From positions 186,001 to 250,000 of the forward strand of contig NZ_WESE01000002.1 of NCBI RefSeq assembly GCF_009184895.1: a DNA stretch of 64,000 nt, given 5' to 3'. Made by a program: the position numbers and the translations under genes. The notes under the pieces were generated by a model. It worked only from the letters and a program-made list of their open reading frames with translations, did no database searches and was not told the DNA's origin. The stretch's first letter is position 1. The number at the start of each line of letters is the position of its first letter. The stretch comes from Nostocoides sp. F2B08. Its GTDB lineage: Bacteria > Actinomycetota > Actinomycetes > Actinomycetales > Dermatophilaceae. Below, piece by piece: positions 1-64,000 of the stretch.

Positions 1-36
1 ACAGCACTCGGGGACGACGCCGGCCCACTGCCGCAG

Positions 37-420
37 ATGCTGCTTCCCGTCGCCACAGGGGCGGACCAGGAGCCGGCCAGGACGACCCCGCTGACGAGCA
101 CCGTCGACATGTCCCGGGTCGTCGCCGTCCGCCCGGACCCCCAGCAACCCGCCTGTGGCCACCTCGACCCGGTTCCGCCAGTGCTCCCCACCGCAGTCGG
201 CTGCGAGGAATGCATGCGACGCGGCACCTCGTGGGTGCACCTGCGCGTCTGCACCGACTGCGGGGCGGTAGGGTGCTGCGACGCATCTCCCGGGCAGCAC
301 GCCCGCGCACACGCCAACACCTTCGGCCACCCAGTCATCGCATCACTGGAACCCGACGAGTCCTGGGCCTACTGCTACGACGACAAAACAACCGTGCAAG
401 GACAGAAACCGCTCGCCTGA
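37..420 (+). CDS. UBP-type zinc finger protein (5' end uncertain)
   Basis: This is a short protein carrying a UBP-type (ubiquitin-protease-like) zinc finger. The pattern is visible as CGH near residue 40, then CEEC, CTDCG, CC and the spaced histidines of QHARAHANTFGHPVI. In actinobacteria such domains occur alone or at the C-terminus of redox or transport proteins; their role is not established. The reading frame is open back to base 1, so the protein may be the tail of a longer gene cut by the window edge. Internal starts are ATG at 37 and ATG at 109, neither with a clear Shine-Dalgarno sequence; the conserved domain would fit entirely in a protein starting at 109. It is followed by the remains of an IS110 element. 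Confidence 0.75.
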   Translation: MLLPVATGADQEPARTTPLTSTVDMSRVVAVRPDPQQPACGHLDPVPPVLPTAVGCEECMRRGTSWVHLRVCTDCGAVGCCDASPGQHARAHANTFGHPVIASLEPDESWAYCYDDKTTVQGQKPLA

Positions 421-619
421 CCCTCCACGCCCACCCCGGCCCCACCCGCAGCGGCCGCCAGCAGGCCGTGCGCCGTCACCTCCCCGGCGGATAGCAGCAC
501 CTGCGGGCACGGTGCAGGCGAGGGTGTGGCCTGAGCGGGGTGTCGGCTTGACTGAAGCCGGTGGAGCACTGTGGTCGAACCGCTGACTTCGCAGCCGTCT
601 TTGTCTTTCGATTGGCGAA

Positions 620-1096
620 CCCGGCGTCGGGCCGGTCGTGGCCGCCCGCGTCCTGGCCGACACCGGCGACATCGCCCGCTTCGCCGACCGGAACCGGTTC
701 GCCTCGTGGACCGGGACCACACCGATCGACGCCTCCTCCGCAGAAATCGTCCGGCATCGGCTCTCCCGCGCCGGGAACCGGCGGATGAACCACATGATCC
801 ATGTCGCCGCCGCCACCCAGATCCGTCTCGAGACCGACGGCCGGCCGTACTACCTGCGCAAGATCGCCGCCGGCAAGAGCCGACGCGAGGCGATGCGCTG
901 CCTGAAGCGTCGCGTCTCCGACGCGATCTATCGGCAGCTGCGCGCCGACGCTCACGCCACCCTCGCGGTCACCGAAGAGGCGGGCCCGGGAGGGCAATGC
1001 GGGGCGTCTCAGATATCCAGCGCGGCCGGCTCGCACCCGCACACCGGCACTTCGGATCAGCCACTTCCCGGACCCGCACCCACGACGCTACCCCCA
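620..1096 (+). pseudogene. IS110-family transposase remnant, copy A (C-terminal part)
   Basis: The frame from about 620 encodes only the C-terminal half of an IS110-type transposase (the transposase_20 region). Recognisable parts are VVAARVLADTGDIARFADRN, FASWTGT, AGNRRMNHM and YYLRKIAAGKSRREAMRCLKR. The RNase-H-like N-terminal half (DEDD) is missing, so this copy cannot be active by itself. The frame runs on to a stop at 1222, but similarity to the second copy (7433-8474) ends near 1096, probably the element's right end. The last 120 nt are about 95% identical to copy B, while the coding part is only about 83% identical. The sequence before 620 does not match the other copy, so the left part was lost by deletion or recombination. 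Confidence 0.85.
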
Positions 1097-1290
1097 GCCA
1101 CCCGGACCGGGAAGAGCCCCACGGCCAGAACCCTCCAAACCACTTCTGACGTCAGAGGGGTGCCGGAGAGACTCAAGATGTCAAGCTCCCCCAGTCTTTG
1201 CGAGAAGCGAGTGGACCCGTAGCGCACGGTTTGCATCAGGGCGACAACGGCGGCGAAGTCACGGGGCCACAGGCCGATACGCTGCCCGGT

Positions 1291-1719
1291 ATGGAGCGCT
1301 TCGAACCGCGGGCGACGACGCACATGCTGGTCGTGGCCGATGCGACAGTCAGCCGCGACTGGTACGTCGATGTGCTCGAGGCCTCGGTGCACGGCGAGTA
1401 CGGCGGGACGTCCGTGGTGCTGGATCTGCACGGGAACTGGCTTCTGCTCGTGACCGGGGGCGGGCCGGGCCCGGACAAGCCCACCGTCACGATGAGCGTG
1501 CCGGATGATCCGGATCGGGTCAGCGCTCAGATCATCTTCCGGGTCGACGATTGTCGACTGACCTACCAGTTGCTCGCGGAACGCGGTGCACAGTTCCTGG
1601 CCCCACCTGTCGATCGCGGTGGTGAGATCAGGGCCTTCTTCCGGGACCTCGATGGCCACCTCTTCGAGATCTCGCAGTTGACTGATCGGCGGAGTGCAGG
1701 GGCAACGGATCGGTCGTGA
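1291..1719 (+). CDS. VOC (glyoxalase/bleomycin-resistance) family protein
   Basis: This is a 142-residue protein of the vicinal-oxygen-chelate fold with a single betaalphabetabetabeta-pair layout. It opens with a strand holding HMLVVADATVSRDWYVDVL and ends with the typical RDLDGHLFEISQL, where the Glu is a usual metal ligand. Family members include glyoxalase I, dioxygenases and antibiotic-binding proteins, and the substrate here cannot be named. The ATG at 1291 was chosen because the conserved domain starts a few residues later; no good Shine-Dalgarno sequence is visible. It stands alone between the IS110 remnant and a lipoprotein gene in the accessory region. Confidence 0.8.
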   Translation: MERFEPRATTHMLVVADATVSRDWYVDVLEASVHGEYGGTSVVLDLHGNWLLLVTGGGPGPDKPTVTMSVPDDPDRVSAQIIFRVDDCRLTYQLLAERGAQFLAPPVDRGGEIRAFFRDLDGHLFEISQLTDRRSAGATDRS

Positions 1720-2011
1720 GGCGCAGCGCACATCACTCGACCTGACCGAAGGCAGTTCAGCCGTGCCGACGCTCCGCAAGCGGCTCTGCTCTCAAGGCCA
1801 TAGGCGGCGGATAGCAAGTCGAGCTCCCGCTCATGCCGAGGTCAGTCCTCGTGGGGTGTCAGGGAAGAACACGGCTCCGATTCCGACGTGATGGGCGGCA
1901 CACCCACGCGGCCACACTCCGCGAGCGGAGGAGGATGAAGGTGAGGCGAGGGGAATGCCATCTCGGCCTCCCCTTGTGAGCCTTCACGCTGAGGAAGGGG
2001 AGGCGAGCGAG

Positions 2012-2617
2012 ATGAGTGGTCGGTGTTGTGAACGGCGAACGAAGCCCTTCGTGCATGCCAAACGCCTGCTAGCGGAGCGCGTTCGGACTGGTGCTCGAGG
2101 TCGCGTTCAGGGAGGCAGATTCGGGAGATTTGTTGCGCTCGGAGCGATGGTGCCGGTATCGGTGGTTCTGATGTTTGGGGCGGGTTGTGCTGCTGGCGAC
2201 CAGTCCGGAGACGGCCCAGTAAAGGATGCGGTGACGGGTACCGCGACCTGCGCATTGATTACCCTGCCCTCGGGGACCACCGAGGACGGGACGGAGGTGG
2301 TGAAAGAGCGGTTCACCTGCACTGACGTCACATCAGACCCTCGAGTCAGCGGCGAAGAGGTGCTCGAGATCGAGACCCTCCTTTACGACGACCACTCTGC
2401 GCCGTGGTCGGTCACGAGCGCCACCATCACCACGGAGGACGGGGTCTGGCGTGGCACGGGCGACGGTGTTCTTCGCTTCGACGGCGACGGGCCCTACAAC
2501 TACGGGGAGACGATCTATCGCGGGGAGGGTCCCTACGAAGGCCTCACGTATCACTGCCTGGTCGCCGGATCCAACGGGGAGCTGGTGCTCGCAGGATGGA
2601 TCGAATCGACCGAGTGA
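2012..2617 (+). CDS. Hypothetical secreted or lipid-anchored protein
   Basis: The family is not recognised. The 201-residue product has a long basic N-terminal stretch (about 40 residues), a hydrophobic segment (VPVSVVLMFG) and a Cys in AGCAAGD that could be lipidated, though the lipobox is weak. The mature part, about 140 residues, is rich in Gly, Thr and acidic residues and probably forms a beta-rich fold (for example VWRGTGDGVLRFDGDG and YRGEGPYEGLTYH), resembling small jelly-roll domains. The start at 2012 was chosen because GGGGAGG lies 8 nt upstream; an ATG at 2147 would give a shorter signal peptide without positive charges. Base composition is less GC-biased than in the core genes, which fits acquisition by transfer. 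Confidence 0.6.
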   Translation: MSGRCCERRTKPFVHAKRLLAERVRTGARGRVQGGRFGRFVALGAMVPVSVVLMFGAGCAAGDQSGDGPVKDAVTGTATCALITLPSGTTEDGTEVVKERFTCTDVTSDPRVSGEEVLEIETLLYDDHSAPWSVTSATITTEDGVWRGTGDGVLRFDGDGPYNYGETIYRGEGPYEGLTYHCLVAGSNGELVLAGWIESTE

Positions 2618-2746
2618 ATCACGATCGAATCATCTGGGTGGACAGCATCCGTAGCGATTCCATTCGAGGGACAGGTCGCATGGGGCGTGCGGCTTCGACG
2701 AACCACCGTCCGATCATGCCGCGATCCGCGCGGTCAACAGGCGGCG

Positions 2747-3136
2747 CTATGACGCGGCTCCCATTCGCGCTGCGAGCCAGGCCGCGATCTGCGGAACGTC
2801 CAGCCCGCCGGCGGCTGCCGCGAGCATCCTCTGCTCCGCCTCGTCGACGGTGTAGGTCAGATCGCGGCCATTAAGGAGGCAGAGGATGCGCGCGGCCGAC
2901 CAGGCCAGGCGTTTGTTGCCGTCCACCAAGGCGTGGGTGCGGACCAAGGAATGCAGCAGCGCCGCGACCTTGTCCTCGAACCCCGGGTAGGCGTCGTCGC
3001 CGAACACGGTTGTCCTCGGCCGTGCGGCGGCCGCGGCGAGCAGCCCTAGGTCCCTGAACGCGACGTCGTCGAGCACCCCGGAGGCGATCTCCAGAAGGTC
3101 CTCGACCGACAGGTAGTCCAGCTCCTCGGCGCTCAC
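2747..3136 (-). CDS. Fic/Doc-family toxin (Doc-like)
   Basis: This 129-residue protein carries the Doc-type Fic motif HALVDGNKR (family pattern HxFxDGNK/R), about residues 69-77. Doc of phage P1 phosphorylates EF-Tu and stops translation, and the short length with Lys in the last part of the motif fits that subgroup rather than AMPylating Fic proteins. The gene starts inside the last codons of the antitoxin gene (ATGA overlap at 3133-3136), so the two are translationally coupled, with the antitoxin first as usual. The operator palindrome upstream at 3336-3360 would control both genes. No frameshift or missing motif residue is visible, so the toxin looks functional. Confidence 0.88.
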   Translation of the reverse strand: MSAEELDYLSVEDLLEIASGVLDDVAFRDLGLLAAAAARPRTTVFGDDAYPGFEDKVAALLHSLVRTHALVDGNKRLAWSAARILCLLNGRDLTYTVDEAEQRMLAAAAGGLDVPQIAAWLAARMGAAS

Positions 3137-3330
3137 CGACTCAGTCGCTCGAGCAGCTCGCTGTCCTCGGTGCGGACCCGCTCGATCGCGGCCCTCAATC
3201 GCTGCGGACGCCCTGAGACGTACTGAGCGATCGCGGCTCGAGCGACCTCCTGCATGGACCGCCCCTCCTCTTCGGCCTTCTTGCGCAGGGCGTCGCTCTC
3301 AGCGTCGGTCAGCCTCAGGCTCATCGCCAT
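3133..3330 (-). CDS. Ribbon-helix-helix antitoxin paired with the Doc-like toxin
   Basis: This is a 65-residue protein with an N-terminal ribbon-helix-helix pattern: a beta strand MSLRLTDAESDAL, then helices KKAEEEGRSMQEVARAAIAQYV. The acidic and basic C-terminal tail (RAAIERVRTEDSELLERLSR) is expected to bind and neutralise the toxin. Proteins of this kind bind their own promoter as dimers. The likely operator is the 25-bp palindrome that begins 6 nt upstream of the ATG at 3330. Such a short distance means the operator overlaps the ribosome-binding region or the transcript is nearly leaderless. The last codons overlap the toxin start by 4 nt. Confidence 0.85.
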   Translation of the reverse strand: MAMSLRLTDAESDALRKKAEEEGRSMQEVARAAIAQYVSGRPQRLRAAIERVRTEDSELLERLSR

Positions 3331-3335
3331 ACCCT

Positions 3336-3360
3336 GGATGGTACCGCAGCGGTACCATCC
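3336..3360. promoter_or_regulatory. Palindromic operator of the Doc-like toxin-antitoxin pair
   Basis: The arms GGATGGTACCGC and GCGGTACCATCC are perfect inverted repeats of 12 bp around a single central A. The site ends 6 nt before the antitoxin start codon on the minus strand. RHH antitoxins commonly repress their own operon through such sites; that this protein binds here is inferred. Confidence 0.8.
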
Positions 3361-3470
3361 AGACCCGTGCGCGCCGCGGCACCGATCGCAGGGGGGTGTG
3401 CGCTACGCGGCGAAGTGACTCAGGTGGTGCATGTTGGCACAGGGCTCGATACTCGTGTGTGTCCAGCCGT

Positions 3471-4334
3471 CTAGCGCGCGGTCGGCTGGAGGACGAAGTC
3501 GTAGTGCGCGGTCACGAACGGCATCTCGAGTGAGGAGCCGTCGGGCGCGGGCCCCGGCTCGTGCGGGAGGAAGGGTGTGATCAGCTCTTCCTTGACCCCG
3601 AAGACGACGTCGTCGTCGAGGTTGGGGGTCCCCTCGGCGAACAGGTGCGTCACCAGGCGCTCGTACCCGTCCTCCTCGAGGAGGAAGTGGATGTGGGAGG
3701 GGCGGAAGTAGCTGATGTCGGTCGTGGCGATGAGGTCACCGACGGGGCCGTCCATCGGGATGGCGTAGCCGAGCGGGACGATGCTGCGGATGCAGTACGT
3801 GCCGTCCTCGCGAGTGTGGTACTTGGCGCGCAGCCGGGCTTCGTCGACGTCGAGCTGTGCCTCGTACGTGCCGTCGGCGTCGGCTTGCCAGACGTCGAGC
3901 ACGGCGCCGGCGATCGGCTCGCCTGTCACTGACCGCACGGTGCCGGTGATGAAGAACGGGGTCCCCTCGATCCCGTCGGACATGTCCCACCCGTAGGGCG
4001 CGGGCGGTGAGCCGTCGATGTGGAACGGCCCGAGGACCGTCGCGGGCGTGGCGCCGGGTCCGAAGTGGTTGTTCATCTGGACCACGAGCATGCTGAGCCC
4101 CAGGACGTCCGACGCGAGGATGAACTCCTCGCGTTTGTCGTCGCTGATCTGGCCCACGCGGGTCAGCCACTGGATCCCGGCCATCCACTCGCCCTCGGTG
4201 AGTCGGACCTCGCGCGCGAAGTCGTGCAGGTGACGCACGAGGCTGGTCAGCACCTCTGCCTGCCGCGGGTCGTGGGCCGTCCCCCACCGGTCGACGGCGA
4301 GGTCGGTGATGTTGTCTTCGGTGGCGTAAGTCAT
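3471..4334 (-). CDS. Intradiol ring-cleavage dioxygenase (hydroxyquinol/catechol 1,2-dioxygenase type)
   Basis: This 287-residue enzyme has the layout of the intradiol dioxygenases: a helical N-terminal dimerisation domain followed by a beta-sandwich. These enzymes use Fe(III) to split the ring of catechol or hydroxyquinol between the two hydroxyls. Candidate iron ligands are the Tyr of PAPYGWD, the Tyr of ISYFRPS and the two His of SHIHF, and LDVWQADADGTY is a family signature. Length and overall pattern fit hydroxyquinol 1,2-dioxygenases best, though catechol or chlorocatechol cannot be excluded. The ATG at 4334 (MTYATED) is preferred because the extra 38 residues upstream are low-complexity Arg/Pro. 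No maleylacetate reductase or other ring-cleavage gene lies nearby, so it is an isolated enzyme here. Confidence 0.87.
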   Translation of the reverse strand: MTYATEDNITDLAVDRWGTAHDPRQAEVLTSLVRHLHDFAREVRLTEGEWMAGIQWLTRVGQISDDKREEFILASDVLGLSMLVVQMNNHFGPGATPATVLGPFHIDGSPPAPYGWDMSDGIEGTPFFITGTVRSVTGEPIAGAVLDVWQADADGTYEAQLDVDEARLRAKYHTREDGTYCIRSIVPLGYAIPMDGPVGDLIATTDISYFRPSHIHFLLEEDGYERLVTHLFAEGTPNLDDDVVFGVKEELITPFLPHEPGPAPDGSSLEMPFVTAHYDFVLQPTAR

Positions 4335-4652
4335 CGGGGCCTGCTCTGCGCGACGGGAACGCCGAGGTGCGCCGGGCAGGCCCGGCCGGTCCAACGCACT
4401 CCGGAGGACTGGTGCGGTCTGGTGCCGAGGGGCTCCTCGGCTGGTCACACTATTGCGTCAACGCGCACCGGGCGCCACCCCCAGGCCACATGGACACCGT
4501 CGTCGCGGGGCCGCGATTGCGTCGTCGGAGATGATCGGATCATGGATGCCGAGGTCGGTACTCACCGACGGCTCGCCGTCGTACAGGACCCATCCGGCCG
4601 CCGAGCGACACGCGGCGGGAGGTTGAGTTGTGACGGGTCGGCTGCCTGTCGC
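4335..4652. other. Intergenic stretch without a recognised gene
   Basis: About 318 nt lie between the hydrolase stop and the dioxygenase start, both on the minus strand. I see no conserved protein, RNA or strong hairpin here. The promoter of the dioxygenase gene presumably lies within it. Confidence 0.5.
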
Positions 4653-5693
4653 TTACTTCGGTGTGGCGAGTGCGCGGATTGCGTCGAGGACGAGTTCTGG
4701 TTCGTCGACGTAGACGGTGTGGCCGCTGTTCTCGGCCACGATGAGCCGGGCGTTGCTGGATCGGGTGAGGTGGTCCTCTTGCAGGCTTCGCCGGATCGAG
4801 TTGATCCGCTCGGCCTCGTCACCGGTCAGGGGATTGCCCGGGTCGGTTTCGCCGACGCCGAGGCCGGCAGCGATGACGATGAGGGGCAGGTCACCGAGCG
4901 AGCCCCGACCTGGAACCTGAGCCATGGTCTGGTCCCAGGCGTCGTGCTCGGCGATCGCGGCTTGCATGCTGTGCGGCTGGGCGAACTGGGCGGCCCACTG
5001 GTACTTCAGCTGCAACGGCAGCCAGCCAGGGGCCAGCGGTAGGACCTCGACGGGTCCGACCTGGCCCGCTTCCACCCGGGCCGCGATGCTCTCGAACTGC
5101 GCGTCCAAGTCCTTCTGGGCCGCTACGTAGGCGGGGACGTCGGCGAACGCCTCCTCCTGGCGTGGGTGGGAGGAGTCGATGAGCACCACGCCGGCGACCT
5201 CCTCGAGGTGGTCCTCGGCGAAGAGCAGCGTGGTCAGTCCGCCGAAGGAGTGACCGGCCAGCACGTACGGGCCGGACTCGCCGGTCGCCTCGAGCAGCGC
5301 CTCGAACTCGGTGACGATCTGGGCGCCGGTGCGCGGCATGGGGCCGGGCTCGCTCCATCCGTAGCCGGCTCGGTCGTAGGTGCAGACCCGAGTCGTTGTC
5401 GCCAGCTCGTCCTGCAACCCCCGCAGGTAGAGCGACCAGTCTCCCAGGCCCGCCTCCAACAGGACGGTCCGCTCGCCTTCTCCGGTGCAGTACAGGTGCA
5501 GCCGATGTCCACCCACGTCAACGAGCTCACCCGGCGGCTCAGGCAACGTCAGATACGGGGGGACCGTCTTGCTGGCAGCTGTCCGTTCCGTGGTGGTCTC
5601 GCTCCGCGGTTGAGCCGGATCGCCGGAACAACCGGACACGGCGACGGCACCGGTCAATGCAAGCAATCCTGCGAAGCGAAGGTACGGGCGCAT
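4653..5693 (-). CDS. Alpha/beta-hydrolase lipoprotein
   Basis: This 346-residue protein begins with a lipoprotein signal peptide (MRPYLRFAG, hydrophobic core, lipobox VSGC near residue 22) and then carries an alpha/beta-hydrolase domain. The nucleophile elbow is GHSFGG (about residue 147), the oxyanion region follows the strand LLEAGLGDWS, and the catalytic His is likely that of NSGHTVYVD. It would be anchored to the outside of the membrane and hydrolyse an ester or similar bond of unknown identity. It is not obviously part of an operon: 318 nt separate it from the dioxygenase gene downstream. The ATG at 5693 gives a textbook signal peptide. Confidence 0.85.
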   Translation of the reverse strand: MRPYLRFAGLLALTGAVAVSGCSGDPAQPRSETTTERTAASKTVPPYLTLPEPPGELVDVGGHRLHLYCTGEGERTVLLEAGLGDWSLYLRGLQDELATTTRVCTYDRAGYGWSEPGPMPRTGAQIVTEFEALLEATGESGPYVLAGHSFGGLTTLLFAEDHLEEVAGVVLIDSSHPRQEEAFADVPAYVAAQKDLDAQFESIAARVEAGQVGPVEVLPLAPGWLPLQLKYQWAAQFAQPHSMQAAIAEHDAWDQTMAQVPGRGSLGDLPLIVIAAGLGVGETDPGNPLTGDEAERINSIRRSLQEDHLTRSSNARLIVAENSGHTVYVDEPELVLDAIRALATPK

Positions 5694-6041
5694 GGCGCTC
5701 CGATCCGCTGCCAGACCATCCGGCTGCTACACACCTCGAGTGTGGGCTCCACGGATGTCCCGGCACAAGAGACCCCCAATGTCCGGGGGCCGAAGTCGCG
5801 AACGGGTGGTCCTCCCGGCCGTATCGGGTCGCCAGTGACGATCGGAGCGACGCCCCCGTCACGGCGTTCCTCTACCCTCCCTCGTTTGGGCAGCCTGCCG
5901 CCCGACCCTGGACGCGATAGCACCAGCCCATCAGCCGGCGACGTGATGCCTCTGCAGTCGCGCGTGCACGGTGGCGTGCGGGGCCGGTCTTCCGATCAAG
6001 CCAGCCGACGCCATAGACTGGAACGTCAAGAGGAGACGACG
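5694..6041. other. Intergenic stretch without a recognised gene
   Basis: About 348 nt between divergent genes. A small inverted repeat (CACAC-CTCGA-GTGTG) lies near 5731-5745, upstream of the hydrolase gene. Otherwise I see no coding or RNA signal; it must contain two divergent promoters. Confidence 0.45.
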
Positions 6042-6197
6042 ATGGGCAAGCGACTCCGATGCCGGCTTGGCATGCACACCTGGGTGCAGCGGAAGACCGC
6101 GGACAACCAGCCCTACCGGGCCTGTGCTCTCTGCGGCGCAGAGGATGTCCGCGGAGAGGGAAGAAGGCACGGATTGCCTGAGATCGGTGGCGGCTGA
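6042..6197 (+). CDS. Small zinc-ribbon-like protein (51 residues)
   Basis: This is a short basic protein with two metal-binding half-sites: C-x5-H in RCRLGMHTW and CxxC in ACALCG. The pattern CxxxxxHxW...CxxCG resembles small DUF1660-like proteins found in actinobacteria and their phages. The ATG at 6042 follows AAGAGGAG at a suitable distance, which argues for real translation. Function is unknown; a nucleic-acid or protein-binding zinc module is plausible. Confidence 0.6.
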   Translation: MGKRLRCRLGMHTWVQRKTADNQPYRACALCGAEDVRGEGRRHGLPEIGGG

Positions 6198-6499
6198 GCT
6201 CAGGTCTGGCTGCAAGATGGGGCGATTCGGGGCGAACTGACGCTGCCCTCCAGGCGCACCCCGAACTGCGCCCAGCTCCCGGCGGAAGGACTCATGTCGG
6301 CCATCACCTCATGCGCCGCACGAGGATGTCGCCGTGGGTGGGTCCAGGCTGAAATGAGGGTGCATTCTGCCGATGGTTGAGCTCGTGGGGATGGCGAGTT
6401 CAGCGACAGGCGACGTGGCGAACGATGCCGAGGCACCTTGGTAGGTTCGTCAGATCGATCGCTGGAGCAACGCACGGAGTCGACCGAAGGCTGACGATC
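6198..6499. other. Intergenic stretch without a recognised gene
   Basis: About 302 nt precede the phosphotransferase gene. Its frame extends upstream to 6377 without a stop, but the sequence there has no conserved features. I see no RNA or hairpin of note. Confidence 0.45.
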
Positions 6500-7351
6500 A
6501 TGGACGGACCGGAGACGTCACGCGCGGCAGCCGCGGCCGCCTCGGTTGCCGCCGCCTTCGGCTTGGCGGCCGATGACGTGGTCATCCTGAATAACTCGAA
6601 CAAGCTCACTCTGCGACTGCTCCCCTGTGACGTGGTGGCTCGCGTGGCACCGGTGGCCTACCAGCTGGGAAGGTTCGAGATCCCGATCGCTCAACGCCTC
6701 GCCAGCCTGGGAAGCCCGGTCGCCGTCCTCGACCCACGAATAGCCCCAGGCGTCCACAGTCGCGGTGGTTTCGAGGCCACGTTCTGGACCTACTACGAAG
6801 CCGCGTCGTCGAACAGCGTCGCACCCGCTGACTACGCCGACGCCCTGCATCGGCTGCACACCGGCATGCGCGCAGTTGACGTCTCCACGCCGCACTTCAC
6901 GGACCGCGTCGAATCAGCGCAACGGCTGCTGGTCGACCGGGACCAGACTCCGACGCTGGTCGACGTCGACCGTGCACTGCTCATCGACACCCTGCGGACC
7001 CGAGCGCGAGCGATCGTGGAACGCGGTACCTCGGAGCAGCTGCTGCATGGAGAGGCGCACTCGGGCAATCTGCTGACCACGAGGCAGGGATTGCTGTTCA
7101 TCGACTTTGAGACGTGCTGCCGTGGACCCGTCGAGTTCGACCTCGCGCACGCGCCCGAGAAGGTCAGCGAGTTCTATCCCGAGGTCGACCGAGACGTGCT
7201 CCGTGACTGTCGATTGCTCACGTTGGCGCTGATGACGACGTGGCGCTGGGACCGAGACGATCAGCTGCCGAACGGTCGTCAGCTGGGTCTGCGGTGGCTC
7301 AGTCAGCTGCGAGCAGCGCTCCAGGCTCGGGACGCGGGCGTCACGAACTGA
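6500..7351 (+). CDS. Phosphotransferase-family protein (APH/choline-kinase fold)
   Basis: This 283-residue protein has the aminoglycoside-phosphotransferase/choline-kinase fold. The catalytic loop is HGEAHSGN (about residues 183-190; Glu replaces the Asp of HGDxxxxN, as in some subfamilies) and the metal-binding Asp is in FIDFETCCRGPVEFDLA. The N-lobe lacks a clear glycine loop, as is common in this family. Substrates range from antibiotics to small metabolites and cannot be predicted. The ATG at 6500 was chosen because the conserved sequence begins there. The gene stands alone and ends just before the left end of an IS110 element. Confidence 0.78.
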   Translation: MDGPETSRAAAAAASVAAAFGLAADDVVILNNSNKLTLRLLPCDVVARVAPVAYQLGRFEIPIAQRLASLGSPVAVLDPRIAPGVHSRGGFEATFWTYYEAASSNSVAPADYADALHRLHTGMRAVDVSTPHFTDRVESAQRLLVDRDQTPTLVDVDRALLIDTLRTRARAIVERGTSEQLLHGEAHSGNLLTTRQGLLFIDFETCCRGPVEFDLAHAPEKVSEFYPEVDRDVLRDCRLLTLALMTTWRWDRDDQLPNGRQLGLRWLSQLRAALQARDAGVTN

Positions 7352-7432
7352 GCCCGTCCGCCCGCACATGGCCGCGCTGAGAGCAGCACCGCCGTCCTCC
7401 TGATTGGATGCGAGACCAAGGCGGCGCTGTCG

Positions 7433-8474
7433 TGAGGGTGTTCATCGGGGTGGATCCCCACAAGCTGTCGGTCACGATCGAGGTCGTCGACAGGCACGAG
7501 AGGGTGTTGGCGACCGGACGGTTCGCCACCGACAACGCCGGCTATCGCGCGATGCGCAAGCACGTCACCGCTTGGCCGGAGCGGACTTGGGCGGTGGAGG
7601 GCAGCAACGGCGCCGGCCGGCGGTTGGCGCAGCGGCTCCTCGCAGATGGCGAGCAGGTGGTCGATGTGCCGGCCAAGCTGTCGGCTCGGGCCAGGTTGTT
7701 CGACACCGGACACAACCGCAAGACCGACGCCCACGACGCGCACTCGGTCGCCGTGGTGGCCGTGCGCACCCCGGGCCTGCGGGTGCTCTCCTACGACGCC
7801 GAACTCGAGGCGTTGCGGATGCTGGTCGACCGCCGCGATCAGCTCAGACCAAGGCCATGCTTGCCTCGGTCCGCCCGCGGGACCTGGTCGGTAAGACCCG
7901 CCGCCGCCTGGCCGCGGAGTTGTTGGCCGAGCTGGTCGTGGTGGAGAAGGAGATCAAGGAGCTGCGCAAGGAGCTCAAGGCGATGGTTCAGGCCCGCGGC
8001 TCGACGTTGATGGAGCTGCCCGGGTCGGGCCGGTCGTCGCCGCACGAGTTCTCGCCGACGTCCGTGACGTGGCCCGCTTCGCCGACCGGAACCGATTCGC
8101 GTCCTGGGCCAGGCACCGCCGCGATCTAGGCCTCCTCCGGTGAGATCGTGCGGCATCGGCTCTCGCGCTGGGAACCGGCGGATGAACCACATGACCCATA
8201 TCGCCGCGGCTACTCAGATCCGCCACGACACCGACGGGCGGGCCTACTACCTGCGCAAGATCGCCGCCGGCAAGAGCCCTCGCGAAGCGATGCGTTGCCT
8301 CAAGCGCCGCATCGCCGACGCCCGAGCCGCCGGCAGTGTCAGCGCCGAGATCGACGAGGCGGGCCCGGGAGGGCACAGCGGGGCGTCTCAGATATCCAGC
8401 GCGGCCGGCTTGCACCCGCACACCGGCACTTCGGATCAGCCACTTCCCGGACCCGCCCACACGACGCTACCCCC
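7433..8474 (+). pseudogene. IS110-family transposase, frameshifted copy B
   Basis: The N-terminal part starting with VFIGVDPHKLSVTIEVV holds the DEDD-type acidic residues (FIGVD, VEGSNG, KTDAHDA) of IS110 transposases. The gene is broken. After DRRDQL near 7843 an internal stretch is missing and the frame changes to the one encoding KAMLASVRPRDLVGKTRRRL. A single-base loss in GELPG/IGPVV near 8028 shifts it again, further indels lie near 8110-8170, and the end (AGNRRMNHM...REAMRCLKRR) is in another frame. Sequence just upstream (GGATGCGAGACC near 7407) looks like a typical left end. Similarity with copy A stops at 8474, giving the right boundary. The element appears inserted at the 5' end of the gene remnant that follows. 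Confidence 0.85.
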
Positions 8475-8771
8475 GACCTCGCTGACCAGGAAGACCTCAC
8501 CGAGCAGGACCCGTTCGGGATCGACGCTCAGGCCGCGCACCTGTTCAAGCACCCGCACCTCGGCCTTGACGACGTCCGTGACGTGTGGGTCAACGATCCG
8601 CTCTTCTAGCCCGCCAAGCCACCGGCGCACTATCTGCTGGTGGCCGAAGGGGCAGGCACCGTCCTCGTCGTGCCGATCGCACCCTCGCGATCGGGCGATC
8701 CGAGCAAGTGCCGGCCGATCGGCTGCGACGAGGCTCTTCGGGCCTTGCCGCTACCTACCGAAGGGACCGTG
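8475..8771 (+). pseudogene. Remnant of a small gene, probably the toxin partner of the next gene
   Basis: The frame beginning right after the IS110 right end encodes QDPFGIDAQAAHLFKHPHLG and VWVNDPLF, an in-frame TAG at 8607-8609, then PAKPPAHYLLVAEGAGTVL and VVPIAPSRSGDPSKCRPIG. The two parts are clearly one protein interrupted by a stop (probably a Tyr codon originally). The frame runs without a further stop into the RHH gene, so the natural stop is also lost. Small proteins placed before RHH antitoxins are often toxins; I infer that role from position and size, not from a recognised catalytic motif. The 5' end was removed by the IS110 insertion. Confidence 0.6.
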
Positions 8772-9011
8772 ATGAGTACTGACACTGACCCAAGAACTCC
8801 GCAGCAGGAGTATGACTTCTACGCCCAACCGGAGAACCAGGAGCCTCAGGGCCCGCCCCGCCGGCGCTCGAAGCAGCTGACCGCCCCGATTCCGGTACGG
8901 TTCCCGCCCGAGCTCCTCGACGAGGTCAAGAAGCGCGCCGAGGCCGACGACCGATCCGTCTCGGCATGGATCCGCCGCGCCGTCGAGCACGAGATCGCTC
9001 GATCCGCCTGA
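8772..9011 (+). CDS. Ribbon-helix-helix (CopG-like) protein, orphan antitoxin candidate
   Basis: This is a 79-residue protein with a polar N-terminus and a C-terminal ribbon-helix-helix: strand LTAPIPVRFPPELLDEVKK, helices RAEADDRSVSAWIRRAVEHEIARS. Such proteins bind DNA as dimers and serve as antitoxins or small repressors. The ATG at 8772 lies in the same frame as the broken upstream gene, so the natural start might be coupled to it. With the partner disrupted, this copy is either an orphan antitoxin or now free of function. Confidence 0.75.
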   Translation: MSTDTDPRTPQQEYDFYAQPENQEPQGPPRRRSKQLTAPIPVRFPPELLDEVKKRAEADDRSVSAWIRRAVEHEIARSA

Positions 9012-9056
9012 CTCGCCACGCCCGACTGGCGGCGAAGTGACTGTTGGCCCTGACCG

Positions 9057-9476
9057 CTACGCGGTTTGGCTCCACGGGTTGATGGTGCTGACGCCGAGGG
9101 GTTCGAAGTGCTTGGTGTTGCGGGTGGCGATGGTCATGCTGGCGCTCTGAGCGATTGCGGCGATGAGCGCGTCGTCCAGTGGCGCCTGGTCGGGGACAGG
9201 GTAGGTGGCCAGGATCCGCGCTGCGGGCAGGTCGAAGGGGAGGACGCGGCTGGCGAAGGCGGGTAGGACGTGCTCCTCGAGCCACCGGCGAAGAACGGCT
9301 CCCTGGGCGGGGTCGGTGCGTTCCTTGGCGACGACTCCACGCTCGATCTCGGCGATAGTGAGCGCCGAGACATACTGGTCGGCCACGGGGATCGACGCTG
9401 CCCACGCCTGGACCTGCGGCTCGCGGCCGCGGACTCGCAGTGCGGAGACCACGTTGGTGTCCAGCAGGTACCTCAC
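9057..9476 (-). CDS. fitB: PIN-domain ribonuclease toxin (FitB/VapC family)
   Basis: This 139-residue PIN-domain protein opens with [12 protein letters not shown] (first acidic residue), has [11 protein letters not shown] (Glu in the second site) and [11 protein letters not shown] (third), then [15 protein letters not shown]. These are the features of FitB-type toxins, which cleave RNA when freed from their antitoxin. Four bases overlap the preceding antitoxin gene (ATGA at 9473-9476), typical of the pair. Nothing suggests inactivation. Confidence 0.88.
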
Positions 9477-9700
9477 AGCGCAGCGGTGCGCGCGGTCAGG
9501 CCGAGCCGGTCGGGCTCGAAGTCGATCTCGGCGCCCTCGTCCATGGCGACCAGGTCCACGATCGATGCCGGCTCACTGGCGACCGCCTCGGCGAGGATCT
9601 CGCGAGCCTCCGCCTCCACGGATCGGTGGTGCCGCTCGGCGCGGGCTCGGAGCGCCGCCTTGGTGCCTGCGGGCAGGTTCCGGATCAGAATCTGCTCCAT
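9473..9700 (-). CDS. fitA: FitA-like antitoxin
   Basis: This is a 75-residue protein with an N-terminal ribbon-helix-helix: [20 protein letters not shown] followed by [20 protein letters not shown]. The C-terminal stretch with [19 protein letters not shown] is likely the toxin-binding tail. RILIRNLP-type openings are characteristic of FitA/VapB antitoxins. It is the first gene of the pair, with the AT-rich repeat region directly upstream as its probable operator. Confidence 0.87.
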
Positions 9701-9714
9701 GCAGCTCCTCCTTT

Positions 9715-9756
9715 CGATATCGCGTCGATGATATCAGTATCTCTGGGCGTATATCG
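9715..9756. promoter_or_regulatory. AT-rich inverted repeats upstream of fitAB
   Basis: The stretch has CGATAT at 9715-9720 mirrored by ATATCG at 9751-9756, with the 8-bp palindrome TGATATCA at 9729-9736 between them. It is unusually AT-rich for this DNA and lies 15-56 nt upstream of the antitoxin start. It fits an autoregulated promoter/operator; binding is inferred. Confidence 0.55.
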
Positions 9757-10055
9757 AGACCTCCCCACAGGTAGCCCTGACTAGACGAAGTGACGCGGTG
9801 CTCATCAGCGCGGCGTTGACGCCCCTGCCAGCACTTGCGCGGTTATCCCCCCGGGCCAGCGACGTTGGCAGGCACTCCTCAGAGGGTCAGATAGAGCGTG
9901 TGTAGCGACCTCTCCGATCCCAGGCGTGTCCACGCGCGGACGGTCCGGGGAGATCCGCACGGCTCCTCTCTTGACGACCCGCCGGTACAGGCGTCCGGTT
10001 GGGACGATCGGCTTGATGCCCATCCGACGGGGCCGAGATATGGACTGCGCGCCGC
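9757..10055. other. Boundary stretch between accessory region and hut locus
   Basis: About 300 nt contain no conserved protein or RNA that I recognise. Proteins read through here in other frames are low-complexity. It marks the change from the mobile, decayed region to compact core genes, and must include the end of the hut transcript. Confidence 0.45.
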
Positions 10056-11237
10056 TCACTCCAGGTCGAGCGCGCGCGTGATCGCCATGCCGGGACGGTA
10101 GGCGAGGTGCTCGTGGCTGGGCGCGTCGATGGTCGCGAGGTCGGCGCGCATCCCGGGGGCGATCCGACCGATGTCGTCCCGCTGCAGTGACCTGGCGGAC
10201 CCCACCGTCGCCGCGAGCAGCGCCTCGGCGACGGTCATCCGCATCTCGCGGACGGCGAGCGCGATGACGAACGGCATCGAGGACGTGTAGCAGGTGCCGG
10301 GGTTGCAGTCGCTCGCGAGCGCCAGGGAGACACCAGCATCGATGAGGCGCCGGGCGTTCGGGTACGGCGAGCGCGTCGAGAACTCGACACCCGGGAGCAG
10401 CGTCGCGACCGTCGTGCCGGCCGCACCCGCCAGCGCCTCGATGTCGGCCTCCGACAGGAACGTGCAGTGGTCGACCGACGCCGCACCGAGCTCGACGGCA
10501 AGGCGCACGCCCGGGCCGGGTCCGAGCTGGTTGCCGTGCACCCGTAGCCCGAGTCCGGCGTCCCGTCCCGCCTCGAGCACGCGCCTCGACTCTTCCTCGG
10601 TGAAGGCGTAGGGGCTGTTCGGCTCGCAGAACACGTCGACCCACCGGGCATGCGGAGCACACGCCTGCAGCATCGGTCCGGTCACGAGATCCAGGTATGC
10701 GCGCCTCGCCTCCTCGCCGCCCGCGCGCGCGTCCGGGGGCACGACGTGCGCCCCGAGAAACGTCGTCTCGTCGGTGAACTCGGCGGCGATCCGCAGTGAC
10801 CGCTTCTCGTCGGCGACGCTCAGGCCGTAGCCGCTCTTGATCTCGACCGTCGTCGTGCCGGAGGCGCGCATCTCCGCGACCCGACACGCGACGAGGGCCC
10901 GCAGCTCCTCGTCGTCCGTGCCGCGGGTGGCCTCGACGGATGTGCCGATCCCGCCGCCGTCGTAGGCCTCCCCCGCCATCCGAGCGGTGAACTCGTGGGC
11001 GCGGTCGCCGGCGAAGACGAGGTGGGAGTGCGAGTCGACGAAGCCCGGGACCAGGGCGCGACCGTCCAGCTCGACCACCCGGTCGGCCGCCGGAGCCCCC
11101 GCCGCCGGTCCCACCCAGGCGATGCGACCGGCCTCGACGACGGCGGCGCCGCCCGGCACGATCCCGAGCGGTCCGAGGCCGAGCGTCGGGTCGCACGTCA
11201 CGAGCTCGGCGGCCCCGGTGACGAGGACGGTGCTCAA
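10056..11237 (-). CDS. hutI: Imidazolonepropionase
   Basis: This 393-residue amidohydrolase opens the imidazolone ring to N-formimino-L-glutamate, the third step of histidine degradation. Metal ligands are visible in [33 protein letters not shown] and [10 protein letters not shown]. Length matches HutI (about 400 residues). The start is TTG at 11237, inside the last bases of hutF (TTGA overlap 11234-11237), so translation is coupled. It is the last gene of the M20-hutF-hutI block. Confidence 0.93.
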
Positions 11238-12580
11238 GGCCGCACCCGCGACATGGCCGTGCGCAGGAGCGGACCGACCGGACCGAGGATGTGCCGTCCA
11301 CCGACGACGACATGCCGGCCGCCGACCACGACATCGCTCACGTCGTGGTTGCCAGCGACGAAGACGACCTGCTCCGGGTCGGTCCCCGCCGTGTGCCGGC
11401 CGTCGAGTCGGACGGAGATGAAGTCGGCGAGCGCTCCCTCGCGCAGGGTGCCGCCCTCGGGCCAGCCGAGCGACGCATACCCGGTCTCGGAACCGATCCG
11501 GTCCAGCTCACCGAGGGTGAACCGGCCGCGCTCGAGCGAGACGAGGCGCTCGTGCAGCTCGATCGCCCGCACCTCCTCGAAGGGGTCGACCACCGCCTGC
11601 TGGTCCGACCCGATACACAGGCCGACGCCCGCGTCGTGGAGGGCCCGCGCCGGGCCGATTCCGTCGGCGAGGTCCCTCTCGGTCGTCGGGCAGAAGCAGG
11701 CGAACGTGCCGGCCCGACCGAGCAGCTCGACGTCCTCGGTCGTCAGGTGCGTGGCGTGGACCGCTGTGAGGTCTGGGCTCAGGACACCCTCGGCCGCGAG
11801 CAGCGCCGCCGGGGTCATGCCGTAGAAGTGCTCGCAGGCGAGGTTCTCTCCGGGCTGCTCGGACAGGTGGATGTGCAGCGGGGCGGGGTCGTCGTCGGAC
11901 TGACCGAGACCCGCCCGCGCGAAGCCGGCCACCTCGCCGAGATGCTCGCGGGGCACCGCCCGGACCGAGTGGATGGCCGCCCCGTGCCGGGCCGTCGTCC
12001 GCGGCTCGAGGCGCCCGACCCGCTCGCGCCAGGCCTGCACCGACCCATCGGAGAACCGGCGCTGGGTGTCGTCGAGCGGCTGGTGGCCGGACGCGAAAAG
12101 GCCACCGGCGAGGTAGACCGTGTCGAGCAGGGTGATCCGGATGCCCGCCTCCTCGGCCGCGTCGAGCAGCGCCTCCCCCATGGCGTTGGGATCGTCGTAC
12201 GGAACACCGTCGGGGCCGTGGTGGAGGTAGTGGAACTCGCCCACGACCGTGTACCCCGCGAGGACCATCTCGGCGAAGACCGCCCTGGCGAGCGCCCCGT
12301 AGGTGAGGGGGTCGAGGGCGGCGGTCACCGCATACATGTGCTCCCGCCAGGTCCAGAAGGTGCCGCCGTCGGCGTGCGTGCGTCCGCGCAGGGCCCGGTG
12401 GAACGCGTGGGAGTGCGCGTTGGCGAAGCCCGGACGAACCAGCCCGTCGAGCACGGTGTCGCCCGGCGCGAAGTCCACCCCCGGTGTCACCTCGACGATC
12501 CGGCCCTCCTCGACGCGCAGGCGGACACGCTTGCGCACCCCCTCCGGCAGGGTCGCCCGCGGGCACCAGTACGTCGTCAT
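11234..12580 (-). CDS. hutF: Formimidoylglutamate deiminase
   Basis: This 448-residue amidohydrolase converts N-formimino-L-glutamate to N-formyl-L-glutamate plus ammonia. Zn-binding signatures are [37 protein letters not shown] and [13 protein letters not shown], all typical of HutF. The presence of HutF means the cell uses the two-step route through formylglutamate rather than direct hydrolysis by formimidoylglutamase. The ATG at 12580 lies within the end of the upstream M20 gene (overlap 12577-12580). Confidence 0.93.
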
Positions 12581-13809
12581 GGCGTCTCGTCCGTCGGGTC
12601 GCTCGTGAGGTCGGCGAGCACGGCCACGAGTGCCCCGACGCCGAGCAGGCAGTCGGCTTCCTCGGCGAACTCCTCCGGCGAGTGCGAGACGCCGGTCGGG
12701 TTGCGCACGAACAGCATCGCCGCGGGGATCCCGTGCGTCGCGAGGATGCCCGCGTCGTGGCCGGCTCCGGTGCCCAGGACGGGCACACCGCCGAGCCCGG
12801 CCGCGAGACGCTCGACGAGCACGGGGTGGAAGGCCGTCGTCGGGGTCCACGACTCCTCGCGCACCCGGCCGCCGAACTCCTCGGCCACCTCGGTCACCTC
12901 GGCCACCGTCGTGCGGACGGCGCCGGCGTCGGCGCTGCGCACGTCGAGCCAGGCGGCGGCGTGGCTGGGGATCGCGTTGACTCCGTTGGGGGTGAGCTGG
13001 ACCTTGCCGACGGTCGAGACGCACCCGTGCTCCTGCGCCGCGCGACGTGCGGCGATCGTCACCGCCGCAACCCCGAGCATCGCGTCGAGGCGATCCTCGA
13101 GAGCCGTCGTGCCGGCGTGGTTGGCCTCCCCCGGCAGGTCGATGCGCCAGCGGCCGTGGGGCCAGATGTCGCTACCCACCCCGATGGCGGCACCGACGTC
13201 GACGAGATGACGGCCCTGCTCGACGTGCAGCTCGATGAACGCCCCGATCCGGGCGAGCACCTCGTCGTCGCGGCCGAGGTGGGCCGGGTCGTGGCCCGCC
13301 ACGGTCATCGCGCTCGCCATCGTCCGGCCCTCGTCGTCGATGAGACCCCGCGCTCGGTCCGGGTCCAGGACTCCCGTGAGGATGCGCGAGCCGGCACAGG
13401 CGACGCCGAAGCGCGCACCCTCCTCGTCGACGAAGTTGACGATGCCGATCGGACGGCTCGGCTCATGGCCGCGGGCCCGGAGCCCGTCGAGGGCGGCGAG
13501 GGCGCTGACGACGCCGAGCGGCCCGTCGAAGGCGCCCCCGTCGGGGACGCTGTCGAGGTGCGAGCCCGTCACGACACCGGGCCGGCCGGCGTGCCGGGCC
13601 GCGTCCGGGTCGCCCCACCAGGCCCACTGGTTGCCGACCCGGTCGGTCACGACGTCGAGACCGCGGCGGGCGCACTCGGCAGCGAACCACTCGCGCAGGT
13701 CGTGGTCCTCACGGGTCCACGCGAACCGCCGGTAGCCGCCGCTCGACGCGGTCCGTCCCACCGGTGCCAGGTCGGCCCACATCCTCGTGAACTCAGCCAC
13801 GGACCTCAT
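12577..13809 (-). CDS. M20 amidohydrolase (allantoate/N-carbamoyl amino-acid hydrolase family), probable HutG substitute
   Basis: This 410-residue protein belongs to the allantoate amidohydrolase/N-carbamoyl-L-amino-acid hydrolase branch of M20 metallopeptidases. Signatures are TGSHLDSVPDGGAFDGPLG, NFVDEEGARFG, ELHVEQG, the dimerisation-domain ANHAGTTALEDRLDAML and GVSHSPEEF near the end. By sequence it could be called allantoate amidohydrolase, but no purine-degradation gene is near. It is translationally coupled to hutF, whose product formylglutamate must still be deformylated, and no HutG-type gene is seen in the window. I infer that it removes the formyl group. Start at 13809 (MRSVAEF). 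Confidence 0.82.
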   Translation of the reverse strand: MRSVAEFTRMWADLAPVGRTASSGGYRRFAWTREDHDLREWFAAECARRGLDVVTDRVGNQWAWWGDPDAARHAGRPGVVTGSHLDSVPDGGAFDGPLGVVSALAALDGLRARGHEPSRPIGIVNFVDEEGARFGVACAGSRILTGVLDPDRARGLIDDEGRTMASAMTVAGHDPAHLGRDDEVLARIGAFIELHVEQGRHLVDVGAAIGVGSDIWPHGRWRIDLPGEANHAGTTALEDRLDAMLGVAAVTIAARRAAQEHGCVSTVGKVQLTPNGVNAIPSHAAAWLDVRSADAGAVRTTVAEVTEVAEEFGGRVREESWTPTTAFHPVLVERLAAGLGGVPVLGTGAGHDAGILATHGIPAAMLFVRNPTGVSHSPEEFAEEADCLLGVGALVAVLADLTSDPTDETP

Positions 13810-13838
13810 TCCACCACCTCGGGTCCTAGAGTGCGGGG

Positions 13839-14330
13839 ATGAGCAGCGGAGCGGAGCGCGCCCTGGCCGCGCTGGAGGAGTCGGGTATCCCGTATGCGGT
13901 GACGCGTCACGGCCGCGTGGGCTCGCTCGCCGAGGCCGCCGCCGCTCGGGGCGTCGAGCCCCGGGACATCGTCAAGACGCTGGTCGTGCGCCGCGGGGAG
14001 GACGACTACCTGTTCGTGCTCGTCCCCGGCGACCGGGAGATCTCCTGGCAACTGTTGCGCGCCCATCTCGGCGTGAGCCGGCTGTCGATGCCGGACGCCG
14101 CGGCCGCGAAGGAGGCGACCGGCTACGAGCGGGGCACGATCACGCCGTTCGGAGCGGCGCATACCGGATCCGACGGGCCGTGGCCGGTCATCGCCGACTC
14201 GACGCTGGTCGGCCGCACCGTCTCGCTCGGCGCGGGGGCGCACGGGGTCGCGGTGACCGTCCACGCCGACGACGTGATCACCGCTTTGGGCGCCGAGGTC
14301 GCCGATGTGACCGAGCCCGCCGGACCCTGA
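13839..14330 (+). CDS. YbaK/EbsC-type aminoacyl-tRNA deacylase-like protein
   Basis: This 163-residue protein has the YbaK/ProX fold, a domain that hydrolyses mischarged aminoacyl-tRNAs such as Cys-tRNA-Pro. Recognisable parts are YAVTRHGRVGSLAEAAAARG, DIVKTLVVRR, YLFVLVPGDREISW and the conserved GTITPFGA. It is cytoplasmic, with no membrane segment. It is the only plus-strand gene inside the hut locus, convergent with hutU (30 nt apart) and divergent from the M20 gene (29 nt), so its promoter must overlap that of the M20 gene. A role in histidine use is not implied. Confidence 0.88.
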   Translation: MSSGAERALAALEESGIPYAVTRHGRVGSLAEAAAARGVEPRDIVKTLVVRRGEDDYLFVLVPGDREISWQLLRAHLGVSRLSMPDAAAAKEATGYERGTITPFGAAHTGSDGPWPVIADSTLVGRTVSLGAGAHGVAVTVHADDVITALGAEVADVTEPAGP

Positions 14331-14360
14331 GGACGACTGCCGCACCTCCGCCACCGCCGC

Positions 14361-16016
14361 TCAGCCCTCCCGCATCGGGACGCGCACCCCGCGCTCGACC
14401 GCGACCTCCTCGGCATGGGCGTAGCCGGCGTCGCAGTGCCGGATGACGCCCATCCCGGGGTCGTTCGTCAGCACCCGCGCGAGCTTCTCCGCCGCGAGCG
14501 GGGTGCCGTCGGCGAGGGAGACCTGACCGGCGTGGATGGAGCGGCCGATGCCGACGCCGCCGCCGTGGTGCAGTGACACCCAGCTCGCGCCGGAGGCGGT
14601 GTTGACGAGTGCGTTGAGCAGCGGCCAGTCCGCGATGGCGTCCGAGCCGTCGGCCATCGCCTCGGTCTCGCGGTAGGGCGAGGCGACCGAACCGCAGTCG
14701 AGGTGGTCACGGCCGATGACGATCGGCGCGCTCACGACGCCGCGGGCGACGAGGTCGTTGAAGGCGAGCCCGGCCTGGTCGCGCTCGCCGTAGCCGAGCC
14801 AGCAGATTCGCGCGGGCAGACCCTGGAACGCGATCTTCTCGGCCGCACCCCGCATCCACTTCTGCAGCCGGTCGTTGTCGGGGAACAGGTCCATCACGGC
14901 CCGGTCGGTCGCCGCGATGTCCTTGGGGTCACCGGAGAGTGCCACCCAGCGGAACGGGCCCTTGCCCTCGCAGAACAGCGGCCGGATGTAGGCCGGGACG
15001 AAGCCGGGGAACTCGAAGGCCCGGTCGTAGCCACCGAGGCGGGCCTCGTCACGGATCGAGTTGCCGTAGTCGAAGACCTCGGCCCCGCCGTCCTGGAACT
15101 CGACCATGGCCCGCACGTGCTTCGCCATCGACTCCCGGGCCCGGTCGGTGAACTCCTCGGGCTTCTTCTCCGCGTACTCGGCCCACTCCTCGAGGGCGAC
15201 CCCCTCGGGCAGATAGGACAGCGGGTCGTGCGCCGAGGTCTGGTCGGTGACGATGTCGATCGGCACACCACGGCGGAGCAGTTCGGGGAAGACGCTGGCC
15301 GCATTCCCGACGACGCCGACGGACCAGGCCCGCCGCTCCGCCTTGGCGCGCAGGGCCCTCTCGACCGCGTCGTCGAGATCGTTCGCGACCTCGTCGAGGT
15401 AGCGGTGCTCCACCCGGCGCTGCAGCCGGTGCGGGTCGACGTCGACGATGAGGCACACCCCGTCGTTGAGGGTGACGGCCAGTGGCTGCGCGCCGCCCAT
15501 GCCGCCGCAACCGGCGGTGAGGGTCAGCGTGCCGGCGAGGGTCCCGCCGAAACGCTTCTCGGCGACGGCCGCGAAGGTCTCGTAGGTGCCTTGCACGATC
15601 CCCTGGGTGCCGATGTAGATCCAGCTGCCGGCGGTCATCTGTCCGTACATCGTCAGGCCGAGGTGCTCGAGTCGACGGAACTCCGGCCACGTCGCCCAGT
15701 CGCCGACGAGGTTGGAGTTGGCGATGAGCACGCGCGGCGCCCACTCGTGGGTCTGGAACACTCCCACCGGACGGCCGCTCTGGACGAGCATCGTCTCGTC
15801 GGCCTTCAGCCCCTCGAGGGTGCGCACCATCGCGTCGAAGGAGCGCCAGTCACGGGCGGCGCGGCCGGTGCCGCCGTAGACGACGAGGTCGTCCGGCCGC
15901 TCGGCCACCTCGGGGTCGAGGTTGTTCATGAGCATCCGCATCGGGGCCTCGGTGCTCCACTGCCGGGCGGTCAGGGTCGTGCCGCGGGCGGCTCGGACGG
16001 GTCGGGCGCCTTCCAT
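14361..16016 (-). CDS. hutU: Urocanate hydratase
   Basis: This 551-residue protein is full length for urocanase, which adds water to urocanate using a tightly bound NAD+ to give imidazolone propionate. Typical stretches are [69 protein letters not shown] and [12 protein letters not shown]. The Cys in the [10 protein letters not shown] region is the family's conserved one. It follows hutH on the same strand with 97 nt between them, which include a strong hairpin. Start is the ATG at 16016, preceded by AAGGAG. Confidence 0.95.
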
Positions 16017-16092
16017 TGGGGTCTCCTTGTCGTGATGGTCTGCTGCGACGGACGGTTCTGCGGTGGCTATCGGTGCGGATGACCAACGGCCA

Positions 16093-16112
16093 CCCGTCCC
16101 TCGCGGGACGGG
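16093..16112 (-). terminator. Hairpin between hutH and hutU
   Basis: CCCGTCCC at 16093-16100 pairs perfectly with GGGACGGG at 16105-16112 around the 4-nt loop TCGC. On the minus strand it directly follows the hutH stop codon. No T-run follows, so it may be a partial terminator, an mRNA-stabilising element or a Rho-independent-like pause between hutH and hutU. Confidence 0.55.
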
Positions 16113-16113
16113 G

Positions 16114-17673
16114 TCAGTTGAGGGGGCCGGTCACGGCGACGACCGCGTCGAGCAGCTCGCCGGAGATGACGGTCCTGTATGCGCTGGCCAGGTCGGGTGC
16201 GAGGAACCGGTCCGGCCCGGGCCGGGTCCGCCCGGTCGCCTCGAGCGCGGCGATCGCCGCCGCGGTGGCCGGAGCGGGCTGCAGCGGTGCCCGCAGCGCG
16301 ATGCCCCGGGCGGCGGTGATGAGCTCGATGGCGAGGACGCGGCCGAGGGCCTCGACGGAGCGGCGGAGCTTGCGCGCGGCGCCCCAGCCCATCGAGACGT
16401 GGTCCTCCTGCATGGCGCTGCTCGGGATCGAGTCGACGCTGGCGGGGACGGCGAGCCGCTTGAGCTCGGCCACGAGCCCCGCCTGGGTGTACTGCGCGAT
16501 CATCAGGCCCGAGTCGACGCCGGGGTCGTCGGCGAGGAACGGCGGCAGGCCGTTGTTGCGGGCGACGTCGAGGAAGCGGTCGGTGCGCCGTTCCGCCATC
16601 GAGGCGACGTCGGCCGCGGGGATGGCGAGGAAGTCGAGGACGTAGGCGACCGGGGCGCCGTGGAAGTTGCCGTTGCTCTCGACCCGGCCGTCCAGCGTCA
16701 CGACGGGGTTGTCGATGGCACTCGCGAGCTCGAAGGCCGCAACCCGGGCCGCGTGCTCGATCGTGTCGCGCAACCCACCGGTGACCTGCGGTGCACAGCG
16801 CAGCGAGTAGGCGTCCTGGACGCGCGGGCAGTCGTCGGTGTCGTGCGAGGCGCGGATCGGGCTGCCGGCCAGCATCGCCCGCATGTTCGCGGCGGAGAGC
16901 GCCTGGCCGGGCTGCGGCCGTAGGGCGTGCAGGTCGGCGGCGAAGACGTCGTCGGTCCCGAGAAGTCCCTCGACGCTCATCGCCGCGGAGATGTCGGCGA
17001 CGGTCGCGAGCATCCGCAGGTCGTGGATCGCGAGGCAGAGCATGCCGAGCATGCCGTCGGTGCCGTTGATGAGGGCCAGGCCCTCCTTCTCCTGGAGCTC
17101 GACCGGGGTGATGCCGGCCGCGGCGAGCGCGTCGGCGGCCTCTGTGCGCGCACCGTCGACGTCCACCGGTCCCTCACCGGTGAGCGCGAGGGCGCAGTGG
17201 CTGAGGGGGGCGAGGTCGCCGGAGCAGCCGAGGGAACCCCACTCGTGGACGACCGGGGTGATGCCGGCGTTGAGCATGGCGACGTATGCGGTGAGCGTCT
17301 CCTCGCGGATCCCCGTCCGGCCCGTGGCGAGGGTCGCGATCCGCAGCAGCATGAGCGCGCGGACCACCTCGGTCTCGACCGGGTCGCCGGTTCCGGCCGC
17401 GTGCGAGCGGATGAGCGAGCGCTGCAGCTGCCGGCGGCGCTCGACGGGGATGTGCTTCGTCGCCAGCGCACCGAACCCGGTCGAGACGCCGTAGTGCGGC
17501 TCGGTGTCGTCGGCGAGGCCGTCGATCACGGCCCTCGTGCGCCGCACCTCGGTGAGCGCCTCGTCGGCGAGCACGACCGGCGCGCCGTGCCGGGCGACGG
17601 AGACGACGTCCTCGACACGGAGCGGTCCGGCGCCGACCACCACAGCGGGAATCTCTGTACTCATGTCAGCCAT
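16114..17673 (-). CDS. hutH: Histidine ammonia-lyase
   Basis: This 519-residue protein of the MIO aromatic ammonia-lyase family removes ammonia from L-histidine to give urocanate. The Tyr loop is in [11 protein letters not shown] and the cofactor triad is in [14 protein letters not shown], where the MIO ring would form from Cys150-Ser151-Gly152 instead of the usual Ala-Ser-Gly. Other family stretches are [26 protein letters not shown] and [13 protein letters not shown]. It is the first gene of the hutH-hutU block and is divergent from an IclR regulator, which most likely controls it. ATGs at 17673 and 17664 are both possible; the hairpin at 17679-17695 covers the region just upstream. Confidence 0.95.
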
Positions 17674-17678
17674 GCAAC

Positions 17679-17695
17679 ACCCCGGCGAGCGGGGT
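17679..17695 (-). promoter_or_regulatory. Hairpin covering the hutH ribosome-binding region
   Basis: ACCCCG at 17679-17684 pairs with CGGGGT at 17690-17695 around a 5-nt loop. On the minus strand the second arm supplies GGGGT, the only Shine-Dalgarno-like sequence before hutH, ending 5 nt before the ATG. Folding would hide it; a regulatory role is inferred. Confidence 0.45.
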
Positions 17696-17718
17696 CACGA
17701 GTGCCGCGCACCGCATAC

Positions 17719-17736
17719 TGTCTCGGATATCAGACA
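17719..17736. promoter_or_regulatory. Candidate IclR operator between hutH and its regulator
   Basis: TGTCT at 17719-17723 and AGACA at 17732-17736 form an inverted repeat with 8 nt between, in the 81-bp space shared by hutH and the iclR-type gene. Position and size fit an IclR-family dimer site controlling both promoters. Confidence 0.5.
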
Positions 17737-17754
17737 AACGACGTAGGAGGTGAC

Positions 17755-18510
17755 ATGGCGAACGCGACCGCCGCGGCGCACGGTCTGGATGTCCTCACCC
17801 TCCTCGCCCGCCACGGCGAGCCGCTGCCCGCGGCGACGATCGCGCGCGAGCTCGGGCTGCCGCGGTCGAGCGTCTACCACCTGCTCGCGGTGCTCACCTC
17901 GCGCGGCTTCGTCCGCCACCTGCCGGAGGAGCGCCGCTACGGTCTCGGCGTGGCGGTGTACGAGCTCGGCTCGGCGTACCAGCGCCAGGCGCCGCTGCAG
18001 CGGGTCGCGCGCCGCGTCATGGATCGGCTCGTCGACGACACCCGGCTCAACGCCCACCTGGCTGTCCTGCACGGTCGCGACGTCCTGTACGTCATCGAGC
18101 AGCGCGCCCCGGGCGGACCGCACCTGGTCAGCGACGTCGGTGTTCGACTGCCGGCATCGCTCACAGCCACCGGCCTGGCGATGCTCGCCGCCCTACCGGC
18201 GGCGCAGGTCCGCGCGCTGTACCCGGGGCGGGAGGCCTTCGTGCAGCGCGCAGGTCGGGGTCCGACCTCGCTCCTCGCGCTACGCCGGGAGCTGCAGGAC
18301 ACCCGCGCCCGTGGGTATGCGCTCGAGGACGGCCTCGTCACGCCCGGTCTGGCGTCGGTCGCGGTGGCCGTGCTGGATCACAACGACTACCCGGTAGCCG
18401 CCGTGGCCGCGACCTACCCCGTCGACCGCGTGTTCGAGGTCGGCGTCGTCGTCGGGTCCGTGCGCACCGCCGCCGCCGAAGTCACCCGCCGCATCCGCGG
18501 CCGCCGCTGA
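17755..18510 (+). CDS. IclR-family regulator, probable hut regulator
   Basis: This 251-residue protein has an N-terminal winged helix (GLDVLTLLARHGEPLPAATI, ARELGLPRSSVYHLLAVL, RYGLGVAVYELG) and a C-terminal IclR ligand domain ending near GVVVGSVRTAAAEV. IclR proteins bind small metabolites, and the divergent position next to hutH suggests sensing of histidine, urocanate or a later intermediate. Whether it represses or activates cannot be told. ATG at 17755 follows TAGGAGGTGAC, a strong Shine-Dalgarno sequence. The gene converges on xylB, ending 14 nt from it. Confidence 0.88.
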   Translation: MANATAAAHGLDVLTLLARHGEPLPAATIARELGLPRSSVYHLLAVLTSRGFVRHLPEERRYGLGVAVYELGSAYQRQAPLQRVARRVMDRLVDDTRLNAHLAVLHGRDVLYVIEQRAPGGPHLVSDVGVRLPASLTATGLAMLAALPAAQVRALYPGREAFVQRAGRGPTSLLALRRELQDTRARGYALEDGLVTPGLASVAVAVLDHNDYPVAAVAATYPVDRVFEVGVVVGSVRTAAAEVTRRIRGRR

Positions 18511-18524
18511 CGCAGCGCAGTCGC

Positions 18525-19826
18525 TCACTCGCCGAGCAGCGTCCTCGCCGCCTGACGCGCAGCACCCAGCGCCACGTACTCCGCCGGAGGGGGGACCTCG
18601 ATCGGTACGCCGAGCACCGACGGGGCGATCTCGCGTACTGCGTGGGACTGCGCACCTCCACCGACGAGGACGGCGCGACGGATCGGTACTCCGAGACCGC
18701 GCAGAGCGTCGAGGCCGGCGGCCAGACCCCCGAGCATTCCTTCGACCGCGGCACGGGCGAGGTTCTCCCGCGTCGTCGAGGTCAGCGTCATGCCGTGCAG
18801 CTCGGCGGTGGCGTCCGGCAGGTTGGGGGTGCGTTCACCCTCGAAGTACGGCACCAGGTGAAGACCTTCCGCACCGGGAGGAGCTGCGAGTGCGAGCCGA
18901 CTGAGCCCCTCGTGGTCCACCGCGAGCAGCCTGGCGATGACGTCGAGGACCCGGGCCGCATTGAGCGTGCAGACCAGCGGGAGGAAGTGCCCGTCGGCCG
19001 AGGCGAACCCGGCCACCGCACCCGTTGGGTCGACGACCGGCGAGTCGCTCACGGCAAACACCGTACCGCTGGTGCCGATCGAGACGACCACATCGCCGAG
19101 GACGGCACCCACCCCGACACCGGCAGCGGCGTTGTCGCCCGCGCCCGGCCCGACCCGACGACCACCGGCATCGGCCACGCGTGCGTCATGGGCGAGCACG
19201 CGCGGCACGACGACATCCTGCCCGAGGGCCGCCACGAGCAGCTCACGGTCGTACTCGCCGGTCGCGGGAGACCAGTACCCGGTGCCCGATGCCTCGGAGC
19301 GGTCCGTGACGAGTTCGTCGAGCACCGGGCCGCGCGGGCTGTCGGGGCCGAAGCCGCGCAACCGCCAGGTGAGCCAGTCGTGGGGAAGCGCGACTGCCGC
19401 AACCCGTGCGGCCTGTGCCGGCTCGTGGTCGCGCAGCCACCGAAGCTTGGCGACGGTGAACGACGCCACGGGCACGCTGCCGGTGCGCCTGGCCAGCTCG
19501 GCGGCGCCGAACTCGGCCACCAGGGCTCCAGCCGCGGATGCCGAGCGAGTGTCGTTCCACAGCAGCGCATCGCGGACCACCTGACCGTTCTCGTCGAGCG
19601 CCACCATGCCGTGCTGTTGCCCGCCGATCGCCCAGGCTGCCACATCGTCGAGCCCTCCGGCGTCGGCGATCGCGGCTCGCAGGGCACTCCACCACGCCTC
19701 CGGGTCGATCGACGTGCCGTCGGGGTGCGCTGCCCGCCCCTCGCGGAGGACGGAGCCGGTGTCGGTGTCGACGACGACGACCTTGCACGACTGGGTCGAG
19801 CTGTCGACCCCCATCACCAATGGCAT
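18525..19826 (-). CDS. xylB: Xylulokinase
   Basis: This 433-residue FGGY-family kinase phosphorylates D-xylulose to xylulose 5-phosphate. Signatures are [17 protein letters not shown] (ATPase phosphate-1 loop), GGQQHGMV (substrate site), [12 protein letters not shown] (phosphate-2) and [16 protein letters not shown] (adenosine motif). It is some 30-50 residues shorter than many xylulokinases but has all motifs. It lies 18 nt downstream of xylA on the same strand, so the two form an operon. Confidence 0.92.
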
Positions 19827-19844
19827 GCGAGGACCGGCTTCCGG

Positions 19845-21032
19845 TCAGCGAGCGCCCATGAGGTGCTCGGTCGCCAACTGCTGCAGCCGAACGAACCCGC
19901 ATCCTCTGCCGCCGAAGTACGCCGAGGTGTCGAAGTCCTCGAACGCCGAAGGATCGGCCAGCAGCTCATCGTAGGACTCGTCGGCACCGAGCGTGGGGGT
20001 GGCCAGCTCAGGGACCCGCGCGTCGCCGAGCGCCTGCTGCACCTCGGGGTCGGCGCGGAACGCCTCCGTCCGCTCCTTGAGCAGCAGGTACGTCCGCATG
20101 TTCGCCGCAGCCGACTGCCACACGCCCGTCTCGTCCTCGGTGCGGCTCGGCTTGAAGTCGAAGTGACGTGGCCCGTCGTAGGACGGGCCGCCGCCCGGGC
20201 CACCGTTCTCGAGGAGGTCGACGAGAGCGAAGGCGTTGTGGAGGTCTCCGTGGCCGAACACGAGGTCCTGGTCGTACTTGATGCCGCGCTGGCCGTTGAG
20301 GTCGATGTGGAAGAGCTTCCCGTGGTAGAGCGCCTGGGCCACCCCGGCCGCGAAGTTCAGGCCCGCCATCTGCTCGTGGCCGACCTCTGGGTTCAGGCCC
20401 ACCAGCTCGGGGTGCTCGAGCGAGTCGATGAACGCGAGAGCGTGACCGACGGTCGGCAGGAGAATGTCTCCGCGGGGCTCGTTCGGCTTCGGCTCGATCG
20501 CGAACCGGATGCTGTATCCCTTGTCGATAGCGTACTGACCCATGAGGTTGACCGCCTCGCGGTACCGCTCGAGCGCGGTCCGCACGTCCTTGGCGGCGTC
20601 GTACTCGGCACCCTCCCGACCGCCCCACATGACGAAGGTCTCGGCACCGAGCTCGACACCGAGCTCGAGCTGGCGTAGCGCCTTGCGAAGGGCGAACCGC
20701 CGTACTCGGCGGTCGTTGGACGTGAACCCGCCGTCCTTGAACACAGGTGCCGAGAAGAGGTTGGTGGTGACCATCGGGATCTTCAGACCCGTGGCGTCCA
20801 GCACACCCTTGAGCCGGTCGATCTGCGTCTGACGCTCCGCGTCGCTGGAGCCGAACGGGAAGAGATCGTCATCGTGGAACGTCAGACCGTATGCGCCCAG
20901 CTCGGCGAGCTTCTCCACCGCATGGACGACGTCGAGCGGCGGTCGGGTCGGGCCGCCGAACGGGTCGGTTCCGCCATACCCGATCGTCCAGAGACCGAAG
21001 GTGAACTTGTCGGATGGGACGGGGGGCCTCAT
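19845..21032 (-). CDS. xylA: Xylose isomerase
   Basis: This 395-residue TIM-barrel enzyme interconverts D-xylose and D-xylulose. The catalytic His-Asp pair is in [13 protein letters not shown], and metal-binding residues are in [18 protein letters not shown] and [23 protein letters not shown], all as in class I (actinobacterial) xylose isomerases. The ATG at 21032 was chosen because AAGGAG lies 7 nt upstream; an in-frame extension to 21050 has no such site. The divergent LacI regulator and its operators lie in the 170 bp upstream. Confidence 0.95.
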
Positions 21033-21061
21033 GGCATTACTCCTTGACACCGGATAGAATT

Positions 21062-21144
21062 GTTGTCTCTCACAACGTATACCTCTGTGGGACGAGTGTC
21101 CAGAGCGGTTGTCGAAAGTTGTCGGAGTTCTCCTCGAAACTTGT
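21062..21144. promoter_or_regulatory. xylA/lacI intergenic operators
   Basis: Two near-identical half-sites, TCGAAAGTTGT at 21112-21122 and TCGAAACTTGT at 21134-21144, lie 22 bp apart (two helical turns). A separate inverted repeat, GTTGT-CTCTC-ACAAC, lies at 21062-21076 next to the xylA start. The 11-mer TTGTCGAAAGT at 21109-21119 recurs upstream of the sugar-transporter operon at 27858-27868. These are likely binding sites for the LacI and/or ROK regulators. Confidence 0.6.
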
Positions 21145-21202
21145 GCAACGATAGCGACGGCGGCCCCAACCGTGAGCCCGCCGACGAACGGTCCAGTCCC
21201 AC

Positions 21203-22228
21203 ATGACGAGGAAGGAGCCCGCCGTGGCAGCCCGATCAGGGGTCACGCTCGCCGAGATCGCCGCGGAGGCCGGGGTGTCCCTCTCGACGATGTCGAAGGT
21301 GCTCAACGGGCACGCCGACGTCGCCGCCTCGACGCGCGCTCGACTCGAGGAGCATCTGACCCGGCACGGCTACCAACGCCGCGGTGCCCAGCGCGCCGAG
21401 ACCATCGAGCTGGTCTTCCACGAGCTCGAGCCCACGTGGTCGATGGAGGTCATCGAGGGCGTCGAGGACGTGGCCCAGCAGGCGGGACTGTCGGTCGTGC
21501 TCACCGTGAGCGGTGACCGCCACTCACCCGCACCCGACTGGATCGACGGCGTCCTACGGCGACGGCCGCTCGGGGTCGTGCTCGTCTTCTCCGACCTCGC
21601 GACCCCGCACCGCGAGAAGTTGCGCTCGCGCGGAGTCCGGTTCGCGATCGTCGACCCGGCGGGCGACCCCGCTCCCGACGTGCCGTCGGTCGGCTCGGCC
21701 AACTGGTCGGGCGGTCTTGCGGCGACCCGGCATCTCATCGAGCTCGGACACCGCCGCATCGCCGCCATCACCGGCCCCGAGGACATGATGTGCTCGCTGG
21801 CCCGCGTCGACGGGTACCGCTCCGCCATGAATGCGGCGAACCTGCCGATCGACCCCGACTGGATCCGCTTCGGGGACTTCCACCCCACCGGAGGCGAGGC
21901 GCACGCGAGCGAGCTCCTCGCCAGAGCCGACCGGCCCACCGCGATCTTCGCCGGCAGTGACCTGCAGGCGCTGGGTGTGATCAGCGCCGCCGCTGCTCAG
22001 GGACTCAACGTCCCGGGTGACCTCTCGGTCGTCGGGTACGACGACATCGCGCTCGCACGCTGGTTGAGCCCGCAGCTGACCACGGTGCACCAGCCGCTGC
22101 GCCGCATGGGCGAGGAGGCCGCGCGCCTCGTCATGCGGCTCGCCGCCGGCGAGAGCGTCGACACGCTGCGCATGGATCTCGCCACCCACCTCGTGGTGCG
22201 CGGCAGCACCGCACCCCCGGCACCCTGA
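21203..22228 (+). CDS. LacI-family regulator of the xylose genes
   Basis: This 341-residue regulator has an N-terminal LacI helix-turn-helix ([23 protein letters not shown]) and a periplasmic-binding-protein-like sensor domain with [28 protein letters not shown] and [23 protein letters not shown]. It is divergent from xylA, so control of xylAB is the natural inference, with xylose or a related sugar as effector. Actinobacterial xylose regulators are otherwise often ROK proteins, and one of those lies at 27961. It converges on the GH3 gene with 18 nt between stops. Confidence 0.88.
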
Positions 22229-22246
22229 CCCTGCGCGCCCGGAGCG

Positions 22247-24601
22247 TCACCCAGTCGGCGTTACGCAGACCTCGGCGTGCAGGGCGCGCGTGTGATCGAC
22301 GATCCGCGCGTCGCCGACCAGCCGCACCGGCACCGCACCGACGATGGCGGCGCTGGACCGACCGAACCCGAGCACGAGCTCGCCGGGCTCGACGACGCGG
22401 CGGCCGTCGCGTCCGGTGAAACTCGCGAGGTCCGCGGGCACGAGGAACGAGACCACCGCGCTCGCACCGGCGTCCAGGTCCACCCGGGCATAGCTGATGA
22501 GGCGTTGCGCGGGCTGGACGACGCTGGCGACGACGTCATGGAGGTACAGCTGCACCACCTCCGTGCCCGTCCGGTCGCCCTCGTTGCAGATGCGCACCGA
22601 CACGCTGACCGCTCCGTCGGTGCCGATCTCGGCGGCGTCCGCGACGGCGTCGCTCCACGCGAACGAGGTGTAGCCCAGCCCGTGACCGAAGGCGAAGGCC
22701 GGAGTCGGGTCGACGGACGAGATGCCGCTGCGACGAGCCAAGGGAGCCGCGAGATAGGTCGACGGCTGGGCGCCCGGGTCCGACGGCACACTCACCGGGA
22801 GCCGACCGCTCGGGTTGACCCGCCCCGAGAGCACGCCGGCCAGCGCGGGCGTGCCCTCCTCGCCGACGAAGAAGGCCTCGATGATCGCCGCAGCGGTCGA
22901 GACGGCGTTGCCGAGCGCATACGGACGCCCCGCGAGCAGGGTCGCGATCGTCGGAACACCGGTGGCGATGACGGCGTCGAGCAGTTCCTGCTGCGCACCG
23001 GGCAGGCTCAGGTCGGCTGCGTCGCAGCCCTCGCCGCTCGTGCCCCGCCCGAACAGCCCGGCGCGATCTCCGAGGGCGACGATCGCGACGTCCGCGGCTC
23101 GCACGGCGGCGAGCGCTGCGTCGAAATCGCGCTCGCCCCCGTCGATGCTGGTGCCTCTCACAGAGGTAACCTCGGCCTCGGGGAACTCCACGCGTACCGA
23201 CTCGAGCAGGGTGGGCAGCGCGATACCCATTCCGAAGTCGGGGTGGTGGATGCCGACATGGAGCGGGAACGAGTAGCACCCGAGTACGGCATACGGCTCG
23301 TCGCCGTTGGGGCCGATCAGGGCGATGCGCCGCGGGGCGCGCAAAGGGAGCGTCCCGTCGTTGGACAGCAGCACGATCGCGCGCTCGGCGAGCTCGCGCG
23401 CGAAGGCGCGGTTCTCGACCGGGTCGAGGTCCACCGAGCCGCGCACGTCGTCGGCCGACGCGTCCCGGCGCCCGGCCAGCACAGCCGGCACGTATCCCTC
23501 CTCGCCGTCGAGTAGGCCGACGTCGATCTTCTGGGCCAGCACCCGTCGCAGGGCCCGGTCGATGAGCTCCTCGGGCACGGTCCCGTCCCGCACCGCCGCG
23601 ACCAGGGCGGCACCGAAGGTCTTGCGCCCCGGCAGCTCGACGTCGATCCCCGCCTGCAGCGCCTGGTGCGCCGCGTCGGTCCAGTCCGTGGCCACTCCGT
23701 GCAGCGTGTGCAGGAAGCCGATGCTGAAGTAGTCGGCGACGACCGTCCCCGCGAAGCCCCAGGTGTCACGCAGCAGGCCGGTGAGGAGGTGCGCATCCGC
23801 CGCTGCCGGCACCCCGTCCACATCGGTGTAGGAGTTCATCACACTGCGGACGCCGCTCTCGCGGATCGCCATCTCGAACGGGGGCAGGATGACATCGGCG
23901 AGCTCGCGCGGACCGATCGAGACCGGCGCGAGGTTGCGCCCGGCCTTCGAGGCGGAGTACCCCGCGAAGTGCTTGAGCGTCGCGATGATCCCTGCCGACT
24001 CCAGCCCTTGGATGTAGGCGGTGGCGATCGTCCCGACGAGGTACGGGTCCTCACCGATGGTCTCCTCGACGCGTCCCCAGCGGGCGTCACGCACGACGTC
24101 CAGGACCGGCGCGAGTCCTTGGTGGATTCCCATCGCGCGCAGGTCGGCGCCGATCCGCTCGGCCATGCGCCGGACGAGCGCAGGGGAGAACGACGCCCCC
24201 CACGACAACGGCACGGGGTATGCCGTCGCGCCCCAGGCAGCGAAGCCCGCGAGACACTCCTCGTGCGCCAGGGCCGGGATGCCGAGGCGCGACTCCGCTA
24301 CGATCCGGCGCTGCGAGCGCAGGAGCGAGACCGCTCCCGCGGCGGGGTCGACCGGAACGGTGCCGTAGGGGCGGGTCAGCTGCCCCAGCCCGAGCGGTGC
24401 GACGTCGGCGAGGTCGACGTCCTCGGTCATGTCGTTCTGGTTGGGCGCGACCTCGGCACCGTCGTTGGAGGCCGCGATCCAGATGCCGTGCAGCTGGGCG
24501 ACCCTCTCCTCGAGGGTGAGTGCGGCGAGCAGAGCCTCGACGCGCTCGGTGACGGATGCCTCGGCATCGCGCCAGACCTCGCCCGAGCGAGTGTGCGTCA
24601 T
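22247..24601 (-). CDS. Glycoside hydrolase family 3 (beta-glucosidase/beta-xylosidase)
   Basis: This 784-residue GH3 enzyme removes beta-linked sugars from short oligosaccharides or glycosides. The TIM-barrel domain includes GLAPVLDVVRDARWGR, EETIGEDPYLVG, TLKHFAGYSA and the probable nucleophile Asp of GTVVADYFSI. A second domain (AIVLLSNDGTLPL, RIALIGPN) and a C-terminal fibronectin-III-like domain (FGHGLGYTSF, GTEVVQLYL) follow. No signal peptide is present, so it acts inside the cell on imported oligosaccharides. It overlaps the second permease gene by ATGA at 24598-24601, tying it to the transporter; context favours xylosides over glucosides. Confidence 0.9.
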   Translation of the reverse strand: MTHTRSGEVWRDAEASVTERVEALLAALTLEERVAQLHGIWIAASNDGAEVAPNQNDMTEDVDLADVAPLGLGQLTRPYGTVPVDPAAGAVSLLRSQRRIVAESRLGIPALAHEECLAGFAAWGATAYPVPLSWGASFSPALVRRMAERIGADLRAMGIHQGLAPVLDVVRDARWGRVEETIGEDPYLVGTIATAYIQGLESAGIIATLKHFAGYSASKAGRNLAPVSIGPRELADVILPPFEMAIRESGVRSVMNSYTDVDGVPAAADAHLLTGLLRDTWGFAGTVVADYFSIGFLHTLHGVATDWTDAAHQALQAGIDVELPGRKTFGAALVAAVRDGTVPEELIDRALRRVLAQKIDVGLLDGEEGYVPAVLAGRRDASADDVRGSVDLDPVENRAFARELAERAIVLLSNDGTLPLRAPRRIALIGPNGDEPYAVLGCYSFPLHVGIHHPDFGMGIALPTLLESVRVEFPEAEVTSVRGTSIDGGERDFDAALAAVRAADVAIVALGDRAGLFGRGTSGEGCDAADLSLPGAQQELLDAVIATGVPTIATLLAGRPYALGNAVSTAAAIIEAFFVGEEGTPALAGVLSGRVNPSGRLPVSVPSDPGAQPSTYLAAPLARRSGISSVDPTPAFAFGHGLGYTSFAWSDAVADAAEIGTDGAVSVSVRICNEGDRTGTEVVQLYLHDVVASVVQPAQRLISYARVDLDAGASAVVSFLVPADLASFTGRDGRRVVEPGELVLGFGRSSAAIVGAVPVRLVGDARIVDHTRALHAEVCVTPTG

Positions 24602-25491
24602 CCCTTCACCGCGCCGCTCAGGCCACTGACAATGCGCTTCTCCGCCGCGAGGAAGAAGACGAGCGCGGGAATCATGGCTAGGGAGGTGTAGGCGAGGACG
24701 GCGCCGGTGTTCTGCGAGTACTGCGTGGAGAACTGGGTCAGACCGAGGGGAAGGGGCCACCACTCCTGCGGCAGCGTGCCGGTGCTGATCACGAGAAGCG
24801 GGAGGAGGTAGCCGTTCCAGGAGGCGACGAAGGCGAGGATCCCAACGGTGATCAGCCCGGGCTTCGACAGCGGGAGGAGGATCCGCCAGAAGAACTGCAT
24901 CCGGGAGGCGCCGTCGATGACGGCGGCTTCCTCCATCTCCTCGGGGATGGCGCGCAGGAACGGCGTGAGGATGATGATCGTCGTCGGCAGGGCGAACGCG
25001 ATGCCGGGGATGATGACGCCCCAGTAGGTGCCGTGCAGCCCGAGGGTTCGCAGCATAAGGGTCAGCGGGAGGGCGGCGACCGTGAGCGGGAACATCAGTC
25101 CCGCGGCGAAGAGCGTGTAGAGCCCCTGTCTTCCCCGGAAGGTGTAGCGGGCGATGACGTATGCGGCCATCAGGCCCGCGACGACCACACCGGCGGTCGT
25201 GCAGACCGCGAGGAAGATGCTGGCCAGCACGTTGCCCCAGAACCGCTGCGCCGTCAGCACGGCGATCCAGTTGTCGAGGACCCACGGGTCGGGCAGGCCG
25301 GCGGGGTTCGCATTGAGGTCGGCGGTGGTGCGGAACCCGCCGATGAAGACGTACACGACTGGGCCTATGGCCAGTGCGGCGACACCGAGGGCGATCAGAT
25401 AGATGAACGGCCTGCCCAGGTTGAGGCGTCGCTTCTCCGGTGGTGGGGTCTCGCGGCGGACATCGGCAGCCGGCGTGGTGGAAACGGTCAT
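24598..25491 (-). CDS. Sugar ABC transporter permease (MalG type)
   Basis: This 297-residue integral membrane protein of the carbohydrate-uptake-1 family has about six transmembrane segments and the cytoplasmic EAA loop EEMEEAAVIDGASRMQFFWRI, which docks on the ATPase. It is the partner of the preceding permease, starting 1 nt after its stop codon. No ATPase gene is in the operon, so a shared MsiK-type ATPase encoded elsewhere is likely, as is usual for actinobacterial sugar importers. Confidence 0.92.
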   Translation of the reverse strand: MTVSTTPAADVRRETPPPEKRRLNLGRPFIYLIALGVAALAIGPVVYVFIGGFRTTADLNANPAGLPDPWVLDNWIAVLTAQRFWGNVLASIFLAVCTTAGVVVAGLMAAYVIARYTFRGRQGLYTLFAAGLMFPLTVAALPLTLMLRTLGLHGTYWGVIIPGIAFALPTTIIILTPFLRAIPEEMEEAAVIDGASRMQFFWRILLPLSKPGLITVGILAFVASWNGYLLPLLVISTGTLPQEWWPLPLGLTQFSTQYSQNTGAVLAYTSLAMIPALVFFLAAEKRIVSGLSGAVKG

Positions 25492-25492
25492 G

Positions 25493-26488
25493 TCAGCGCA
25501 CTCCTCTCGTAACCGCTCCCGCGAGGTCGCGCCGTAGCGCGAGGCGTTGGTAGCCGAGCGCGATGACCAGCGAGATCAGGAACAGGATGACCGCGATGGC
25601 GCTGCCGTAGCCGGGCTGACCGGCGAACTGGCCCTGCTGCACCATGTATGTCGCCATCGTCTCGGTCGACATCTGTCGGACGGTCGGGGCGACGGTCACC
25701 CACACCATGTCGAACACCTGCAGCGAGCCGATGATCGACAGGAACGCCCAGATGCGGATCGTGGGCGCCAGGAGCGGCAGCGTGACGTACCGCTGGGTCT
25801 GCCACCACGACGCGCCGTCGATCTCAGCCGCCTCCCCGAGCTCCTTGGGCACACCTTGCAGGCCGGCGAGCATGAGCAGGATCGCGAACCCGACGTACTT
25901 CCAGGTGAGGATGAGGAAGATGGTGTACAGCGCGATGTCCGGGTCGGCGAGCCAGTTGCGCTGCAGGAATCCGAGGCCGAGGCCTTCGAGCAAAGCGTTG
26001 ACACCCCCATTGGGCTGGAGCAGCAACTTCCAGGTGAGACCAGCGATGACTTCGGCGAGCACGTAGGGCACGAAGATCAGCAGGCGCAGCACGCCGCGGC
26101 CGCGCAGGCGGCGGTTGAGCAGCAGGGCGATAGCGATGGCGAGCGGTCCCTGCACGAGCAGGGATGCGAACAGGATGAAGAAGGTGTTCGTGATCGCCCT
26201 GCGGAACTCGGGGGTCGAGAACGCTCTGGTGTAGTTGTCCAGTCCGACGAAGCGCTCGGCGTTGAGCATGTCCCAGCTGAACGCCGCAGGAAGGTTGAAG
26301 AAGCTGTAGACCGCCGCCAGCACCACGGGGACGATGACGAACCCGATGAACAGGATCAGCGCCGGAGCGACGAAGACGACGACCTCGACCCACGTGCGGG
26401 TCCGGCCATTGCGATGCCGTACTCGCGGAGGGCGGAGGACACCCGGGCCCGCGGTCTCCGCGGGCCCGGGTGCAGTGAGGGAAGCCAT
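25493..26488 (-). CDS. Sugar ABC transporter permease (MalF type)
   Basis: This 331-residue permease has six predicted membrane segments starting with VEVVVFVAPALILFIGFVIV and the EAA loop KELGEAAEIDGASWWQTQRYV. It would form the heterodimeric channel with the next gene. The start ATG at 26488 lacks a clear Shine-Dalgarno sequence and lies 11 nt after the binding-protein stop, so it depends on coupling. Codons 6-16 are contained in a perfect 15-bp hairpin, which probably lowers permease production relative to the binding protein. Confidence 0.9.
   Translation of the reverse strand: MASLTAPGPAETAGPGVLRPPRVRHRNGRTRTWVEVVVFVAPALILFIGFVIVPVVLAAVYSFFNLPAAFSWDMLNAERFVGLDNYTRAFSTPEFRRAITNTFFILFASLLVQGPLAIAIALLLNRRLRGRGVLRLLIFVPYVLAEVIAGLTWKLLLQPNGGVNALLEGLGLGFLQRNWLADPDIALYTIFLILTWKYVGFAILLMLAGLQGVPKELGEAAEIDGASWWQTQRYVTLPLLAPTIRIWAFLSIIGSLQVFDMVWVTVAPTVRQMSTETMATYMVQQGQFAGQPGYGSAIAVILFLISLVIALGYQRLALRRDLAGAVTRGVR
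26440..26472 (-). promoter_or_regulatory. 15-bp perfect hairpin at the start of the permease gene
   Basis: CACCCGGGCCCGCGG at 26440-26454 and its exact inverse complement at 26458-26472 surround a 3-nt loop. It sits just after the binding-protein gene, inside the first codons of the permease. Stems here often protect the abundant binding-protein mRNA or stop part of the transcripts; no T-run follows. Confidence 0.7.
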
Positions 26489-26499
26489 CGTGCTGGGTG

Positions 26500-27828
26500 C
26501 TACAGCGTCGCCGCCGCGTCCTGCATCCTCGTGATGATGTCCTCCGGTGTGCCGTTGCCGGCGACGAGGTTGACGATGCCCTCGTTCATGGCGTTGCCGA
26601 CGGTGGTGCCGTACTCGGTGTCGAGCCACAGCTGGACGAAGGAGGCCTGGGACAGACCGTCGGCGACCGCCTTGAGGTTGGGGTCCTCGAGCGAGCTCTG
26701 GGCGGCGGTGACAGTGGGGATGCCCGATCCGCTCGCAGCGAACTGACTCTGGACCTCTTCGCTCATGATGTAGGCGAGCAGGTCGGCACACTCCGTGGGG
26801 GCGTCCTTGGCGCAGCCGAAGCCGTCACCGCCGCCGAGTGCTGCGTTCGGATCGCCCGCGGAGCCCTCGATTGCCGGGAAGGGGAACCAGCCGAGGAACG
26901 GCGGAACCTGCTCGTCGGGCGTCAGCCCGCCAATCACGCCGGCGTTCCAGTGACCCATGAGCTCCATGGCCGCCTGGCCGTTCGCGATGAGCCCGGCCGA
27001 GGAGCCGGCACCGGTCTGTGCCGGAGTGCCGAGGAAGCCTTCCTGGAAGGGCTCGGAGGCGATGAACTCCTCCAACTCCGTCCCGGCCTCGATCCAGCAC
27101 GGGTCGGTGAAGTCGAACTCCGCGGCGGCCGTGGTCAGCGTGTCCGGCGAGCACGAGTGCAGGGCGAACTGGTACCACCAGTGCGCGGCCGGCCACTTGT
27201 CGCCGGCGCCGACCGCGATGGGAGTGGCGTCGATGGCCTTGAGCTTGTCGACCGCCTCGTTGAGCTCGGTCAGTGTCGTGGGCGGTGACTCGATGCCCGC
27301 CTCGGCGAAGAGATCCGTGTTGTACCAGAAGCCCTCGATGCCGAAGGTGAACGGGATGCCGTACGTGGCTCCGTCGACCTGCCACGGGTTGACCGTCGCC
27401 CCGACGCTGGCGATGGTGTCCGGGATCATGTCGTCGAGCTGCATGAGGTAGTCGTTGGCGACCTGATCGCGGATCTCGCCTCCGGGCCACACCTGGAACA
27501 GGTCGGGGCTGTCACCGGAGGCCAGCGCATTCGGGATGAGCGTGCGCTGCAGCTCCTCGTTCTGATATCCGGTCTGCACGACCGTGACCCCGGGGTTGTT
27601 CGCCTCGAAGTCCGCTGCGACCTGCGCCCACACCTCCGGCATCGGCCCCGACGTGGCGTTGTGCCACCAGGTGAGGGTCACATCTTCGGCTGTGCCCGAT
27701 TCGTCCCCCCCGCCTGTCCCGGGCGCGGCGGTATCGGAGCTGTCACCGCCACACGCGGCCAGAGCACCGAGAACCACGCCTGCGGCGGCGATCCGGGCGA
27801 CCGTTCGCTGGATGCTGCGTCTGCTCAT
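26500..27828 (-). CDS. Sugar ABC transporter substrate-binding lipoprotein
   Basis: This 442-residue binding protein has a signal peptide ending in the lipobox LAAC (about residue 25) and the two-lobe fold of CUT1 sugar receptors, with VTLTWWHNATSG, LASGDSPDLFQVWPGGE, YGIPFTFGIEGFWYNTDLF and GAGDKWPAAHWWYQF. It would capture a pentose oligosaccharide or similar sugar outside the membrane. First gene of the transporter-GH3 operon, with a double palindrome 12-38 nt upstream that probably serves as operator. The start ATG at 27828 follows GAGAGG. Confidence 0.92.
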   Translation of the reverse strand: MSRRSIQRTVARIAAAGVVLGALAACGGDSSDTAAPGTGGGDESGTAEDVTLTWWHNATSGPMPEVWAQVAADFEANNPGVTVVQTGYQNEELQRTLIPNALASGDSPDLFQVWPGGEIRDQVANDYLMQLDDMIPDTIASVGATVNPWQVDGATYGIPFTFGIEGFWYNTDLFAEAGIESPPTTLTELNEAVDKLKAIDATPIAVGAGDKWPAAHWWYQFALHSCSPDTLTTAAAEFDFTDPCWIEAGTELEEFIASEPFQEGFLGTPAQTGAGSSAGLIANGQAAMELMGHWNAGVIGGLTPDEQVPPFLGWFPFPAIEGSAGDPNAALGGGDGFGCAKDAPTECADLLAYIMSEEVQSQFAASGSGIPTVTAAQSSLEDPNLKAVADGLSQASFVQLWLDTEYGTTVGNAMNEGIVNLVAGNGTPEDIITRMQDAAATL

Positions 27829-27839
27829 CGTTGAACCTC

Positions 27840-27866
27840 TCGAAAGTTTCGACACCATTGTCGAAA
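27840..27866. promoter_or_regulatory. Overlapping palindromes upstream of the sugar-transporter operon
   Basis: TCGAAA-G-TTTCGA (27840-27852) overlaps TTTCGACA-CCAT-TGTCGAAA (27847-27866), both perfect inverted repeats. They share the TCGAAA core and an 11-mer with the xylA/lacI region. They fit an operator for the divergent ROK regulator, the LacI regulator or both. Confidence 0.65.
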
Positions 27867-27960
27867 GTGCTGGTGCACCCACCGTAGACATCCGGAGATT
27901 CGTGGTCAAGACCAACAAATAGGGTTTCGGGTCACATTCCGATCTCATACAGTGGCCCAC

Positions 27961-29133
27961 ATGGCAGCGAACGGCGGAACCCTGGAAGGGGTCCGTCAGC
28001 GCAACCTGGCACGTCTGCTGCGGCTCGTGCACCTCGGCGGTCCGCTCTCACGCGCGAGCCTCACCGAAGCCACCGGGCTGAATCGTTCGACGATCGCGGG
28101 ACTGGTCCTCGAGCTGACCGTCGCAGGCCTGGTCGAGGAGCGCCCGCCCGATCCTTCTCGCCGGGTCGGACGACCGTCCCCGCTCGTCCTCCCACATCCG
28201 TCCCTGGTGGCCATCGCAGCCAATCCCGAGGTCGATGCCATCGAACTCGGCGCAGTCGGGCTCGACCAACGGATGCACGCCCGCGTCCGGTTGCCGCAGG
28301 ACGTCGTGCTCAGTCCGCAGCGCACGGCCGATCTCATCGCCGAGCAGATCACCCGATGGCGTTCTGCGGAACTGGCCGGTGCGGACATCGTCGGGGTCGG
28401 GGTCGCCGTGCCCGGGCTCGTTCGTGCATCCGACGGCCTGGTGCGCGACGCACCGCACCTCCGGTGGGTCGATGCCCCCCTTCGCGATCTCGTGATGGAG
28501 ACCACGGGAATGGCGACGTCGGTGGGCAACGACGCATCACTGGGCGCAATCGCCGAACACCTGTACGGCGCAGCCGTGGGCATCGACGACGTCGTCTACC
28601 TCAACGGTGGTGCGAGCGGAATCGGCGGCGGGCTCATCGTCCACGGGATGCCAGTGGGCGGGGTCGGGGGCTATGCGGGCGAGTTCGGGCAGAACCGCCC
28701 CGGCATCGCCGCCGCGACCGACCAGCGGGCACCGGACGGGGTGCTCGAGGACGAGGTCAGTCGCACCCGGTTGCTGGGGGCTGCGGGACTGGACCAGGCC
28801 GACGACGCCGAGCTGGCGGCCGCGTTGAGGCGGGTACACGGCCCGGACGTCGTCGCCGAGGTGGAGAGGCAGCGACGCATCCTCGCCACCGCGCTCTCGA
28901 ACGCAGTCAACGTGCTCAACCCTGCAGTGGTCGTGCTCGGCGGCTTCCTGACAATCCTCGCCGAGCACGACATGCCGGGTCTCGAGGCCGCTGTGCGGGC
29001 CCAGTCGATGCCCGCCTGCGGCGAGGACATGCGCATCGTCCCGGCCGCGCTGGCGGAGGACCGGCTCCTCATCGGAGCCGCCGAGGCGGTCTTCACCGAC
29101 CTGATCACCAACCGTCTCTCGGAACGGCTCTGA
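27961..29133 (+). CDS. ROK-family transcriptional regulator
   Basis: This 390-residue protein has an N-terminal winged helix (RQRNLARLLRLVHLGGPLSR, ASLTEATGLNRSTIAGLVLEL) followed by a sugar-kinase-like ROK domain (IVGVGVAVPGLVR, GNDASLGAIAEHLYG, VYLNGGASGIGGGLIVHG, NPAVVVLGGF). The consensus zinc-binding Cys cluster of ROK sugar kinases is not apparent, consistent with a DNA-binding regulator rather than a kinase. It is divergent from the sugar transporter, so it is the likely XylR-type regulator of that operon. ATG at 27961 is preferred; a GTG at 27952 is in frame. TACAGT at 27946-27951 would place transcription close to the start, so the mRNA may be leaderless. Confidence 0.88.
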   Translation: MAANGGTLEGVRQRNLARLLRLVHLGGPLSRASLTEATGLNRSTIAGLVLELTVAGLVEERPPDPSRRVGRPSPLVLPHPSLVAIAANPEVDAIELGAVGLDQRMHARVRLPQDVVLSPQRTADLIAEQITRWRSAELAGADIVGVGVAVPGLVRASDGLVRDAPHLRWVDAPLRDLVMETTGMATSVGNDASLGAIAEHLYGAAVGIDDVVYLNGGASGIGGGLIVHGMPVGGVGGYAGEFGQNRPGIAAATDQRAPDGVLEDEVSRTRLLGAAGLDQADDAELAAALRRVHGPDVVAEVERQRRILATALSNAVNVLNPAVVVLGGFLTILAEHDMPGLEAAVRAQSMPACGEDMRIVPAALAEDRLLIGAAEAVFTDLITNRLSERL

Positions 29134-29168
29134 CCTCGCTCGACCCGACCACCTCGTCAAGGAACGCC

Positions 29169-30116
29169 ATGACCACCCCTCCCCGCTCCGGCACCCAGTA
29201 CCTGCTCACGGCGGGGGGGTACGAGGCCACCATCGCCTCGGTGGGTGCGACCCTGCGTCGCCTCGTGCACGTCGGCCGGGACCTCATCGTGCCGTTCGAC
29301 AGCGATGCCGTGCGCCCCGCATACCGCGGAGCGCTCCTCGCGCCTTGGCCCAACCGCATCGTCGACGGCAACTATGCGTTCGCGGGGGTGGAGAGACAGG
29401 TCGCGCTCACTGAGCCGGAGCGCGGCCATGCGCTGCACGGCCTGGCTGCGTGGCTCGACTTCGGTGCCGTCGGACGAGAACCGGATCGAGTCACCGTGGC
29501 CGCGACCATCGTGCCCCAGCAGGGATATCCGTGGCGCGTCCGGGTCGAGACGACGTTCGCACTCGGTGCCGACGGCCTGAGCCAGATCGTGCGGGCGACG
29601 AACGAGTGCGCTGAGGTCGCCCCGTTCGGTACCGGTTCCCATCCCTATCTCGTGGCAGGCGCAGGGCCGTTGGATGACTGGACCCTGTCGTTGCCGGCCT
29701 CCCGCGTCATCGGGGTGGCCGAGGAACGGCTGTCGCCCTCCGGGCTGGGCCCGGTGGAGGTCGACGCCCATCGATTCGACTTCCGTGTTCCGCGACGGTT
29801 GGGGCCGGTGCAGATCGACCACGCGTTCACCGATCTGCACCGTGACGCCAGCGGGACGGCGGCTGTCCGGCTCACTGACCCTGCCGGAACCGGTGTCGAG
29901 GTCAGTTGGGGAAGCACCTGCCCGTGGGTGCAGATCCACACCGCTGACCTACCCGCCGGGCCGAGCGGGCCGGGGCACCGCATCGGACTCGCGGTCGAGC
30001 CCATGACGTGCGCCCCGGACGCATTCAATTCGAGTCGATACGACTATGACACAGGGCTTCTGACGATCGAGCCGGGGCAGACGATCACCGCGTCCTGGCG
30101 CATTGCGGCGCTCTGA
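29169..30116 (+). CDS. Aldose 1-epimerase family protein
   Basis: This 315-residue protein has the galactose-mutarotase-like beta-sandwich. Family residues are seen in LLAPWPNRIVDGNYAF (Arg), GHALHGLAAWLDF (first catalytic His), GTGSHPYLVAG (second His), and LAVEPMTCAPDAFNS (catalytic Glu). It would interconvert alpha and beta anomers of an aldose, feeding xylA or another sugar enzyme. It starts 35 nt after the ROK gene on the same strand and is probably co-transcribed with it. Start ATG at 29169. Confidence 0.9.
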   Translation: MTTPPRSGTQYLLTAGGYEATIASVGATLRRLVHVGRDLIVPFDSDAVRPAYRGALLAPWPNRIVDGNYAFAGVERQVALTEPERGHALHGLAAWLDFGAVGREPDRVTVAATIVPQQGYPWRVRVETTFALGADGLSQIVRATNECAEVAPFGTGSHPYLVAGAGPLDDWTLSLPASRVIGVAEERLSPSGLGPVEVDAHRFDFRVPRRLGPVQIDHAFTDLHRDASGTAAVRLTDPAGTGVEVSWGSTCPWVQIHTADLPAGPSGPGHRIGLAVEPMTCAPDAFNSSRYDYDTGLLTIEPGQTITASWRIAAL

Positions 30117-30132
30117 GGTGCATACTGCGCCC

Positions 30133-31596
30133 ATGCGGCGAGCACTGTTCTGGTGGGTCGCCGCGGGGGCGCTCCTCCTGGCCGGGGTGATGGTGCTGGT
30201 GGGCTCGACCGCTGATGTCAGCCGGGCCGCGACGGTCGCCGGCTCGACGCCCGTACGCGTGTTCACCCCGGCGGCGCCGGGCCCCGGGCCGGTCGTCGTG
30301 CTCGCGCACGGCTTCTCCGGGAGCGCGGCGATGATGGACCCGATGGCCTCGGCTCTGTCCCGAGCGGGCCTGGTCGTGGTCGCTCCGCACCTGCCGGGTC
30401 ACGGCGGCAACGCCACGCCCCTCGATGAGAATGCGCTCGACTCCGCCGTGACCGACGCTGTGGGCCTCGCGAGCGAGCTCGCCGACGGCGGTCCGGTGGC
30501 TCTCGTCGGGCACTCCATGGGCGCCGGGGCGGTGACGGACCGGGCGTCCCGGAACCCTGCGGCGTCGACGGTGGCCATCAGCCTTCCCGATGCGTCCGCT
30601 CTGCCGCAGGACCCGGACCGGCCGGCAAACCTCCTGCTGCTGTGGGGTTCGGCCGAGCCGCAACGTTTCGTCGATGCCGCCCTGACTGGGCTCCGGCTCG
30701 GCTATCCGGAGGGTGAACCGGGCCGGACCTACGGCGACAGCGAGGCTGGCGACGCTCGTCGTGCGCAACCGATCCGCGGGGCCGAACACATCTCCGTGAT
30801 CTACCGGCAGCAGACGTTCGACGAGGTCACGGCGTGGCTGGATTCCGGGAGCGCCGAAGGCTCACCGCGTGGCGACGCGCGGCTGCTCGGGGTCGTCCTC
30901 ATCCTGGGCGGCGGGATCGTGGCTGCGCGACCCCTGCTCGCGAGGGCGGACAGCGACAGAGGCGCGGAGCCCCCCGGGGCGTCGAGCGGCGTTGTCGGGC
31001 GTCTCGGCATCCTGGCGGGTGCGGCCGTCGGTGCGGCCCTCGGCGCTGCCGCCCTCCAGGGTGTGACCGACGCGGTGCCCGTGGCGGTGACCGGCTACCT
31101 CGCGGGGTGGTTCGCGGTAGGGGCGCTGTTCCTGTGGCTCGCCACCCGGCGGATGGGGGCGGCGGCCGGGGACGCGGACGGCCTGTTGTGGGGCGCGGTG
31201 GCCGGTGTCGTGCTGACCCTCGCGATGGCGCTTCCGGCCCGCCTGTCGTGGGCCGCCTACGAACTCGTCGCTGTCCGGTGGTGGGTGTTCCTGCCGTTGC
31301 TCGTGATCCTCGGCGCATGGTTCTGGGCGGAGTGGCGGGTCGTCGACGGTGTCCGCGGGTGGCGCCGAGCGGTCCTGCTCGGGACCAGCCGACTGGTCAT
31401 CGTCGCCGTCCTGCTGGCGGGCGTCGTGCTGCTCGGGGCACCCGGTTTCCTGTCGCTGACGGTGCCGCTCCTGCTCCCGATCCTGCTGCTGCTCGCCGTG
31501 CTGGCCGGCTGGGCCCGCGATCCGCTCGCGGCTGCGGCGGCGCAGGCCATCCCGACGGCGCTCGTGGCCGCCACGACCTTCCCCATCGTGCCCTGA
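30133..31596 (+). CDS. Membrane-anchored alpha/beta hydrolase with C-terminal membrane domain
   Basis: This 487-residue protein has an N-terminal membrane segment, an extracellular-type alpha/beta-hydrolase domain and about six C-terminal transmembrane helices. The hydrolase part shows VLAHGFSGSAAMMDPMA (oxyanion region), the nucleophile elbow GHSMGAGA and AEHISVIY, holding a likely catalytic His. Hydrolase domains fused to polytopic membrane regions are uncharacterised, and the substrate is unknown. It is preceded by a short gap after the epimerase and shares no clear operon with the genes downstream, which run the opposite way. Confidence 0.8.
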   Translation: MRRALFWWVAAGALLLAGVMVLVGSTADVSRAATVAGSTPVRVFTPAAPGPGPVVVLAHGFSGSAAMMDPMASALSRAGLVVVAPHLPGHGGNATPLDENALDSAVTDAVGLASELADGGPVALVGHSMGAGAVTDRASRNPAASTVAISLPDASALPQDPDRPANLLLLWGSAEPQRFVDAALTGLRLGYPEGEPGRTYGDSEAGDARRAQPIRGAEHISVIYRQQTFDEVTAWLDSGSAEGSPRGDARLLGVVLILGGGIVAARPLLARADSDRGAEPPGASSGVVGRLGILAGAAVGAALGAAALQGVTDAVPVAVTGYLAGWFAVGALFLWLATRRMGAAAGDADGLLWGAVAGVVLTLAMALPARLSWAAYELVAVRWWVFLPLLVILGAWFWAEWRVVDGVRGWRRAVLLGTSRLVIVAVLLAGVVLLGAPGFLSLTVPLLLPILLLLAVLAGWARDPLAAAAAQAIPTALVAATTFPIVP

Positions 31597-31640
31597 CGAC
31601 GACTTGTGGACGACCCAGGGTCGACCTGAGTCGCCGCGGG

Positions 31641-32309
31641 CTACCCGTCTGAGGGTGATGGGGCCCCGGTGCGGAGGGTGGCCGCGGCGATGCCGAGCCA
31701 GGCGGGGACGACGATGGCAGTCATCCAGGAGGTGAGGGGGAAGACCAGTGTGGCGGTCAGGGCCGCAGCCGGCACCCAGATCGCGGGGGCGAGGCGACCT
31801 CGGGCGGCGACGACCGCTCCGGTCAGGGCCAAGGATGTCCCGTAGCGGGCGAGTTCGGCGACGTTGGCCATGACGAGAGAGGCTTCGCCGACACCGGCGC
31901 CGGGGTTCTGCACCAGCAGGGTGGCTGTCAACGCGCCGGCGGCGAAGCAGCTGATGTATGCGGTCAGGAGAACGGCGGTAGCGGTACCGGCGGCTGTGAC
32001 AACCCTGCCCGCTGCGCCGCCGATGGCGGAGCCGAGTCGGGCTGCGGCGGGGATGAGGGCGGCGGAGGCGAAGACGGCGAGCAGGGACATCGCCTGCAGG
32101 GACGTGGCGCCGTCGATCAGGCCCTGGGTGACCCCGTCCCCGGTAACGGTCGCGGGCACGGGGCTCGAGAGCAGCAGCCAGAGGCCGGCAACGCCGGCTC
32201 CGATGCCGCCGGACAGTGCGAGAAGGCGCTGAGCCCGGGCGCGGTCCGGGGCCGTCGCGCTCCGAGAGGTGGCTGTCGCGATGTCGGTCATGTCGAGGCC
32301 TTTCGTCAT
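31641..32309 (-). CDS. Hypothetical polytopic membrane protein
   Basis: The family is not recognised. The 222-residue product has five or six hydrophobic segments, including LLALSGGIGAGVAGLWLLL, LQAMSLLAVFASAALIPAAA, ATAVLLTAYISCFAAGAL and TATLVFPLTSWMTAIVVPAW. It is divergent from the histidine kinase gene with 129 nt between, so its expression may be controlled by that two-component system. Starts at 32309 and 32291 are both possible. Confidence 0.65.
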   Translation of the reverse strand: MTKGLDMTDIATATSRSATAPDRARAQRLLALSGGIGAGVAGLWLLLSSPVPATVTGDGVTQGLIDGATSLQAMSLLAVFASAALIPAAARLGSAIGGAAGRVVTAAGTATAVLLTAYISCFAAGALTATLLVQNPGAGVGEASLVMANVAELARYGTSLALTGAVVAARGRLAPAIWVPAAALTATLVFPLTSWMTAIVVPAWLGIAAATLRTGAPSPSDG

Positions 32310-32438
32310 GTGGCGGTGCTTCCGCCGTGTCCTTCGACGCTAGGGCGATGACGTCGACGATGAATCTGCCGGGCGGCCAGTCCTTCTCTGCCTCAGGACA
32401 GAGGCCGTGATGATCGTGCCGCGCCTACGATCACTGTC

Positions 32439-33584
32439 ATGGTCAGGTGGTCCGTCCCGCGCGGCGACCTGCTCCTGGCTGCGGCGCTGACCGTGATCGG
32501 TCAGATCGAACTCATCCTGGCCGCTGACCAGGTTCACGGCCCGGCGTGGGCTCAGCACATCGGGTTCGCGCTCATGACCCTGCCCGTGGCGGGTGGGCGC
32601 GCCGCTCCCCTTCCAGCGGTGCTCGTCTCCGCCGTGGGCCTGGTGATCCAGAGCTGGGCGGGCCCGGCCCCTGTGGCCGCCGGGTTCGTGGCGATCCTGG
32701 TCCTGCTCGCTTCGCTGGGCTACCACGGCACCCGTCGGGACGGGGTCATCGGGCTGGGGTGCATGCTGGCGGCCGGGGCCGCCTACGAGGTGTTCGGAGC
32801 AAACCTGGTCATCGGCGACCTGATCGTCAATGTCCTGATCCTCGGCATCGCCTGGTTCGGGGCGCATCGCATCCGCCTCCACGCCGACGCACGGGTCGAG
32901 GCGGAGATCGCCGCCGATCGAGCGGCGCGTGATGCGGTCACCGCCGAACGCACCCGCATCGCCCGCGACCTGCACGACTCGGTCGCCCACACCCTGACCC
33001 TGATCGCCCTGCAGTCCGCGGTGGTCCGCGAACAGACGGGCATCGAGTCCACCGGCCGTCGTCCCGACCACGACTCAGACCGCGCTGTTGTCGACGGATT
33101 CCGCTCGATCGAGGACCTCGCCCGTGCCGGCCTGGACGACATGCACCGCTTCCTCCATGTCCTCGGCGCCGACGCAGACGAGGGGGCGCCGGGCATCACC
33201 GATCTTGCCGCACTGGTCGAAGGCGTCCAACGAAGCGGACACGAGGTCAGGCTGAGCGTCCAGGGATCCACCGACCATGTCCCGGCCAGTGTCGGCACCA
33301 CCGTCTACCGTGTCGTTCAGGAAGCATTGACCAACAGCGTCAAACACACAGCCGGTTCAGCCACCACCGTCACGCTCGCCACGGACGACACCAGAGTCAG
33401 GGTCTCGGTCGCCGATGTCGAGCCACCCCACAGGATGACGCCGCGGGCCGACGGAGCGGGACGCGGGCTGGCGGGGATCGGCGAACGGGTGCAGCTCTTC
33501 GGCGGACAACTCACCGCCGGTCCGGGCCATGGAGACCACGGGTGGGTCGTCACCGCCGACCTGCCGCTGCGGAGGGGGCACTGA
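32439..33584 (+). CDS. NarL-type sensor histidine kinase
   Basis: This 381-residue membrane kinase has about four N-terminal transmembrane segments, a HisKA_3 dimerisation domain with the phospho-acceptor His179 in RIARDLHDSVAHTLTLIALQ, and an HATPase domain with the N box QEALTNSVKHTAGS. The D-box usually read as DxGxG is altered to DVEPPHRM, followed by ADGAGRGLAGIGERV, a variation also seen in other actinobacterial members. It would phosphorylate the response regulator encoded next. The stop overlaps the next start by 1 nt (TGATG at 33582-33586), so the pair is co-translated. Confidence 0.9.
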   Translation: MVRWSVPRGDLLLAAALTVIGQIELILAADQVHGPAWAQHIGFALMTLPVAGGRAAPLPAVLVSAVGLVIQSWAGPAPVAAGFVAILVLLASLGYHGTRRDGVIGLGCMLAAGAAYEVFGANLVIGDLIVNVLILGIAWFGAHRIRLHADARVEAEIAADRAARDAVTAERTRIARDLHDSVAHTLTLIALQSAVVREQTGIESTGRRPDHDSDRAVVDGFRSIEDLARAGLDDMHRFLHVLGADADEGAPGITDLAALVEGVQRSGHEVRLSVQGSTDHVPASVGTTVYRVVQEALTNSVKHTAGSATTVTLATDDTRVRVSVADVEPPHRMTPRADGAGRGLAGIGERVQLFGGQLTAGPGHGDHGWVVTADLPLRRGH

Positions 33585-34390
33585 TGACGGTCACGGTGCT
33601 CGTGGCAGACGACGAGCCACTCGTCATCGGCGCCATCACCGCCATCCTCGCCACCGGGGAGAGTGCCATCGACGTCGTCGCGACCGCCGAGGACGGGCAG
33701 GAGGCTATCGACGCCATCCGCGTCCACCGCCCGCAGGTCGCGCTGCTCGACATCCGGATGCCCCGACTCACCGGACCCGAGGTCGTCGCCGCCGTCACCA
33801 GTGACCCCGCACTCTCGGGCGTCCGGTGCGTCATGCTCACCACCTTCGCCGACGACCACCACCTCGCCTCATCCATCTTCGCGGGCGCGACCGGCTACCT
33901 GCTCAAGAGCATGCCCCCGGACCAGATCCGAGCCGGCGTGCACCAGGCCGCTGCGGGTCAGATGCCGGTTGCGCCGGCGGTCATCCAGCGACTGGTCACC
34001 CAGCACGCCGCGAGCGTGGCCGCCGGCGAGCACCGGCTGCGCCGGCTGACGCCACGCGAGAGAGATGTCCTGACCCGCATCGCCAACGGCCGCTCGAACG
34101 CCGAGATCGCCCGCGAGCTCTACGTGAGCGAAGGCACCGTCAAGACCCATGTGGCGGCCATCCTGCACAAGCTCGGGCTTCGTGATCGCACCCAGGCCGC
34201 CATCGCCGCATACGAGCTCGGCCTGGTCAGACCCGGCGCCCACCCATATACCGTCGCTGGCGAAGGCTCAGAGGTCCTCATGATGTGTCGTCCTGCGGAG
34301 ACAGCTGCTCACAGGGTGAGGAGGATCTTGCCGACGTGTCGACTGCTCTCGAGCTCCTCGTGGGCGGCGCGCACCTGCTCGATGGGATAG
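33584..34390 (+). CDS. NarL/LuxR-type response regulator with unusual C-terminal tail
   Basis: The receiver domain (VTVLVADDEPLVIGAI, phospho-acceptor Asp in VALLDIRMPRLTG, conserved Lys in GYLLKSMPP) is followed by a LuxR-type helix-turn-helix (LTPRERDVLTRIANGRSNAE, LYVSEGTVKTHVAAILHKLG). The normal family end falls near GLVRPG (about residue 217), but the frame continues some 50 residues rich in Ser, Arg and Cys without similarity to anything known. This tail overlaps the 3' end of the quinone oxidoreductase gene on the other strand by 82 nt, so it may be a frame extension after loss of the original stop. Confidence 0.9.
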   Translation: MTVTVLVADDEPLVIGAITAILATGESAIDVVATAEDGQEAIDAIRVHRPQVALLDIRMPRLTGPEVVAAVTSDPALSGVRCVMLTTFADDHHLASSIFAGATGYLLKSMPPDQIRAGVHQAAAGQMPVAPAVIQRLVTQHAASVAAGEHRLRRLTPRERDVLTRIANGRSNAEIARELYVSEGTVKTHVAAILHKLGLRDRTQAAIAAYELGLVRPGAHPYTVAGEGSEVLMMCRPAETAAHRVRRILPTCRLLSSSSWAARTCSMG

Positions 34391-35286
34391 GTGCGGTGCA
34401 CGACCGGGCGGACCCGGCCGGCCTCGACGAGTGGCCAGACGTGCTCGCGGACGGCGGCCACGATGGTGGCCTTCTCGGCGAGCGACCGGGACCGCAGCGC
34501 GGTCGCGATGACGGCGCCGCGCTTGCGGAGCAGGGTCGCGATGTTCAGCTCCGCCGTGACCCCGCCCTGCATCCCGATGATCACGAGACGCCCGCCGTCC
34601 GCCAGGGTCTCGACATTGCGCATGAGGTACTTCGCGCCCATGTTGTCGAGGATGACCCCCGCGCCCGCGCCGGCGGTCGCGTCCCTGACCACCTCGACGA
34701 AGTCCTGCTCCCGGTAGTTGACGAGGATCTCGGCACCGAGGGAGCGGCACACCTCGAGCTTGTCCTCGGACCCGGCGGTGACCGCGACCCTCGCCCCGAT
34801 CTCGCGAGCGAGCTGGATGGCCATCGTCCCGATCCCGGAGGAGCCGCCGTGGACGAGGATCGTCTCCCCCGGCTGCAGATTCGCGGTGAGGAAGACGTTG
34901 GACCACACCGTGCACGTCACCTCCGGCAGTGCAGCGGCCTCGACCAGAACCACGCCCGCGGGGATGGGCAGCAGCTGGCCGGCCGGCGCGCATACCGAAT
35001 CGGCGTAGCCGCCGCCCACCAACAGGGCGCACACTTCGTCACCCACCGACCAGCCCTGAACGCCCTCACCGAGTGCGTCGATGGTCCCGCTGACCTCGAG
35101 CCCGAGATACGGCGACGAGCCGGGAGGAGGGGTGTAGTTGCCCTGGCGCTGCAGCACGTCGGCTCGGTTGATCCCGGCCGCGGCGACGGCGATCCGGACC
35201 TCCCCCTCCCGCGGTTCGGGACGGTCGACGTCGGCCAGGACGAGGGCATCGGCTCCTCCGGGCTCGGGCACGGTGACGGCTCGCAT
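34309..35286 (-). CDS. Quinone oxidoreductase-type zinc-free alcohol dehydrogenase homolog
   Basis: This 325-residue protein of the medium-chain dehydrogenase family resembles NAD(P)H:quinone oxidoreductases. It has the GroES-like N-terminal domain (GINRADVLQRQGNY), the nucleotide loop LVHGGSSGIGTMAIQLA, and no catalytic zinc Cys/His set. It would pass electrons from NADPH to quinones or enoyl-type acceptors. The ATG at 35286 (MRAVTVPEPGG) is the family start. Its 3' end overlaps the response regulator gene, and it is close to the MBL-fold gene (22 nt), suggesting one transcript. Confidence 0.9.
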   Translation of the reverse strand: MRAVTVPEPGGADALVLADVDRPEPREGEVRIAVAAAGINRADVLQRQGNYTPPPGSSPYLGLEVSGTIDALGEGVQGWSVGDEVCALLVGGGYADSVCAPAGQLLPIPAGVVLVEAAALPEVTCTVWSNVFLTANLQPGETILVHGGSSGIGTMAIQLAREIGARVAVTAGSEDKLEVCRSLGAEILVNYREQDFVEVVRDATAGAGAGVILDNMGAKYLMRNVETLADGGRLVIIGMQGGVTAELNIATLLRKRGAVIATALRSRSLAEKATIVAAVREHVWPLVEAGRVRPVVHRTYPIEQVRAAHEELESSRHVGKILLTL

Positions 35287-35308
35287 GTGCCCACCGTAGC
35301 CCGCGACC

Positions 35309-36088
35309 TCACCCCACGGTCGTCGTGCCGCCGACGGGCAGATGGTGCGTATGCACCGACGAGACGTCGGCGAAGGTCCGGCGCGCGACACGGTCCGGTG
35401 CAGATGTCCACCCGAGCCGTCCGGCCGGCCAGCCCCGCGGATGGAGTGTGCCGTGGTGGATCGGGATCACCTCACGAGCCGCAACGCGCAGCGCGGCCTC
35501 CGCCGCCTCCTCCGGGCCCATGTGCCCGGGCGAGAGGCGAGGACCCCAGCCACCGATCGGCAGCAGCGCCAGGTCGATCGGACCATCGGCGAGCTCGGGT
35601 AACTCCGCCATCGCCGGGTACAGCTCGGTGTCCCCGGCGAACCAGACGACACGCGAGGGTGTCCGGATCAGCATACCGACGGCCCCGTTCGGGCGATGGG
35701 GCATCGGGCGCGCCGTGTGCACGGCCGGGACGAGGCGCACCTCCACCTCGTCGGACACCCGGTGCCACCGCTCCTCGTGCAGGTCGGGCGCCACGAGCCC
35801 TTGCTTGCGCACCCACCGGGCGTTGGATCGCTCGGTGAGGACGGGCACGGCCGAGAGGGACTGCAGCGACGGAAGGTCGGCGTGGTCATGGTGGAGGTGG
35901 GAGAGCAGGACGGCAGCAGGGGGCTCGGGGGACGCGGCACCGGGAAGGTCGGCGCGTCTTCGCAGGGGACCCAGCCGGTCGCGCAGCACCGGGTCGGTGA
36001 GCAGCGTGGTTTCGCCGACCGTGATCTCGACCGTCGCGTGGCCATGCCACGTGACGGTGATCCCGTCCGATGCTGGGTCGCACATCAT
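35309..36088 (-). CDS. MBL-fold metallohydrolase
   Basis: This 259-residue protein has the metallo-beta-lactamase fold of the UlaG/RNase Z-like branch. The ligand motif HxHxDH is in LSHLHHDHADLP, with further ligands in VVWFAGDTELYPAM and VIPIHHGTLHP. Such enzymes hydrolyse lactones, phosphodiesters or acyl-glycerophospho-compounds; the substrate is unknown. Its start overlaps the stop of the LuxR regulator (ATGA, 36085-36088), so the two are translated together and probably functionally linked. Confidence 0.87.
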   Translation of the reverse strand: MMCDPASDGITVTWHGHATVEITVGETTLLTDPVLRDRLGPLRRRADLPGAASPEPPAAVLLSHLHHDHADLPSLQSLSAVPVLTERSNARWVRKQGLVAPDLHEERWHRVSDEVEVRLVPAVHTARPMPHRPNGAVGMLIRTPSRVVWFAGDTELYPAMAELPELADGPIDLALLPIGGWGPRLSPGHMGPEEAAEAALRVAAREVIPIHHGTLHPRGWPAGRLGWTSAPDRVARRTFADVSSVHTHHLPVGGTTTVG

Positions 36089-38799
36089 GACCGGGTCGTG
36101 AGCAGTCCGAGCCTGCGCGCCACCCGAACGGCCTCGCGCCGGCTGTTCACCCCGAGCTTGCGGTTGATGGTCTTGAGGTGCTGCTTGACGGTGTTGACCG
36201 AGATGTTGAGCTCGTCGGCGATCTCGGGGTTGGTGCTCAACGTCGGTAGATAGGCCAGAACCGAGAGTTCCCGCTCGGTCAGGGAGATCGGGGACGGGCT
36301 CGTCCGTTCACTGACCTCAGGCGCGCGCTGGTCCACGGCGGAGACGGCGCGCCTGTCGAGGAAATCCAACACGCGTGCAACGAACTCGGGCTCAGCCCCC
36401 TCGAGAGTGAGGTGCCGGCGCAGCAACGCGGTGATGCGCTCGTTGGGGCGGACGAAACCCTGAACGGCGTTGCCCGCCGCGCCGATCTCGATCGCGCGAG
36501 CCAAAGCGGCCAAGGCCGACGCATCGTGCCGGAGCCTGTCCTGGGCGAGGGCCTCGACGACCCAGGCCTCGCTCGCGACGGAGCCGTCCGTTTCGAGCAT
36601 CGCAGCAACCGCCTCACGAGCGTGTTCCGGCTCCCCGATCGCCAGGTAGACATGCCCGCGGGTGATGGAGACAGGGTCGCTCTGCAGGCGGGGCCGGCCG
36701 TATCGCTCCAGAGCGGATCGCTCGTCGAGGTCGGTCAGAATGGCCGCCGCCCGCTGGGGTGAAGCGGCGGCCAGAGCGATCTCGGACGCCAAGGCCCCGC
36801 GAAGGTAGCCGACGATCGTCAGCCGGGGCCACTGCGCCGCCCAGCGATCCACCGTTCCCAACGCCCGTTGGGCGCGGGTCACGTCCCCGGACGTCAGGGC
36901 GTGCCGACCGGCCACGAGCGCCAACACGGCACCGAGGAACGGATCCCGGGCTCCGATCCCCGTGTACTGCGCCCGCATCAAAGCATGCTCGGCCTCGATG
37001 AGCTCGACGGCCTGCAGGTGGGCGATCGCCATGGTCAGCCACGCCGCCCCTGACTCGTAGGACTCGATCCATCCGCTGGACTGCGCGGCTGCCAGGACCC
37101 GCTCCGCCGTGGCCCGCCCCTCGGCGACCAGACCGCATGAGACCGTCGAGAGAGCCAGCAGGCCCCCGTGAGAGATCTGAGCATGGGTCCCGAAGCGTTC
37201 TACGTCGACCCCGATGACCGCCTCGGTGAGAAGTCGTTTCGCCTCCTGGGCTCGACCCAGCCACAGCTCGGCGACTCCCCTCATGCTGACGACGAGGCCC
37301 GCATACAGTGACCAGGCGCGCGACGGGGGGTTCGCGCGCACGATCGTCTCGGCGTCGCACGCCGCGGCGTACATCCGATCAGGGTCACCCGCCCGACGCG
37401 CGGCCGCGGTTTCCAGAAGGCGATGCACAAGGGTGGCGACCTGTCGACGGGGTTCCGGTATCTCGCGCAGACCTGTCGCGGCGCGCGCCACCCAGGTGCC
37501 GAGGGCGTCGGTGTCACCCACCGAGTAGGCGACCAGTCCCTGGCAGAGCCGGGACTCGGGATCCAACGCCTCCTCGACGGGAAGGGCCCCGAGGATCTGG
37601 CCCAATCGCACCCGGTCCGGCGAGAACATCAGCACCGATGCGGAGCGGAGAGCGACCTCGACAGCGCGGTCATGGTCGCCCGAGACGACCGCGTGGCGTA
37701 GGGCCTCGAGCCACTCACCTTCCTCCTCGAACCACACCTGGGCACGCAGGTGCTGCTCGGTGACCAGGGACGGGCTCGCGACCCGCAGTCGCATCCGGAG
37801 CGTCTCGAGCAGCATGGGGTGGTACCGGTACCAGCCTGAGTTCAGAGCCGAGACGAGGACGTTGTCACGGACGAGCGACTCCAGGAGCACCCCAGCGGTC
37901 TCGTCGCCGGTCAGGGCCCCGGCCAACGACGCGCACACCCTGTCGACGACGCAGGTGCGGAGCAGGAACTCGGCCCGGTTCTCGCCCAGTCCTGCGACGA
38001 CCTCGTCAAGCAGGTAGCCGGACACGAGCGTGTGACGGCCGTCGAACCGGGCGACCGCCGAACTCGGGTCATCCTCGGGATTAAGGGCCATCATCGCAAG
38101 CCTGAGGCCTGCAGCCCAACCCTCGGTCGTGTTCATGAGGTGGTCCAGCGCCTCGTCATCGAGGCACAGGCCGTGCTCCTTCAGCAGCTCTCGGGCCTCG
38201 ATGCGGCTGAAGGCCAGTTCCGCGCCCCTGATCTCGCCGAGACGGTCGGCCAGTCGGAGCCGGTGGAGATGGAGTGGTGGATCGTGACGTGACACCAGGA
38301 CCAGACGTTGGGCGGGCGGCATGGCCGGCACCAGCGCCTCCAGCGCGTCCAGCGCGTCGGATCCGGCGAGCTCATGGACATCGTCGAGTACGAGGACCAG
38401 ATGCCCGGCCTCATGGGCCAGTGCCGAAGTCATCGAGTCGACGAACGCCTGGGTCGGCACCGACGGCACCGCGATGCTCTGCATGACCTCGGTGGCCGCG
38501 ACACGCTGGAGTGCCCCCACGACGGTCTGCCAGAAGCGGTGCGGGTCACGGTCCGCACGGTCGAGGGAGGCCCACGCGACGACGAGGGGCTCCGGTGACT
38601 CCGCGGCCGCGCGAGCCCACATGGCGACGGCGTAGGTCTTGCCCGAGCCGCCTGCCCCGGTGACGACCGTGAGCGCTCGACGTCGAACGCACTGGTCAAG
38701 GAGGTCTTCGACTCTTCTGCGGCTCACCACTCCGGTGCCCGGGTCGGGCGTCGTCAGGCGGGCACCGTGGAACCCCACGGGTGCGGGGGTGGCCGCCAC
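36085..38799 (-). CDS. Large LuxR-family ATP-binding regulator (MalT type)
   Basis: This 904-residue regulator of the STAND/LAL type has a P-loop NTPase (Walker A GAGGSGKT near residue 45, Walker B HLVLVLDDVHEL), a long helical repeat region (about residues 330-800) and a C-terminal LuxR helix-turn-helix (LTERELSVLAYLPTLSTNPE, ISVNTVKQHLKTINRKLG). MalT-like proteins bind an inducer and ATP, oligomerise and activate transcription. The start is GTG at 38799, chosen because GAAGGAGG lies 4 nt upstream. It is coupled to the MBL-fold gene; its target and effector cannot be told from sequence. Confidence 0.9.
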   Translation of the reverse strand: MAATPAPVGFHGARLTTPDPGTGVVSRRRVEDLLDQCVRRRALTVVTGAGGSGKTYAVAMWARAAAESPEPLVVAWASLDRADRDPHRFWQTVVGALQRVAATEVMQSIAVPSVPTQAFVDSMTSALAHEAGHLVLVLDDVHELAGSDALDALEALVPAMPPAQRLVLVSRHDPPLHLHRLRLADRLGEIRGAELAFSRIEARELLKEHGLCLDDEALDHLMNTTEGWAAGLRLAMMALNPEDDPSSAVARFDGRHTLVSGYLLDEVVAGLGENRAEFLLRTCVVDRVCASLAGALTGDETAGVLLESLVRDNVLVSALNSGWYRYHPMLLETLRMRLRVASPSLVTEQHLRAQVWFEEEGEWLEALRHAVVSGDHDRAVEVALRSASVLMFSPDRVRLGQILGALPVEEALDPESRLCQGLVAYSVGDTDALGTWVARAATGLREIPEPRRQVATLVHRLLETAAARRAGDPDRMYAAACDAETIVRANPPSRAWSLYAGLVVSMRGVAELWLGRAQEAKRLLTEAVIGVDVERFGTHAQISHGGLLALSTVSCGLVAEGRATAERVLAAAQSSGWIESYESGAAWLTMAIAHLQAVELIEAEHALMRAQYTGIGARDPFLGAVLALVAGRHALTSGDVTRAQRALGTVDRWAAQWPRLTIVGYLRGALASEIALAAASPQRAAAILTDLDERSALERYGRPRLQSDPVSITRGHVYLAIGEPEHAREAVAAMLETDGSVASEAWVVEALAQDRLRHDASALAALARAIEIGAAGNAVQGFVRPNERITALLRRHLTLEGAEPEFVARVLDFLDRRAVSAVDQRAPEVSERTSPSPISLTERELSVLAYLPTLSTNPEIADELNISVNTVKQHLKTINRKLGVNSRREAVRVARRLGLLTTRS

Positions 38800-38860
38800 G
38801 TGTCCTCCTTCGGGACCGGGCGCGCTTCGCCGTCGCGGCAGGACCGGTCCGGGAGCGAGG

Positions 38861-39316
38861 CTACCCGAGGTGCCTGTGTTCCCCGTGCTCGATTCCGCCC
38901 GGTGAGCGGCCGATTCGCAGCGCTCTGATGTCCAGACCCAGAGTCTCGATACGCCGGAGGAGGTCGAACACGTCATCGTCGCTGGTCAGGTCGATCTCAG
39001 CCGTCGTCGTCGCCGGCTCCTCCGTCACCAGAGCGCCGTGGAGCACGGTGCCGAGCAGGTCACCGACCTGGCCGACGACGGAGAGTCGGGCGTGCCGGGG
39101 GTATTCCGGTCGATGCCCGGCCGGTCCGAATTCGCGGATGGTCATCCCGGCCCGATGCAGCCGCTCGAGCACTCCCATGAGCGCAGCCTGGTCGGCGACC
39201 GCTCCCTCCAGCACGACGTGGTCGACGTGACTTCTCATCCCGAGATCGGCGATCTCCTGTTCCTCGCCCTCGGGCAGGTTCCCCTCCGCCCAGATGCAGA
39301 CGTCGATACCGGTCAC
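38861..39316 (-). CDS. Hypothetical protein, conserved-looking
   Basis: The family is not recognised. The 151-residue product (VTGIDVCIWAEGNLPEGEEQ) is acidic, without membrane segments or signal peptide, and seems to alternate strands and helices in two similar halves (VDHVVLEGAVADQAALMGVL and TTAEIDLTSDDDVFDLLRRI), reminiscent of ACT-like or ferredoxin-like small domains. GTG at 39316 is preferred because GGAGGAG precedes it. It lies upstream of the LuxR-type regulator on the same strand with 61 nt between. Confidence 0.55.
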   Translation of the reverse strand: MTGIDVCIWAEGNLPEGEEQEIADLGMRSHVDHVVLEGAVADQAALMGVLERLHRAGMTIREFGPAGHRPEYPRHARLSVVGQVGDLLGTVLHGALVTEEPATTTAEIDLTSDDDVFDLLRRIETLGLDIRALRIGRSPGGIEHGEHRHLG

Positions 39317-39592
39317 GACGGCTCCTCCTCCTCGAGCGACCCCGATGGCCCCATCGTCAACGGAGTCGGCGATGTCGACACCACCCGAATCAGGTGTGCG
39401 GATCGGGGGGCGAGACTCCGGTGGGCTGCGCCCGAGAAGCCAGCGGAGCGCCCTGGGCGCGATAACCCGGAACGGGTGAGTCCCAGATGGGTCCGAACGG
39501 GCAGCCTTTGGCGCCAGAGGACCGACACGCTCGGACGCGAGGGGTCTGCTGCGCCACAATGCGCTGACCGTCTCACATCCGAAGGAGTACCG

Positions 39593-40048
39593 ATGACCAT
39601 GCCCGTTCACACGACCACCGGCGGACTACGGAGGCGTGCACTCGCCGTCTGCGCCCTCACCGCGCTGGCCCTGGCCGGCTGTAGTGGCGGTGGCGGTGGT
39701 GACGCCGAGTCCGCAGAGCCGCTCGACCTGGAGGGGAAGACCTTCACGGCGACCGAGGTGACCGGGTGGGTGCCGGTGACCGGGACGACCATCCAGCTCA
39801 CGTTCGAGGACGGCCGGGTCGCCGGTCAGGCAGGCTGCAACACGCTGACCGGCGGGGCGACCTGGACCGCCGATCAGCTCCTCCTCGAGGGCCCGATGGC
39901 CTCGACGATGATGGCCTGCGAGCGCGGCCTCGAGGCCCAGGACCAGTGGCTCATCGAGCTCCTCGAGTCCGACCCCCGACTCTCGCTCGACGGCGGGGCC
40001 CTGGTCGTCGGAACCGACACGAACGGCATGACGATGGAGGAGAGCTGA
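39593..40048 (+). CDS. META-domain lipoprotein
   Basis: This 151-residue lipoprotein has a signal peptide with the lipobox LAGC (about residue 31), a short Gly-rich linker and a META domain (HslJ-like) with GKTFTATEVTGW, AGQAGCNTLTGG and MACERGLEAQDQWL. META domains are found in heat-inducible HslJ of E. coli and many envelope proteins; their role is unclear. The ATG at 39593 follows GAAGGAG. The stop overlaps the next start by 1 nt. Confidence 0.88.
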   Translation: MTMPVHTTTGGLRRRALAVCALTALALAGCSGGGGGDAESAEPLDLEGKTFTATEVTGWVPVTGTTIQLTFEDGRVAGQAGCNTLTGGATWTADQLLLEGPMASTMMACERGLEAQDQWLIELLESDPRLSLDGGALVVGTDTNGMTMEES

Positions 40049-40500
40049 TGGCTCCCCCCGACGGGAGCGACCGGGTCGGCCCGACGGAGCTGCTCGTCAT
40101 CGAGTTCCCCAGCGGGCACGTGCGCATGGAGGGAGTCGCGACCGTGCGCGACCTCGTCGAGCGGGACGTCATCGGGGTCCTCGACCTGCGGTTCGTCCGG
40201 CGCACGGAGGGCGGGTCCGTCGCGCCCGTGTCCATCGCCGACGCCGTGGCCGGGGACCATGAGGATCTGAGTGCCCTCGGCTGGGACGCGACGGGACTCA
40301 TCGGCGTCCAGGACCTCGAGATCGTCGGCGCGTCGATTGCCGAGGGCTCGCTCGCCGGTGTCTTCCTGCTCGAGCACACCTGGGTCCTGCCGATGATCGA
40401 CCGGATCGCGAGCTCGGGGGCGCGCGTCGTCAGGTCCGTCCGCGTCGATCCCGCCGAGATCGTCGCGGCACGCCACCGGCTGGAGGCCGAAGCGCCCTGA
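40048..40500 (+). CDS. DUF6325/DUF1269-like small protein
   Basis: This 150-residue cytoplasmic protein (GPTELLVIEFPSGHVRMEG, LVERDVIGVLDLRFVRRT, LAGVFLLEHTWVLPM) resembles a family of unknown function annotated DUF6325 or DUF1269 in actinobacteria. It contains a ferredoxin-like betaalphabeta repeat by pattern. The ATG at 40048 overlaps the stop of the META lipoprotein, so both are co-translated, and pepA follows after 34 nt. Confidence 0.65.
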   Translation: MAPPDGSDRVGPTELLVIEFPSGHVRMEGVATVRDLVERDVIGVLDLRFVRRTEGGSVAPVSIADAVAGDHEDLSALGWDATGLIGVQDLEIVGASIAEGSLAGVFLLEHTWVLPMIDRIASSGARVVRSVRVDPAEIVAARHRLEAEAP

Positions 40501-40534
40501 CCCGTGAGTCCCGCCGTTCACCCAAGGAGATGCC

Positions 40535-42061
40535 ATGACCACTGACCTGCGGTCGCTCGGGAGCGACCCCCTCGACGTCGCCCCCTCACTGCGCGCCGAG
40601 ATCGAGATCCGAGTCGTTCCGCACGACGCCGACCTCGACGACGTCGAGGCCCTCAGCATCCCCGTGACCGGGTCCGGAGACGTCCCGGAGGCGCTCGGAG
40701 TGGACCGCGAGGGACTGCGGCGGGCCGGATTCACCGCGTCGGTGGGCTCGGCCCTGTCCTTCCCCGGTAGCGGCATCCCGGTCCTCGTCGCCGTCGGCAT
40801 CGGCGAGGTGGCCGACCTCGACCATGCCGCGGTACGAGACGCGGCGGCAGCCTTCGCGGGTGCCGTCCCCTTCGACTCGCGCCTCGCGACCCGCGTCCCG
40901 AGCTCGGAGAGCCTGGGTCTCGCCGAGTCGGCCGCCGCGATCGTCGAGGGTGTCCTGCTCAAGCGCTACCGCTTCAGCCTTCGCAGCAGCGAGTCCGGAC
41001 CGGTCCCGGTCGCCTCCCTCACGCTCATCGCACCGGAGGGTGAGGTCGAGGCGGTGCGGGAGGGCGCCGACCGCGGGCGCGTGCTCGCCCGAGTGGGCAT
41101 GCTCAGCCGTGACCTCGCGACGTGCCCGGCGGGTCTGCTCACGGCGACGGCGATGGCCGACCTCGCGGTCGCGCTCGGCCCCGGCGCGGGCCTCGAGGTT
41201 GAGGTCTTCGGCAAGGACGAACTGACGGAGATGGGCTGCGGGGGCCTGCTCGGCGTGAACCGCGGCAGCGAGCAGCCACCGCGGATGGTCCGGCTGACCT
41301 ACGTCCCGGACGGCGAGCCGTCCGGCCACCTGGGCCTTGTCGGCAAGGGCATCATGTACGACTCGGGCGGCATCAACCTCAAGCCGAGCGACGCCTCGCA
41401 CTCGCAGATGAAGAACGACATGTCCGGCGCCGGCGCGATCCTCGCCGCCATGACCGCGCTCGAGGAGTCCGGCTGCCCGGCCCGGGTCACCGCATACCTG
41501 ATGTGCACGGACAACATGCCCTCCGGCTCGGCCATGCAGCTCGGCGACGTCCTCGTCACCCGCAGCGGCAAGACCGTCGAGGTGATGAACACCGATGCCG
41601 AGGGACGCCTCGTCATGTGCGACGCGCTGAGTCTGTGCGTCGAGGACGGAGTCGACACCATCGTCGACATCGCCACCCTGACCGGCGCCTGCCTGCGCGC
41701 GCTCGGCACCGAGATGGCCGGCGTCATGGGCAACTCCCCCGACGTCGTCGACATGGTCCGCCGCGCGGGTGCGCTCGCCGACGAGCCGGTGTGGGAGCTG
41801 CCCCTGATCAGGCGATACCGGTCCCAGCTCGACTCGACGGTGGCCGACATGACCAACCTCGGTGGCCCAAACGCGGGGGCGATCACAGCCGGCCTCTACC
41901 TCGAGGAGTTCGTCGAGGGAACTCCCTGGGCGCACATCGACATCGCGGGGACGGCCCAGGCCGAGGCGGAGACCCGGTGGATCCCCAAGGGGCCCACCGG
42001 CTTCGGGGCCCGGCTCCTCGTCGAGCTGGCAGCTGCCTTCACCGCGCCGACGTCCGACTAG
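40535..42061 (+). CDS. M17 leucyl aminopeptidase family protein
   Basis: This 508-residue metallopeptidase removes N-terminal residues from peptides. The two-metal site and catalytic Lys/Arg are in VGKGIMYDSGGINLKPSD, MKNDMSGAGAI, and NTDAEGRLVMCDAL, which match the M17 signature. The N-terminal domain (about residues 1-180) is the less conserved one. It follows the DUF6325-like gene with a Shine-Dalgarno CAAGGAG before the ATG. A short 10-nt gap leads to the SLC13 transporter. Confidence 0.9.
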   Translation: MTTDLRSLGSDPLDVAPSLRAEIEIRVVPHDADLDDVEALSIPVTGSGDVPEALGVDREGLRRAGFTASVGSALSFPGSGIPVLVAVGIGEVADLDHAAVRDAAAAFAGAVPFDSRLATRVPSSESLGLAESAAAIVEGVLLKRYRFSLRSSESGPVPVASLTLIAPEGEVEAVREGADRGRVLARVGMLSRDLATCPAGLLTATAMADLAVALGPGAGLEVEVFGKDELTEMGCGGLLGVNRGSEQPPRMVRLTYVPDGEPSGHLGLVGKGIMYDSGGINLKPSDASHSQMKNDMSGAGAILAAMTALEESGCPARVTAYLMCTDNMPSGSAMQLGDVLVTRSGKTVEVMNTDAEGRLVMCDALSLCVEDGVDTIVDIATLTGACLRALGTEMAGVMGNSPDVVDMVRRAGALADEPVWELPLIRRYRSQLDSTVADMTNLGGPNAGAITAGLYLEEFVEGTPWAHIDIAGTAQAEAETRWIPKGPTGFGARLLVELAAAFTAPTSD

Positions 42062-42071
42062 CCGCCTGCCC

Positions 42072-43631
42072 ATGGACCCGGTGGCGACGACTCTCGTCAT
42101 CCTTGGGCTGGCGATCCTCGCCTTCGTCTCGAACCGGGTCCCCCTCGGCGTCGTGGCGATCGGCGTCTCGCTGGCCCTGTGGGCGACCGGCCTGCTCGGT
42201 CTCGACGAGGCGCTCGCCGGGTTCGGCGATCCGACGGTCGTCTTCATCGCGACGCTCTTTGTCGTCGGTGAGGCTCTCGACTCAACGGGCGTGACGGCCT
42301 GGGCCGGTCAGCAGGTCATCGCCCGCGGCGGCCGGGACCGCCGCTCGCTCCTCGCCGTCATCGGTATCCTCGTCGCCGTCCTCACCGCCCTCATCAGCGT
42401 TAACGGAGCGGTCGCCGCCCTGCTGCCGGTCGTCGTCGTCGTGGCGGCCCGGGCCGGCATCGCCCCGTCCCAGATGCTCATGCCGCTGGCCTTCTCCGCC
42501 CACGCCGGGTCGATGCTCGCGCTCACCGGCACCCCCGTCAACATCATCGTCAGCGAGGCGGCTGCGGACGCCGGCGAGCGCCGGTTCGGCTTCTTCGAGT
42601 TCGCCCTCGTCGGCGTGCCACTCCTCCTCGGCTCACTTGCGATCATCCTGCTGGTCGGCCGCCGCCTGCTGCCCACGCGGATCCCGTCCGCTCTTCCGCA
42701 GGACCTCGCGGACCTGACCGCCACGCTGCGCGCGCAGTATGCGCTGCCCACCGACACCGAGCTGGTGACGGTCGAGCGGGGGGTCACCGAGGTCATGGTT
42801 CCGCCCAGGTCGCCTCTCATCGGCACACACCTGTTCCCGGGCATGGCCACGCCCAGCGGAGACCTCGTCGTGCTCGCCGTCCAGCGCTCCGGGGAGGACC
42901 TGACGGCACCGGACGACACTCTGCGCGCCGGCGACATCCTCGTCCTCAGCGGGTCATGGGAGCGCCTCCAGCACCACACGGCGCGCGACGAGGTCCTCGT
43001 CGTCGACGACCCGGCCACGCTACGACGCGGGGTCCCTCTCGGCGTCGGCGCCCGACGCACCCTGGTCATCCTCGTCGGGATGATCCTGCTGCTCGCGACC
43101 GGTCTCGTCCCGGCTGCCGTGGCCGGCCTGCTGGCCGCCGTCGCCATCGTCCTGACAGGCGTCCTGACCCCGAACGAGGCGTACCGGTCGGTGTCCTGGA
43201 CGACGGTCGTGCTCGTCGGAGGGATGATCCCGCTGTCCACCGCGTTCGTCTCGACCGGCACCGCCGACGCGATCGCAGACGCCCTCCTGGGCGTGGTCGG
43301 CTCGGGCTCGGCGCACGTCGCCCTCCTCGCGATCTGCGTGCTCACCGTGCTGCTCAGCCAGCTGATCAGCAACACCGCGACCGTGCTCATCATGGTGCCG
43401 ATCGCGATTGTCGTCGCCACCGACCTCGAGGTCTCGGTGCTGCCGTTCCTCATGGCGCTCGCGGTGTGCGGAGCGGCGTCGTTCCTCACCCCGGTCGCGA
43501 CGGCCGCGAACACCATGGTCATGGAGCCCGGCGGCTACCGCTTCGGCGACTACTGGAAGCTGGGCCTGCCGCTCCTGCTGCTCTCGCTAGCGCTCGCGGT
43601 GTTCTACGTCCCGCTGGTCTGGTCATTCTGA
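42072..43631 (+). CDS. SLC13-family permease with RCK-C domain
   Basis: This 519-residue membrane protein has about 11 transmembrane segments in two halves, with the paired motifs SMLALTGTPVNIIVSEAA and ISNTATVLIMVPIAIVVA typical of SLC13/DASS anion transporters (dicarboxylates, sulfate). Between them lies a soluble TrkA-C (RCK) domain, VTEVMVPPRSPLIGTHLFPG. This arrangement is common in bacterial SLC13 members and may sense a ligand. Start ATG at 42072, without a strong Shine-Dalgarno sequence. Its last 28 nt overlap the AI-2E gene on the opposite strand. Confidence 0.88.
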   Translation: MDPVATTLVILGLAILAFVSNRVPLGVVAIGVSLALWATGLLGLDEALAGFGDPTVVFIATLFVVGEALDSTGVTAWAGQQVIARGGRDRRSLLAVIGILVAVLTALISVNGAVAALLPVVVVVAARAGIAPSQMLMPLAFSAHAGSMLALTGTPVNIIVSEAAADAGERRFGFFEFALVGVPLLLGSLAIILLVGRRLLPTRIPSALPQDLADLTATLRAQYALPTDTELVTVERGVTEVMVPPRSPLIGTHLFPGMATPSGDLVVLAVQRSGEDLTAPDDTLRAGDILVLSGSWERLQHHTARDEVLVVDDPATLRRGVPLGVGARRTLVILVGMILLLATGLVPAAVAGLLAAVAIVLTGVLTPNEAYRSVSWTTVVLVGGMIPLSTAFVSTGTADAIADALLGVVGSGSAHVALLAICVLTVLLSQLISNTATVLIMVPIAIVVATDLEVSVLPFLMALAVCGAASFLTPVATAANTMVMEPGGYRFGDYWKLGLPLLLLSLALAVFYVPLVWSF

Positions 43632-44704
43632 GGCGCTGCACCGACGGCGGGCTCGGCACCGGGCGCGGGGCGGCTCCGGAGTCGTCGCACGACGAGGATC
43701 CAGACCGCGACCGCGGGTGCGGACAGCATCGCGCCCAGAGCGCCGGCCACCGCCGCCCCGACGATGGTCGACCCGAGCGTGACGATGGGGTGCATCTTCA
43801 GGGAGGTGCTGGTCAGTCTGGTGAGGACGACCGTCTGGACGATGTTCTGCACGACCAGGATGACGAGCAGCATGATCACGGCCGGCTGGAGCCCAGCGGC
43901 CCCGAGCGTGACCACCGTGGCGAACGCCCCGGAGAAGATCGCCCCGAGGTAGGGGATGTACGAGGTCACCAGCGTGATCACGGCGATGGTGAACGCCAAC
44001 GGCACGTCCAGCAGCCAGGCGGCCGCACCGATGAGCACCGCCGTCACGATCGCAGAGAGGGTCAGGCTGCCGAAGTACCTGCGGACGGCGTCGACGGCGT
44101 CGTCGACCATGCCGGCACCGGCCTCCTCGGTCCAGCCGACGTTGCGACCGACCCACCGCGTCAGCCCATGCCAGTCGACGAGCATGTAGTACACGAGGAA
44201 ACCGCCGATCGCGATGCCGATGAAGAACGAGACCGCGCCGGAGAGCAGGCTGGGCAGAAAGGCCACGGCGCCGCCGAGAACCCCGGCCAGGAGCTCGTTC
44301 AGCTGCTGCGTCAGCGAGTCCTCGCTCACCGCGACACCCCGCGCCGTCAACCACTCCTCGACCGAGGCCAGCCCTGCGTCGAGGGACTCGGTGATCTTCG
44401 GGCCCTCGTCGGCGATGCCGACGACCATCAACCAGAGCGAGAAGGTGACGATCCCCGCCAGGAGCGCCATGACCAGCACAGAGCCGACCGACCTGGGTAT
44501 GCGGTGCCGGGCCAGCCGGTCGACGACCGGCGCGAAGAGCGCCCCGAGGACGGCCGCGATGACGAGCGGGACGACGAGCCCCGGGATCTGGCCGAGCACC
44601 GAGATGACGACGACCACCCCGAGTGCCGCTCCCGTGAGCAGCCACCCGCGCATACCCCAGGTGTGCAGTCGCGACCCCGGGTCCCCCAGCCGCACGGCTT
44701 CCAC
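43604..44704 (-). CDS. AI-2E (TqsA-like) family transporter
   Basis: This 366-residue protein has seven or eight predicted membrane helices and the family pattern with VPLAFTIAVITLVTSYIPYLGA, FSGAFATVVTLGAAG and LKMHPIVTLGSTIVGAAVAG. The family includes TqsA of E. coli (AI-2 export) and Na+/H+ antiporter-like members, so transport substrate is open. It overlaps the SLC13 gene tail-to-tail by 28 nt and follows the GltS-like gene on the minus strand with 11 nt between. Confidence 0.88.
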   Translation of the reverse strand: MEAVRLGDPGSRLHTWGMRGWLLTGAALGVVVVISVLGQIPGLVVPLVIAAVLGALFAPVVDRLARHRIPRSVGSVLVMALLAGIVTFSLWLMVVGIADEGPKITESLDAGLASVEEWLTARGVAVSEDSLTQQLNELLAGVLGGAVAFLPSLLSGAVSFFIGIAIGGFLVYYMLVDWHGLTRWVGRNVGWTEEAGAGMVDDAVDAVRRYFGSLTLSAIVTAVLIGAAAWLLDVPLAFTIAVITLVTSYIPYLGAIFSGAFATVVTLGAAGLQPAVIMLLVILVVQNIVQTVVLTRLTSTSLKMHPIVTLGSTIVGAAVAGALGAMLSAPAVAVWILVVRRLRSRPAPGAEPAVGAAPQNDQTSGT

Positions 44705-44715
44705 TGCCGCTCCCC

Positions 44716-45921
44716 TCAGCCGCCGATGAACGAGGCGATGATACTTGTGACGACGACCGATGTGATGGTCACGGTCGAGAATCCCGCGACGATCATCTTC
44801 GGGAGGATCTCTCCCTCGATGGCCTTGACCTCCTCGGGGGTCTCCCCCGCCCCCTTGGCGGCCTCCTGGGACAGGATCATCGTGCCGGGGAAGCCATAGA
44901 GCGACGTCAACCCGATCGCCACCGACATCGGGACGCTGTAGCCGACGAGCTTGCCCATCAGCGCGGCGAAGCCGGCGATACCGACGATGCCGAAGAGGAA
45001 TGCGAGGAACAGCGGGAACGCGAGCTCGGCGACGTCGGACGGCTCGACGGTGGCGAGCGGAGCGAAGACGAGGATCATGATCGAGATCATCATCAGACCG
45101 AAGGCGTCGATGCCGGCCAGCACAGAGGGCTTGAAGATGCCGGTCGTGCGCAGGGCGATGCCGAGGATGAGCGCGACGACGAAGGTGTTGAGGATGCCGT
45201 CGGTGAGGTTGTTGATGCCGAGCGCGACGAGGACGGCGACGCCGACGACGAACAGGGTGCCGGCGGTTGTGCGGAAGGCGTCAGGGAGCCGGGACGCGTC
45301 CGCGGCGGCCGCGTCGACCTCCTCCGCAGCCTCGAGCTCCCCGGCGCGGAAGTCGTCCCGGAGCCGGGCCGCCTCCTTGCGGAGGATGAGCGAGGTCAGC
45401 GGGAATCCGACCAGACCCTGGAGGGCGGCGATGAGAACGGGGAAGATCGCGATACTCGTCAGGCCGATGCCGAGGGCGGCCTCCTGGACGATGAGGACCG
45501 AGATCGTGCCGCCGCTCAGCGATCCGGTGCCGGCGACGATGAAGTCCAGGGCCTGGGCGTACCCCTCCTCGGCCGTCCCGGAGATCCGTCCGCCGAAGAT
45601 CAGTCCTGCGACGAGCAGGGCCACGCCGATCCCGAGGACCGTCGAGACGCCGACGAGGAACGTCTTCCACTGTCGCTTGAAGTCGTCGAGGCTGATCATC
45701 GTGCCGAGGTGGACGATGATGAAGCCGACGACGACACCGGCGAGACCGAGCAAGGACGAGCTGGTGAGCAGGTCCTCCGGGAAGAGGTCGGTGAGGAACC
45801 CGACGAGGAAGATCAGCGACGCGACGAACAGCGAGGACAACAGGGACTGGGTCTTCTTCGCGACGAAGTCGCTCACCGTCCAGACGAGCATGACCACCAC
45901 GAAGGCCAGGATGGGGTTCAC
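44716..45921 (-). CDS. GltS-like polytopic membrane transporter
   Basis: This 401-residue protein has about 11 hydrophobic segments (MNPILAFVVVMLVWTVSDFV at the start, then LFVASLIFLVGFLTDLF). Its topology and features (GTGSLSGGTISVLIVQEAA; VGYSVPMSVAIGLTSLYGFP) suggest a sodium-coupled transporter in the GltS/2-hydroxycarboxylate group, but the substrate is not clear. Between two halves lies an acidic Ala/Glu-rich loop (AGELEAAEEVDAAAADASRL). It is the first gene of a two-gene minus-strand unit; tandem hairpins lie 35-65 nt upstream. Confidence 0.7.
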   Translation of the reverse strand: MNPILAFVVVMLVWTVSDFVAKKTQSLLSSLFVASLIFLVGFLTDLFPEDLLTSSSLLGLAGVVVGFIIVHLGTMISLDDFKRQWKTFLVGVSTVLGIGVALLVAGLIFGGRISGTAEEGYAQALDFIVAGTGSLSGGTISVLIVQEAALGIGLTSIAIFPVLIAALQGLVGFPLTSLILRKEAARLRDDFRAGELEAAEEVDAAAADASRLPDAFRTTAGTLFVVGVAVLVALGINNLTDGILNTFVVALILGIALRTTGIFKPSVLAGIDAFGLMMISIMILVFAPLATVEPSDVAELAFPLFLAFLFGIVGIAGFAALMGKLVGYSVPMSVAIGLTSLYGFPGTMILSQEAAKGAGETPEEVKAIEGEILPKMIVAGFSTVTITSVVVTSIIASFIGG

Positions 45922-45955
45922 GGCAAGAGCATGGGGCGCTGGGTCTCACTCAGGA

Positions 45956-45985
45956 CCACCCGCTTCGGGTGGCCACTTCGGTGGC
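45956..45985 (-). promoter_or_regulatory. Tandem hairpins upstream of the GltS-like gene
   Basis: CCACCCG-CTT-CGGGTGG (45956-45972) is followed by GCCAC-TTCG-GTGGC (45972-45985), the second with the stable UUCG-type loop. They lie 35-65 nt upstream of the start codon, in the probable 5' leader. They may control the mRNA or end transcription from upstream. Confidence 0.45.
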
Positions 45986-46216
45986 GCGAGCATCGTGCCG
46001 GCGGCGACTCGGTAGCTGACTCGGTAGCCGCTGTCTCGCGGTCGCAGTGCGCCCACGGCGCGGCGTCGGAGGGGTGACGCCGAGCAGGTCGGCGAGCCGC
46101 GGCGACAGCTGCCAGAGGACCGGACCCAGCCGGGAGCCGAGGGCGAGCGGACCCGAGGACGGTATGCGATGGGCCCGACCAGTGCCGCCGCAAGGCAGCC
46201 GATCTAGAGTTGGGGG

Positions 46217-46855
46217 ATGACCGAGCAGCCTGAGAAGACGGAGCAGCCTGAGAAGAAGGAGCAGCCTGAGAAGAAGGACGAGCAGAGCACATCGGGCGTC
46301 GCCGCCAGCGACGGGGACCGGATCGTCGTCGTCACGCCGGGGGGAATGGGTGTGGCCGAGCACGGGTCCGGTGAGCGTGACGGGGACGAGTCCGAGCGGC
46401 GAGGGCCGACCGATCTAGTCGAGCAGCCGGCGAAGGTCATGCGGATCGGGTCGATGGTCAAGTCCCTCCTCGAGGAGGTCCGCAACGCACCGCTCGACGA
46501 GGCCGGCCGCGCCCACCTCGCCCAGGTGCACGAGCGCTCGATCGCCGAGCTCAAGGACGGCCTGGCGCCCGAGCTGGTCGAGGAGCTTGACCGGATCGCC
46601 CTGCCGTTCGGCGACGGCAACCCCAGCGATGCCGAGCTGCGGATCGCCCAGGCTCAGCTCGTCGGCTGGCTCGAGGGTCTCTTCCACGGCATCCAGACGG
46701 CCTTGGTCGCACAACAGATGGCGGCCCAGGCGCAGCTGCAGCAGATGCGCCAGCTGCCGCCGGGGATGCATCCGGGGCAGGACGGACAGCGCGAGCCCCA
46801 CAAGGGCGGTCCCCGGACGCCGCCCTCCAACGAGGGCACCGGCCAGTACCTGTAG
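46217..46855 (+). CDS. bpa: Bacterial proteasome activator
   Basis: This 212-residue protein is a Bpa/PafE-type ring activator. The core (VMRIGSMVKSLLEEVRNAPL, QVHERSIAELKDGLAPELVEEL, QAQLVGWLEGLFHGIQTALV) is the four-helix DUF2587 fold, and the last residues GQYL are the motif that opens the 20S proteasome gate. Bpa works without ATP to deliver unfolded proteins such as HspR. The N-terminus has four imperfect EQPEK repeats, an unusual flexible extension of about 40 residues. Its presence implies prcBA genes elsewhere in the genome. It is followed by the IS5 element. Confidence 0.95.
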   Translation: MTEQPEKTEQPEKKEQPEKKDEQSTSGVAASDGDRIVVVTPGGMGVAEHGSGERDGDESERRGPTDLVEQPAKVMRIGSMVKSLLEEVRNAPLDEAGRAHLAQVHERSIAELKDGLAPELVEELDRIALPFGDGNPSDAELRIAQAQLVGWLEGLFHGIQTALVAQQMAAQAQLQQMRQLPPGMHPGQDGQREPHKGGPRTPPSNEGTGQYL

Positions 46856-46870
46856 CCGACGAGACCTCTA

Positions 46871-47815
46871 GGGCGTGTTGATCAAGGGGTTCGGGGTGTT
46901 GGTCGGCCAGTGTTGACCGTGTGACGCGTCGCGAGATCCCTGATGAGGTGTGGGCTGTGCTGGAGCCGATGCTGCCGGCGAGCAAGACGGCGGGGCGGCC
47001 GTGGACGGATCACCGTGGCGCGCTCGAGGGCATGGTGTGGAAGTACCGCACCGGGGCGCCGTGGCGGGATGTGCCGGAGCGGTTCGGGAAGTGGAACTCG
47101 ATCTACAAGAGGTTCAACCGGTGGGCCGGCGACGGCACCTGGGAGGCACTGCTGGCCGAGGTGCACAAGCTCGCCGACGCCTCCGGGGAGGTCGAGTGGG
47201 TGGTCGCCATCGACTCCACGATCGCGCGGGTGCATCAGCACGGTGCGACCCTGGCGCGAGGCACGGGGGGCGGAGTCGAATCACAAGAATCCGCCGTGGT
47301 GGGAGCCGCCTGACCATGGGATCGGCCGCTCCCGAGGCGGCCTGACCTGCAAGGTCCACCTGGTCGCGGACGGCAAGGGCAGGCCGTTGTCGTGGGCGGT
47401 GACGGCCGGCAACATCAACGACACCACCATGTTGAGCACCGTCCTGGACGGCATCCGCGTCCCGCGCCTGGGTCCGGGCCGGCCGAGGACCCGCCCGGAT
47501 CGGGTGCTGGCCGACAAGGGCTACCCGTCCAAGGCGAACCGGGCCTGGCTGCGCGCCCGCGGGATCGCCGCGACGATCCCGGAGCGGGAGGACCAGATCG
47601 CGCACCGGGCCAAGAGGCCCGGCCGCCCGATCGACTTCGGCGCCGAGCAGCAGCAGCGCTACCGCGCCCGTAACGTCGTCGAACGCTGCTTCAACAAGCT
47701 CAAGCAGTGGCGCGGGATCGCGATGCGCACCGACAAACTCGCCCGCAACTACCGAGCCGCGATCGCCCTGGCCGCCACCCTGATCTGGCTACGCAGCACC
47801 TTGATCAACACGGCC
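46871..47815 (+). mobile_element. IS5-family insertion sequence, 945 bp
   Basis: The ends GGGCGTGTTGATCAAGG and CCTTGATCAACACGGCC are imperfect terminal inverted repeats (one mismatch in 17). The element is flanked by the direct repeat TA at 46869-46870 and 47816-47817, the target duplication typical of this family. It lies between bpa and the FAD/Fe-S oxidoreductase gene. Its right end is read as part of a stop codon in both flanking frames. Confidence 0.88.
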
Positions 47816-47818
47816 TAG
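46921..47818 (+). CDS. IS5-family transposase in two frames
   Basis: The first frame (46921-47313, GTG start) encodes the N-terminal part with IPDEVWAVLEPMLP, GAPWRDVPERFGKWNSIYKR and the first catalytic Asp in VAIDSTIARVHQHG. The second frame (ending at 47818) carries EPPDHGIGRSRGGLTCKVHL, the second Asp in VLADKGYPS, and the final Glu in RNVVERCFNKLKQWRG. A +1 change of frame is needed between 47265 (a run of six G) and 47313. Many IS5 relatives use programmed frameshifting, so the element may be active; simple decay is the alternative. The stop codon TAG uses the TA target duplication plus a host G. Confidence 0.87.
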
Positions 47819-50586
47819 CCCGCGAGCAGCTCGGCGAGGTGCACGCCCTGGCGGCCGGCGAGGTCTGCCGCCTGGGTGCGGCAGGAGAACCCGTCGGCGA
47901 GCAGCACGGCGTCCGGGTGGGCGCGCAGGGCCGGCAGCAGCTGCTGCTCGGCGACGGCGACCGAAACCTCGTAGTGCCCGGTCTCCATCCCGAAGTTGCC
48001 CGCCATGCCGCAGCACCCGCCCAACCGGACCACCTCGGCCCCGGCGCGCTCCAGGACCGCCTGGTCGGCCGCATACCCCATCACGGCGTGCTGGTGGCAG
48101 TGCGGCTGGGCGATGACCGTCGTCCCCGACAGGTCCGGCGGCGCCCAGTCCGCGAGGCCGTCCAGGAGCTCGGCGAGGGTATGCGTCGCCCGGGCGACCG
48201 CTCGGGCGCTCGCCTCGTCCGCGGTGCCGGTCAGCAGGTCGAGGGCGTCCGACCGCAGGACCGCGGTGCAGGACGGCTCGAGTCCGACGACCGGCACACC
48301 GGCCTCGGCAGCCGGCGCGAGTCGCCTGACGAGGTCGGCGACGCGATTGCGGGCCTCGGCGCGCTGACCGGTCGAGATCCAGGTCAGACCGCAGCAGTCG
48401 CCCTGGTGGGTGAAGGTGACCGACCGACCGGCAGCGGTGAGCAGCTCGGCCGCCGCCTCGGCCACGTGCGGGGCGAACGCCTCGGTGAAGGTGTCGACGA
48501 ACACCACGACCGGCTCGCCCGAGCCGGCCGGTGCCGTGCGCTTCAGCCGCCGCCGTAACGGCACGGGGAGGGAGCGACGTCCGTCGATCCCGGCGAGCCG
48601 AGACGCCCACCCGCTCCCCTGTGCCACGGCGATTCCGGCCCGCGCCACCGGGGACAGCACGCGCGGCGCCGCACCGAGCAGACCCAGCCAGCGCGGGAGC
48701 GCACCGAGCACGTGGTGGCTCATGGGTCGACGTTCTGAGGCATAGCGCTCCTCGAGCGCGAGCGACTTGTAGGTCGCCATGTCGACGCCCGTCGGGCAGT
48801 CCGAGAGGCACCCCTTGCAGGACAGGCACAGCTCGAGTGCGTCGGCGACCGCCGGGTCCGCGACGCCCTGCGGGAGGTGTCCGTCGATGGCGTCCTGGAG
48901 AACGCGAGCGCGCCCGCGCGTGGAGTCGGTCTCCTCACGGGTCGCCAGGTAGGACGGGCACATGACGACACCGGGCCCGGTGTGGTCGGCTCGGCACCGG
49001 CCGACGCCGGTGCACCGGAAGGCGCCGTTCAGACCCTCCCGGTCGGCCGGCTGGAGACGGAGGTCGCGGTCGAGCGGGGCCGGGTCGACGAGGACGCCGG
49101 GGTTGAGCGCGTCGCCGGGGTCGAAGGCGTCCTTGACCGCGGCCATCACCGCCAGCGCGTCGGTCGAGTACATCCGGGTGAGCAGCTCGCTGCGGGCCCG
49201 GCCGTCGCCGTGCTCCCCGCTGAGCGAGCCGCCGTAGGAGACGACGAGGTCGGCTGCCGCCTCGACGAAGGCGCGGTATGCGGTGCTCCCGTCGAGCGGG
49301 ACGTCCACCCGGATGTGCAGGCACCCGTCCCCGAAGTGGCCGTACGGGAGGCCGGTGAGGTCGTGCTCGAGGAGCAGGTCGTCGAAGTCGCGCAGGTAGG
49401 CGCCGAGGCGCTCCGGCGGGACCGCCGCGTCCTCCCAGCCCGCGTGCGCCGGGCGGCCGCGCGGCGAGGTGCTGGACAGGCCCGCCCCGTCCTCGCGGAT
49501 CCGCCACAGTGCCGCCGCGTCGAGCGGGTCCCCGACGACGAGACCGGTGGCGCCGTCGACGGAGTGGATGAGCTCCGCGCCCCGGGCGGCGACCTCGCCG
49601 GGGTCGTCCCCGGCGAGCTCGACGAAGAGCCACGCAGCGCCTTTCGGCAAGGGCGGGACGGCGAGAGGACCGAAGCGGTCCCGCACGACGTCGACGATCC
49701 TGCGGTCGATGCCCTCACACGCGCGCGGCGTCCAGGTCAGCACGGTGGGCACGGCGTCACCGGCCTCGCCGATGGAGCCGAAACCCAGGACGACGAGCAC
49801 GGTGGCGGGCGGATCGGGGACGAGGTCCACGGTGGCGGACGTGAGCAGCCCGAGCGTCCCCTCGCTGCCCGCGACGAACGCCGGGGCGGCGAACCGTTCG
49901 GGGAGGAGGTGCTCCAGCGCATACCCGGACACCTGTCGGCCGAAGCGTCCGCTCTCCGTGCGCACGACACCGATCCGCGCATCGACCGCGCGGCAGGCGG
50001 CCTCCCAGGACGGGTGCAGCGCTCGCACCGTCTGGCGCGGATCCTCGCGCCGGACGGTGACGAGGGAGCCGTCGGCGAGCACCATCGACAGGGCGGCGAG
50101 GGTGTCGCTCGTGCGTCCGTAGCCGAGGGCCCGGGTGCCGCACGCGTTGTTGCCGACCATCCCGCCGATCGTGCAGCGGGAGTGCGACGAGGGGTCCGGG
50201 CCAAAACGCAGCCCCAGCGGTCGCACCCGCCGCTGCAGGCTCGCGTGCACCACTCCGGGCTCGACCGTCGCCGTGCGCGCTTCGACGTCGACGTCCAGGA
50301 TGCGGGTCAGGTGTCGGCTGCAGTCCACGATGACACCGGTCCCGACGGCGTTGCCGGCGATGGAGGTGCCGCCGCCTCGGGCGGTGACGGGCACCCCGAG
50401 CTCCATGCAGGCGGCGAGGACCACGGGGATCTCGTCGACCCCGCGCGGGCGGGCGACGGCCAGTGGCTCGAGGCGGTACAGGGAGGCGTCGCTCGAGTAC
50501 GCCGAGCGCAGCGTGCGGTCGACGCGGACATCGGCCACACCGCGCGCCCGGAGGGCTGCGGCGACCCGGTCAGCGGTGGCGGGCAC
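47815..50586 (-). CDS. FAD-linked and Fe-S-binding oxidoreductase (D-lactate dehydrogenase-like)
   Basis: This 923-residue protein fuses a GlcD-type FAD-binding domain (PVTARGGGTSIAGNAVGTGV, GMVGNNACGTRALGYG, and a C-terminal cap with YGHFGDGCLHIRVD) with Fe-S domains (CLSCKGCLSDCPTGVDMATY) and paired CCG cysteine motifs (GDCCGLTWI, GGCCGMAGNFGMETGHYE). Related proteins oxidise D-lactate, glycolate or other 2-hydroxy acids and pass electrons to quinones. It is the last gene of a four-gene minus-strand unit, 6 nt after the sucrase/ferredoxin-like gene. The stop TAG is formed partly from the IS5 element end. Confidence 0.9.
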   Translation of the reverse strand: MPATADRVAAALRARGVADVRVDRTLRSAYSSDASLYRLEPLAVARPRGVDEIPVVLAACMELGVPVTARGGGTSIAGNAVGTGVIVDCSRHLTRILDVDVEARTATVEPGVVHASLQRRVRPLGLRFGPDPSSHSRCTIGGMVGNNACGTRALGYGRTSDTLAALSMVLADGSLVTVRREDPRQTVRALHPSWEAACRAVDARIGVVRTESGRFGRQVSGYALEHLLPERFAAPAFVAGSEGTLGLLTSATVDLVPDPPATVLVVLGFGSIGEAGDAVPTVLTWTPRACEGIDRRIVDVVRDRFGPLAVPPLPKGAAWLFVELAGDDPGEVAARGAELIHSVDGATGLVVGDPLDAAALWRIREDGAGLSSTSPRGRPAHAGWEDAAVPPERLGAYLRDFDDLLLEHDLTGLPYGHFGDGCLHIRVDVPLDGSTAYRAFVEAAADLVVSYGGSLSGEHGDGRARSELLTRMYSTDALAVMAAVKDAFDPGDALNPGVLVDPAPLDRDLRLQPADREGLNGAFRCTGVGRCRADHTGPGVVMCPSYLATREETDSTRGRARVLQDAIDGHLPQGVADPAVADALELCLSCKGCLSDCPTGVDMATYKSLALEERYASERRPMSHHVLGALPRWLGLLGAAPRVLSPVARAGIAVAQGSGWASRLAGIDGRRSLPVPLRRRLKRTAPAGSGEPVVVFVDTFTEAFAPHVAEAAAELLTAAGRSVTFTHQGDCCGLTWISTGQRAEARNRVADLVRRLAPAAEAGVPVVGLEPSCTAVLRSDALDLLTGTADEASARAVARATHTLAELLDGLADWAPPDLSGTTVIAQPHCHQHAVMGYAADQAVLERAGAEVVRLGGCCGMAGNFGMETGHYEVSVAVAEQQLLPALRAHPDAVLLADGFSCRTQAADLAGRQGVHLAELLAG

Positions 50587-50592
50587 GTCGGC

Positions 50593-51501
50593 TCACCGCA
50601 CGACGTACTCGGCCGCGGTGGTCGGCCGCAGCGCACTGCATGTGAGTCGCTCCGGCTCGCGCCAGTGGCGCTCGACGGTGAGGACGGTATGCGCGGGCAG
50701 GCTCCCGCGTCCGTCGAGCCCGACCTCCCACACCCCGTCGCCGGTGGGGTGTACGCCGGTGACGGCCAGGTCGACGAGGCGGCGTGAGCCGCTCCGCCGG
50801 AGCATCGCGAGCACGGCGGCCTGGGCGGCCGAGTGGTGCACACCCGCGCCGCGGAGGTGATCGAGGTCCACCTCACCGACGAGGTGGCCGGCGACGACGG
50901 ATTCGGCGCCCCCGGCATCGAGCCCGCCGTAGAACACCGAGTCGGGGAGCATGGCGAGGTTGCCGGCGAAGCGGTCGCCGCCGAGGTGACTGCACTCCCA
51001 CACCAGCTCCGGCCACCGGCGAGCGAGCTCCGCCGCAATCGGGCGGCCGCGGACGGCGCAGCAGACGTCGTGCTTGGCATGGGTGCACACGAGCGCCATC
51101 GGCTCAGCCGGGACCATGCGGGCGTCCGCGTCGGCGCGACGGATGTCGACGAGGTCGAGTGCGGCACGTACGTCGTCGTGGGTCGCCCACTGTCCGCGCA
51201 CCCAGGTGCGGTTCACCGAGTCGACGAACCACCAGGACCGGGGCGCTCCGGGGGCCGCCCGGCCGGGCCGGCGCACGAGCATCGGCCGGACCTCCACGGC
51301 CAGGGTCCGCCGGTCGATCTCGGGCCCGAGCTCGTCGCCGAAGATCCGGGTGGCCCTGACCGGCCAGCGCCCTGGGCACTCGAACAACAGCCAGCCGCGG
51401 GCGGGCGGGGCGCTGCCGACGAGAGGGTCCGCACGACCCCGGGCCCGGACGCTGCACGTGTCGGCGCCGAGGCGCGTCACAGGCGTGCGGTCCGAGGTCA
51501 C
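50593..51501 (-). CDS. Sucrase/ferredoxin-like (Apd1-type) protein
   Basis: This 302-residue protein has the sucraseferredoxin pattern, a thioredoxin-like fold that binds a [2Fe-2S] cluster in yeast Apd1 and relatives. The metal-site motif is LVCTHAKHDVCC (Cys139, Cys147, Cys148) with WECSHLGGDRFAGN (Cys170, His172) following. Such proteins could carry electrons between an oxygenase and a reductase. The start overlaps the stop of the JmjC gene by 4 nt (ATGA 51498-51501) and the FAD oxidoreductase gene follows after 6 nt, so the three genes are translated together. Confidence 0.85.
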   Translation of the reverse strand: MTSDRTPVTRLGADTCSVRARGRADPLVGSAPPARGWLLFECPGRWPVRATRIFGDELGPEIDRRTLAVEVRPMLVRRPGRAAPGAPRSWWFVDSVNRTWVRGQWATHDDVRAALDLVDIRRADADARMVPAEPMALVCTHAKHDVCCAVRGRPIAAELARRWPELVWECSHLGGDRFAGNLAMLPDSVFYGGLDAGGAESVVAGHLVGEVDLDHLRGAGVHHSAAQAAVLAMLRRSGSRRLVDLAVTGVHPTGDGVWEVGLDGRGSLPAHTVLTVERHWREPERLTCSALRPTTAAEYVVR

Positions 51502-52706
51502 AACGTCGATGGTATGCAGACGCCCGCACGCAGCAGCCGCTCGGCCAGGTCAGGTGAGACCGTGACCGGCCCCGCGACCTCGAGGAGCTTCTCGACGTCG
51601 GCGAGCTCCGAGCGCTCCAACGGCACGTCGCGGACCCGGGTGACCAGTCGGAGCGGGTCGCGCTCGAGCCGGGGGCGGAGATGGGCGCGCAGCTCGACCC
51701 GTGTGGTCCCCTCGCGTGCCGCGCGAAGCTGTCCGACCGGACCGAGCGGACCGACCCGCTGACCGGCTCGCGCCTTGGCGGCGAGCAGAGCCGCGACCGC
51801 CTCATCGGGTAGCGCGTCGATGGCGGTCACAAGCGCGTCCCGCACGACGCGGGCGTCGTCGCGCCACGTCGTCGCATCGGCCACGTCGACACCGAGGGCC
51901 AGCGAGGAGCGCGCATTCTCGTCGTCGGCCAGACGGCGCAGGGCTGCCGCGGTCAGCTGCTCCGCAATGTGGTGTCGCGTCCACTGGTGGACCCCGATCG
52001 TCAGGTGGATCGACACCTCGCCCATGGCGGTGGCCGAGTGGAGGTACCCCCGCGGGAGGTACAGCACGTCGCCGGGCGACATGACGAACTCGTCGAGCGG
52101 TGGGGCGCCGGCGGCCTCGTCGACCGCGGCGCGGCGCTGGTCCCACGGCTGGTCACGCAACGGCAGCGGCCAGACCGGCTCGCGGATGCGCCACCGCTTC
52201 TCCCCCTCGACCTGGACGACGAAGACGTCGTGCACGTCGTAGTGGTCGCTGAACCCGGTGTTCTGGGGAGGTGTGACGTAGGCGTTGACCTGGCAGGGAT
52301 GGCCGAGGTCGGCGGCCAGGTCCTGGGTGAAGCGCAGGAGTGGCTCGTAGGAGCGGTGCAAGGCTTGGAGCACGAGCGTGGCACCGGCCTCGAAGTGTCG
52401 CCACACGAGGTCGTCGTTGAGCTGGTCGGCGACGGTGGCCCCGACACCGCCACCACTGGTGAACTCCCGGTCGCCGAACGTCCGTCCGTCCTTGGCGACG
52501 CGCAGGAACGGCGCTCGAAGACCGCGCACGCTGACCAGCTCGTCGACGGCGTCACCGGAGAAGAGGTCCCCGACCGGTCCGGCCGTCGCACGCAACGGCC
52601 GGCGTCCCCAGTGGGCCTCGGCGAACTCGGCGACGGAGACGTCGCCGAGGAGACGGGGGAGAGCAGCCGCGGTGTGCGGCTGCTCTCCCGAGAGGGTATG
52701 CGTCAT
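51498..52706 (-). CDS. JmjC/cupin-type Fe(II)/2-oxoglutarate oxygenase
   Basis: This 402-residue protein resembles the ROXA/NO66 family of JmjC hydroxylases, which hydroxylate residues in ribosomal proteins. The iron triad is His155-x-Asp157 in GFSDHYDVHDVF and His223 in GYLHSATA, within the beta-barrel region (LYLPRGYLHSATAMGEVSIH). The N-terminus (WGRRPLRA) and C-terminal winged-helix-like region fit ROX proteins. Its substrate may be the ribosome as in YcfD, or the repeat protein whose gene precedes it by 5 nt. Start ATG at 52706. Confidence 0.87.
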   Translation of the reverse strand: MTHTLSGEQPHTAAALPRLLGDVSVAEFAEAHWGRRPLRATAGPVGDLFSGDAVDELVSVRGLRAPFLRVAKDGRTFGDREFTSGGGVGATVADQLNDDLVWRHFEAGATLVLQALHRSYEPLLRFTQDLAADLGHPCQVNAYVTPPQNTGFSDHYDVHDVFVVQVEGEKRWRIREPVWPLPLRDQPWDQRRAAVDEAAGAPPLDEFVMSPGDVLYLPRGYLHSATAMGEVSIHLTIGVHQWTRHHIAEQLTAAALRRLADDENARSSLALGVDVADATTWRDDARVVRDALVTAIDALPDEAVAALLAAKARAGQRVGPLGPVGQLRAAREGTTRVELRAHLRPRLERDPLRLVTRVRDVPLERSELADVEKLLEVAGPVTVSPDLAERLLRAGVCIPSTL

Positions 52707-52711
52707 GCGGG

Positions 52712-53071
52712 TCAGGCGCTCCCGTCGGCACCACCGTCAGCGCCACCATCTGCCCCACCGTCGGCGCCGCCATCTGCTCCACCGCCTGCGGCTCCACCGT
52801 CGGCCGGGCCGTGGCCGGCCGCGCCGTCAGCGCCGCCATCTGCCCCACCGTCGGCGCCGCCATCTGCTCCACCGCCTGCGGCTCCACCGTCGGCCGGGCC
52901 GTGGCCGGCCGCGTCGTCAGCGCCACCGTCAGCGCCACCGTCGGCGCCGCCATCTGCTCCACCGTCTGCGCCGCCATCTGCCCCACCGTCTGCGCCACCG
53001 CCTGCGGCTCCACCGTCGGCCGGGCCGTGGCCTGGGTTGGTCAGCTCGTCATCTCCGGGACTGGTCGTCAT
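52712..53071 (-). CDS. Gly-Gly-Ala-Asp repeat protein
   Basis: This 119-residue product starts with a short leader (MTTSPGDDELTNP) and is otherwise built from three blocks. Each block opens with GHGPADGGAAG and continues with GGAD units: seven in the first, four in the second, five in the third. It has about 20 Asp, three His, no Cys and no bulky residues, so it is intrinsically disordered. The ATG at 53071 was chosen because GGAGG lies 5 nt upstream. It directly precedes the JmjC oxygenase gene (5 nt), making it a candidate substrate. No family is recognised; an accidental expansion cannot be excluded, but the leader, ribosome site and in-frame repeats argue for a real gene. Confidence 0.6.
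   Translation of the reverse strand: MTTSPGDDELTNPGHGPADGGAAGGGADGGADGGADGGADGGADGGADGGADDAAGHGPADGGAAGGGADGGADGGADGGADGAAGHGPADGGAAGGGADGGADGGADGGADGGADGSA
52734..52913. repeat. Two tandem 90-bp direct repeats
   Basis: 52734-52823 and 52824-52913 are identical over 90 bp except for one base (A at 52746, G at 52836). Each encodes one 30-residue block of the GGAD protein. The near-identity indicates a recent duplication. Smaller 12-bp units inside encode GGAD. Confidence 0.9.
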
Positions 53072-53089
53072 TCGTGCCTCCATCGGATC

Positions 53090-53109
53090 GGTCGGCCTGG
53101 TTGCCGACC
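53090..53109 (-). terminator. Hairpin between the GlgC-like gene and the repeat protein gene
   Basis: GGTCGGC and GCCGACC form a 7-bp stem around CTGGTT. On the minus strand it lies after the GlgC-like stop and about 20 nt before the repeat-gene start. It could end the upstream transcript or be part of the leader of the four-gene unit. Confidence 0.45.
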
Positions 53110-53183
53110 CCCCATGTCTATCGATGTTCGACGTCGGATGCCACCGCTGCGGGTTGGACAATTCGGACGGACGTTTCGGCCGG

Positions 53184-54413
53184 TCAGGCGCTCGAGCCCG
53201 GCTCCAGGCGTGCACCCGCCGGGACCTCCGCCGACGCGGCGACCGTCGTGTCCCGACCGAGGATCGCGATGTCACGCTCGTGCAGCCGGGTCGACGCCGG
53301 GGTCCCGCCGACCCGTGCGCCGCGACCGACCCGGCAACCGTCGTCGATGATGCTCGTGCGCACCGCCGCCCCGGCGGCGATGACGACGTCCGCGCCGATC
53401 ACAGCGTCCTCGACGACCGCACCCCTCTCCACGACGACCCCCGGACCGAGCACTGAACGACGCACCGTGCCGTGGACGACCACCCCGGCCCCGAGCAGGG
53501 CGTCGTCGACCTCACCGCTCGGACGCACCCGCGCCGGCGGCTTCTCCGGCCACCGGGTCAGGACCGGGATCCCCGGCCGGTCGAAGACGTCGACCTTGCC
53601 TCGGAGCAGGTCGCGGTGGGCCTGGAGATACACCTCGGGGCGGCCGACGTCGCGCCAGTACCCGGTCATGGGAGTGGCAAAGGTCCGCCCCCGGTCGACG
53701 AGCGCCGGCAGCAGATGCTCTCCGAAGTCACCGAGTCCGCTGCTGCCCTCGTCGTCAGCGTGGGACAGCTCGGCACGCAGGCGCGCGAGCAGGCCGAGGA
53801 GCACACCCGGGTCGTACAGGAAGATCTCGGTCGCGACGGTGGTGCCCGCCGGGCGGTCGGGCTTGTAGGCGAAGCCACTCACGCGGCCGTCGTCGCTCAC
53901 CTCGACGACGGCGTTGTGCCGCGCCTCGGACCGGCCGACCTGCGCCGTGACGATGGTGCACTCCGCACCGCGCTCGACGTGGTCTCGGATCACCGGGCGC
54001 AGGTCGAGGGTGAAGACGTGGTCCGCGCTCATGACGACGAGGACGTCGGCAGCGAAGTCCGCGATGGCGTCGGCGAGCTGGACGAGGTTGTCCGCGTTGC
54101 CGGCGGCGAAGCCGCTCTCGGCCGAGGTCCATCCCTCCTCCGGCACGACGCGACGGTAGCCGCCTCTGGTCCGATCCAGATCCCACGGTCTGCCCTGGGC
54201 GATGTAGGGGTCCAGCGTCGAGGCGAGGTAGCTGACGCTGACCCACACGTCGGGGATCCCGCTCCCGGCGAAGCTCGAGAGCGGGAAGTCGATGAGCTTG
54301 TACGACCCCGCGAACGACAGAGCGGGTTTGGCCCGCTCCCGGGTGAGGACGTCCATTCGGGACCCCTCGCCACCTGCCTGGATGATGCCGAGCACCCTCG
54401 GGAAGCCCTCCAT
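53184..54413 (-). CDS. GlgC-like sugar-phosphate nucleotidyltransferase
   Basis: This 409-residue protein resembles ADP-glucose pyrophosphorylase, with the nucleotide-binding GGEGSRMDVLTRERAKPALSF, the sugar-phosphate site around YKLIDFPLSSFAGSG, VVMSADHVF, and a C-terminal left-handed beta-helix (VVVHGTVRRSVLGPGVVVE). The usual allosteric Arg residues of true GlgC are not evident from this reading, so assignment as GlgC is tentative; it may belong to another NDP-sugar synthase group. Start ATG at 54413. It is divergent from the saccharopine-dehydrogenase-like gene with 66 nt between. Confidence 0.83.
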   Translation of the reverse strand: MEGFPRVLGIIQAGGEGSRMDVLTRERAKPALSFAGSYKLIDFPLSSFAGSGIPDVWVSVSYLASTLDPYIAQGRPWDLDRTRGGYRRVVPEEGWTSAESGFAAGNADNLVQLADAIADFAADVLVVMSADHVFTLDLRPVIRDHVERGAECTIVTAQVGRSEARHNAVVEVSDDGRVSGFAYKPDRPAGTTVATEIFLYDPGVLLGLLARLRAELSHADDEGSSGLGDFGEHLLPALVDRGRTFATPMTGYWRDVGRPEVYLQAHRDLLRGKVDVFDRPGIPVLTRWPEKPPARVRPSGEVDDALLGAGVVVHGTVRRSVLGPGVVVERGAVVEDAVIGADVVIAAGAAVRTSIIDDGCRVGRGARVGGTPASTRLHERDIAILGRDTTVAASAEVPAGARLEPGSSA

Positions 54414-54479
54414 GTCGCAACCGTATCCCCGGCACGTCCGCGGTGTAAGCCCGTCGGCGCAGCGCGATAGGTTGCCGGT

Positions 54480-55829
54480 ATGACCGATCGCGATCTCGAC
54501 GTCGTCCTGCTCGGCGCTACCGGCTTCACCGGGCGGCTCATCGCCGCCCACCTCATCGAGACGGCCCCCGAGCAGGTGCGCCTCGGGTTCGCCGGACGGA
54601 GCCGGGCCAAGCTGGACGCCCTCGTCGCGGACCTGGGCCCGGCGGCAGGGCGTGCCGAGCTCATCGAGATCGACGTCCGCGACTGGGCGGACCTGCAGGC
54701 CCTCGTGGCCCGGACGAAGGTCATCGCCTCGACGGTGGGCCCGTACCTCCGCGACGGAATGCCGCTCGTGCGGGCCTGTGCCGCGGCGGGAACCCACTAC
54801 TGCGACCTGACCGGCGAGGTCCTCTTCGTGCGGCAGTCGGCCGACGAGTGCCACGCAAGCGCCCAGGCGAGCGGAGCCCGGATCGTGCACGCGTGCGGCT
54901 TCGACTCCGTTCCCTCCGACCTCGGCGTCTGGCAGACCGCGCAACGGGCCGCCGAGGCCGGTGAAGGCACCCTCGAGGACACGGTTCTCCTCGTGCGGTC
55001 GATGAAGGGCGGCGTCTCCGGCGGCACGCTCGCCACCGGCCGCCAGCAGGCCATCATCGCCCGTGAGGACCCGGCAGCGCGCACCATCCTGGCCGACCGC
55101 TACTCGCTCTCACCCGACCGCGTCAACGAACCCACGGGAGAGGAGGGCCGAACGCAGGGCTCGCCCACGCATACCGGCACTCGGCGGGGCGCACCCGCCA
55201 TCGGCCCGCTGGCGAAGGTGACCCCCCTCGGACCCGCCGTCGAGTCGTTCGTGCGGTCCGGGCTGGAGAAGGTCTCGGTCCGTCAGGACGAGGAGGGACG
55301 CTGGACGGCACCGTTCGTCATGGCCGAGTTCAACACCCGCATCGTGCGCCGCTCGAACGCCCTCCTCGGCTGGGCCTACGGGCGCGGCTTCCGCTACCAC
55401 GAGGTCACCGACCTCGGACGCTCGGCCCAGGCGCCGTTCCTCGGAGTGGGCCTCTCGGCCGGCCTGATGGCCGGGCTGCTCGGACTGTCCTTCGCCCCGA
55501 CCCGGGCGGTGCTCGACCGCGTCCTGCCGAAGCCTGGGGAGGGTCCGTCCGCCGAGACGATGGCCAAGGGCCGCTTCGTCATGGACGTCGTCGCGCGCAC
55601 GTCGACCGGAGCGGTGTTCCGCACCAGGGTCGCCGCCGAGAAGGACCCCGGCTACACCGGGACGGCCGTGATGATCGGGCAGGCCGCCCTCGCCCTCGCC
55701 CTCGACGGCGACCGACTGCCGGACCGCGCGGGCGTGCTCACCCCGGCGACGGGCATCGGCGGCGTGCTCGTCGAGCGCCTCGTCGAGCAGGGTTTCACCG
55801 TCGACACCCAGCGTGTCGAAGCCCACTGA
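54480..55829 (+). CDS. Saccharopine dehydrogenase-like NADP-binding reductase
   Basis: This 449-residue protein has an N-terminal Rossmann fold (DVVLLGATGFTGRLIAAHL) and a C-terminal segment with a membrane-like stretch (LGVGLSAGLMAGLLGLSF). It resembles the trans-acting enoyl reductase/saccharopine dehydrogenase NADP-binding family found in mycobacteria (Rv2449c-type), some of which reduce polyketide-derived lipids. Signatures are AGTHYCDLTGEVLFVRQS and HACGFDSVPSDLGVW. No polyketide genes lie near, so its substrate is open. Confidence 0.85.
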   Translation: MTDRDLDVVLLGATGFTGRLIAAHLIETAPEQVRLGFAGRSRAKLDALVADLGPAAGRAELIEIDVRDWADLQALVARTKVIASTVGPYLRDGMPLVRACAAAGTHYCDLTGEVLFVRQSADECHASAQASGARIVHACGFDSVPSDLGVWQTAQRAAEAGEGTLEDTVLLVRSMKGGVSGGTLATGRQQAIIAREDPAARTILADRYSLSPDRVNEPTGEEGRTQGSPTHTGTRRGAPAIGPLAKVTPLGPAVESFVRSGLEKVSVRQDEEGRWTAPFVMAEFNTRIVRRSNALLGWAYGRGFRYHEVTDLGRSAQAPFLGVGLSAGLMAGLLGLSFAPTRAVLDRVLPKPGEGPSAETMAKGRFVMDVVARTSTGAVFRTRVAAEKDPGYTGTAVMIGQAALALALDGDRLPDRAGVLTPATGIGGVLVERLVEQGFTVDTQRVEAH

Positions 55830-55896
55830 CCCGGCAACGCTCGCACCGCTAGGGTTGGGCCAGGCGGCTGCACCCATCGACGAAGAGGGAGTCGAC

Positions 55897-56358
55897 ATGA
55901 CCGAGTACGACCCGACGTACGAGAACGCCGACGACGTCAACCCGGTGACGACACTCACCGACGAGGAGTGCTGGGACCTTCTGCGCGACACCGAGTTCGG
56001 ACGGATGGCGTACCACCTCGCCGGCGAGGTGCACATCGTTCCGATCAACTACGCGACCGATGGCACCCGGTTGTACTTCAAGACTGCCGAAGGCTCGAAG
56101 CTCCTCGGCATCGTCATGAACGAGGACGTCGCCTTCGAGATCGACCGCGTCACGGAGAACTCCGCCACCTCGGTGTGCATCCGTGGACGCGCGCACCTGC
56201 TCGAGGGCAGCGAGGAACACGTCGTGGAGCAGCTCCCGCTGCGACCCTGGGTGCCGACGCTGAAGTTCAACGTCGTCGCCATCGACCCGGCGGAGATGAC
56301 CGGGCGGTCCTTCAACCTCCGGCGCCCCTGGACCCACCTGAAGGCCGACGCCGACTGA
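55897..56358 (+). CDS. Pyridoxamine 5'-phosphate oxidase-like flavin protein
   Basis: This 153-residue protein has the split-barrel PNPOx-like fold (ECWDLLRDTEFGRMAYHLAG, HIVPINYATDGTRLYFKTAE, SVCIRGRAHLLEG). Small members of this group in actinobacteria bind FMN or F420 and reduce quinones or other small molecules. ATG at 55897 follows GAGGGAG. It is separated by 67 nt from the gene before and converges on the FHA gene with 15 nt between. Confidence 0.83.
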   Translation: MTEYDPTYENADDVNPVTTLTDEECWDLLRDTEFGRMAYHLAGEVHIVPINYATDGTRLYFKTAEGSKLLGIVMNEDVAFEIDRVTENSATSVCIRGRAHLLEGSEEHVVEQLPLRPWVPTLKFNVVAIDPAEMTGRSFNLRRPWTHLKADAD

Positions 56359-56373
56359 CGCAGAGTCCCGCGG

Positions 56374-57177
56374 TCAGGCCTCCCCTTCCGCGGCCTCCCG
56401 TATGACGATGCGGGTCCAGGCCCCGAGGTACACCTGCTCGCCCGCGGCGATCTCGCGCTTCTGCCCGGGAGGGACCGGGTCGTCAGGCAGCCCGGCCGTC
56501 GCCGACCCGATGTAGGTACCGTTCGCCGAGCCGAGGTCCTCGATGAACCAGCGGGTGCCGTCGGTCGTCAGCTGGGCGTGCCGCCTGCTGACGCCGGGGT
56601 CACCGGAGACGTCGACCTCCGGCGAGATGCCCCGGGACCGCGACGCTCGGCCGACGAGGCTCGAGGTCCGATGCAGAATGACGACGGTGGGCATGCCCGG
56701 GGAGGGCATCGGATCGCTCGAGCCCTGGTCGTGGTACCAGTCGGGATCGATCCACACCTCCGCGACCCAGGGCCGCTCGAGCTCCGGCGTCGGGCTGACG
56801 AACGGTGCGGGGGTCACCTCTGCGTCGGGATCGGCCTCGGGCTCGGCGACCGGTGCTGGTGCTGGCGCTGGCGCTGGCGCTGGCGCTGGCGGCGGATCCG
56901 ACGGCGGCGGCGGCAGGGTGAAGATGGAGGACTCCACCGCCCGCGGCATCGTGCCGGTGGTGTAGTCGTAGCCGCAGGCCTCGCAGAACAGGGCGTCGTC
57001 GGGGTTGGCGGCCGAGCAGTTCGGGCACTGCTGGGTGTCGGGGCGCACCGGGGTCAGATCGGGCGCGGTGGCGTCGGCCTCCGCGGACGCCTCGCTCCCG
57101 GCCTCGATCGCCAACCCGCAGACGTCGCAGTAGTCCTCGCTCTGGCTGGTGTGCCCGTCCGGACAGGTGCGGGCCAT
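56374..57177 (-). CDS. FHA-domain protein with two zinc ribbons
   Basis: This 267-residue protein has two N-terminal zinc ribbons (CPDGHTSQSEDYCDVCG, CPNCSAANPDDALFCEACG), a Pro/Ala-rich linker and a C-terminal FHA domain (SLVGRASRSRG, GVSRRHAQLTTDGTRWFIED, GSANGTYIG), which binds phosphothreonine. It is the last gene of the PknG operon and may serve as its phospho-dependent partner, in the way GarA/OdhI serves PknG in mycobacteria and corynebacteria. No GarA-type phosphorylation ETTS motif is seen. Confidence 0.9.
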   Translation of the reverse strand: MARTCPDGHTSQSEDYCDVCGLAIEAGSEASAEADATAPDLTPVRPDTQQCPNCSAANPDDALFCEACGYDYTTGTMPRAVESSIFTLPPPPSDPPPAPAPAPAPAPAPVAEPEADPDAEVTPAPFVSPTPELERPWVAEVWIDPDWYHDQGSSDPMPSPGMPTVVILHRTSSLVGRASRSRGISPEVDVSGDPGVSRRHAQLTTDGTRWFIEDLGSANGTYIGSATAGLPDDPVPPGQKREIAAGEQVYLGAWTRIVIREAAEGEA

Positions 57178-57179
57178 GA

Positions 57180-58457
57180 CTACCTCCGGATCCGGGTGGT
57201 CTTGGTCGACGCCGTGTCGAGCGCCATCTCGTCGGCGCGCTCGACGGACCGCTTCAGCCGCACCGTGCCGGTCTCGGCGTCCTCGACGTCGACGACCTTG
57301 CGGAGCTTGGCGGTGGCTTCGTCGTTGCCGGTCTGCTCGGCCAGCTGGACCGCGCGCCCGAGCTTCTGGGTCGCGGTGGCGTCATCGCCCGCCGACTTCG
57401 CGGCCAGCCCCTCCTGGATCATCGCGGCCAGCTCGGTCTGACCGGTGTAGTGCGCCACCTGCTCGTCGATCGGCGCGGTGAGCGAGTGGTCGGCGGACCA
57501 CTTGGCCTTGACCAGGCCCTGGGCGTGGACCTGCTCGTGGATGACGAGCTGGACGCGAGCGGCCAGCTGCTCCTGTCCGAGGGCCTTGGCCGCGAGCCGG
57601 ACCGAGACGTGGTAGTCGCGGGACTCGTCCGCCCACGCGCCGGTGGGATACCCACCGGTCAGGTCGTTGATCGGTCGGCGCCTCGAGGTCAGCTCCTCGA
57701 CCGTCGGCGAGACCTGGCGCACGAAGAGGATGTGGGCCCCTTGCGGCGTCCACACCCGCAGCTCGGCCTCGGCGACCCCGCGGGCCATCGAGGTGCGCAT
57801 GATGTCGCGGAACTGATCACTCATCTGGTGCGGCTGCGGGATGATGTCGACGGTCCCGAGCAGGTTGGTCGCGATGCGGCGGATCTCCTCGACCTTCCAG
57901 CTCGTGCCCACCCCTCGGCAGTCGACCTGGTAGACGCCCATGGCACGGCCGATCGCCGCGTCGAGCACCTCCGGGGCCTCGTTGTTCTCCCCGTCGGTCA
58001 GGAGGATGGCGTGCCGCTGGATGACCTGCGGCACCGAGTAGAAGAGCTGCCCGGTCAGGTCCAGCCAGGTGCCGATCGCGGTGCCCCCGCCGCTGGTCAG
58101 CTGGGCGATCGCCCGCGACGCCTCGGCCCGCGTCTGCGGCGACATCCGGACCATGCCAGGGCCGGTCCGCACGTGCGGGTACGCGAGGAACGCCGCGCCG
58201 TTGCCGGACACCACCGCGAAGTACGTCCCGTCGACGATCTCGGCGAGGGCGGCCTGAGCCGCCTGCTTCGCCTGCTCCATCTCGAGGTCGCCCATGGATC
58301 CGGAGGTGTCGATGATGATGATCTCGCCGGCGTCCCCGGCGCCGGTCTGTCCCGCGACGCCGGCGCCCACACACGTGATCGTCACGATGGCGTTGACGTC
58401 GGTGCCCCCGTCGGGGAGGTACTCGTTCTGGTAGACGGTCGCGCTGAACTCGGCCAT
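57180..58457 (-). CDS. vWA-domain protein
   Basis: This 425-residue protein has a von Willebrand factor A domain with the metal-ion site (MIDAS) DTSGSMG (near residue 50) and LLTDGENNEAPE, then a C-terminal part with helical repeats (AAMIQEGLAAKSAGDDATAT and TGTVRLKRSVE). vWA proteins bind partner proteins through a metal bridge. It is placed between the FHA and PP2C genes with gaps of 2 and 1 nt, so it is part of the same signalling unit. Start ATG at 58457. Confidence 0.88.
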   Translation of the reverse strand: MAEFSATVYQNEYLPDGGTDVNAIVTITCVGAGVAGQTGAGDAGEIIIIDTSGSMGDLEMEQAKQAAQAALAEIVDGTYFAVVSGNGAAFLAYPHVRTGPGMVRMSPQTRAEASRAIAQLTSGGGTAIGTWLDLTGQLFYSVPQVIQRHAILLTDGENNEAPEVLDAAIGRAMGVYQVDCRGVGTSWKVEEIRRIATNLLGTVDIIPQPHQMSDQFRDIMRTSMARGVAEAELRVWTPQGAHILFVRQVSPTVEELTSRRRPINDLTGGYPTGAWADESRDYHVSVRLAAKALGQEQLAARVQLVIHEQVHAQGLVKAKWSADHSLTAPIDEQVAHYTGQTELAAMIQEGLAAKSAGDDATATQKLGRAVQLAEQTGNDEATAKLRKVVDVEDAETGTVRLKRSVERADEMALDTASTKTTRIRR

Positions 58458-58458
58458 G

Positions 58459-59619
58459 TCACTCCTCGGGGTCGGCGGGGTCGGCGGTCTGCGATCCAGT
58501 CTCGCCCACCGGGCGGGCACCCATCCGCGCGATCGCGACGCTGATGTTGTCGTGGCCGCCGGCCTGCACCGCCCACTGGACGAGCGCGAGAGCGACCTGC
58601 TCGACGTCGTCGGGGTGGGCCCGACCGGCCGCGTGCACCTGATCGGCCATCTCGGCGGGCGTGGGGGCGTAGTTCCACAACCCGTCGGAGCACACCAGCG
58701 CCCAGCCGTCCTCGATGAGCGGCAGCCGCCCGATCGTCGGGACGACGTCCTCGGTGTCGCGACCCAGCCAGCGCGTGATGGCGTGCGCCTGGCTCGAGCG
58801 GTGCGCCTCCTCGGCGTCCATGCCGGCGGCGATGAGGGCCTCGGCCGCGGAGTCGTCCCGGGTGAGCTGGACCGCCGGACCCGTGTCGGGCACCCAGTAC
58901 GCGCGGGAGTCGCCGATGTTGGCGTGCCAGAGGACCGGACCCTCCGGCTCGGCCTCCACGAGGACGCACGTGAACGTCGCCGACGCGGGGCTCTCGGTGT
59001 CGGATGCGGTATGCGCGACGATCGCCCCCTGCGCAGCGGCGGCCGCGTCCGTGAGGGCTTTGCGGACGGCGGCCTCGCGGGACTCCGGGGTGCCGAGGCC
59101 GTGGCCGGTCGGAACCCGCAGGACGTCGCGCGCCGCTCGTGCCCCGGCGAGTGAGGCGACGTCGGAGTCGACCGAGCTCGACACCCCGTCGAGGACGACG
59201 AGCACGCACCGTTCCCCGGGTGCCTCGCTCGCGACCGTGGCGATGGCGTCCTCGTTGCGGGTGCGCTTGGCCCCGCGGTCGCACACGCCGGCCACCCAGG
59301 ACGCCGGGGTCTCGCGGAAGTGCTCTCGTTCGCTCGGCGCCTTGGTGCCGCACTGCTCGCAGTACAGGTCCTCGCCGACGGTTCCGCCACACTCGGCGCA
59401 GGGTCGGCGGGTGGCCGGCTCACCGGTGTCCGTGAGCAGATGTGTCGGTCGGCTGATCGGCGACGACTCGGACCCCTCGACCTTCAGTCCGGTCTGCGCC
59501 TGCTGCTCGGTGACCTCGCCGAGCTGGGTGCCGCAGGCCTCGCAGAAGTTCGCCCCGTCGGGCACCTCCTCCCCGCACCGCGGACAGGTCTGCAGGCTCG
59601 TTGCCATGGCGTCGCTCAT
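58459..59619 (-). CDS. PP2C-family Ser/Thr phosphatase with two zinc ribbons
   Basis: This 386-residue protein has two N-terminal zinc ribbons (CPRCGEEVPDGANFCEACG, CAECGGTVGEDLYCEQCG) and a PP2C domain: GVCDRGAKRTRNEDAIAT, LVVLDGVSSSVDS, HANIGDSRAYWV, LVCSDGLWNY and AGGHDNISVA. It removes phosphate from Ser/Thr residues, probably those added by the PknG-like kinase. The start overlaps the stop of the kinase gene by 4 nt (59616-59619). Start ATG at 59619. Confidence 0.92.
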   Translation of the reverse strand: MSDAMATSLQTCPRCGEEVPDGANFCEACGTQLGEVTEQQAQTGLKVEGSESSPISRPTHLLTDTGEPATRRPCAECGGTVGEDLYCEQCGTKAPSEREHFRETPASWVAGVCDRGAKRTRNEDAIATVASEAPGERCVLVVLDGVSSSVDSDVASLAGARAARDVLRVPTGHGLGTPESREAAVRKALTDAAAAAQGAIVAHTASDTESPASATFTCVLVEAEPEGPVLWHANIGDSRAYWVPDTGPAVQLTRDDSAAEALIAAGMDAEEAHRSSQAHAITRWLGRDTEDVVPTIGRLPLIEDGWALVCSDGLWNYAPTPAEMADQVHAAGRAHPDDVEQVALALVQWAVQAGGHDNISVAIARMGARPVGETGSQTADPADPEE

Positions 59620-61994
59620 GTCATGCTCCAGTTCCGCACCTGGTTGGCCCGCAGCACCCATTCGACCCGCTCCTCGCGGGTGGCGGCATCCCGGCCGAGA
59701 GCGCGGTAGGTGTCCTCGAGTCCGCTGCGCAGCGCACGCTCGTCGGCCGTCCAGGACCCGATCCGGACCGAGGGCTGCGGCCCCCTGGTCTCGACGATGG
59801 ACAGGGCCCGCTCGAGGATGCGCGTGGTGAACAGTCCGCGCTCGGTCGTGTCCATCCGGGTCGAGGCGATGCTGTCGATCGACTGCGCGAGGACCGTCAG
59901 GTCCTCGCCCGAGCCGTCGAGGAGGATGGCCGCCCGCATCCGGCGGCTCTCGGGGTACCCGCGGGAGGTCGTCGGCACCTGGTCCAGGGCCTCCACAGCC
60001 CCGGTGGTGTCGCGCTTGGCTGCCCGCACGCGGGCCTTGCCGAAGGCGGCCACCGCGACATAGCTGGCGTCGGTCGAGGCGCACGTCGAGTACAGACCCT
60101 CGGCGACGTCCTGCAGTCCGCCACGCTCGCACGCGAGGGCGAGCGCGAGCTTGGGGGCCAGCTCTCCGGGGACCTGGCGGTACACCGCGTTGAAGGCCCG
60201 CTGCGCCGCGGGCCAGTCGCCGCGGACCAGTGCCGAGAGCCCTTGGACCCACAGCGCCCGCCACTCCCAGGGGTCCTCGCGAAGCATCTCGATCGCGATC
60301 GCGTCCGCCTGGTCGGGTGCACCGAGGCGCAGCTGAGCGTCGGCGCGGGCGAGGTGGATCTCCGGCGTGACCGAGGTCGCGTGCCGCAGCGCGAGCAGGC
60401 GCGAGGTCGGGTCCGGGTCGGTGATCGAGGTGACGAAACCGTACTGGGCGTCCGAGGTGTCCGGACGCAGCGTCGGCAGCGTCGACCACTCCAGCGCCCC
60501 GCCGGCATAGGCGGGAGAGGTGAACAGCACCGATGCGGCAGAGGTCAGCGCCGTGCCGGGCGTGCGCCGGGCGACGACCTCGCGCAGCACCCCGAGCAGC
60601 TGAACCCGCAGCTCGTCGGTCGAGGCGAACCGGTCGGCGGGGTCGGGTGCGCAGCACTTGGCGATGAGCCAGTACAGGCTGTCGTACTCCTGGAACAGCG
60701 GCGTCGTCGCGACGGGCGGGAGGCTGTGCACGTAGGTGCCCTGGTACCCGCGGAACTCCATGCACAGCACGAGCAGGGTCCGCCCGATGGTGTAGATGTC
60801 CGACGCGACGGACGGCCCGACCTCGCCGACCTCGGGGGCCTGGTAGCCGACCGTCCCGTAGATCGCCGAGTGCTCGTCGTCGATCCGGCGCACCCCGCCG
60901 AGGTCGATGAGCTTGACGGCGTCACCGACCTGGATGAGGTTGTCCGGCTTGAAGTCGCAGTACACGAGGCCGAGGTCGTGGAGGTACTGGAACGCCGGAA
61001 GCACCTCGTAGACGTAGGCGAGTGCCTGGTCCACCGGCAGCGGGTCGTACTCGCCGCGGTTGGCGGCCATCCGCTCCTTGAGGATCTCCTTGAGCGACTT
61101 GCCGCCGACGTACTCCATGACGATGTACCCCGCGCCGTCATGGGTCACGAAGTTGTAGATCTCGACGATCAGCGGGTGCTCGACCTGCGCGAGGAACTGC
61201 TGCTCGGCGATCGCGGCCGCGAGCGCGTCCGCGTCACCCGCGTTGAGCAGACCCTTGAGGACGACCCAGCGGTCGGAGACGTTGCGGTCGCGCGCGAGGT
61301 AGATCCACCCGAGTCCGCCGTGCGCGAGCGGGCCGGCCACCGCATACTGACCGGCGACGAGGTCGCCCGCCTTGAGCTTGGGGGTGAAGGAGTAGGGCGC
61401 GCGGCACTTCGGGCAGAAGCCCTCGGTGCGGCCGGGGCGGTCGCCCACCGCCCGGCCGACCTCGGCGCCGCAGTTGCTGCAGACACGGCGGTGCTCGGGG
61501 ACGGCGGCATCGGCCCGCACGGCGGAGGCGGCGTCGACCGGCGGGGCGGCCGGGACGTTCGTCAGGCCGGCTCCGAGACGGGCGGCCCGCATCCGCTCGC
61601 TGCCGCTGCGGACCCGCTTGGTGACGCCGGAGTCCTTCGCGCGCGCCGAGCCGATCGCGGCGGACCCGATGCCCGCCGCCGTCGCGACCGAGACCTCGCC
61701 GGACATCGGGCTGGGCTCGTGCGGCGTGGCCGCCGAGGTCTCGAGCGGCTCGGACCCGGCCGGCGCACCGCAGACGGTGCAGTAGCCGTCGGCGATGCGT
61801 CCGGTGCACCCGGGCTGCGTGCACGCGGCACCGGCCACCGCCATGGCGGTCTGGACCTCGGCGGGCGCCTCGGTGGCGACCGTCCCCTGCTCGGCTGCCG
61901 GCTCGGGCTCGGCGGCCTCGCCCGGCATGCCGCAGACCATGCAGTAGCCGTCGACGATCTCCCCGGAGCAGCCGGGCTGCCGGCACTGTGTCAT
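59616..61994 (-). CDS. pknG: PknG-like Ser/Thr protein kinase
   Basis: This 792-residue kinase has two N-terminal zinc ribbons (CRQPGCSGEIVDGYCMVCG, CTQPGCTGRIADGYCTVCG), a rubredoxin-like segment (CSNCGAEVGRAVG ... FCPKCRAPYSF), a kinase domain (about residues 205-470) and C-terminal TPR-like helices. Kinase residues are Lys in VVLKGLLNAG, catalytic YCDFKPDN and IDLGGVRRI. Mycobacterial PknG has the rubredoxin, kinase and TPR domains but no paired zinc ribbons. It phosphorylates GarA to control 2-oxoglutarate use. The start overlaps the stop of the coiled-coil gene by ATGA (61991-61994). Confidence 0.9.
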   Translation of the reverse strand: MTQCRQPGCSGEIVDGYCMVCGMPGEAAEPEPAAEQGTVATEAPAEVQTAMAVAGAACTQPGCTGRIADGYCTVCGAPAGSEPLETSAATPHEPSPMSGEVSVATAAGIGSAAIGSARAKDSGVTKRVRSGSERMRAARLGAGLTNVPAAPPVDAASAVRADAAVPEHRRVCSNCGAEVGRAVGDRPGRTEGFCPKCRAPYSFTPKLKAGDLVAGQYAVAGPLAHGGLGWIYLARDRNVSDRWVVLKGLLNAGDADALAAAIAEQQFLAQVEHPLIVEIYNFVTHDGAGYIVMEYVGGKSLKEILKERMAANRGEYDPLPVDQALAYVYEVLPAFQYLHDLGLVYCDFKPDNLIQVGDAVKLIDLGGVRRIDDEHSAIYGTVGYQAPEVGEVGPSVASDIYTIGRTLLVLCMEFRGYQGTYVHSLPPVATTPLFQEYDSLYWLIAKCCAPDPADRFASTDELRVQLLGVLREVVARRTPGTALTSAASVLFTSPAYAGGALEWSTLPTLRPDTSDAQYGFVTSITDPDPTSRLLALRHATSVTPEIHLARADAQLRLGAPDQADAIAIEMLREDPWEWRALWVQGLSALVRGDWPAAQRAFNAVYRQVPGELAPKLALALACERGGLQDVAEGLYSTCASTDASYVAVAAFGKARVRAAKRDTTGAVEALDQVPTTSRGYPESRRMRAAILLDGSGEDLTVLAQSIDSIASTRMDTTERGLFTTRILERALSIVETRGPQPSVRIGSWTADERALRSGLEDTYRALGRDAATREERVEWVLRANQVRNWSMT

Positions 61995-63136
61995 GCCGTC
62001 TCCCTCCCTCGGGTCCGCGGGATCGGTGCGGTATCGGTCCAGGACTGGTACGTGGTCACGAGCTGGCGCGCCAGCGGCATCGGGCAGGGTTCGCGGCCGA
62101 GGACGGACCGGGCCTGCTGCTCGGCGAGGCGGACGTCCTCCTGGTCGGCGACCCCGATCGCGCGCGCCTTGACGACGAGCGCCTCGAGCAGGGCGAGCAG
62201 GTCGTCGTGCTCGTCGAGAGCCTCGGCGTACTCCTTCTCGGCGAAGCCGATCGCGCGCGAGACACGCTCCAGGCGGTCGATGTATGCGGTGATCGCCGCA
62301 GGCGTCGACGGCACCGGACCGAGGGCGGCGACGTCGGGAACCGCATACCGCGGCGCGGGCTGGACGGTCCGGACGGTGCGCTCGACGAGCTCGGTGAGGT
62401 CGGACTGGCGCTGCTCCAGCCGGGCCCGCATCCGCCGGGCGGTGGCGAGCGCATCCCTGGCCTCGCGACGCTGGGCGTTGCCGACGATGAGGTCGCGCTC
62501 CATGCGCGCCAGCTCGTGCTCGAGCGGACCGATCAGACCTCCGACGTCGGCCCCTCGCTGGACCCGGGCGCCCACGTCGGCGACCCTGGTGGCCAGGGCC
62601 TTCCACTTGTCGGCGACCCGTTCGCGGGCACCCGCGGGCTCGAGGAGGATCTGGTCGCGCAGCCGCTCGATCGCCGCGCGCGCCGACTTGACCCGCGCGA
62701 TCTGCGCGTCCGCCGCGGGGTCGAGCGCGAGCTTGACCCGCACCTGGCTCGCGAGGGCGTCCGAGAGCCGGCAGGCCTCCGGGAGGGAGACGGTCAGCCC
62801 TCCCGCCGCCGCGGTGTCGAGCCGACCCCAGAGCAGTGAGGACAGCTGTTCGCGCTCCGTGACGCCGACGCGTCCGCCGTCCCAGACCTCGAGGAGACGG
62901 CGGTTGCGCTCGGAGACCGCCTGCCACAGCGCCATGGACAAGGTCATGTCGCTCGTCAGCTCGGTCCGTCGTTCCGAGCCCAGGGCGGCGGCGTCGAGCT
63001 CGTCCAGCTCGCTGCGGCGGGCCCGGAGCCACTCGTCGAGCAGTTGCAGGTACGCCTGCATCTCCTGTGGCTCGACGGGCTCGCCGAGCCGACCGGGGGC
63101 ATGGGGCGCCCGGACCGAGCTGATCGCCGGGGACAT
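61991..63136 (-). CDS. Coiled-coil protein between the GlnH-like and PknG-like genes
   Basis: This 381-residue protein is rich in Arg, Glu, Ala and Leu, predicted to be mostly helix with long coiled coils (LEHELARMERDLIVGNAQRR, EARDALATARRMRARLEQRQ). It has no signal peptide and no transmembrane segment. In mycobacteria the gene here is glnX, a membrane sensor joining GlnH to PknG; this protein takes that place but lacks its membrane parts. It may organise the kinase complex. Start ATG at 63136; the GlnH-like stop is 1 nt upstream. Confidence 0.75.
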   Translation of the reverse strand: MSPAISSVRAPHAPGRLGEPVEPQEMQAYLQLLDEWLRARRSELDELDAAALGSERRTELTSDMTLSMALWQAVSERNRRLLEVWDGGRVGVTEREQLSSLLWGRLDTAAAGGLTVSLPEACRLSDALASQVRVKLALDPAADAQIARVKSARAAIERLRDQILLEPAGARERVADKWKALATRVADVGARVQRGADVGGLIGPLEHELARMERDLIVGNAQRREARDALATARRMRARLEQRQSDLTELVERTVRTVQPAPRYAVPDVAALGPVPSTPAAITAYIDRLERVSRAIGFAEKEYAEALDEHDDLLALLEALVVKARAIGVADQEDVRLAEQQARSVLGREPCPMPLARQLVTTYQSWTDTAPIPRTRGRETA

Positions 63137-63137
63137 C

Positions 63138-64000
63138 TCAGCCCCGCCCGTAGACCGGAGTGGGCTGTCCTGTGCCCTCGCCGAGGGTCGGCGCGAGCCA
63201 GCGTTCGTAGGCGGCCTGCCAACGTCCGTCGTCGCGCATCTGCTCGAGGACGCCGTTGATGAAGGCGACCAGATCCGTGTCGTCGGCATTGACCCCGATG
63301 CCGTACGGCTCCTCGGTGAAGGCATCGCCGGAGAGGACCACCGCATACGGGTCCTGCGCGGCCAGACCGGCGAGGACGGTGTCGTCACCGGTGATCGCGT
63401 CGACCTCGCCGCGCTGGAACAGGACGAGGCACCCGGTGTGGTTCGAGGATCCGACGGGCACCGCGTCGGGTGCGAGGCGCATGAGGTTCTCCATGCTCGA
63501 GGTCGCGTTCGGCGCGCACACCCGCCGATCGGCGAGGCTGTCCAGGCCGGTGATGTCCGAGCCCTGCCGGACGAGGAGCTTCTGTCCCGAGCGGTAGTAC
63601 TCGGCGGAGAACGCGATCTCCTCCCAGCGCGAGCAGGTCATCGTCATGTTGCGCACGACGATGTCGACGTCGCCGCTCTCTAGCACGGGGATCCGGTCGG
63701 CGGCGGTGATGACGGTGAGCTGGATTCGTTCGGGGTCGCCGAAGATCGCCTCGGCCACGGCGCGGGCCATGTCGATGTCGAATCCCTCGATGTCCCCGGT
63801 CTGGGGGTTGCGGGAGCCGAGCAGGAAGGTGTCGGCCGAGACGCCGACGATGAGACGGCCCCGATCCTGGATCTCGGCCATCGTCGTGCCGTCGGGCATC
63901 GACCCGGGATCCGGGAGGGGGCTGAGCGGGTCATAGGACTGGGTGGCGTTGTCGCACGTCGGCGGGGCGGGCGCCGACGGGGCCGACGTGGCCGCGGTGG
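63138..64000 (-). CDS. GlnH-like amino-acid-binding lipoprotein (5' end beyond window)
   Basis: This open frame continues past the window end, so the N-terminus is missing. The visible 287 residues are a type-2 solute-binding protein (LIVGVSADTFLLGSRNPQTG, IEGFDIDMARAVAEAIFGD, RRVCAPNATSSMENL, YEPYGIGVN-like EEPYGIGVNADD) of the glutamate/glutamine group. Upstream of the core is an acidic Pro/Ala/Ser stretch typical of lipoprotein linkers. In mycobacteria GlnH senses Asp/Glu and signals via GlnX to PknG rather than feeding an ABC importer. No permease is in view, supporting such a role. Confidence 0.85.
   Translation of the reverse strand, partial: TAATSAPSAPAPPTCDNATQSYDPLSPLPDPGSMPDGTTMAEIQDRGRLIVGVSADTFLLGSRNPQTGDIEGFDIDMARAVAEAIFGDPERIQLTVITAADRIPVLESGDVDIVVRNMTMTCSRWEEIAFSAEYYRSGQKLLVRQGSDITGLDSLADRRVCAPNATSSMENLMRLAPDAVPVGSSNHTGCLVLFQRGEVDAITGDDTVLAGLAAQDPYAVVLSGDAFTEEPYGIGVNADDTDLVAFINGVLEQMRDDGRWQAAYERWLAPTLGEGTGQPTPVYGRG

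Follow-up and report, generated by a model that had tools for sequence, protein, structure and literature searches.

An apparently undescribed RiPP-like cassette in Actinomycetota pairs an Asp-rich repeat peptide with a ROX-type JmjC oxygenase

Results

Organization of the locus

The window, i.e., the whole stretch of 64,000 nucleotides analysed here, comes from Nostocoides sp. F2B08 (contig NZ_WESE01000002.1), and all coordinates given are window positions. Four genes follow one another on the minus strand in the order repeat peptide, JmjC oxygenase, Suc_Fer protein and FAD/4Fe-4S oxidoreductase, with spacings of 5, -4 and 6 nt, a layout identical in coordinates and spacings to that given by the initial annotation. 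The features of the locus are as follows.

52712..53071 (-), gene for the Asp-rich repeat peptide (119 aa), an ORF and the proposed substrate or precursor
53077..53081 (-), GGAGG ribosome-binding site of the peptide gene, 5 nt before the ATG, as read from the sequence
53039..53056 (-), GDDELT, a possible N-terminal leader remnant, judged by its position and its likeness to the (L/V)(S/T)DEDIxTV leaders of distant homologues
53000..53032 (-), GHGPADGGAAG block, copy 1, from repeat-unit comparison
52874..52906 (-), GHGPADGGAAG block, copy 2, from repeat-unit comparison
52784..52816 (-), GHGPADGGAAG block, copy 3, from repeat-unit comparison
51498..52706 (-), ROX-type Fe(II)/2-oxoglutarate oxygenase with a JmjC_2 domain (PF08007), 402 aa, from Pfam (1.6e-28) and a structure model
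52236..52244 (-), H155-x-D157, predicted iron ligands of JmjC, invariant in 136/136 clade members
52038..52040 (-), H223, predicted third iron ligand of JmjC, invariant in 136/136 clade members
51510..51701 (-), C-terminal winged-helix-like domain of JmjC (residues 336-399), from the model and ROX match; a candidate for the leader-binding part
50593..51501 (-), Suc_Fer, a sucrase/ferredoxin-like (PF06999) thioredoxin-like [2Fe-2S] protein, from Pfam (3.3e-17) and fold match
50974..51087 (-), putative cluster-binding region of Suc_Fer, C139-x8-C148...H172-x3-D176, from conserved columns and comparison with CX8CXnHX3H of Aim32
47815..50586 (-), FAD/4Fe-4S oxidoreductase, GlcD/YdiJ-like, a non-core neighbour, from Pfam (FAD-oxidase_C, 4.1e-46) and NCBIfam

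Neither sigma-70-type promoters nor intrinsic terminators were found inside the four-gene unit, and upstream matches to IdeR, Zur, CatR or Rex-like boxes were no better than those in shuffled sequences. The FAD/Fe-S protein is similar to GlcD/YdiJ/GlpC-type enzymes, with scores under all NCBIfam cut-offs. The initial annotation had counted it as a member of the unit; its linkage is limited to the genus (L001, L002/L031 and L220), and for this reason it was rejected as a core part. The FAD/Fe-S gene has an IS4/5-family transposase (46921-47818, plus strand) directly at its stop codon, encoded in two overlapping frames (DUF4096 and DDE_Tnp_1); despite this, the FAD/Fe-S protein aligns with its relatives to its end. 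In the wider neighbourhood, no protease, exporter/transporter, methyltransferase or regulator was widely shared within 5 kb, and no ligase or other tailoring gene was conserved near JmjC, in 80 genomes.

The repeat ORF is a coding sequence

The 119-aa peptide of the window is made up largely of 50 Gly, 30 Ala and 22 Asp, with 3 His, which agrees with the roughly 20 evenly spaced Asp and three His first ascribed to it. It has no Pfam or NCBIfam match, and none of the Pfam/NCBIfam models searched in several lineages covers the peptide.

Slippage in high-GC genomes gives rise to low-complexity repeats. The strand opposite the repeat ORF is also open, as might be the case if the ORF were non-coding or had arisen as an artefact of slippage in GC-rich DNA. 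Against such an artefact, the 16 DGGA units are encoded by nine DNA versions of a 12-nt unit that all specify one protein unit, and every variable column among them falls at a third codon position, as would be expected if purifying selection acted on the protein encoded in this frame. Moreover, a good Shine-Dalgarno sequence precedes the gene, the peptide is conserved across the phylum, and the repeat pattern read backwards is almost absent. Because the changes are synonymous only and the repeat recurs upstream of a homologous gene in other genera, it is no accident of GC-rich DNA. The third-position differences rule out a spurious repeat ORF at the sequence level, and we accord the artefact a negligible probability.

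The peptide gene and JmjC are a conserved pair

JmjC homologues were gathered regardless of the presence of a peptide from 4 genomes of the genus, 188 of the family, 297 of the order and 397 of the phylum, plus 80 named JmjC loci drawn from 85,462 collected species genomes. Genera among the named loci include Streptomyces, Arthrobacter, Kocuria, Brachybacterium, Brevibacterium, Nocardioides, Aeromicrobium, Microlunatus, Mumia, Nakamurella, Terrabacter, Knoellia and Janibacter. In nearly all homologous loci collected, the end of an Asp-rich ORF lies near the start of JmjC. When one fixed criterion was applied, set after the peptides had been viewed and with loci cut short excluded, an Asp-rich, mostly repetitive ORF was located just upstream of JmjC at 159 of 162 distinct loci of Actinomycetota (at least 37.3% JmjC identity); 98 of 7772 control ORFs (1.3%) reached the same criterion. 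Nearly all of these loci were selected by JmjC alone, and the few extra ones fetched on purpose, since their genomes had no DGGADGGA pattern, work against the count. One of the three misses (L192) does possess a repeat ORF, with a smaller number of Asp. The initial annotation had named, as evidence against its idea, oxygenase homologues that lack such a gene in nearly all genomes; that search was run here, and the pairing survived it. Thus, the repeat gene and the JmjC oxygenase form a conserved pair, in keeping with the small precursor gene kept beside its modifying enzyme that is a mark of RiPPs.

In the 188 family genomes, strong JmjC matches and DGGADGGA-encoding DNA, a pattern that spans 32 genera in this survey, occurred together in 110, JmjC alone in 10, the pattern alone in 2 and neither in 66, and the co-occurrence statistics are inflated by ignoring kinship between genomes. 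Of the ten genomes with JmjC alone, those of the Arsenicicoccus-type group (L125, L126, L161, L162 and L163) have Asp-rich ORFs of other sequence, that of L162 being YDRDHGADGGADAGAG; in others, the upstream sequence ends at contig borders or runs of N, and two (L156 and L157) are true absences. Peptide genes are located at contig ends in G041 and G042, and runs of N lie upstream of JmjC in L185 and L160. In L156 and L157, JmjC is present and an adjacent Asp-rich ORF is truly absent. Most JmjC paralogues below about 35% identity (L148-L151 and L214-L218) are without an Asp-rich gene and were used as a negative comparison; L169 and L197, at about 33.5% JmjC identity, do have one.

Within the Arsenicicoccus-type group, the Asp-rich peptide of L125, L126, L161 and L163 is not repetitive and has a tail that is conserved (DDPELAGADL...GPTIEPGA), and their relative L162 contains DRDHGADGGADAGAG repeats, repeats being gained or lost among close relatives.

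Conservation of Asp and of an N-terminal leader

The repeat units vary considerably between lineages. Most Micrococcales, Streptomyces and Nocardioides have units of the EGPADGGAAGTPGV(H/Q)DGGADGGA type, and the core units of other lineages are GDADSGDSDATQVDPAGSDPAG, DADGTDGDATDGTDGDA, DADAADADASD, TDADADS or GDGAGDAAG. All 132 peptides scored contain at least 4 Asp in their last 45 residues. Asp accounts for 19.7% of their residues and Glu for 4.0%; as the set had been filtered for at least 14% Asp, the Asp figure is inflated, and the Glu, His and Cys figures were not chosen. His is absent from 41 of the 132 peptides, with Gln often taking its place in the repeats, and Cys is absent from all; aromatic residues are nearly absent, and most cores are without Lys. 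With hardly any Lys or Arg, the peptides would escape standard trypsin-based proteomics. Asp is the sole residue kept everywhere, and His and Cys are dispensable. Since Glu, which is equally acidic, makes up only 4.0%, mere acidity is argued against as the property under selection, and Asp is favoured over His as the target because it is always kept. A general role for His is unlikely given the 41 peptides that have none, and His was rejected as a general target on these grounds.

The distant peptides open with a common N-terminal leader, (L/V)(S/T)DEDIxTV, for example LSDEDINTV, LTDEDIETV and LSDDDITTT. By a strict pattern, this leader was found in 41 of 50 distant peptides compared to 7.4 in shuffled sequences, most misses being due to the chosen start codon or a conservative letter change. 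Intermediate lineages have a DDDIT leader in front of DGGA cores (L152-L155 and L176-L181). Because a shared leader precedes different cores, leader and core behave as separable modules, as in precursor peptides. This organization, a further mark of RiPPs, is clear in the distant lineages and weak or absent in the peptides of the window species, where the leader is at best a remnant (GDDELT), and of Streptomyces.

A relative in the genus (G003) encodes, away from the JmjC locus, a putative membrane protein (L164:3273-4469, plus strand) with an internal 'MTVDPTNAPSPEDEEIRAADGGADGGADGG...' stretch. This stretch resembles a leader followed by a DGGA core, and may be a second substrate.

The JmjC oxygenase

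The JmjC_2 domain was recognized by Pfam at 1.6e-28, with 99.2 bits against a curated cut-off of 22, and the predicted model is of high quality (pLDDT 93.5, pTM 0.89). The best Foldseek matches of the model, near full-length, were NO66, MINA, YxbC and YcfD, including the C-terminal winged-helix-like part, so that the predicted model and its match to NO66 display the full-length ROX fold with a C-terminal winged helix. The His-x-Asp...His triad first read from the sequence is intact (H155, D157 and H223), and these residues, together with K170 and R118, are present in 136/136 clade members, and R64 in 135. R64 and R118 are variable in paralogues without a peptide, and are candidates for residues that hold the carboxylate of the substrate. 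A quick tree built from 147 sequences places the JmjC proteins that have a peptide behind one branch (SH-aLRT 96), inside which a few long-branch paralogues without a peptide are also found, their placement being unsure. The window genome has no other PF08007 match, and defence-system models gave no match to the JmjC enzyme or Suc_Fer.

Some distant JmjC paralogues also follow small genes. For example, at L219:4793-6188, on a Streptomyces clavuligerus plasmid, JmjC follows a hypothetical gene on the scale of 49 aa and is itself followed by an S9 peptidase and an ABC transporter, and at L214 and L215, from two other genomes, it follows '...RSDGND' peptides. These three look like separate JmjC-tailored peptide clusters.

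Suc_Fer as a frequent third gene

Of 80 genomes, 57 have Suc_Fer downstream of JmjC, as do most distant loci. The inclusion of a 2Fe-2S-type gene in the unit by the initial annotation therefore stands for these genomes; it does not extend to the Terrabacter/Humibacillus-type loci (L038, L044, L045, L053, L054, L057 and related ones), where no Suc_Fer match was found beside JmjC within the fetched flank and the peptide and JmjC are kept. The Suc_Fer domain is above the Pfam cut-off, and its model matches thioredoxin-like [2Fe-2S] ferredoxins, namely those of Aquifex and the Azotobacter FeSI protein (E ~2e-3, probability 1.00). A previous study described the cluster motif of Aim32 as CX8CXnHX3H (PMC8482512). 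In Suc_Fer, C139, C148 and H172 are conserved, but the fourth ligand position is Asp176. Suc_Fer resembles the TLF proteins Apd1/Aim32 and thioredoxin-like [2Fe-2S] ferredoxins in fold and in a putative CX8C...H cluster motif, and differs from Apd1/Aim32 in having Asp176 for the second His and in a gene order tied to JmjC. It may keep the iron of the oxygenase ferrous or serve a second oxidation.

Discussion

The observation behind the initial annotation was correct, and these results strongly support its core idea, save for one correction. The cassette is real, widespread and RiPP-like, and apparently undescribed. We consider it probable that it is an actinobacterial RiPP-like cassette in which the peptide is the substrate of JmjC and is hydroxylated at many Asp. 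The window locus would then be one instance of a phylum-wide peptide-modification cassette, in which a ribosomally made Asp-rich repeat peptide serves as the dedicated substrate of the ROX-type JmjC enzyme encoded right after it. JmjC would most likely grip the N-terminal leader, perhaps via its C-terminal winged-helix-like domain, and then hydroxylate many core Asp, one after another, the beta carbon being the probable site. The thioredoxin-like [2Fe-2S] protein would probably keep the iron of the oxygenase reduced, or join a later redox step. The product is probably intracellular, because no dedicated protease or exporter travels with the cassette; of the usual marks of RiPPs this one was lacking, none being conserved within 5 kb in 80 genomes, and a dedicated protease or exporter is not obligatory for RiPPs. 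The parts of this scheme differ in strength. That the peptide is the substrate of JmjC appears very likely, and that the chemistry falls on Asp, somewhat more likely than the scheme as a whole. For beta-hydroxylation, as opposed to another oxidation, the chances are about even. Binding of metal ions by many beta-hydroxyaspartates is a first guess for the use of the product, and a rather speculative one.

Among the relatives of the enzyme, the best known target His (NO66 and MINA) or Arg (YcfD), which counts against this scheme. The closest solved structures are histidyl hydroxylases, and with three His in the window repeats and HDGG common among the peptides, JmjC might be thought to hydroxylate His, or else Pro, Gly or Ala. 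This is improbable, as 41 of 132 peptides are without His and often have Gln instead, Pro is not universal, and Gly and Ala, although frequent, are scarce in some Asp-dense cores (L145 and L183). The same relatives suggest another arrangement, in which the peptide is a partner of the oxygenase (an acidic regulator, an inhibitor or a metal buffer) and the target of the enzyme lies elsewhere, for example in a ribosomal protein such as those hydroxylated by NO66, MINA and YcfD; it is also in favour of this arrangement that the window genome is without a second PF08007 gene. On the contrary, a repeated motif and rapid change of all but Asp suit a multi-site substrate better, and precursors typically have leader and core modules that can be separated in this way. 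The joint loss of enzyme and peptide from 66 of 188 genomes is also not the behaviour of a housekeeping modification of the ribosome. We regard a mere partner role as unlikely, if less so than another target residue.

A further alternative accepts the peptide as the substrate and lets the chemistry go beyond hydroxylation, Asp being oxidised further, cross-linked, decarboxylated or converted to aspartimide/isoaspartate, with the ferredoxin provided for the extra step. 2OG oxygenases in general need no ferredoxin, and Suc_Fer is nonetheless a frequent third gene here. In many cases a core Asp precedes Gly, and aspartimide forms most readily in that context. Among the works cited in PMC12710340 is one that, by its title, reports macrocyclisation in RiPPs by a 2OG enzyme. 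However, the neighbourhood has no conserved methyltransferase, ligase or other gene for tailoring, the cores are without aromatic residues, Cys and, mostly, Lys, residues other than Gly come after Asp in DPAG, DADA and similar cores, and some lineages show no Suc_Fer beside JmjC. Further chemistry of this kind has, in our judgement, a modest chance, the largest among these alternatives to multi-site hydroxylation of Asp.

The cassette has partial counterparts in known systems. The ROX proteins of PF08007 (NO66, MINA53, YcfD and B. subtilis YxbC) resemble the present enzyme in the JmjC_2 domain, the HxD...H motif, the winged-helix-like C-terminus and a fold matched over nearly the full length, but the identity in the structural match is about 20%, and R64 and R118 are specific to the clade described here. 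NO66 and MINA53 target His and YcfD targets Arg, and the solved YxbC is labelled a putative asparaginyl hydroxylase. Whereas ROX enzymes act on a distant ribosomal protein, the gene linked here is a small Asp-rich one, and this genomic context would point to the Asp-rich peptide instead of a ribosomal-protein His as for NO66/MINA. BipG, a JmjC ornithine hydroxylase in biphenomycin RiPP biosynthesis (PMC12707348), is likewise a JmjC protein tailoring a ribosomal peptide; it modifies another residue, and its cluster has transporter, rSAM, MNIO and peptidase genes, in contrast to the two or three genes and the repetitive Asp-rich precursor here. Beta-hydroxylation of Asp in RiPPs is known from the 2OG enzyme of the DivX/cinnamycin type (PMC9505594) and from the MNIO PesHI (PMC13060819), which the available text of both reports places at one Asp in a short core. 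These two make beta-hydroxyaspartate by other enzyme families, whereas the cassette has a JmjC enzyme and many Asp. The available text of an RRE-Finder update (PMC12710340) puts bacterial homologues of fish/algal RRE-JmjC, also of PF08007, in RiPP-like contexts, and does not describe their precursor or organism; JmjC here has a C-terminal winged-helix-like domain, and these homologues may or may not be of the same clade. In the open-access literature we found nothing containing the peptide strings and no JmjC/Asp/RiPP system of such a kind, and an earlier description may exist elsewhere.

Judged by its parts, the cassette is of a known type, and its product could be categorically new. Substrates of JmjC oxygenases are usually hard to find, and the pairing suggests what the native substrate may be for a large branch of these enzymes that has none assigned. 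The cassette is present in such common genera as Streptomyces, Arthrobacter, Kocuria and Nocardioides, and model-based annotation is expected to miss the peptide because no Pfam or NCBIfam model covers it. To our knowledge, poly-(beta-hydroxyaspartate) repeat proteins are not known from any organism. It is possible, though we hold it tentatively, that such proteins are made inside the cell throughout the phylum by a ROX-type JmjC enzyme and a TLF ferredoxin, and that they are metal-binding or responsive to O2, iron or 2-oxoglutarate. If many Asp per chain are hydroxylated, the product would represent a modified acidic polymer of a new kind and a possible metal ligand, and the cassette, with two genes, would be a simple system in which to test repeated hydroxylation of a peptide.

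Follow-up and report, generated by a model that had tools for sequence, protein, structure and literature searches.

The pknG locus of Nostocoides sp. F2B08 as part of a candidate ten-gene phospho-switch operon

Organization of the pknG Locus

The window analyzed here is a stretch of 64,000 nt of contig NZ_WESE01000002.1 from Nostocoides sp. F2B08. At its end, six genes were found on the minus strand, encoding an FHA protein, a VWA protein, a PP2C phosphatase, PknG, a coiled-coil protein (CC), and a GlnH-like lipoprotein whose gene runs past the window end. The contig extends beyond this edge, and same-strand genes of the operon continue upstream of glnH up to TelA, placing that end of the operon about 5.2 kb outside the window. 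The ten genes follow the order TelA-X185-AAA-GlnX-GlnH-CC-PknG-PP2C-VWA-FHA. For genes outside the window, L002 coordinates are given, which equal the window coordinate minus 54000.

56374-57177, minus strand: FHA protein, 267 aa (Pfam FHA 3.6e-11, DZR 1.2e-7)
57180-58457, minus strand: VWA protein, 425 aa (Pfam VWA 6e-9, VWA_3_C 1.5e-18)
58459-59619, minus strand: PP2C phosphatase, 386 aa (Pfam PP2C_2 4e-10, DZR 2.4e-8)
59616-61994, minus strand: PknG, 792 aa (Pfam rubredoxin PF16919 5.7e-24, kinase PF00069 1.3e-28, PknG_TPR PF16918 9.6e-46)
61991-63136, minus strand: CC, elongated all-helical protein, 381 aa (no Pfam match; AlphaFold2 pLDDT 91.7)
63138-64000, minus strand, gene continuing to 64103 on the window scale: GlnH-like lipoprotein, 321 aa (SBP_bac_3 5.7e-27)
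L002:10134-11468, minus strand, outside the window: GlnX (NCBIfam NF058618, 2.7e-68)
L002:11461-13182, minus strand, outside the window: AAA ATPase (AAA 5.7e-17, AAA_lid_6 5.7e-17)
L002:13205-13762, minus strand, outside the window: X185, unnamed helical protein (no named family)
L002:13788-15206, minus strand, outside the window: TelA (PF05816 2.4e-91)

In transcription order, the junctions measured +1 (GlnH/CC), -4 (CC/PknG), -4 (PknG/PP2C), +1 (PP2C/VWA), and +2 nt (VWA/FHA). This reproduced the six genes with gaps or overlaps of 1-4 nt described in an earlier, sequence-only reading of the window, which had captured these six and missed the AAA ATPase, X185, and TelA at the window edge. The active-site or binding motifs of the kinase, phosphatase, VWA, FHA, and AAA proteins were all intact. 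A search of the region around the TelA 5' end against Rfam was empty.

GlnX, GlnH, and the Coiled-Coil Protein

GlnX is encoded 30 nt upstream of glnH; it scored 231 bits against NF058618, just under the curated cut-off of 250, and has four TM-like segments. The sequence-only reading had placed CC in the position of GlnX, and this substitution was ruled out by the GlnX gene lying directly upstream of glnH, past the window edge. CC is an extra conserved partner in the operon. It had no match in Pfam and no fold match in the PDB at E<=0.001, and its AlphaFold2 model is long. In GlnH, comparison with the pocket positions of the Asp-binding protein (PMC6069109) showed that R147, R169, and D250 are kept, with the changes S164->T, T162->N, and W232->H. 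The backbone-binding residues are retained or conservatively changed, and two side-chain contacts (T162 and W232) differ.

Zinc Ribbons of PknG, PP2C, and the FHA Protein

PknG combines rubredoxin, Hanks kinase, and PknG-type TPR domains, all found by Pfam. In addition to the known rubredoxin it carries two N-terminal ribbon units, and PP2C and the FHA protein each begin with two such units, as the sequence-only reading had described.

61932-61985 and 61770-61823, minus strand: PknG N-terminal ribbon units (Cys pattern and conservation)
61404-61481, minus strand: PknG rubredoxin (PF16919)
59533-59586 and 59350-59400, minus strand: PP2C N-terminal ribbon units (DZR)
57118-57165 (by position) and 56974-57027, minus strand: FHA protein N-terminal ribbon units (DZR)

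The two PknG units were covered by no Pfam ribbon model and are supported by their Cys pattern and its conservation, these residues being kept in 83-90% of 77 sequences. PP2C has its metal-site motifs, and two ribbon units were present in 78 of its 83 orthologues. The first unit of the FHA protein reads C-x3-H...C-x2-C. Among 66 FHA proteins of the ten-gene group, 37 had two units, 8 had one, and 21 had none, a tally that includes genes cut at locus ends and is not used as evidence.

Where PknG has PP2C/VWA neighbours, 120 of 129 genes carry the N-terminal ribbons, as against 2 of 19 where it lacks them; the lineages are not independent. This co-occurrence would fit a shared recruitment tag and lends mild support to such a role. 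Since 9 of the 129 partnered PknG genes are without these ribbons in this count, six of them from a single family (L047-L049, L052, L054, and L056), the ribbons appear dispensable in some lineages. The PknG tree was rooted by two paralogues, and its deep nodes were weak (0.46-0.68).

The N-terminal extension of PknG also contains the conserved Ser/Thr residues S111, S116, S122, T125, S132, and T145. In the published PknG, autophosphorylation of this extension serves to recruit the FHA substrate (PMC8546545).

The VWA Tail and the FHA Protein

The VWA protein has an intact DxSxS..T..D site and ends in DEMALDTASTKTTRIRR, a Ser/Thr (STKT) tail.

57183-57230, minus strand: VWA C-terminal tail, candidate phospho-switch peptide (conserved S[TV]xT)

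The S[TV]xT tail was found in 103 of 115 VWA proteins, or 103 of the 105 with a complete and unmasked C terminus, and the T+3 position was I/V/L/M in 89 of 102. Such residues at T+3 are favoured by many FHA domains. In the operon FHA protein, the ribbons are followed by a Pro/Ala-rich linker and an FHA domain with the GR/SRRH/NGT motif. The nearly invariant VWA Ser/Thr tail is a new observation, and it is a good candidate for a substrate phosphorylated by PknG, read by the FHA protein, and reset by PP2C. A plasmid search with VWA returned a single record, from a Nonomuraea replicon of 11.85 Mb for which no genes are listed at the site.

TelA, X185, and the AAA ATPase

TelA belongs to the toxic anion resistance family PF05816. 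X185 could not be assigned to a named family: no consistent Pfam/NCBIfam family was found for 24 orthologues and none for five relatives outside the operon, and a fold search of the PDB was empty at E<=0.001. Relatives of X185 adjoined TelA in six of eight loci outside the operon. Gene order makes AAA and TelA a candidate output of the operon, but a role as inputs or in an independent stress function is equally conceivable.

Conservation Across Actinobacteria

Among the PknG loci retrieved, the full ten-gene order was present in 17 of the 20 belonging to the order and in 8 of the 72 belonging to the class. All ten genes in this order were found in 26 loci, where -4 overlaps are mostly possible; the start picker prefers the start nearest the previous stop, so that the overlaps are possible and the starts not proven. 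All nine genes from TelA to VWA were present in 53 of 80 relatives found via X185, a sample in which many loci are truncated by the 10 kb flanks or by short contigs. GlnX, GlnH, PknG, PP2C, VWA, and FHA occurred together in 39 of 70 class loci with PknG above 400 bits. Other lineages retain seven genes (GlnX, GlnH, CC, PknG, PP2C, VWA, and FHA), and lineages without GlnH keep the remaining genes and, where readable, a GlnX-like membrane protein that is short or divergent. The assignment of the six window genes to one conserved operon is supported.

In Streptomyces-type paralogous loci, a PknG-like kinase and VWA are paired with a trypsin-like protein. A domain shared by CC and this protein (L024/L028) was not significant (E=0.13 and 1.1, set size 1000).

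Proposed Mechanism and Alternatives

We propose that the locus is a ten-gene phospho-switch operon, and we give this reading, with the following mechanism, about an even chance. GlnH would bind an amino acid outside the membrane, and GlnX would hand this signal on to the TPR portion of PknG inside the cell, a route that the literature proposes for mycobacteria and corynebacteria. PknG would then phosphorylate the VWA tail and also itself, at residues of its N-terminal extension; the FHA protein would bind the resulting phosphothreonines, and PP2C would reset the switch. The zinc ribbons may help to keep kinase, eraser, and reader together, and the helical CC may sit between GlnX and PknG as a scaffold or spacer. 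The output would be TelA-X185-AAA, with the VWA/FHA state gating the AAA ATPase, which would act on TelA-type functions, probably in envelope or anion stress.

The most plausible view of the short GlnX-GlnH-PknG operon in Mycobacteriaceae-like genomes is that it represents a reduced form. More tentatively, and with the balance somewhat against it, PknG may originally have served as kinase in a larger, TerY-P-like machine running from GlnX/GlnH through the ribbon-linked kinase, phosphatase, and FHA protein to the VWA STKT tail as their common substrate, whose state would gate a TelA-AAA effector. The mycobacterial three-gene operon would then be a remnant in which the role of substrate passed to GarA, encoded at another locus.

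An unlikely but serious alternative is that the locus is a device for stress or defence of the TerY-P kind, with kinase-PP2C-VWA as the switch, TelA/AAA as the effector, and amino-acid sensing as a late add-on. The adjacent VWA, PP2C, and kinase genes with their ribbons resemble the TerY-P triads, which PMC11090510, citing Anantharaman 2012, describes as VWA, PP2C, and zinc-ribbon kinase with a tellurite-resistance link; PMC7159879 likewise describes an actinobacterial ribbon kinase with PP2C and standalone VWA. The presence of TelA and AAA in the operon and the kinase-VWA-trypsin-like loci of the Streptomyces type also fit. However, the C terminus of TerY-P kinases has a zinc ribbon or an OB fold, whereas here it is TPR and the ribbons and rubredoxin are N-terminal, and PADLOC matched the kinase via general kinase families and PP2C and AAA weakly. 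Moreover, defence loci are hypervariable, unlike the broad and conserved gene order of this operon.

The sequence-only reading suggested that the ribbons may be a common tag by which kinase, phosphatase, and FHA protein gather on one scaffold, perhaps CC or VWA, as a signalling particle, with CC in the place of GlnX. The conserved, partner-linked ribbons on three proteins agree with this, as does the position of CC immediately 5' of pknG in each of the 31 loci that have CC outside the ten-gene group, but ribbons are absent from VWA and CC, the partners occur in some lineages without PknG ribbons, and GlnX is present, which leaves the particle quite doubtful.

Canonical PknG-GarA control, with the local FHA protein as an OdhI-like 2-oxoglutarate dehydrogenase inhibitor, would suit the presence of GlnX-GlnH-PknG and of a 2-oxoglutarate dehydrogenase E1 match in the genome, but is improbable, as the operon FHA protein reached 29 bits against NCBIfam OdhI (cut-off 200), no ETTS-like N-terminal tail was seen in it, and a GarA/OdhI homologue lies apart from the operon on contig C43 (180 bits). 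PknG may control this separate GarA in parallel with the proposed phospho-switch. With GarA/OdhI elsewhere and two GlnH side-chain contacts changed, the mycobacterial link from Asp/Glu to 2-oxoglutarate metabolism can be extended to this operon only tentatively.

Comparison With Known Systems

Work on PknG has so far dealt mostly with a three-gene nutrient sensor acting on GarA/OdhI. In the open-licence literature searched (PknG with VWA/PP2C/FHA, TerY, TelA, and zinc ribbons), no description of the present operon was found, nor any paper treating the metabolic control by PknG together with the stress switches of the TerY/TelA kind, two subjects that this operon would join. If many actinobacteria beyond the Mycobacteriaceae-like sample share the set of phosphatase, reader, VWA with candidate phospho-tail and, in many, the TelA-AAA module, then the ancestral PknG substrate, phosphatase, and stress link become directly testable in soil bacteria that are harmless.

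In Mycobacterium and Corynebacterium, glnX, glnH, and pknG share one operon (PMC6069109, PMC8546545, PMC9769921), and the present locus is like that GlnX-GlnH-PknG-GarA/OdhI pathway in its rubredoxin-kinase-TPR PknG, GlnH lipoprotein, and four-TM GlnX encoded together. It differs in CC between glnH and pknG, in PP2C, VWA, and FHA downstream and TelA-X185-AAA upstream, and in the N-terminal PknG ribbons and altered GlnH pocket. With TerY-P it shares neighbouring VWA, PP2C, and ribbon kinase and an association with an AAA ATPase and genes of the tellurite type, while the kinase here is PknG, with rubredoxin, TPR, and N-terminal ribbons, the operon includes an amino-acid sensor and an FHA reader, and TelA takes the place of Ter proteins. 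The actinobacterial GAP1-N2 theme (PMC7159879) also sets a ribbon kinase beside PP2C and VWA, but with TM or beta-rich kinases where PknG stands here; none of the ten genes of the operon was recognized as a GAP1/GTPase gene. TelA beside the small partner gene X185 recalls the Firmicutes TelA-XpaC pair (PMC12791056), from which X185 differs in having no named Pfam/NCBIfam family. The comparison suggests that the mycobacterial three-gene version is only part of a larger machine.

Extent of the pknG Operon

The contig is 814 kb long, and the window takes up its bases 186001-250000. At the right end of the window, on the minus strand, six genes follow one another with junctions of +1, -4, -4, +1 and +2 nt; in the order of transcription they encode a lipoprotein resembling GlnH, an all-helical protein (CC), PknG, a PP2C phosphatase, a VWA protein and an FHA protein. 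The glnH gene is cut by the window edge, and the contig runs on past it. The next gene, separated from glnH by 30 nt on its upstream side, matches the GlnX family of NCBIfam (2.7e-68, 231 bits, slightly short of the cut-off of 250) and encodes a protein with four TM-like segments. Three more genes lie beyond GlnX, encoding an AAA ATPase that carries AAA_lid_6, a protein of 185 aa (X185) with no family match, and TelA (PF05816, 2.4e-91). As the contig thus adds four genes, the operon comprises at least ten: TelA-X185-AAA-GlnX-GlnH-CC-PknG-PP2C-VWA-FHA. Active-site motifs were intact in the kinase and the phosphatase, at the metal site of VWA, and in FHA and AAA.

The sequence-only reading had held that a coiled-coil protein replaces GlnX. 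Since GlnX is present directly upstream of glnH, it is not replaced; this error stems from the window edge and was the one false statement in a mostly correct description. The operon is larger and better conserved than was thought.

Two further features of the window were noted:

Window 55813-56358 (+): gene of the pyridoxamine 5'-phosphate oxidase type (PF12900), convergent with the operon at its 3' end, with 15 nt between it and the FHA stop
Window 52552-53275: an extended reading frame of Gly-Gly-Ala-Asp repeats, with a JmjC/cupin-like gene downstream of it and a sugar-nucleotidyltransferase-like gene beside it; it has the look of a low-complexity repeat or a disordered linker

Distribution and Evolution of the Operon

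PknG_rubred was matched in 111 of 296 genomes of the class. From this listing, 72 loci were hand-picked for spread, with two large genera thinned, and PknG exceeded 400 bits in 70 of them. GlnX, GlnH, PP2C, VWA and FHA all exceeded 100 bits in 39 of the 70 loci, and 8 of those also carried TelA; 17 carried GlnX-GlnH-PknG without PP2C, VWA or CC, and the remaining 14 were partial or different. Within the order, PknG_TPR was matched in 30 of 248 genomes, and 17 of the 20 loci fetched showed the full ten-gene order, with one cut by the contig start and two shorter. The window, order and class loci together gave 26 full ten-gene loci, most junctions of which were compatible with -4 overlaps.

A search of named genomes for X185 found 319 encoding stretches, and 80 were kept (Nocardioides, Kribbella, Pimelobacter, Enemella, Propioniferax, Mobilicoccus, Intrasporangiaceae and others). 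Of the 80, 53 showed the complete run of nine genes from TelA to VWA, and many of the rest were cut by contig or flank ends. X185 exceeded 240 bits in 9 of the 296 class genomes, the same nine that hold ten-gene loci, and matched more weakly in 34 further ones. As a side observation, relatives of X185 stand beside TelA outside any PknG operon in six fetched loci (L189, L190, L193-L196), several with an N-terminal hydrophobic stretch; they form a general family of TelA partners that Pfam does not name.

A tree of 100 PknG genes was rooted, by assumption, on the second locus of Streptomyces-like genomes ("Streptomyces-like", "Mycobacteriaceae-like" and similar are working labels given in this analysis on the basis of size and gene content). 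The ten-gene loci formed one clade (support 0.98). The 13 Mycobacteriaceae-like loci without PP2C or VWA formed a clade nested among larger-operon genomes (enclosing clade 0.99), and this position favours the three-gene form being a reduced one. This clade was sister to the Streptomyces-like group with a support of 0.49, deep support in the tree being weak (0.46-0.68).

Zinc Ribbons, CC and the VWA Tail

The Cys columns of the two N-terminal ribbon units of PknG were conserved in 83-90% of 77 sequences (of 91, those passing the filter), and PP2C carried two ribbon units in 78 of 83. Across all surveyed loci, setting aside two genes without a recognisable kinase start, N-terminal PknG ribbons occurred in 120/129 genes with PP2C or VWA neighbours vs 2/19 without (Fisher's test, 5.5e-14, with related genomes not independent). 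Leaving out the relatives found through X185, the counts were 59/68 and 2/19. These results support a link between the PknG ribbons and the partner proteins. Taken as a whole, the earlier interpretation, in which ribbons may tag kinase, phosphatase and FHA protein for one scaffold, was half right.

CC is a conserved extra partner in the operon. A profile built from the ten-gene loci only matched 31 further loci, each time on the pknG strand and immediately 5' of pknG; it hit no further ORF up to E=10. In its AlphaFold2 model (43 sequences, pLDDT 91.7, pTM 0.59) CC is long and helical, with helices of 59 and 49 residues, and the model has no PDB match at E<=0.001. Its place in the gene order is the one expected of a spacer linking GlnX and PknG, and we infer such a role.

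The VWA protein ends in DEMALDTASTKTTRIRR. S[TV]xT was found near the C terminus in 103 of 115 VWA proteins; ten of the other 12 were cut or masked, and two (fetched loci L030 and L059) were different. I, V, L or M stood three residues past the last Thr in 89/102, and the Streptomyces-like tails read DEMTLETRSTKTVRVKK. Such a near-invariant Ser/Thr peptide, closing a protein whose operon also encodes a kinase, a PP2C and an FHA protein, is a strong candidate switch substrate.

Sensor Input

Compared with the Asp-binding GlnH (PMC6069109), the window GlnH keeps the equivalents of R147, R169 and D250 and has T for S164, N for T162 and H for W232. The ligand is therefore likely to be an amino acid, with Asp/Glu not assured. 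Among 68 relatives with AAA and CC both inside the locus, GlnX was matched in 65 and GlnH in 60. In the eight without GlnH the interval from AAA to CC measures 0.9 to 1.5 kb, and any gene that could be read there encodes a membrane protein that resembles GlnX but is shorter or divergent:

L158, L163, L167, L174, L176, L177, L181, L184: loci of the ten-gene type that lack GlnH; in several, the GlnX-like membrane protein is shortened or matches poorly

The cytosolic part is retained where GlnH is lost, and the system can take a different input.

Comparison with Known Systems

In the literature the operon is glnX-glnH-pknG and the substrate is GarA/OdhI (PMC6069109, PMC9769921, PMC8546545). A different contig of the present genome encodes a GarA homologue (180 bits), so the FHA protein of the operon comes in addition to it.

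Streptomyces-like genomes hold a second locus that encodes a trypsin-like protein, a kinase resembling PknG, a VWA protein bearing a ribbon at its C terminus, a short membrane protein (weak GlnX match, E=0.0049) and a solute-binding lipoprotein:

L024:4381-11967 (also L028): second PknG-like locus, with a trypsin-like helical protein and a kinase with rubredoxin and TPR

As this locus repeats them, PknG-like kinase, VWA, membrane protein and binding protein look like a reusable plan.

The available texts on the TerY-P triad (PMC11090510) and on an actinobacterial theme (PMC7159879) do not name PknG. Both describe a ribbon kinase, PP2C and VWA gene together, and the PknG operon likewise unites these three.
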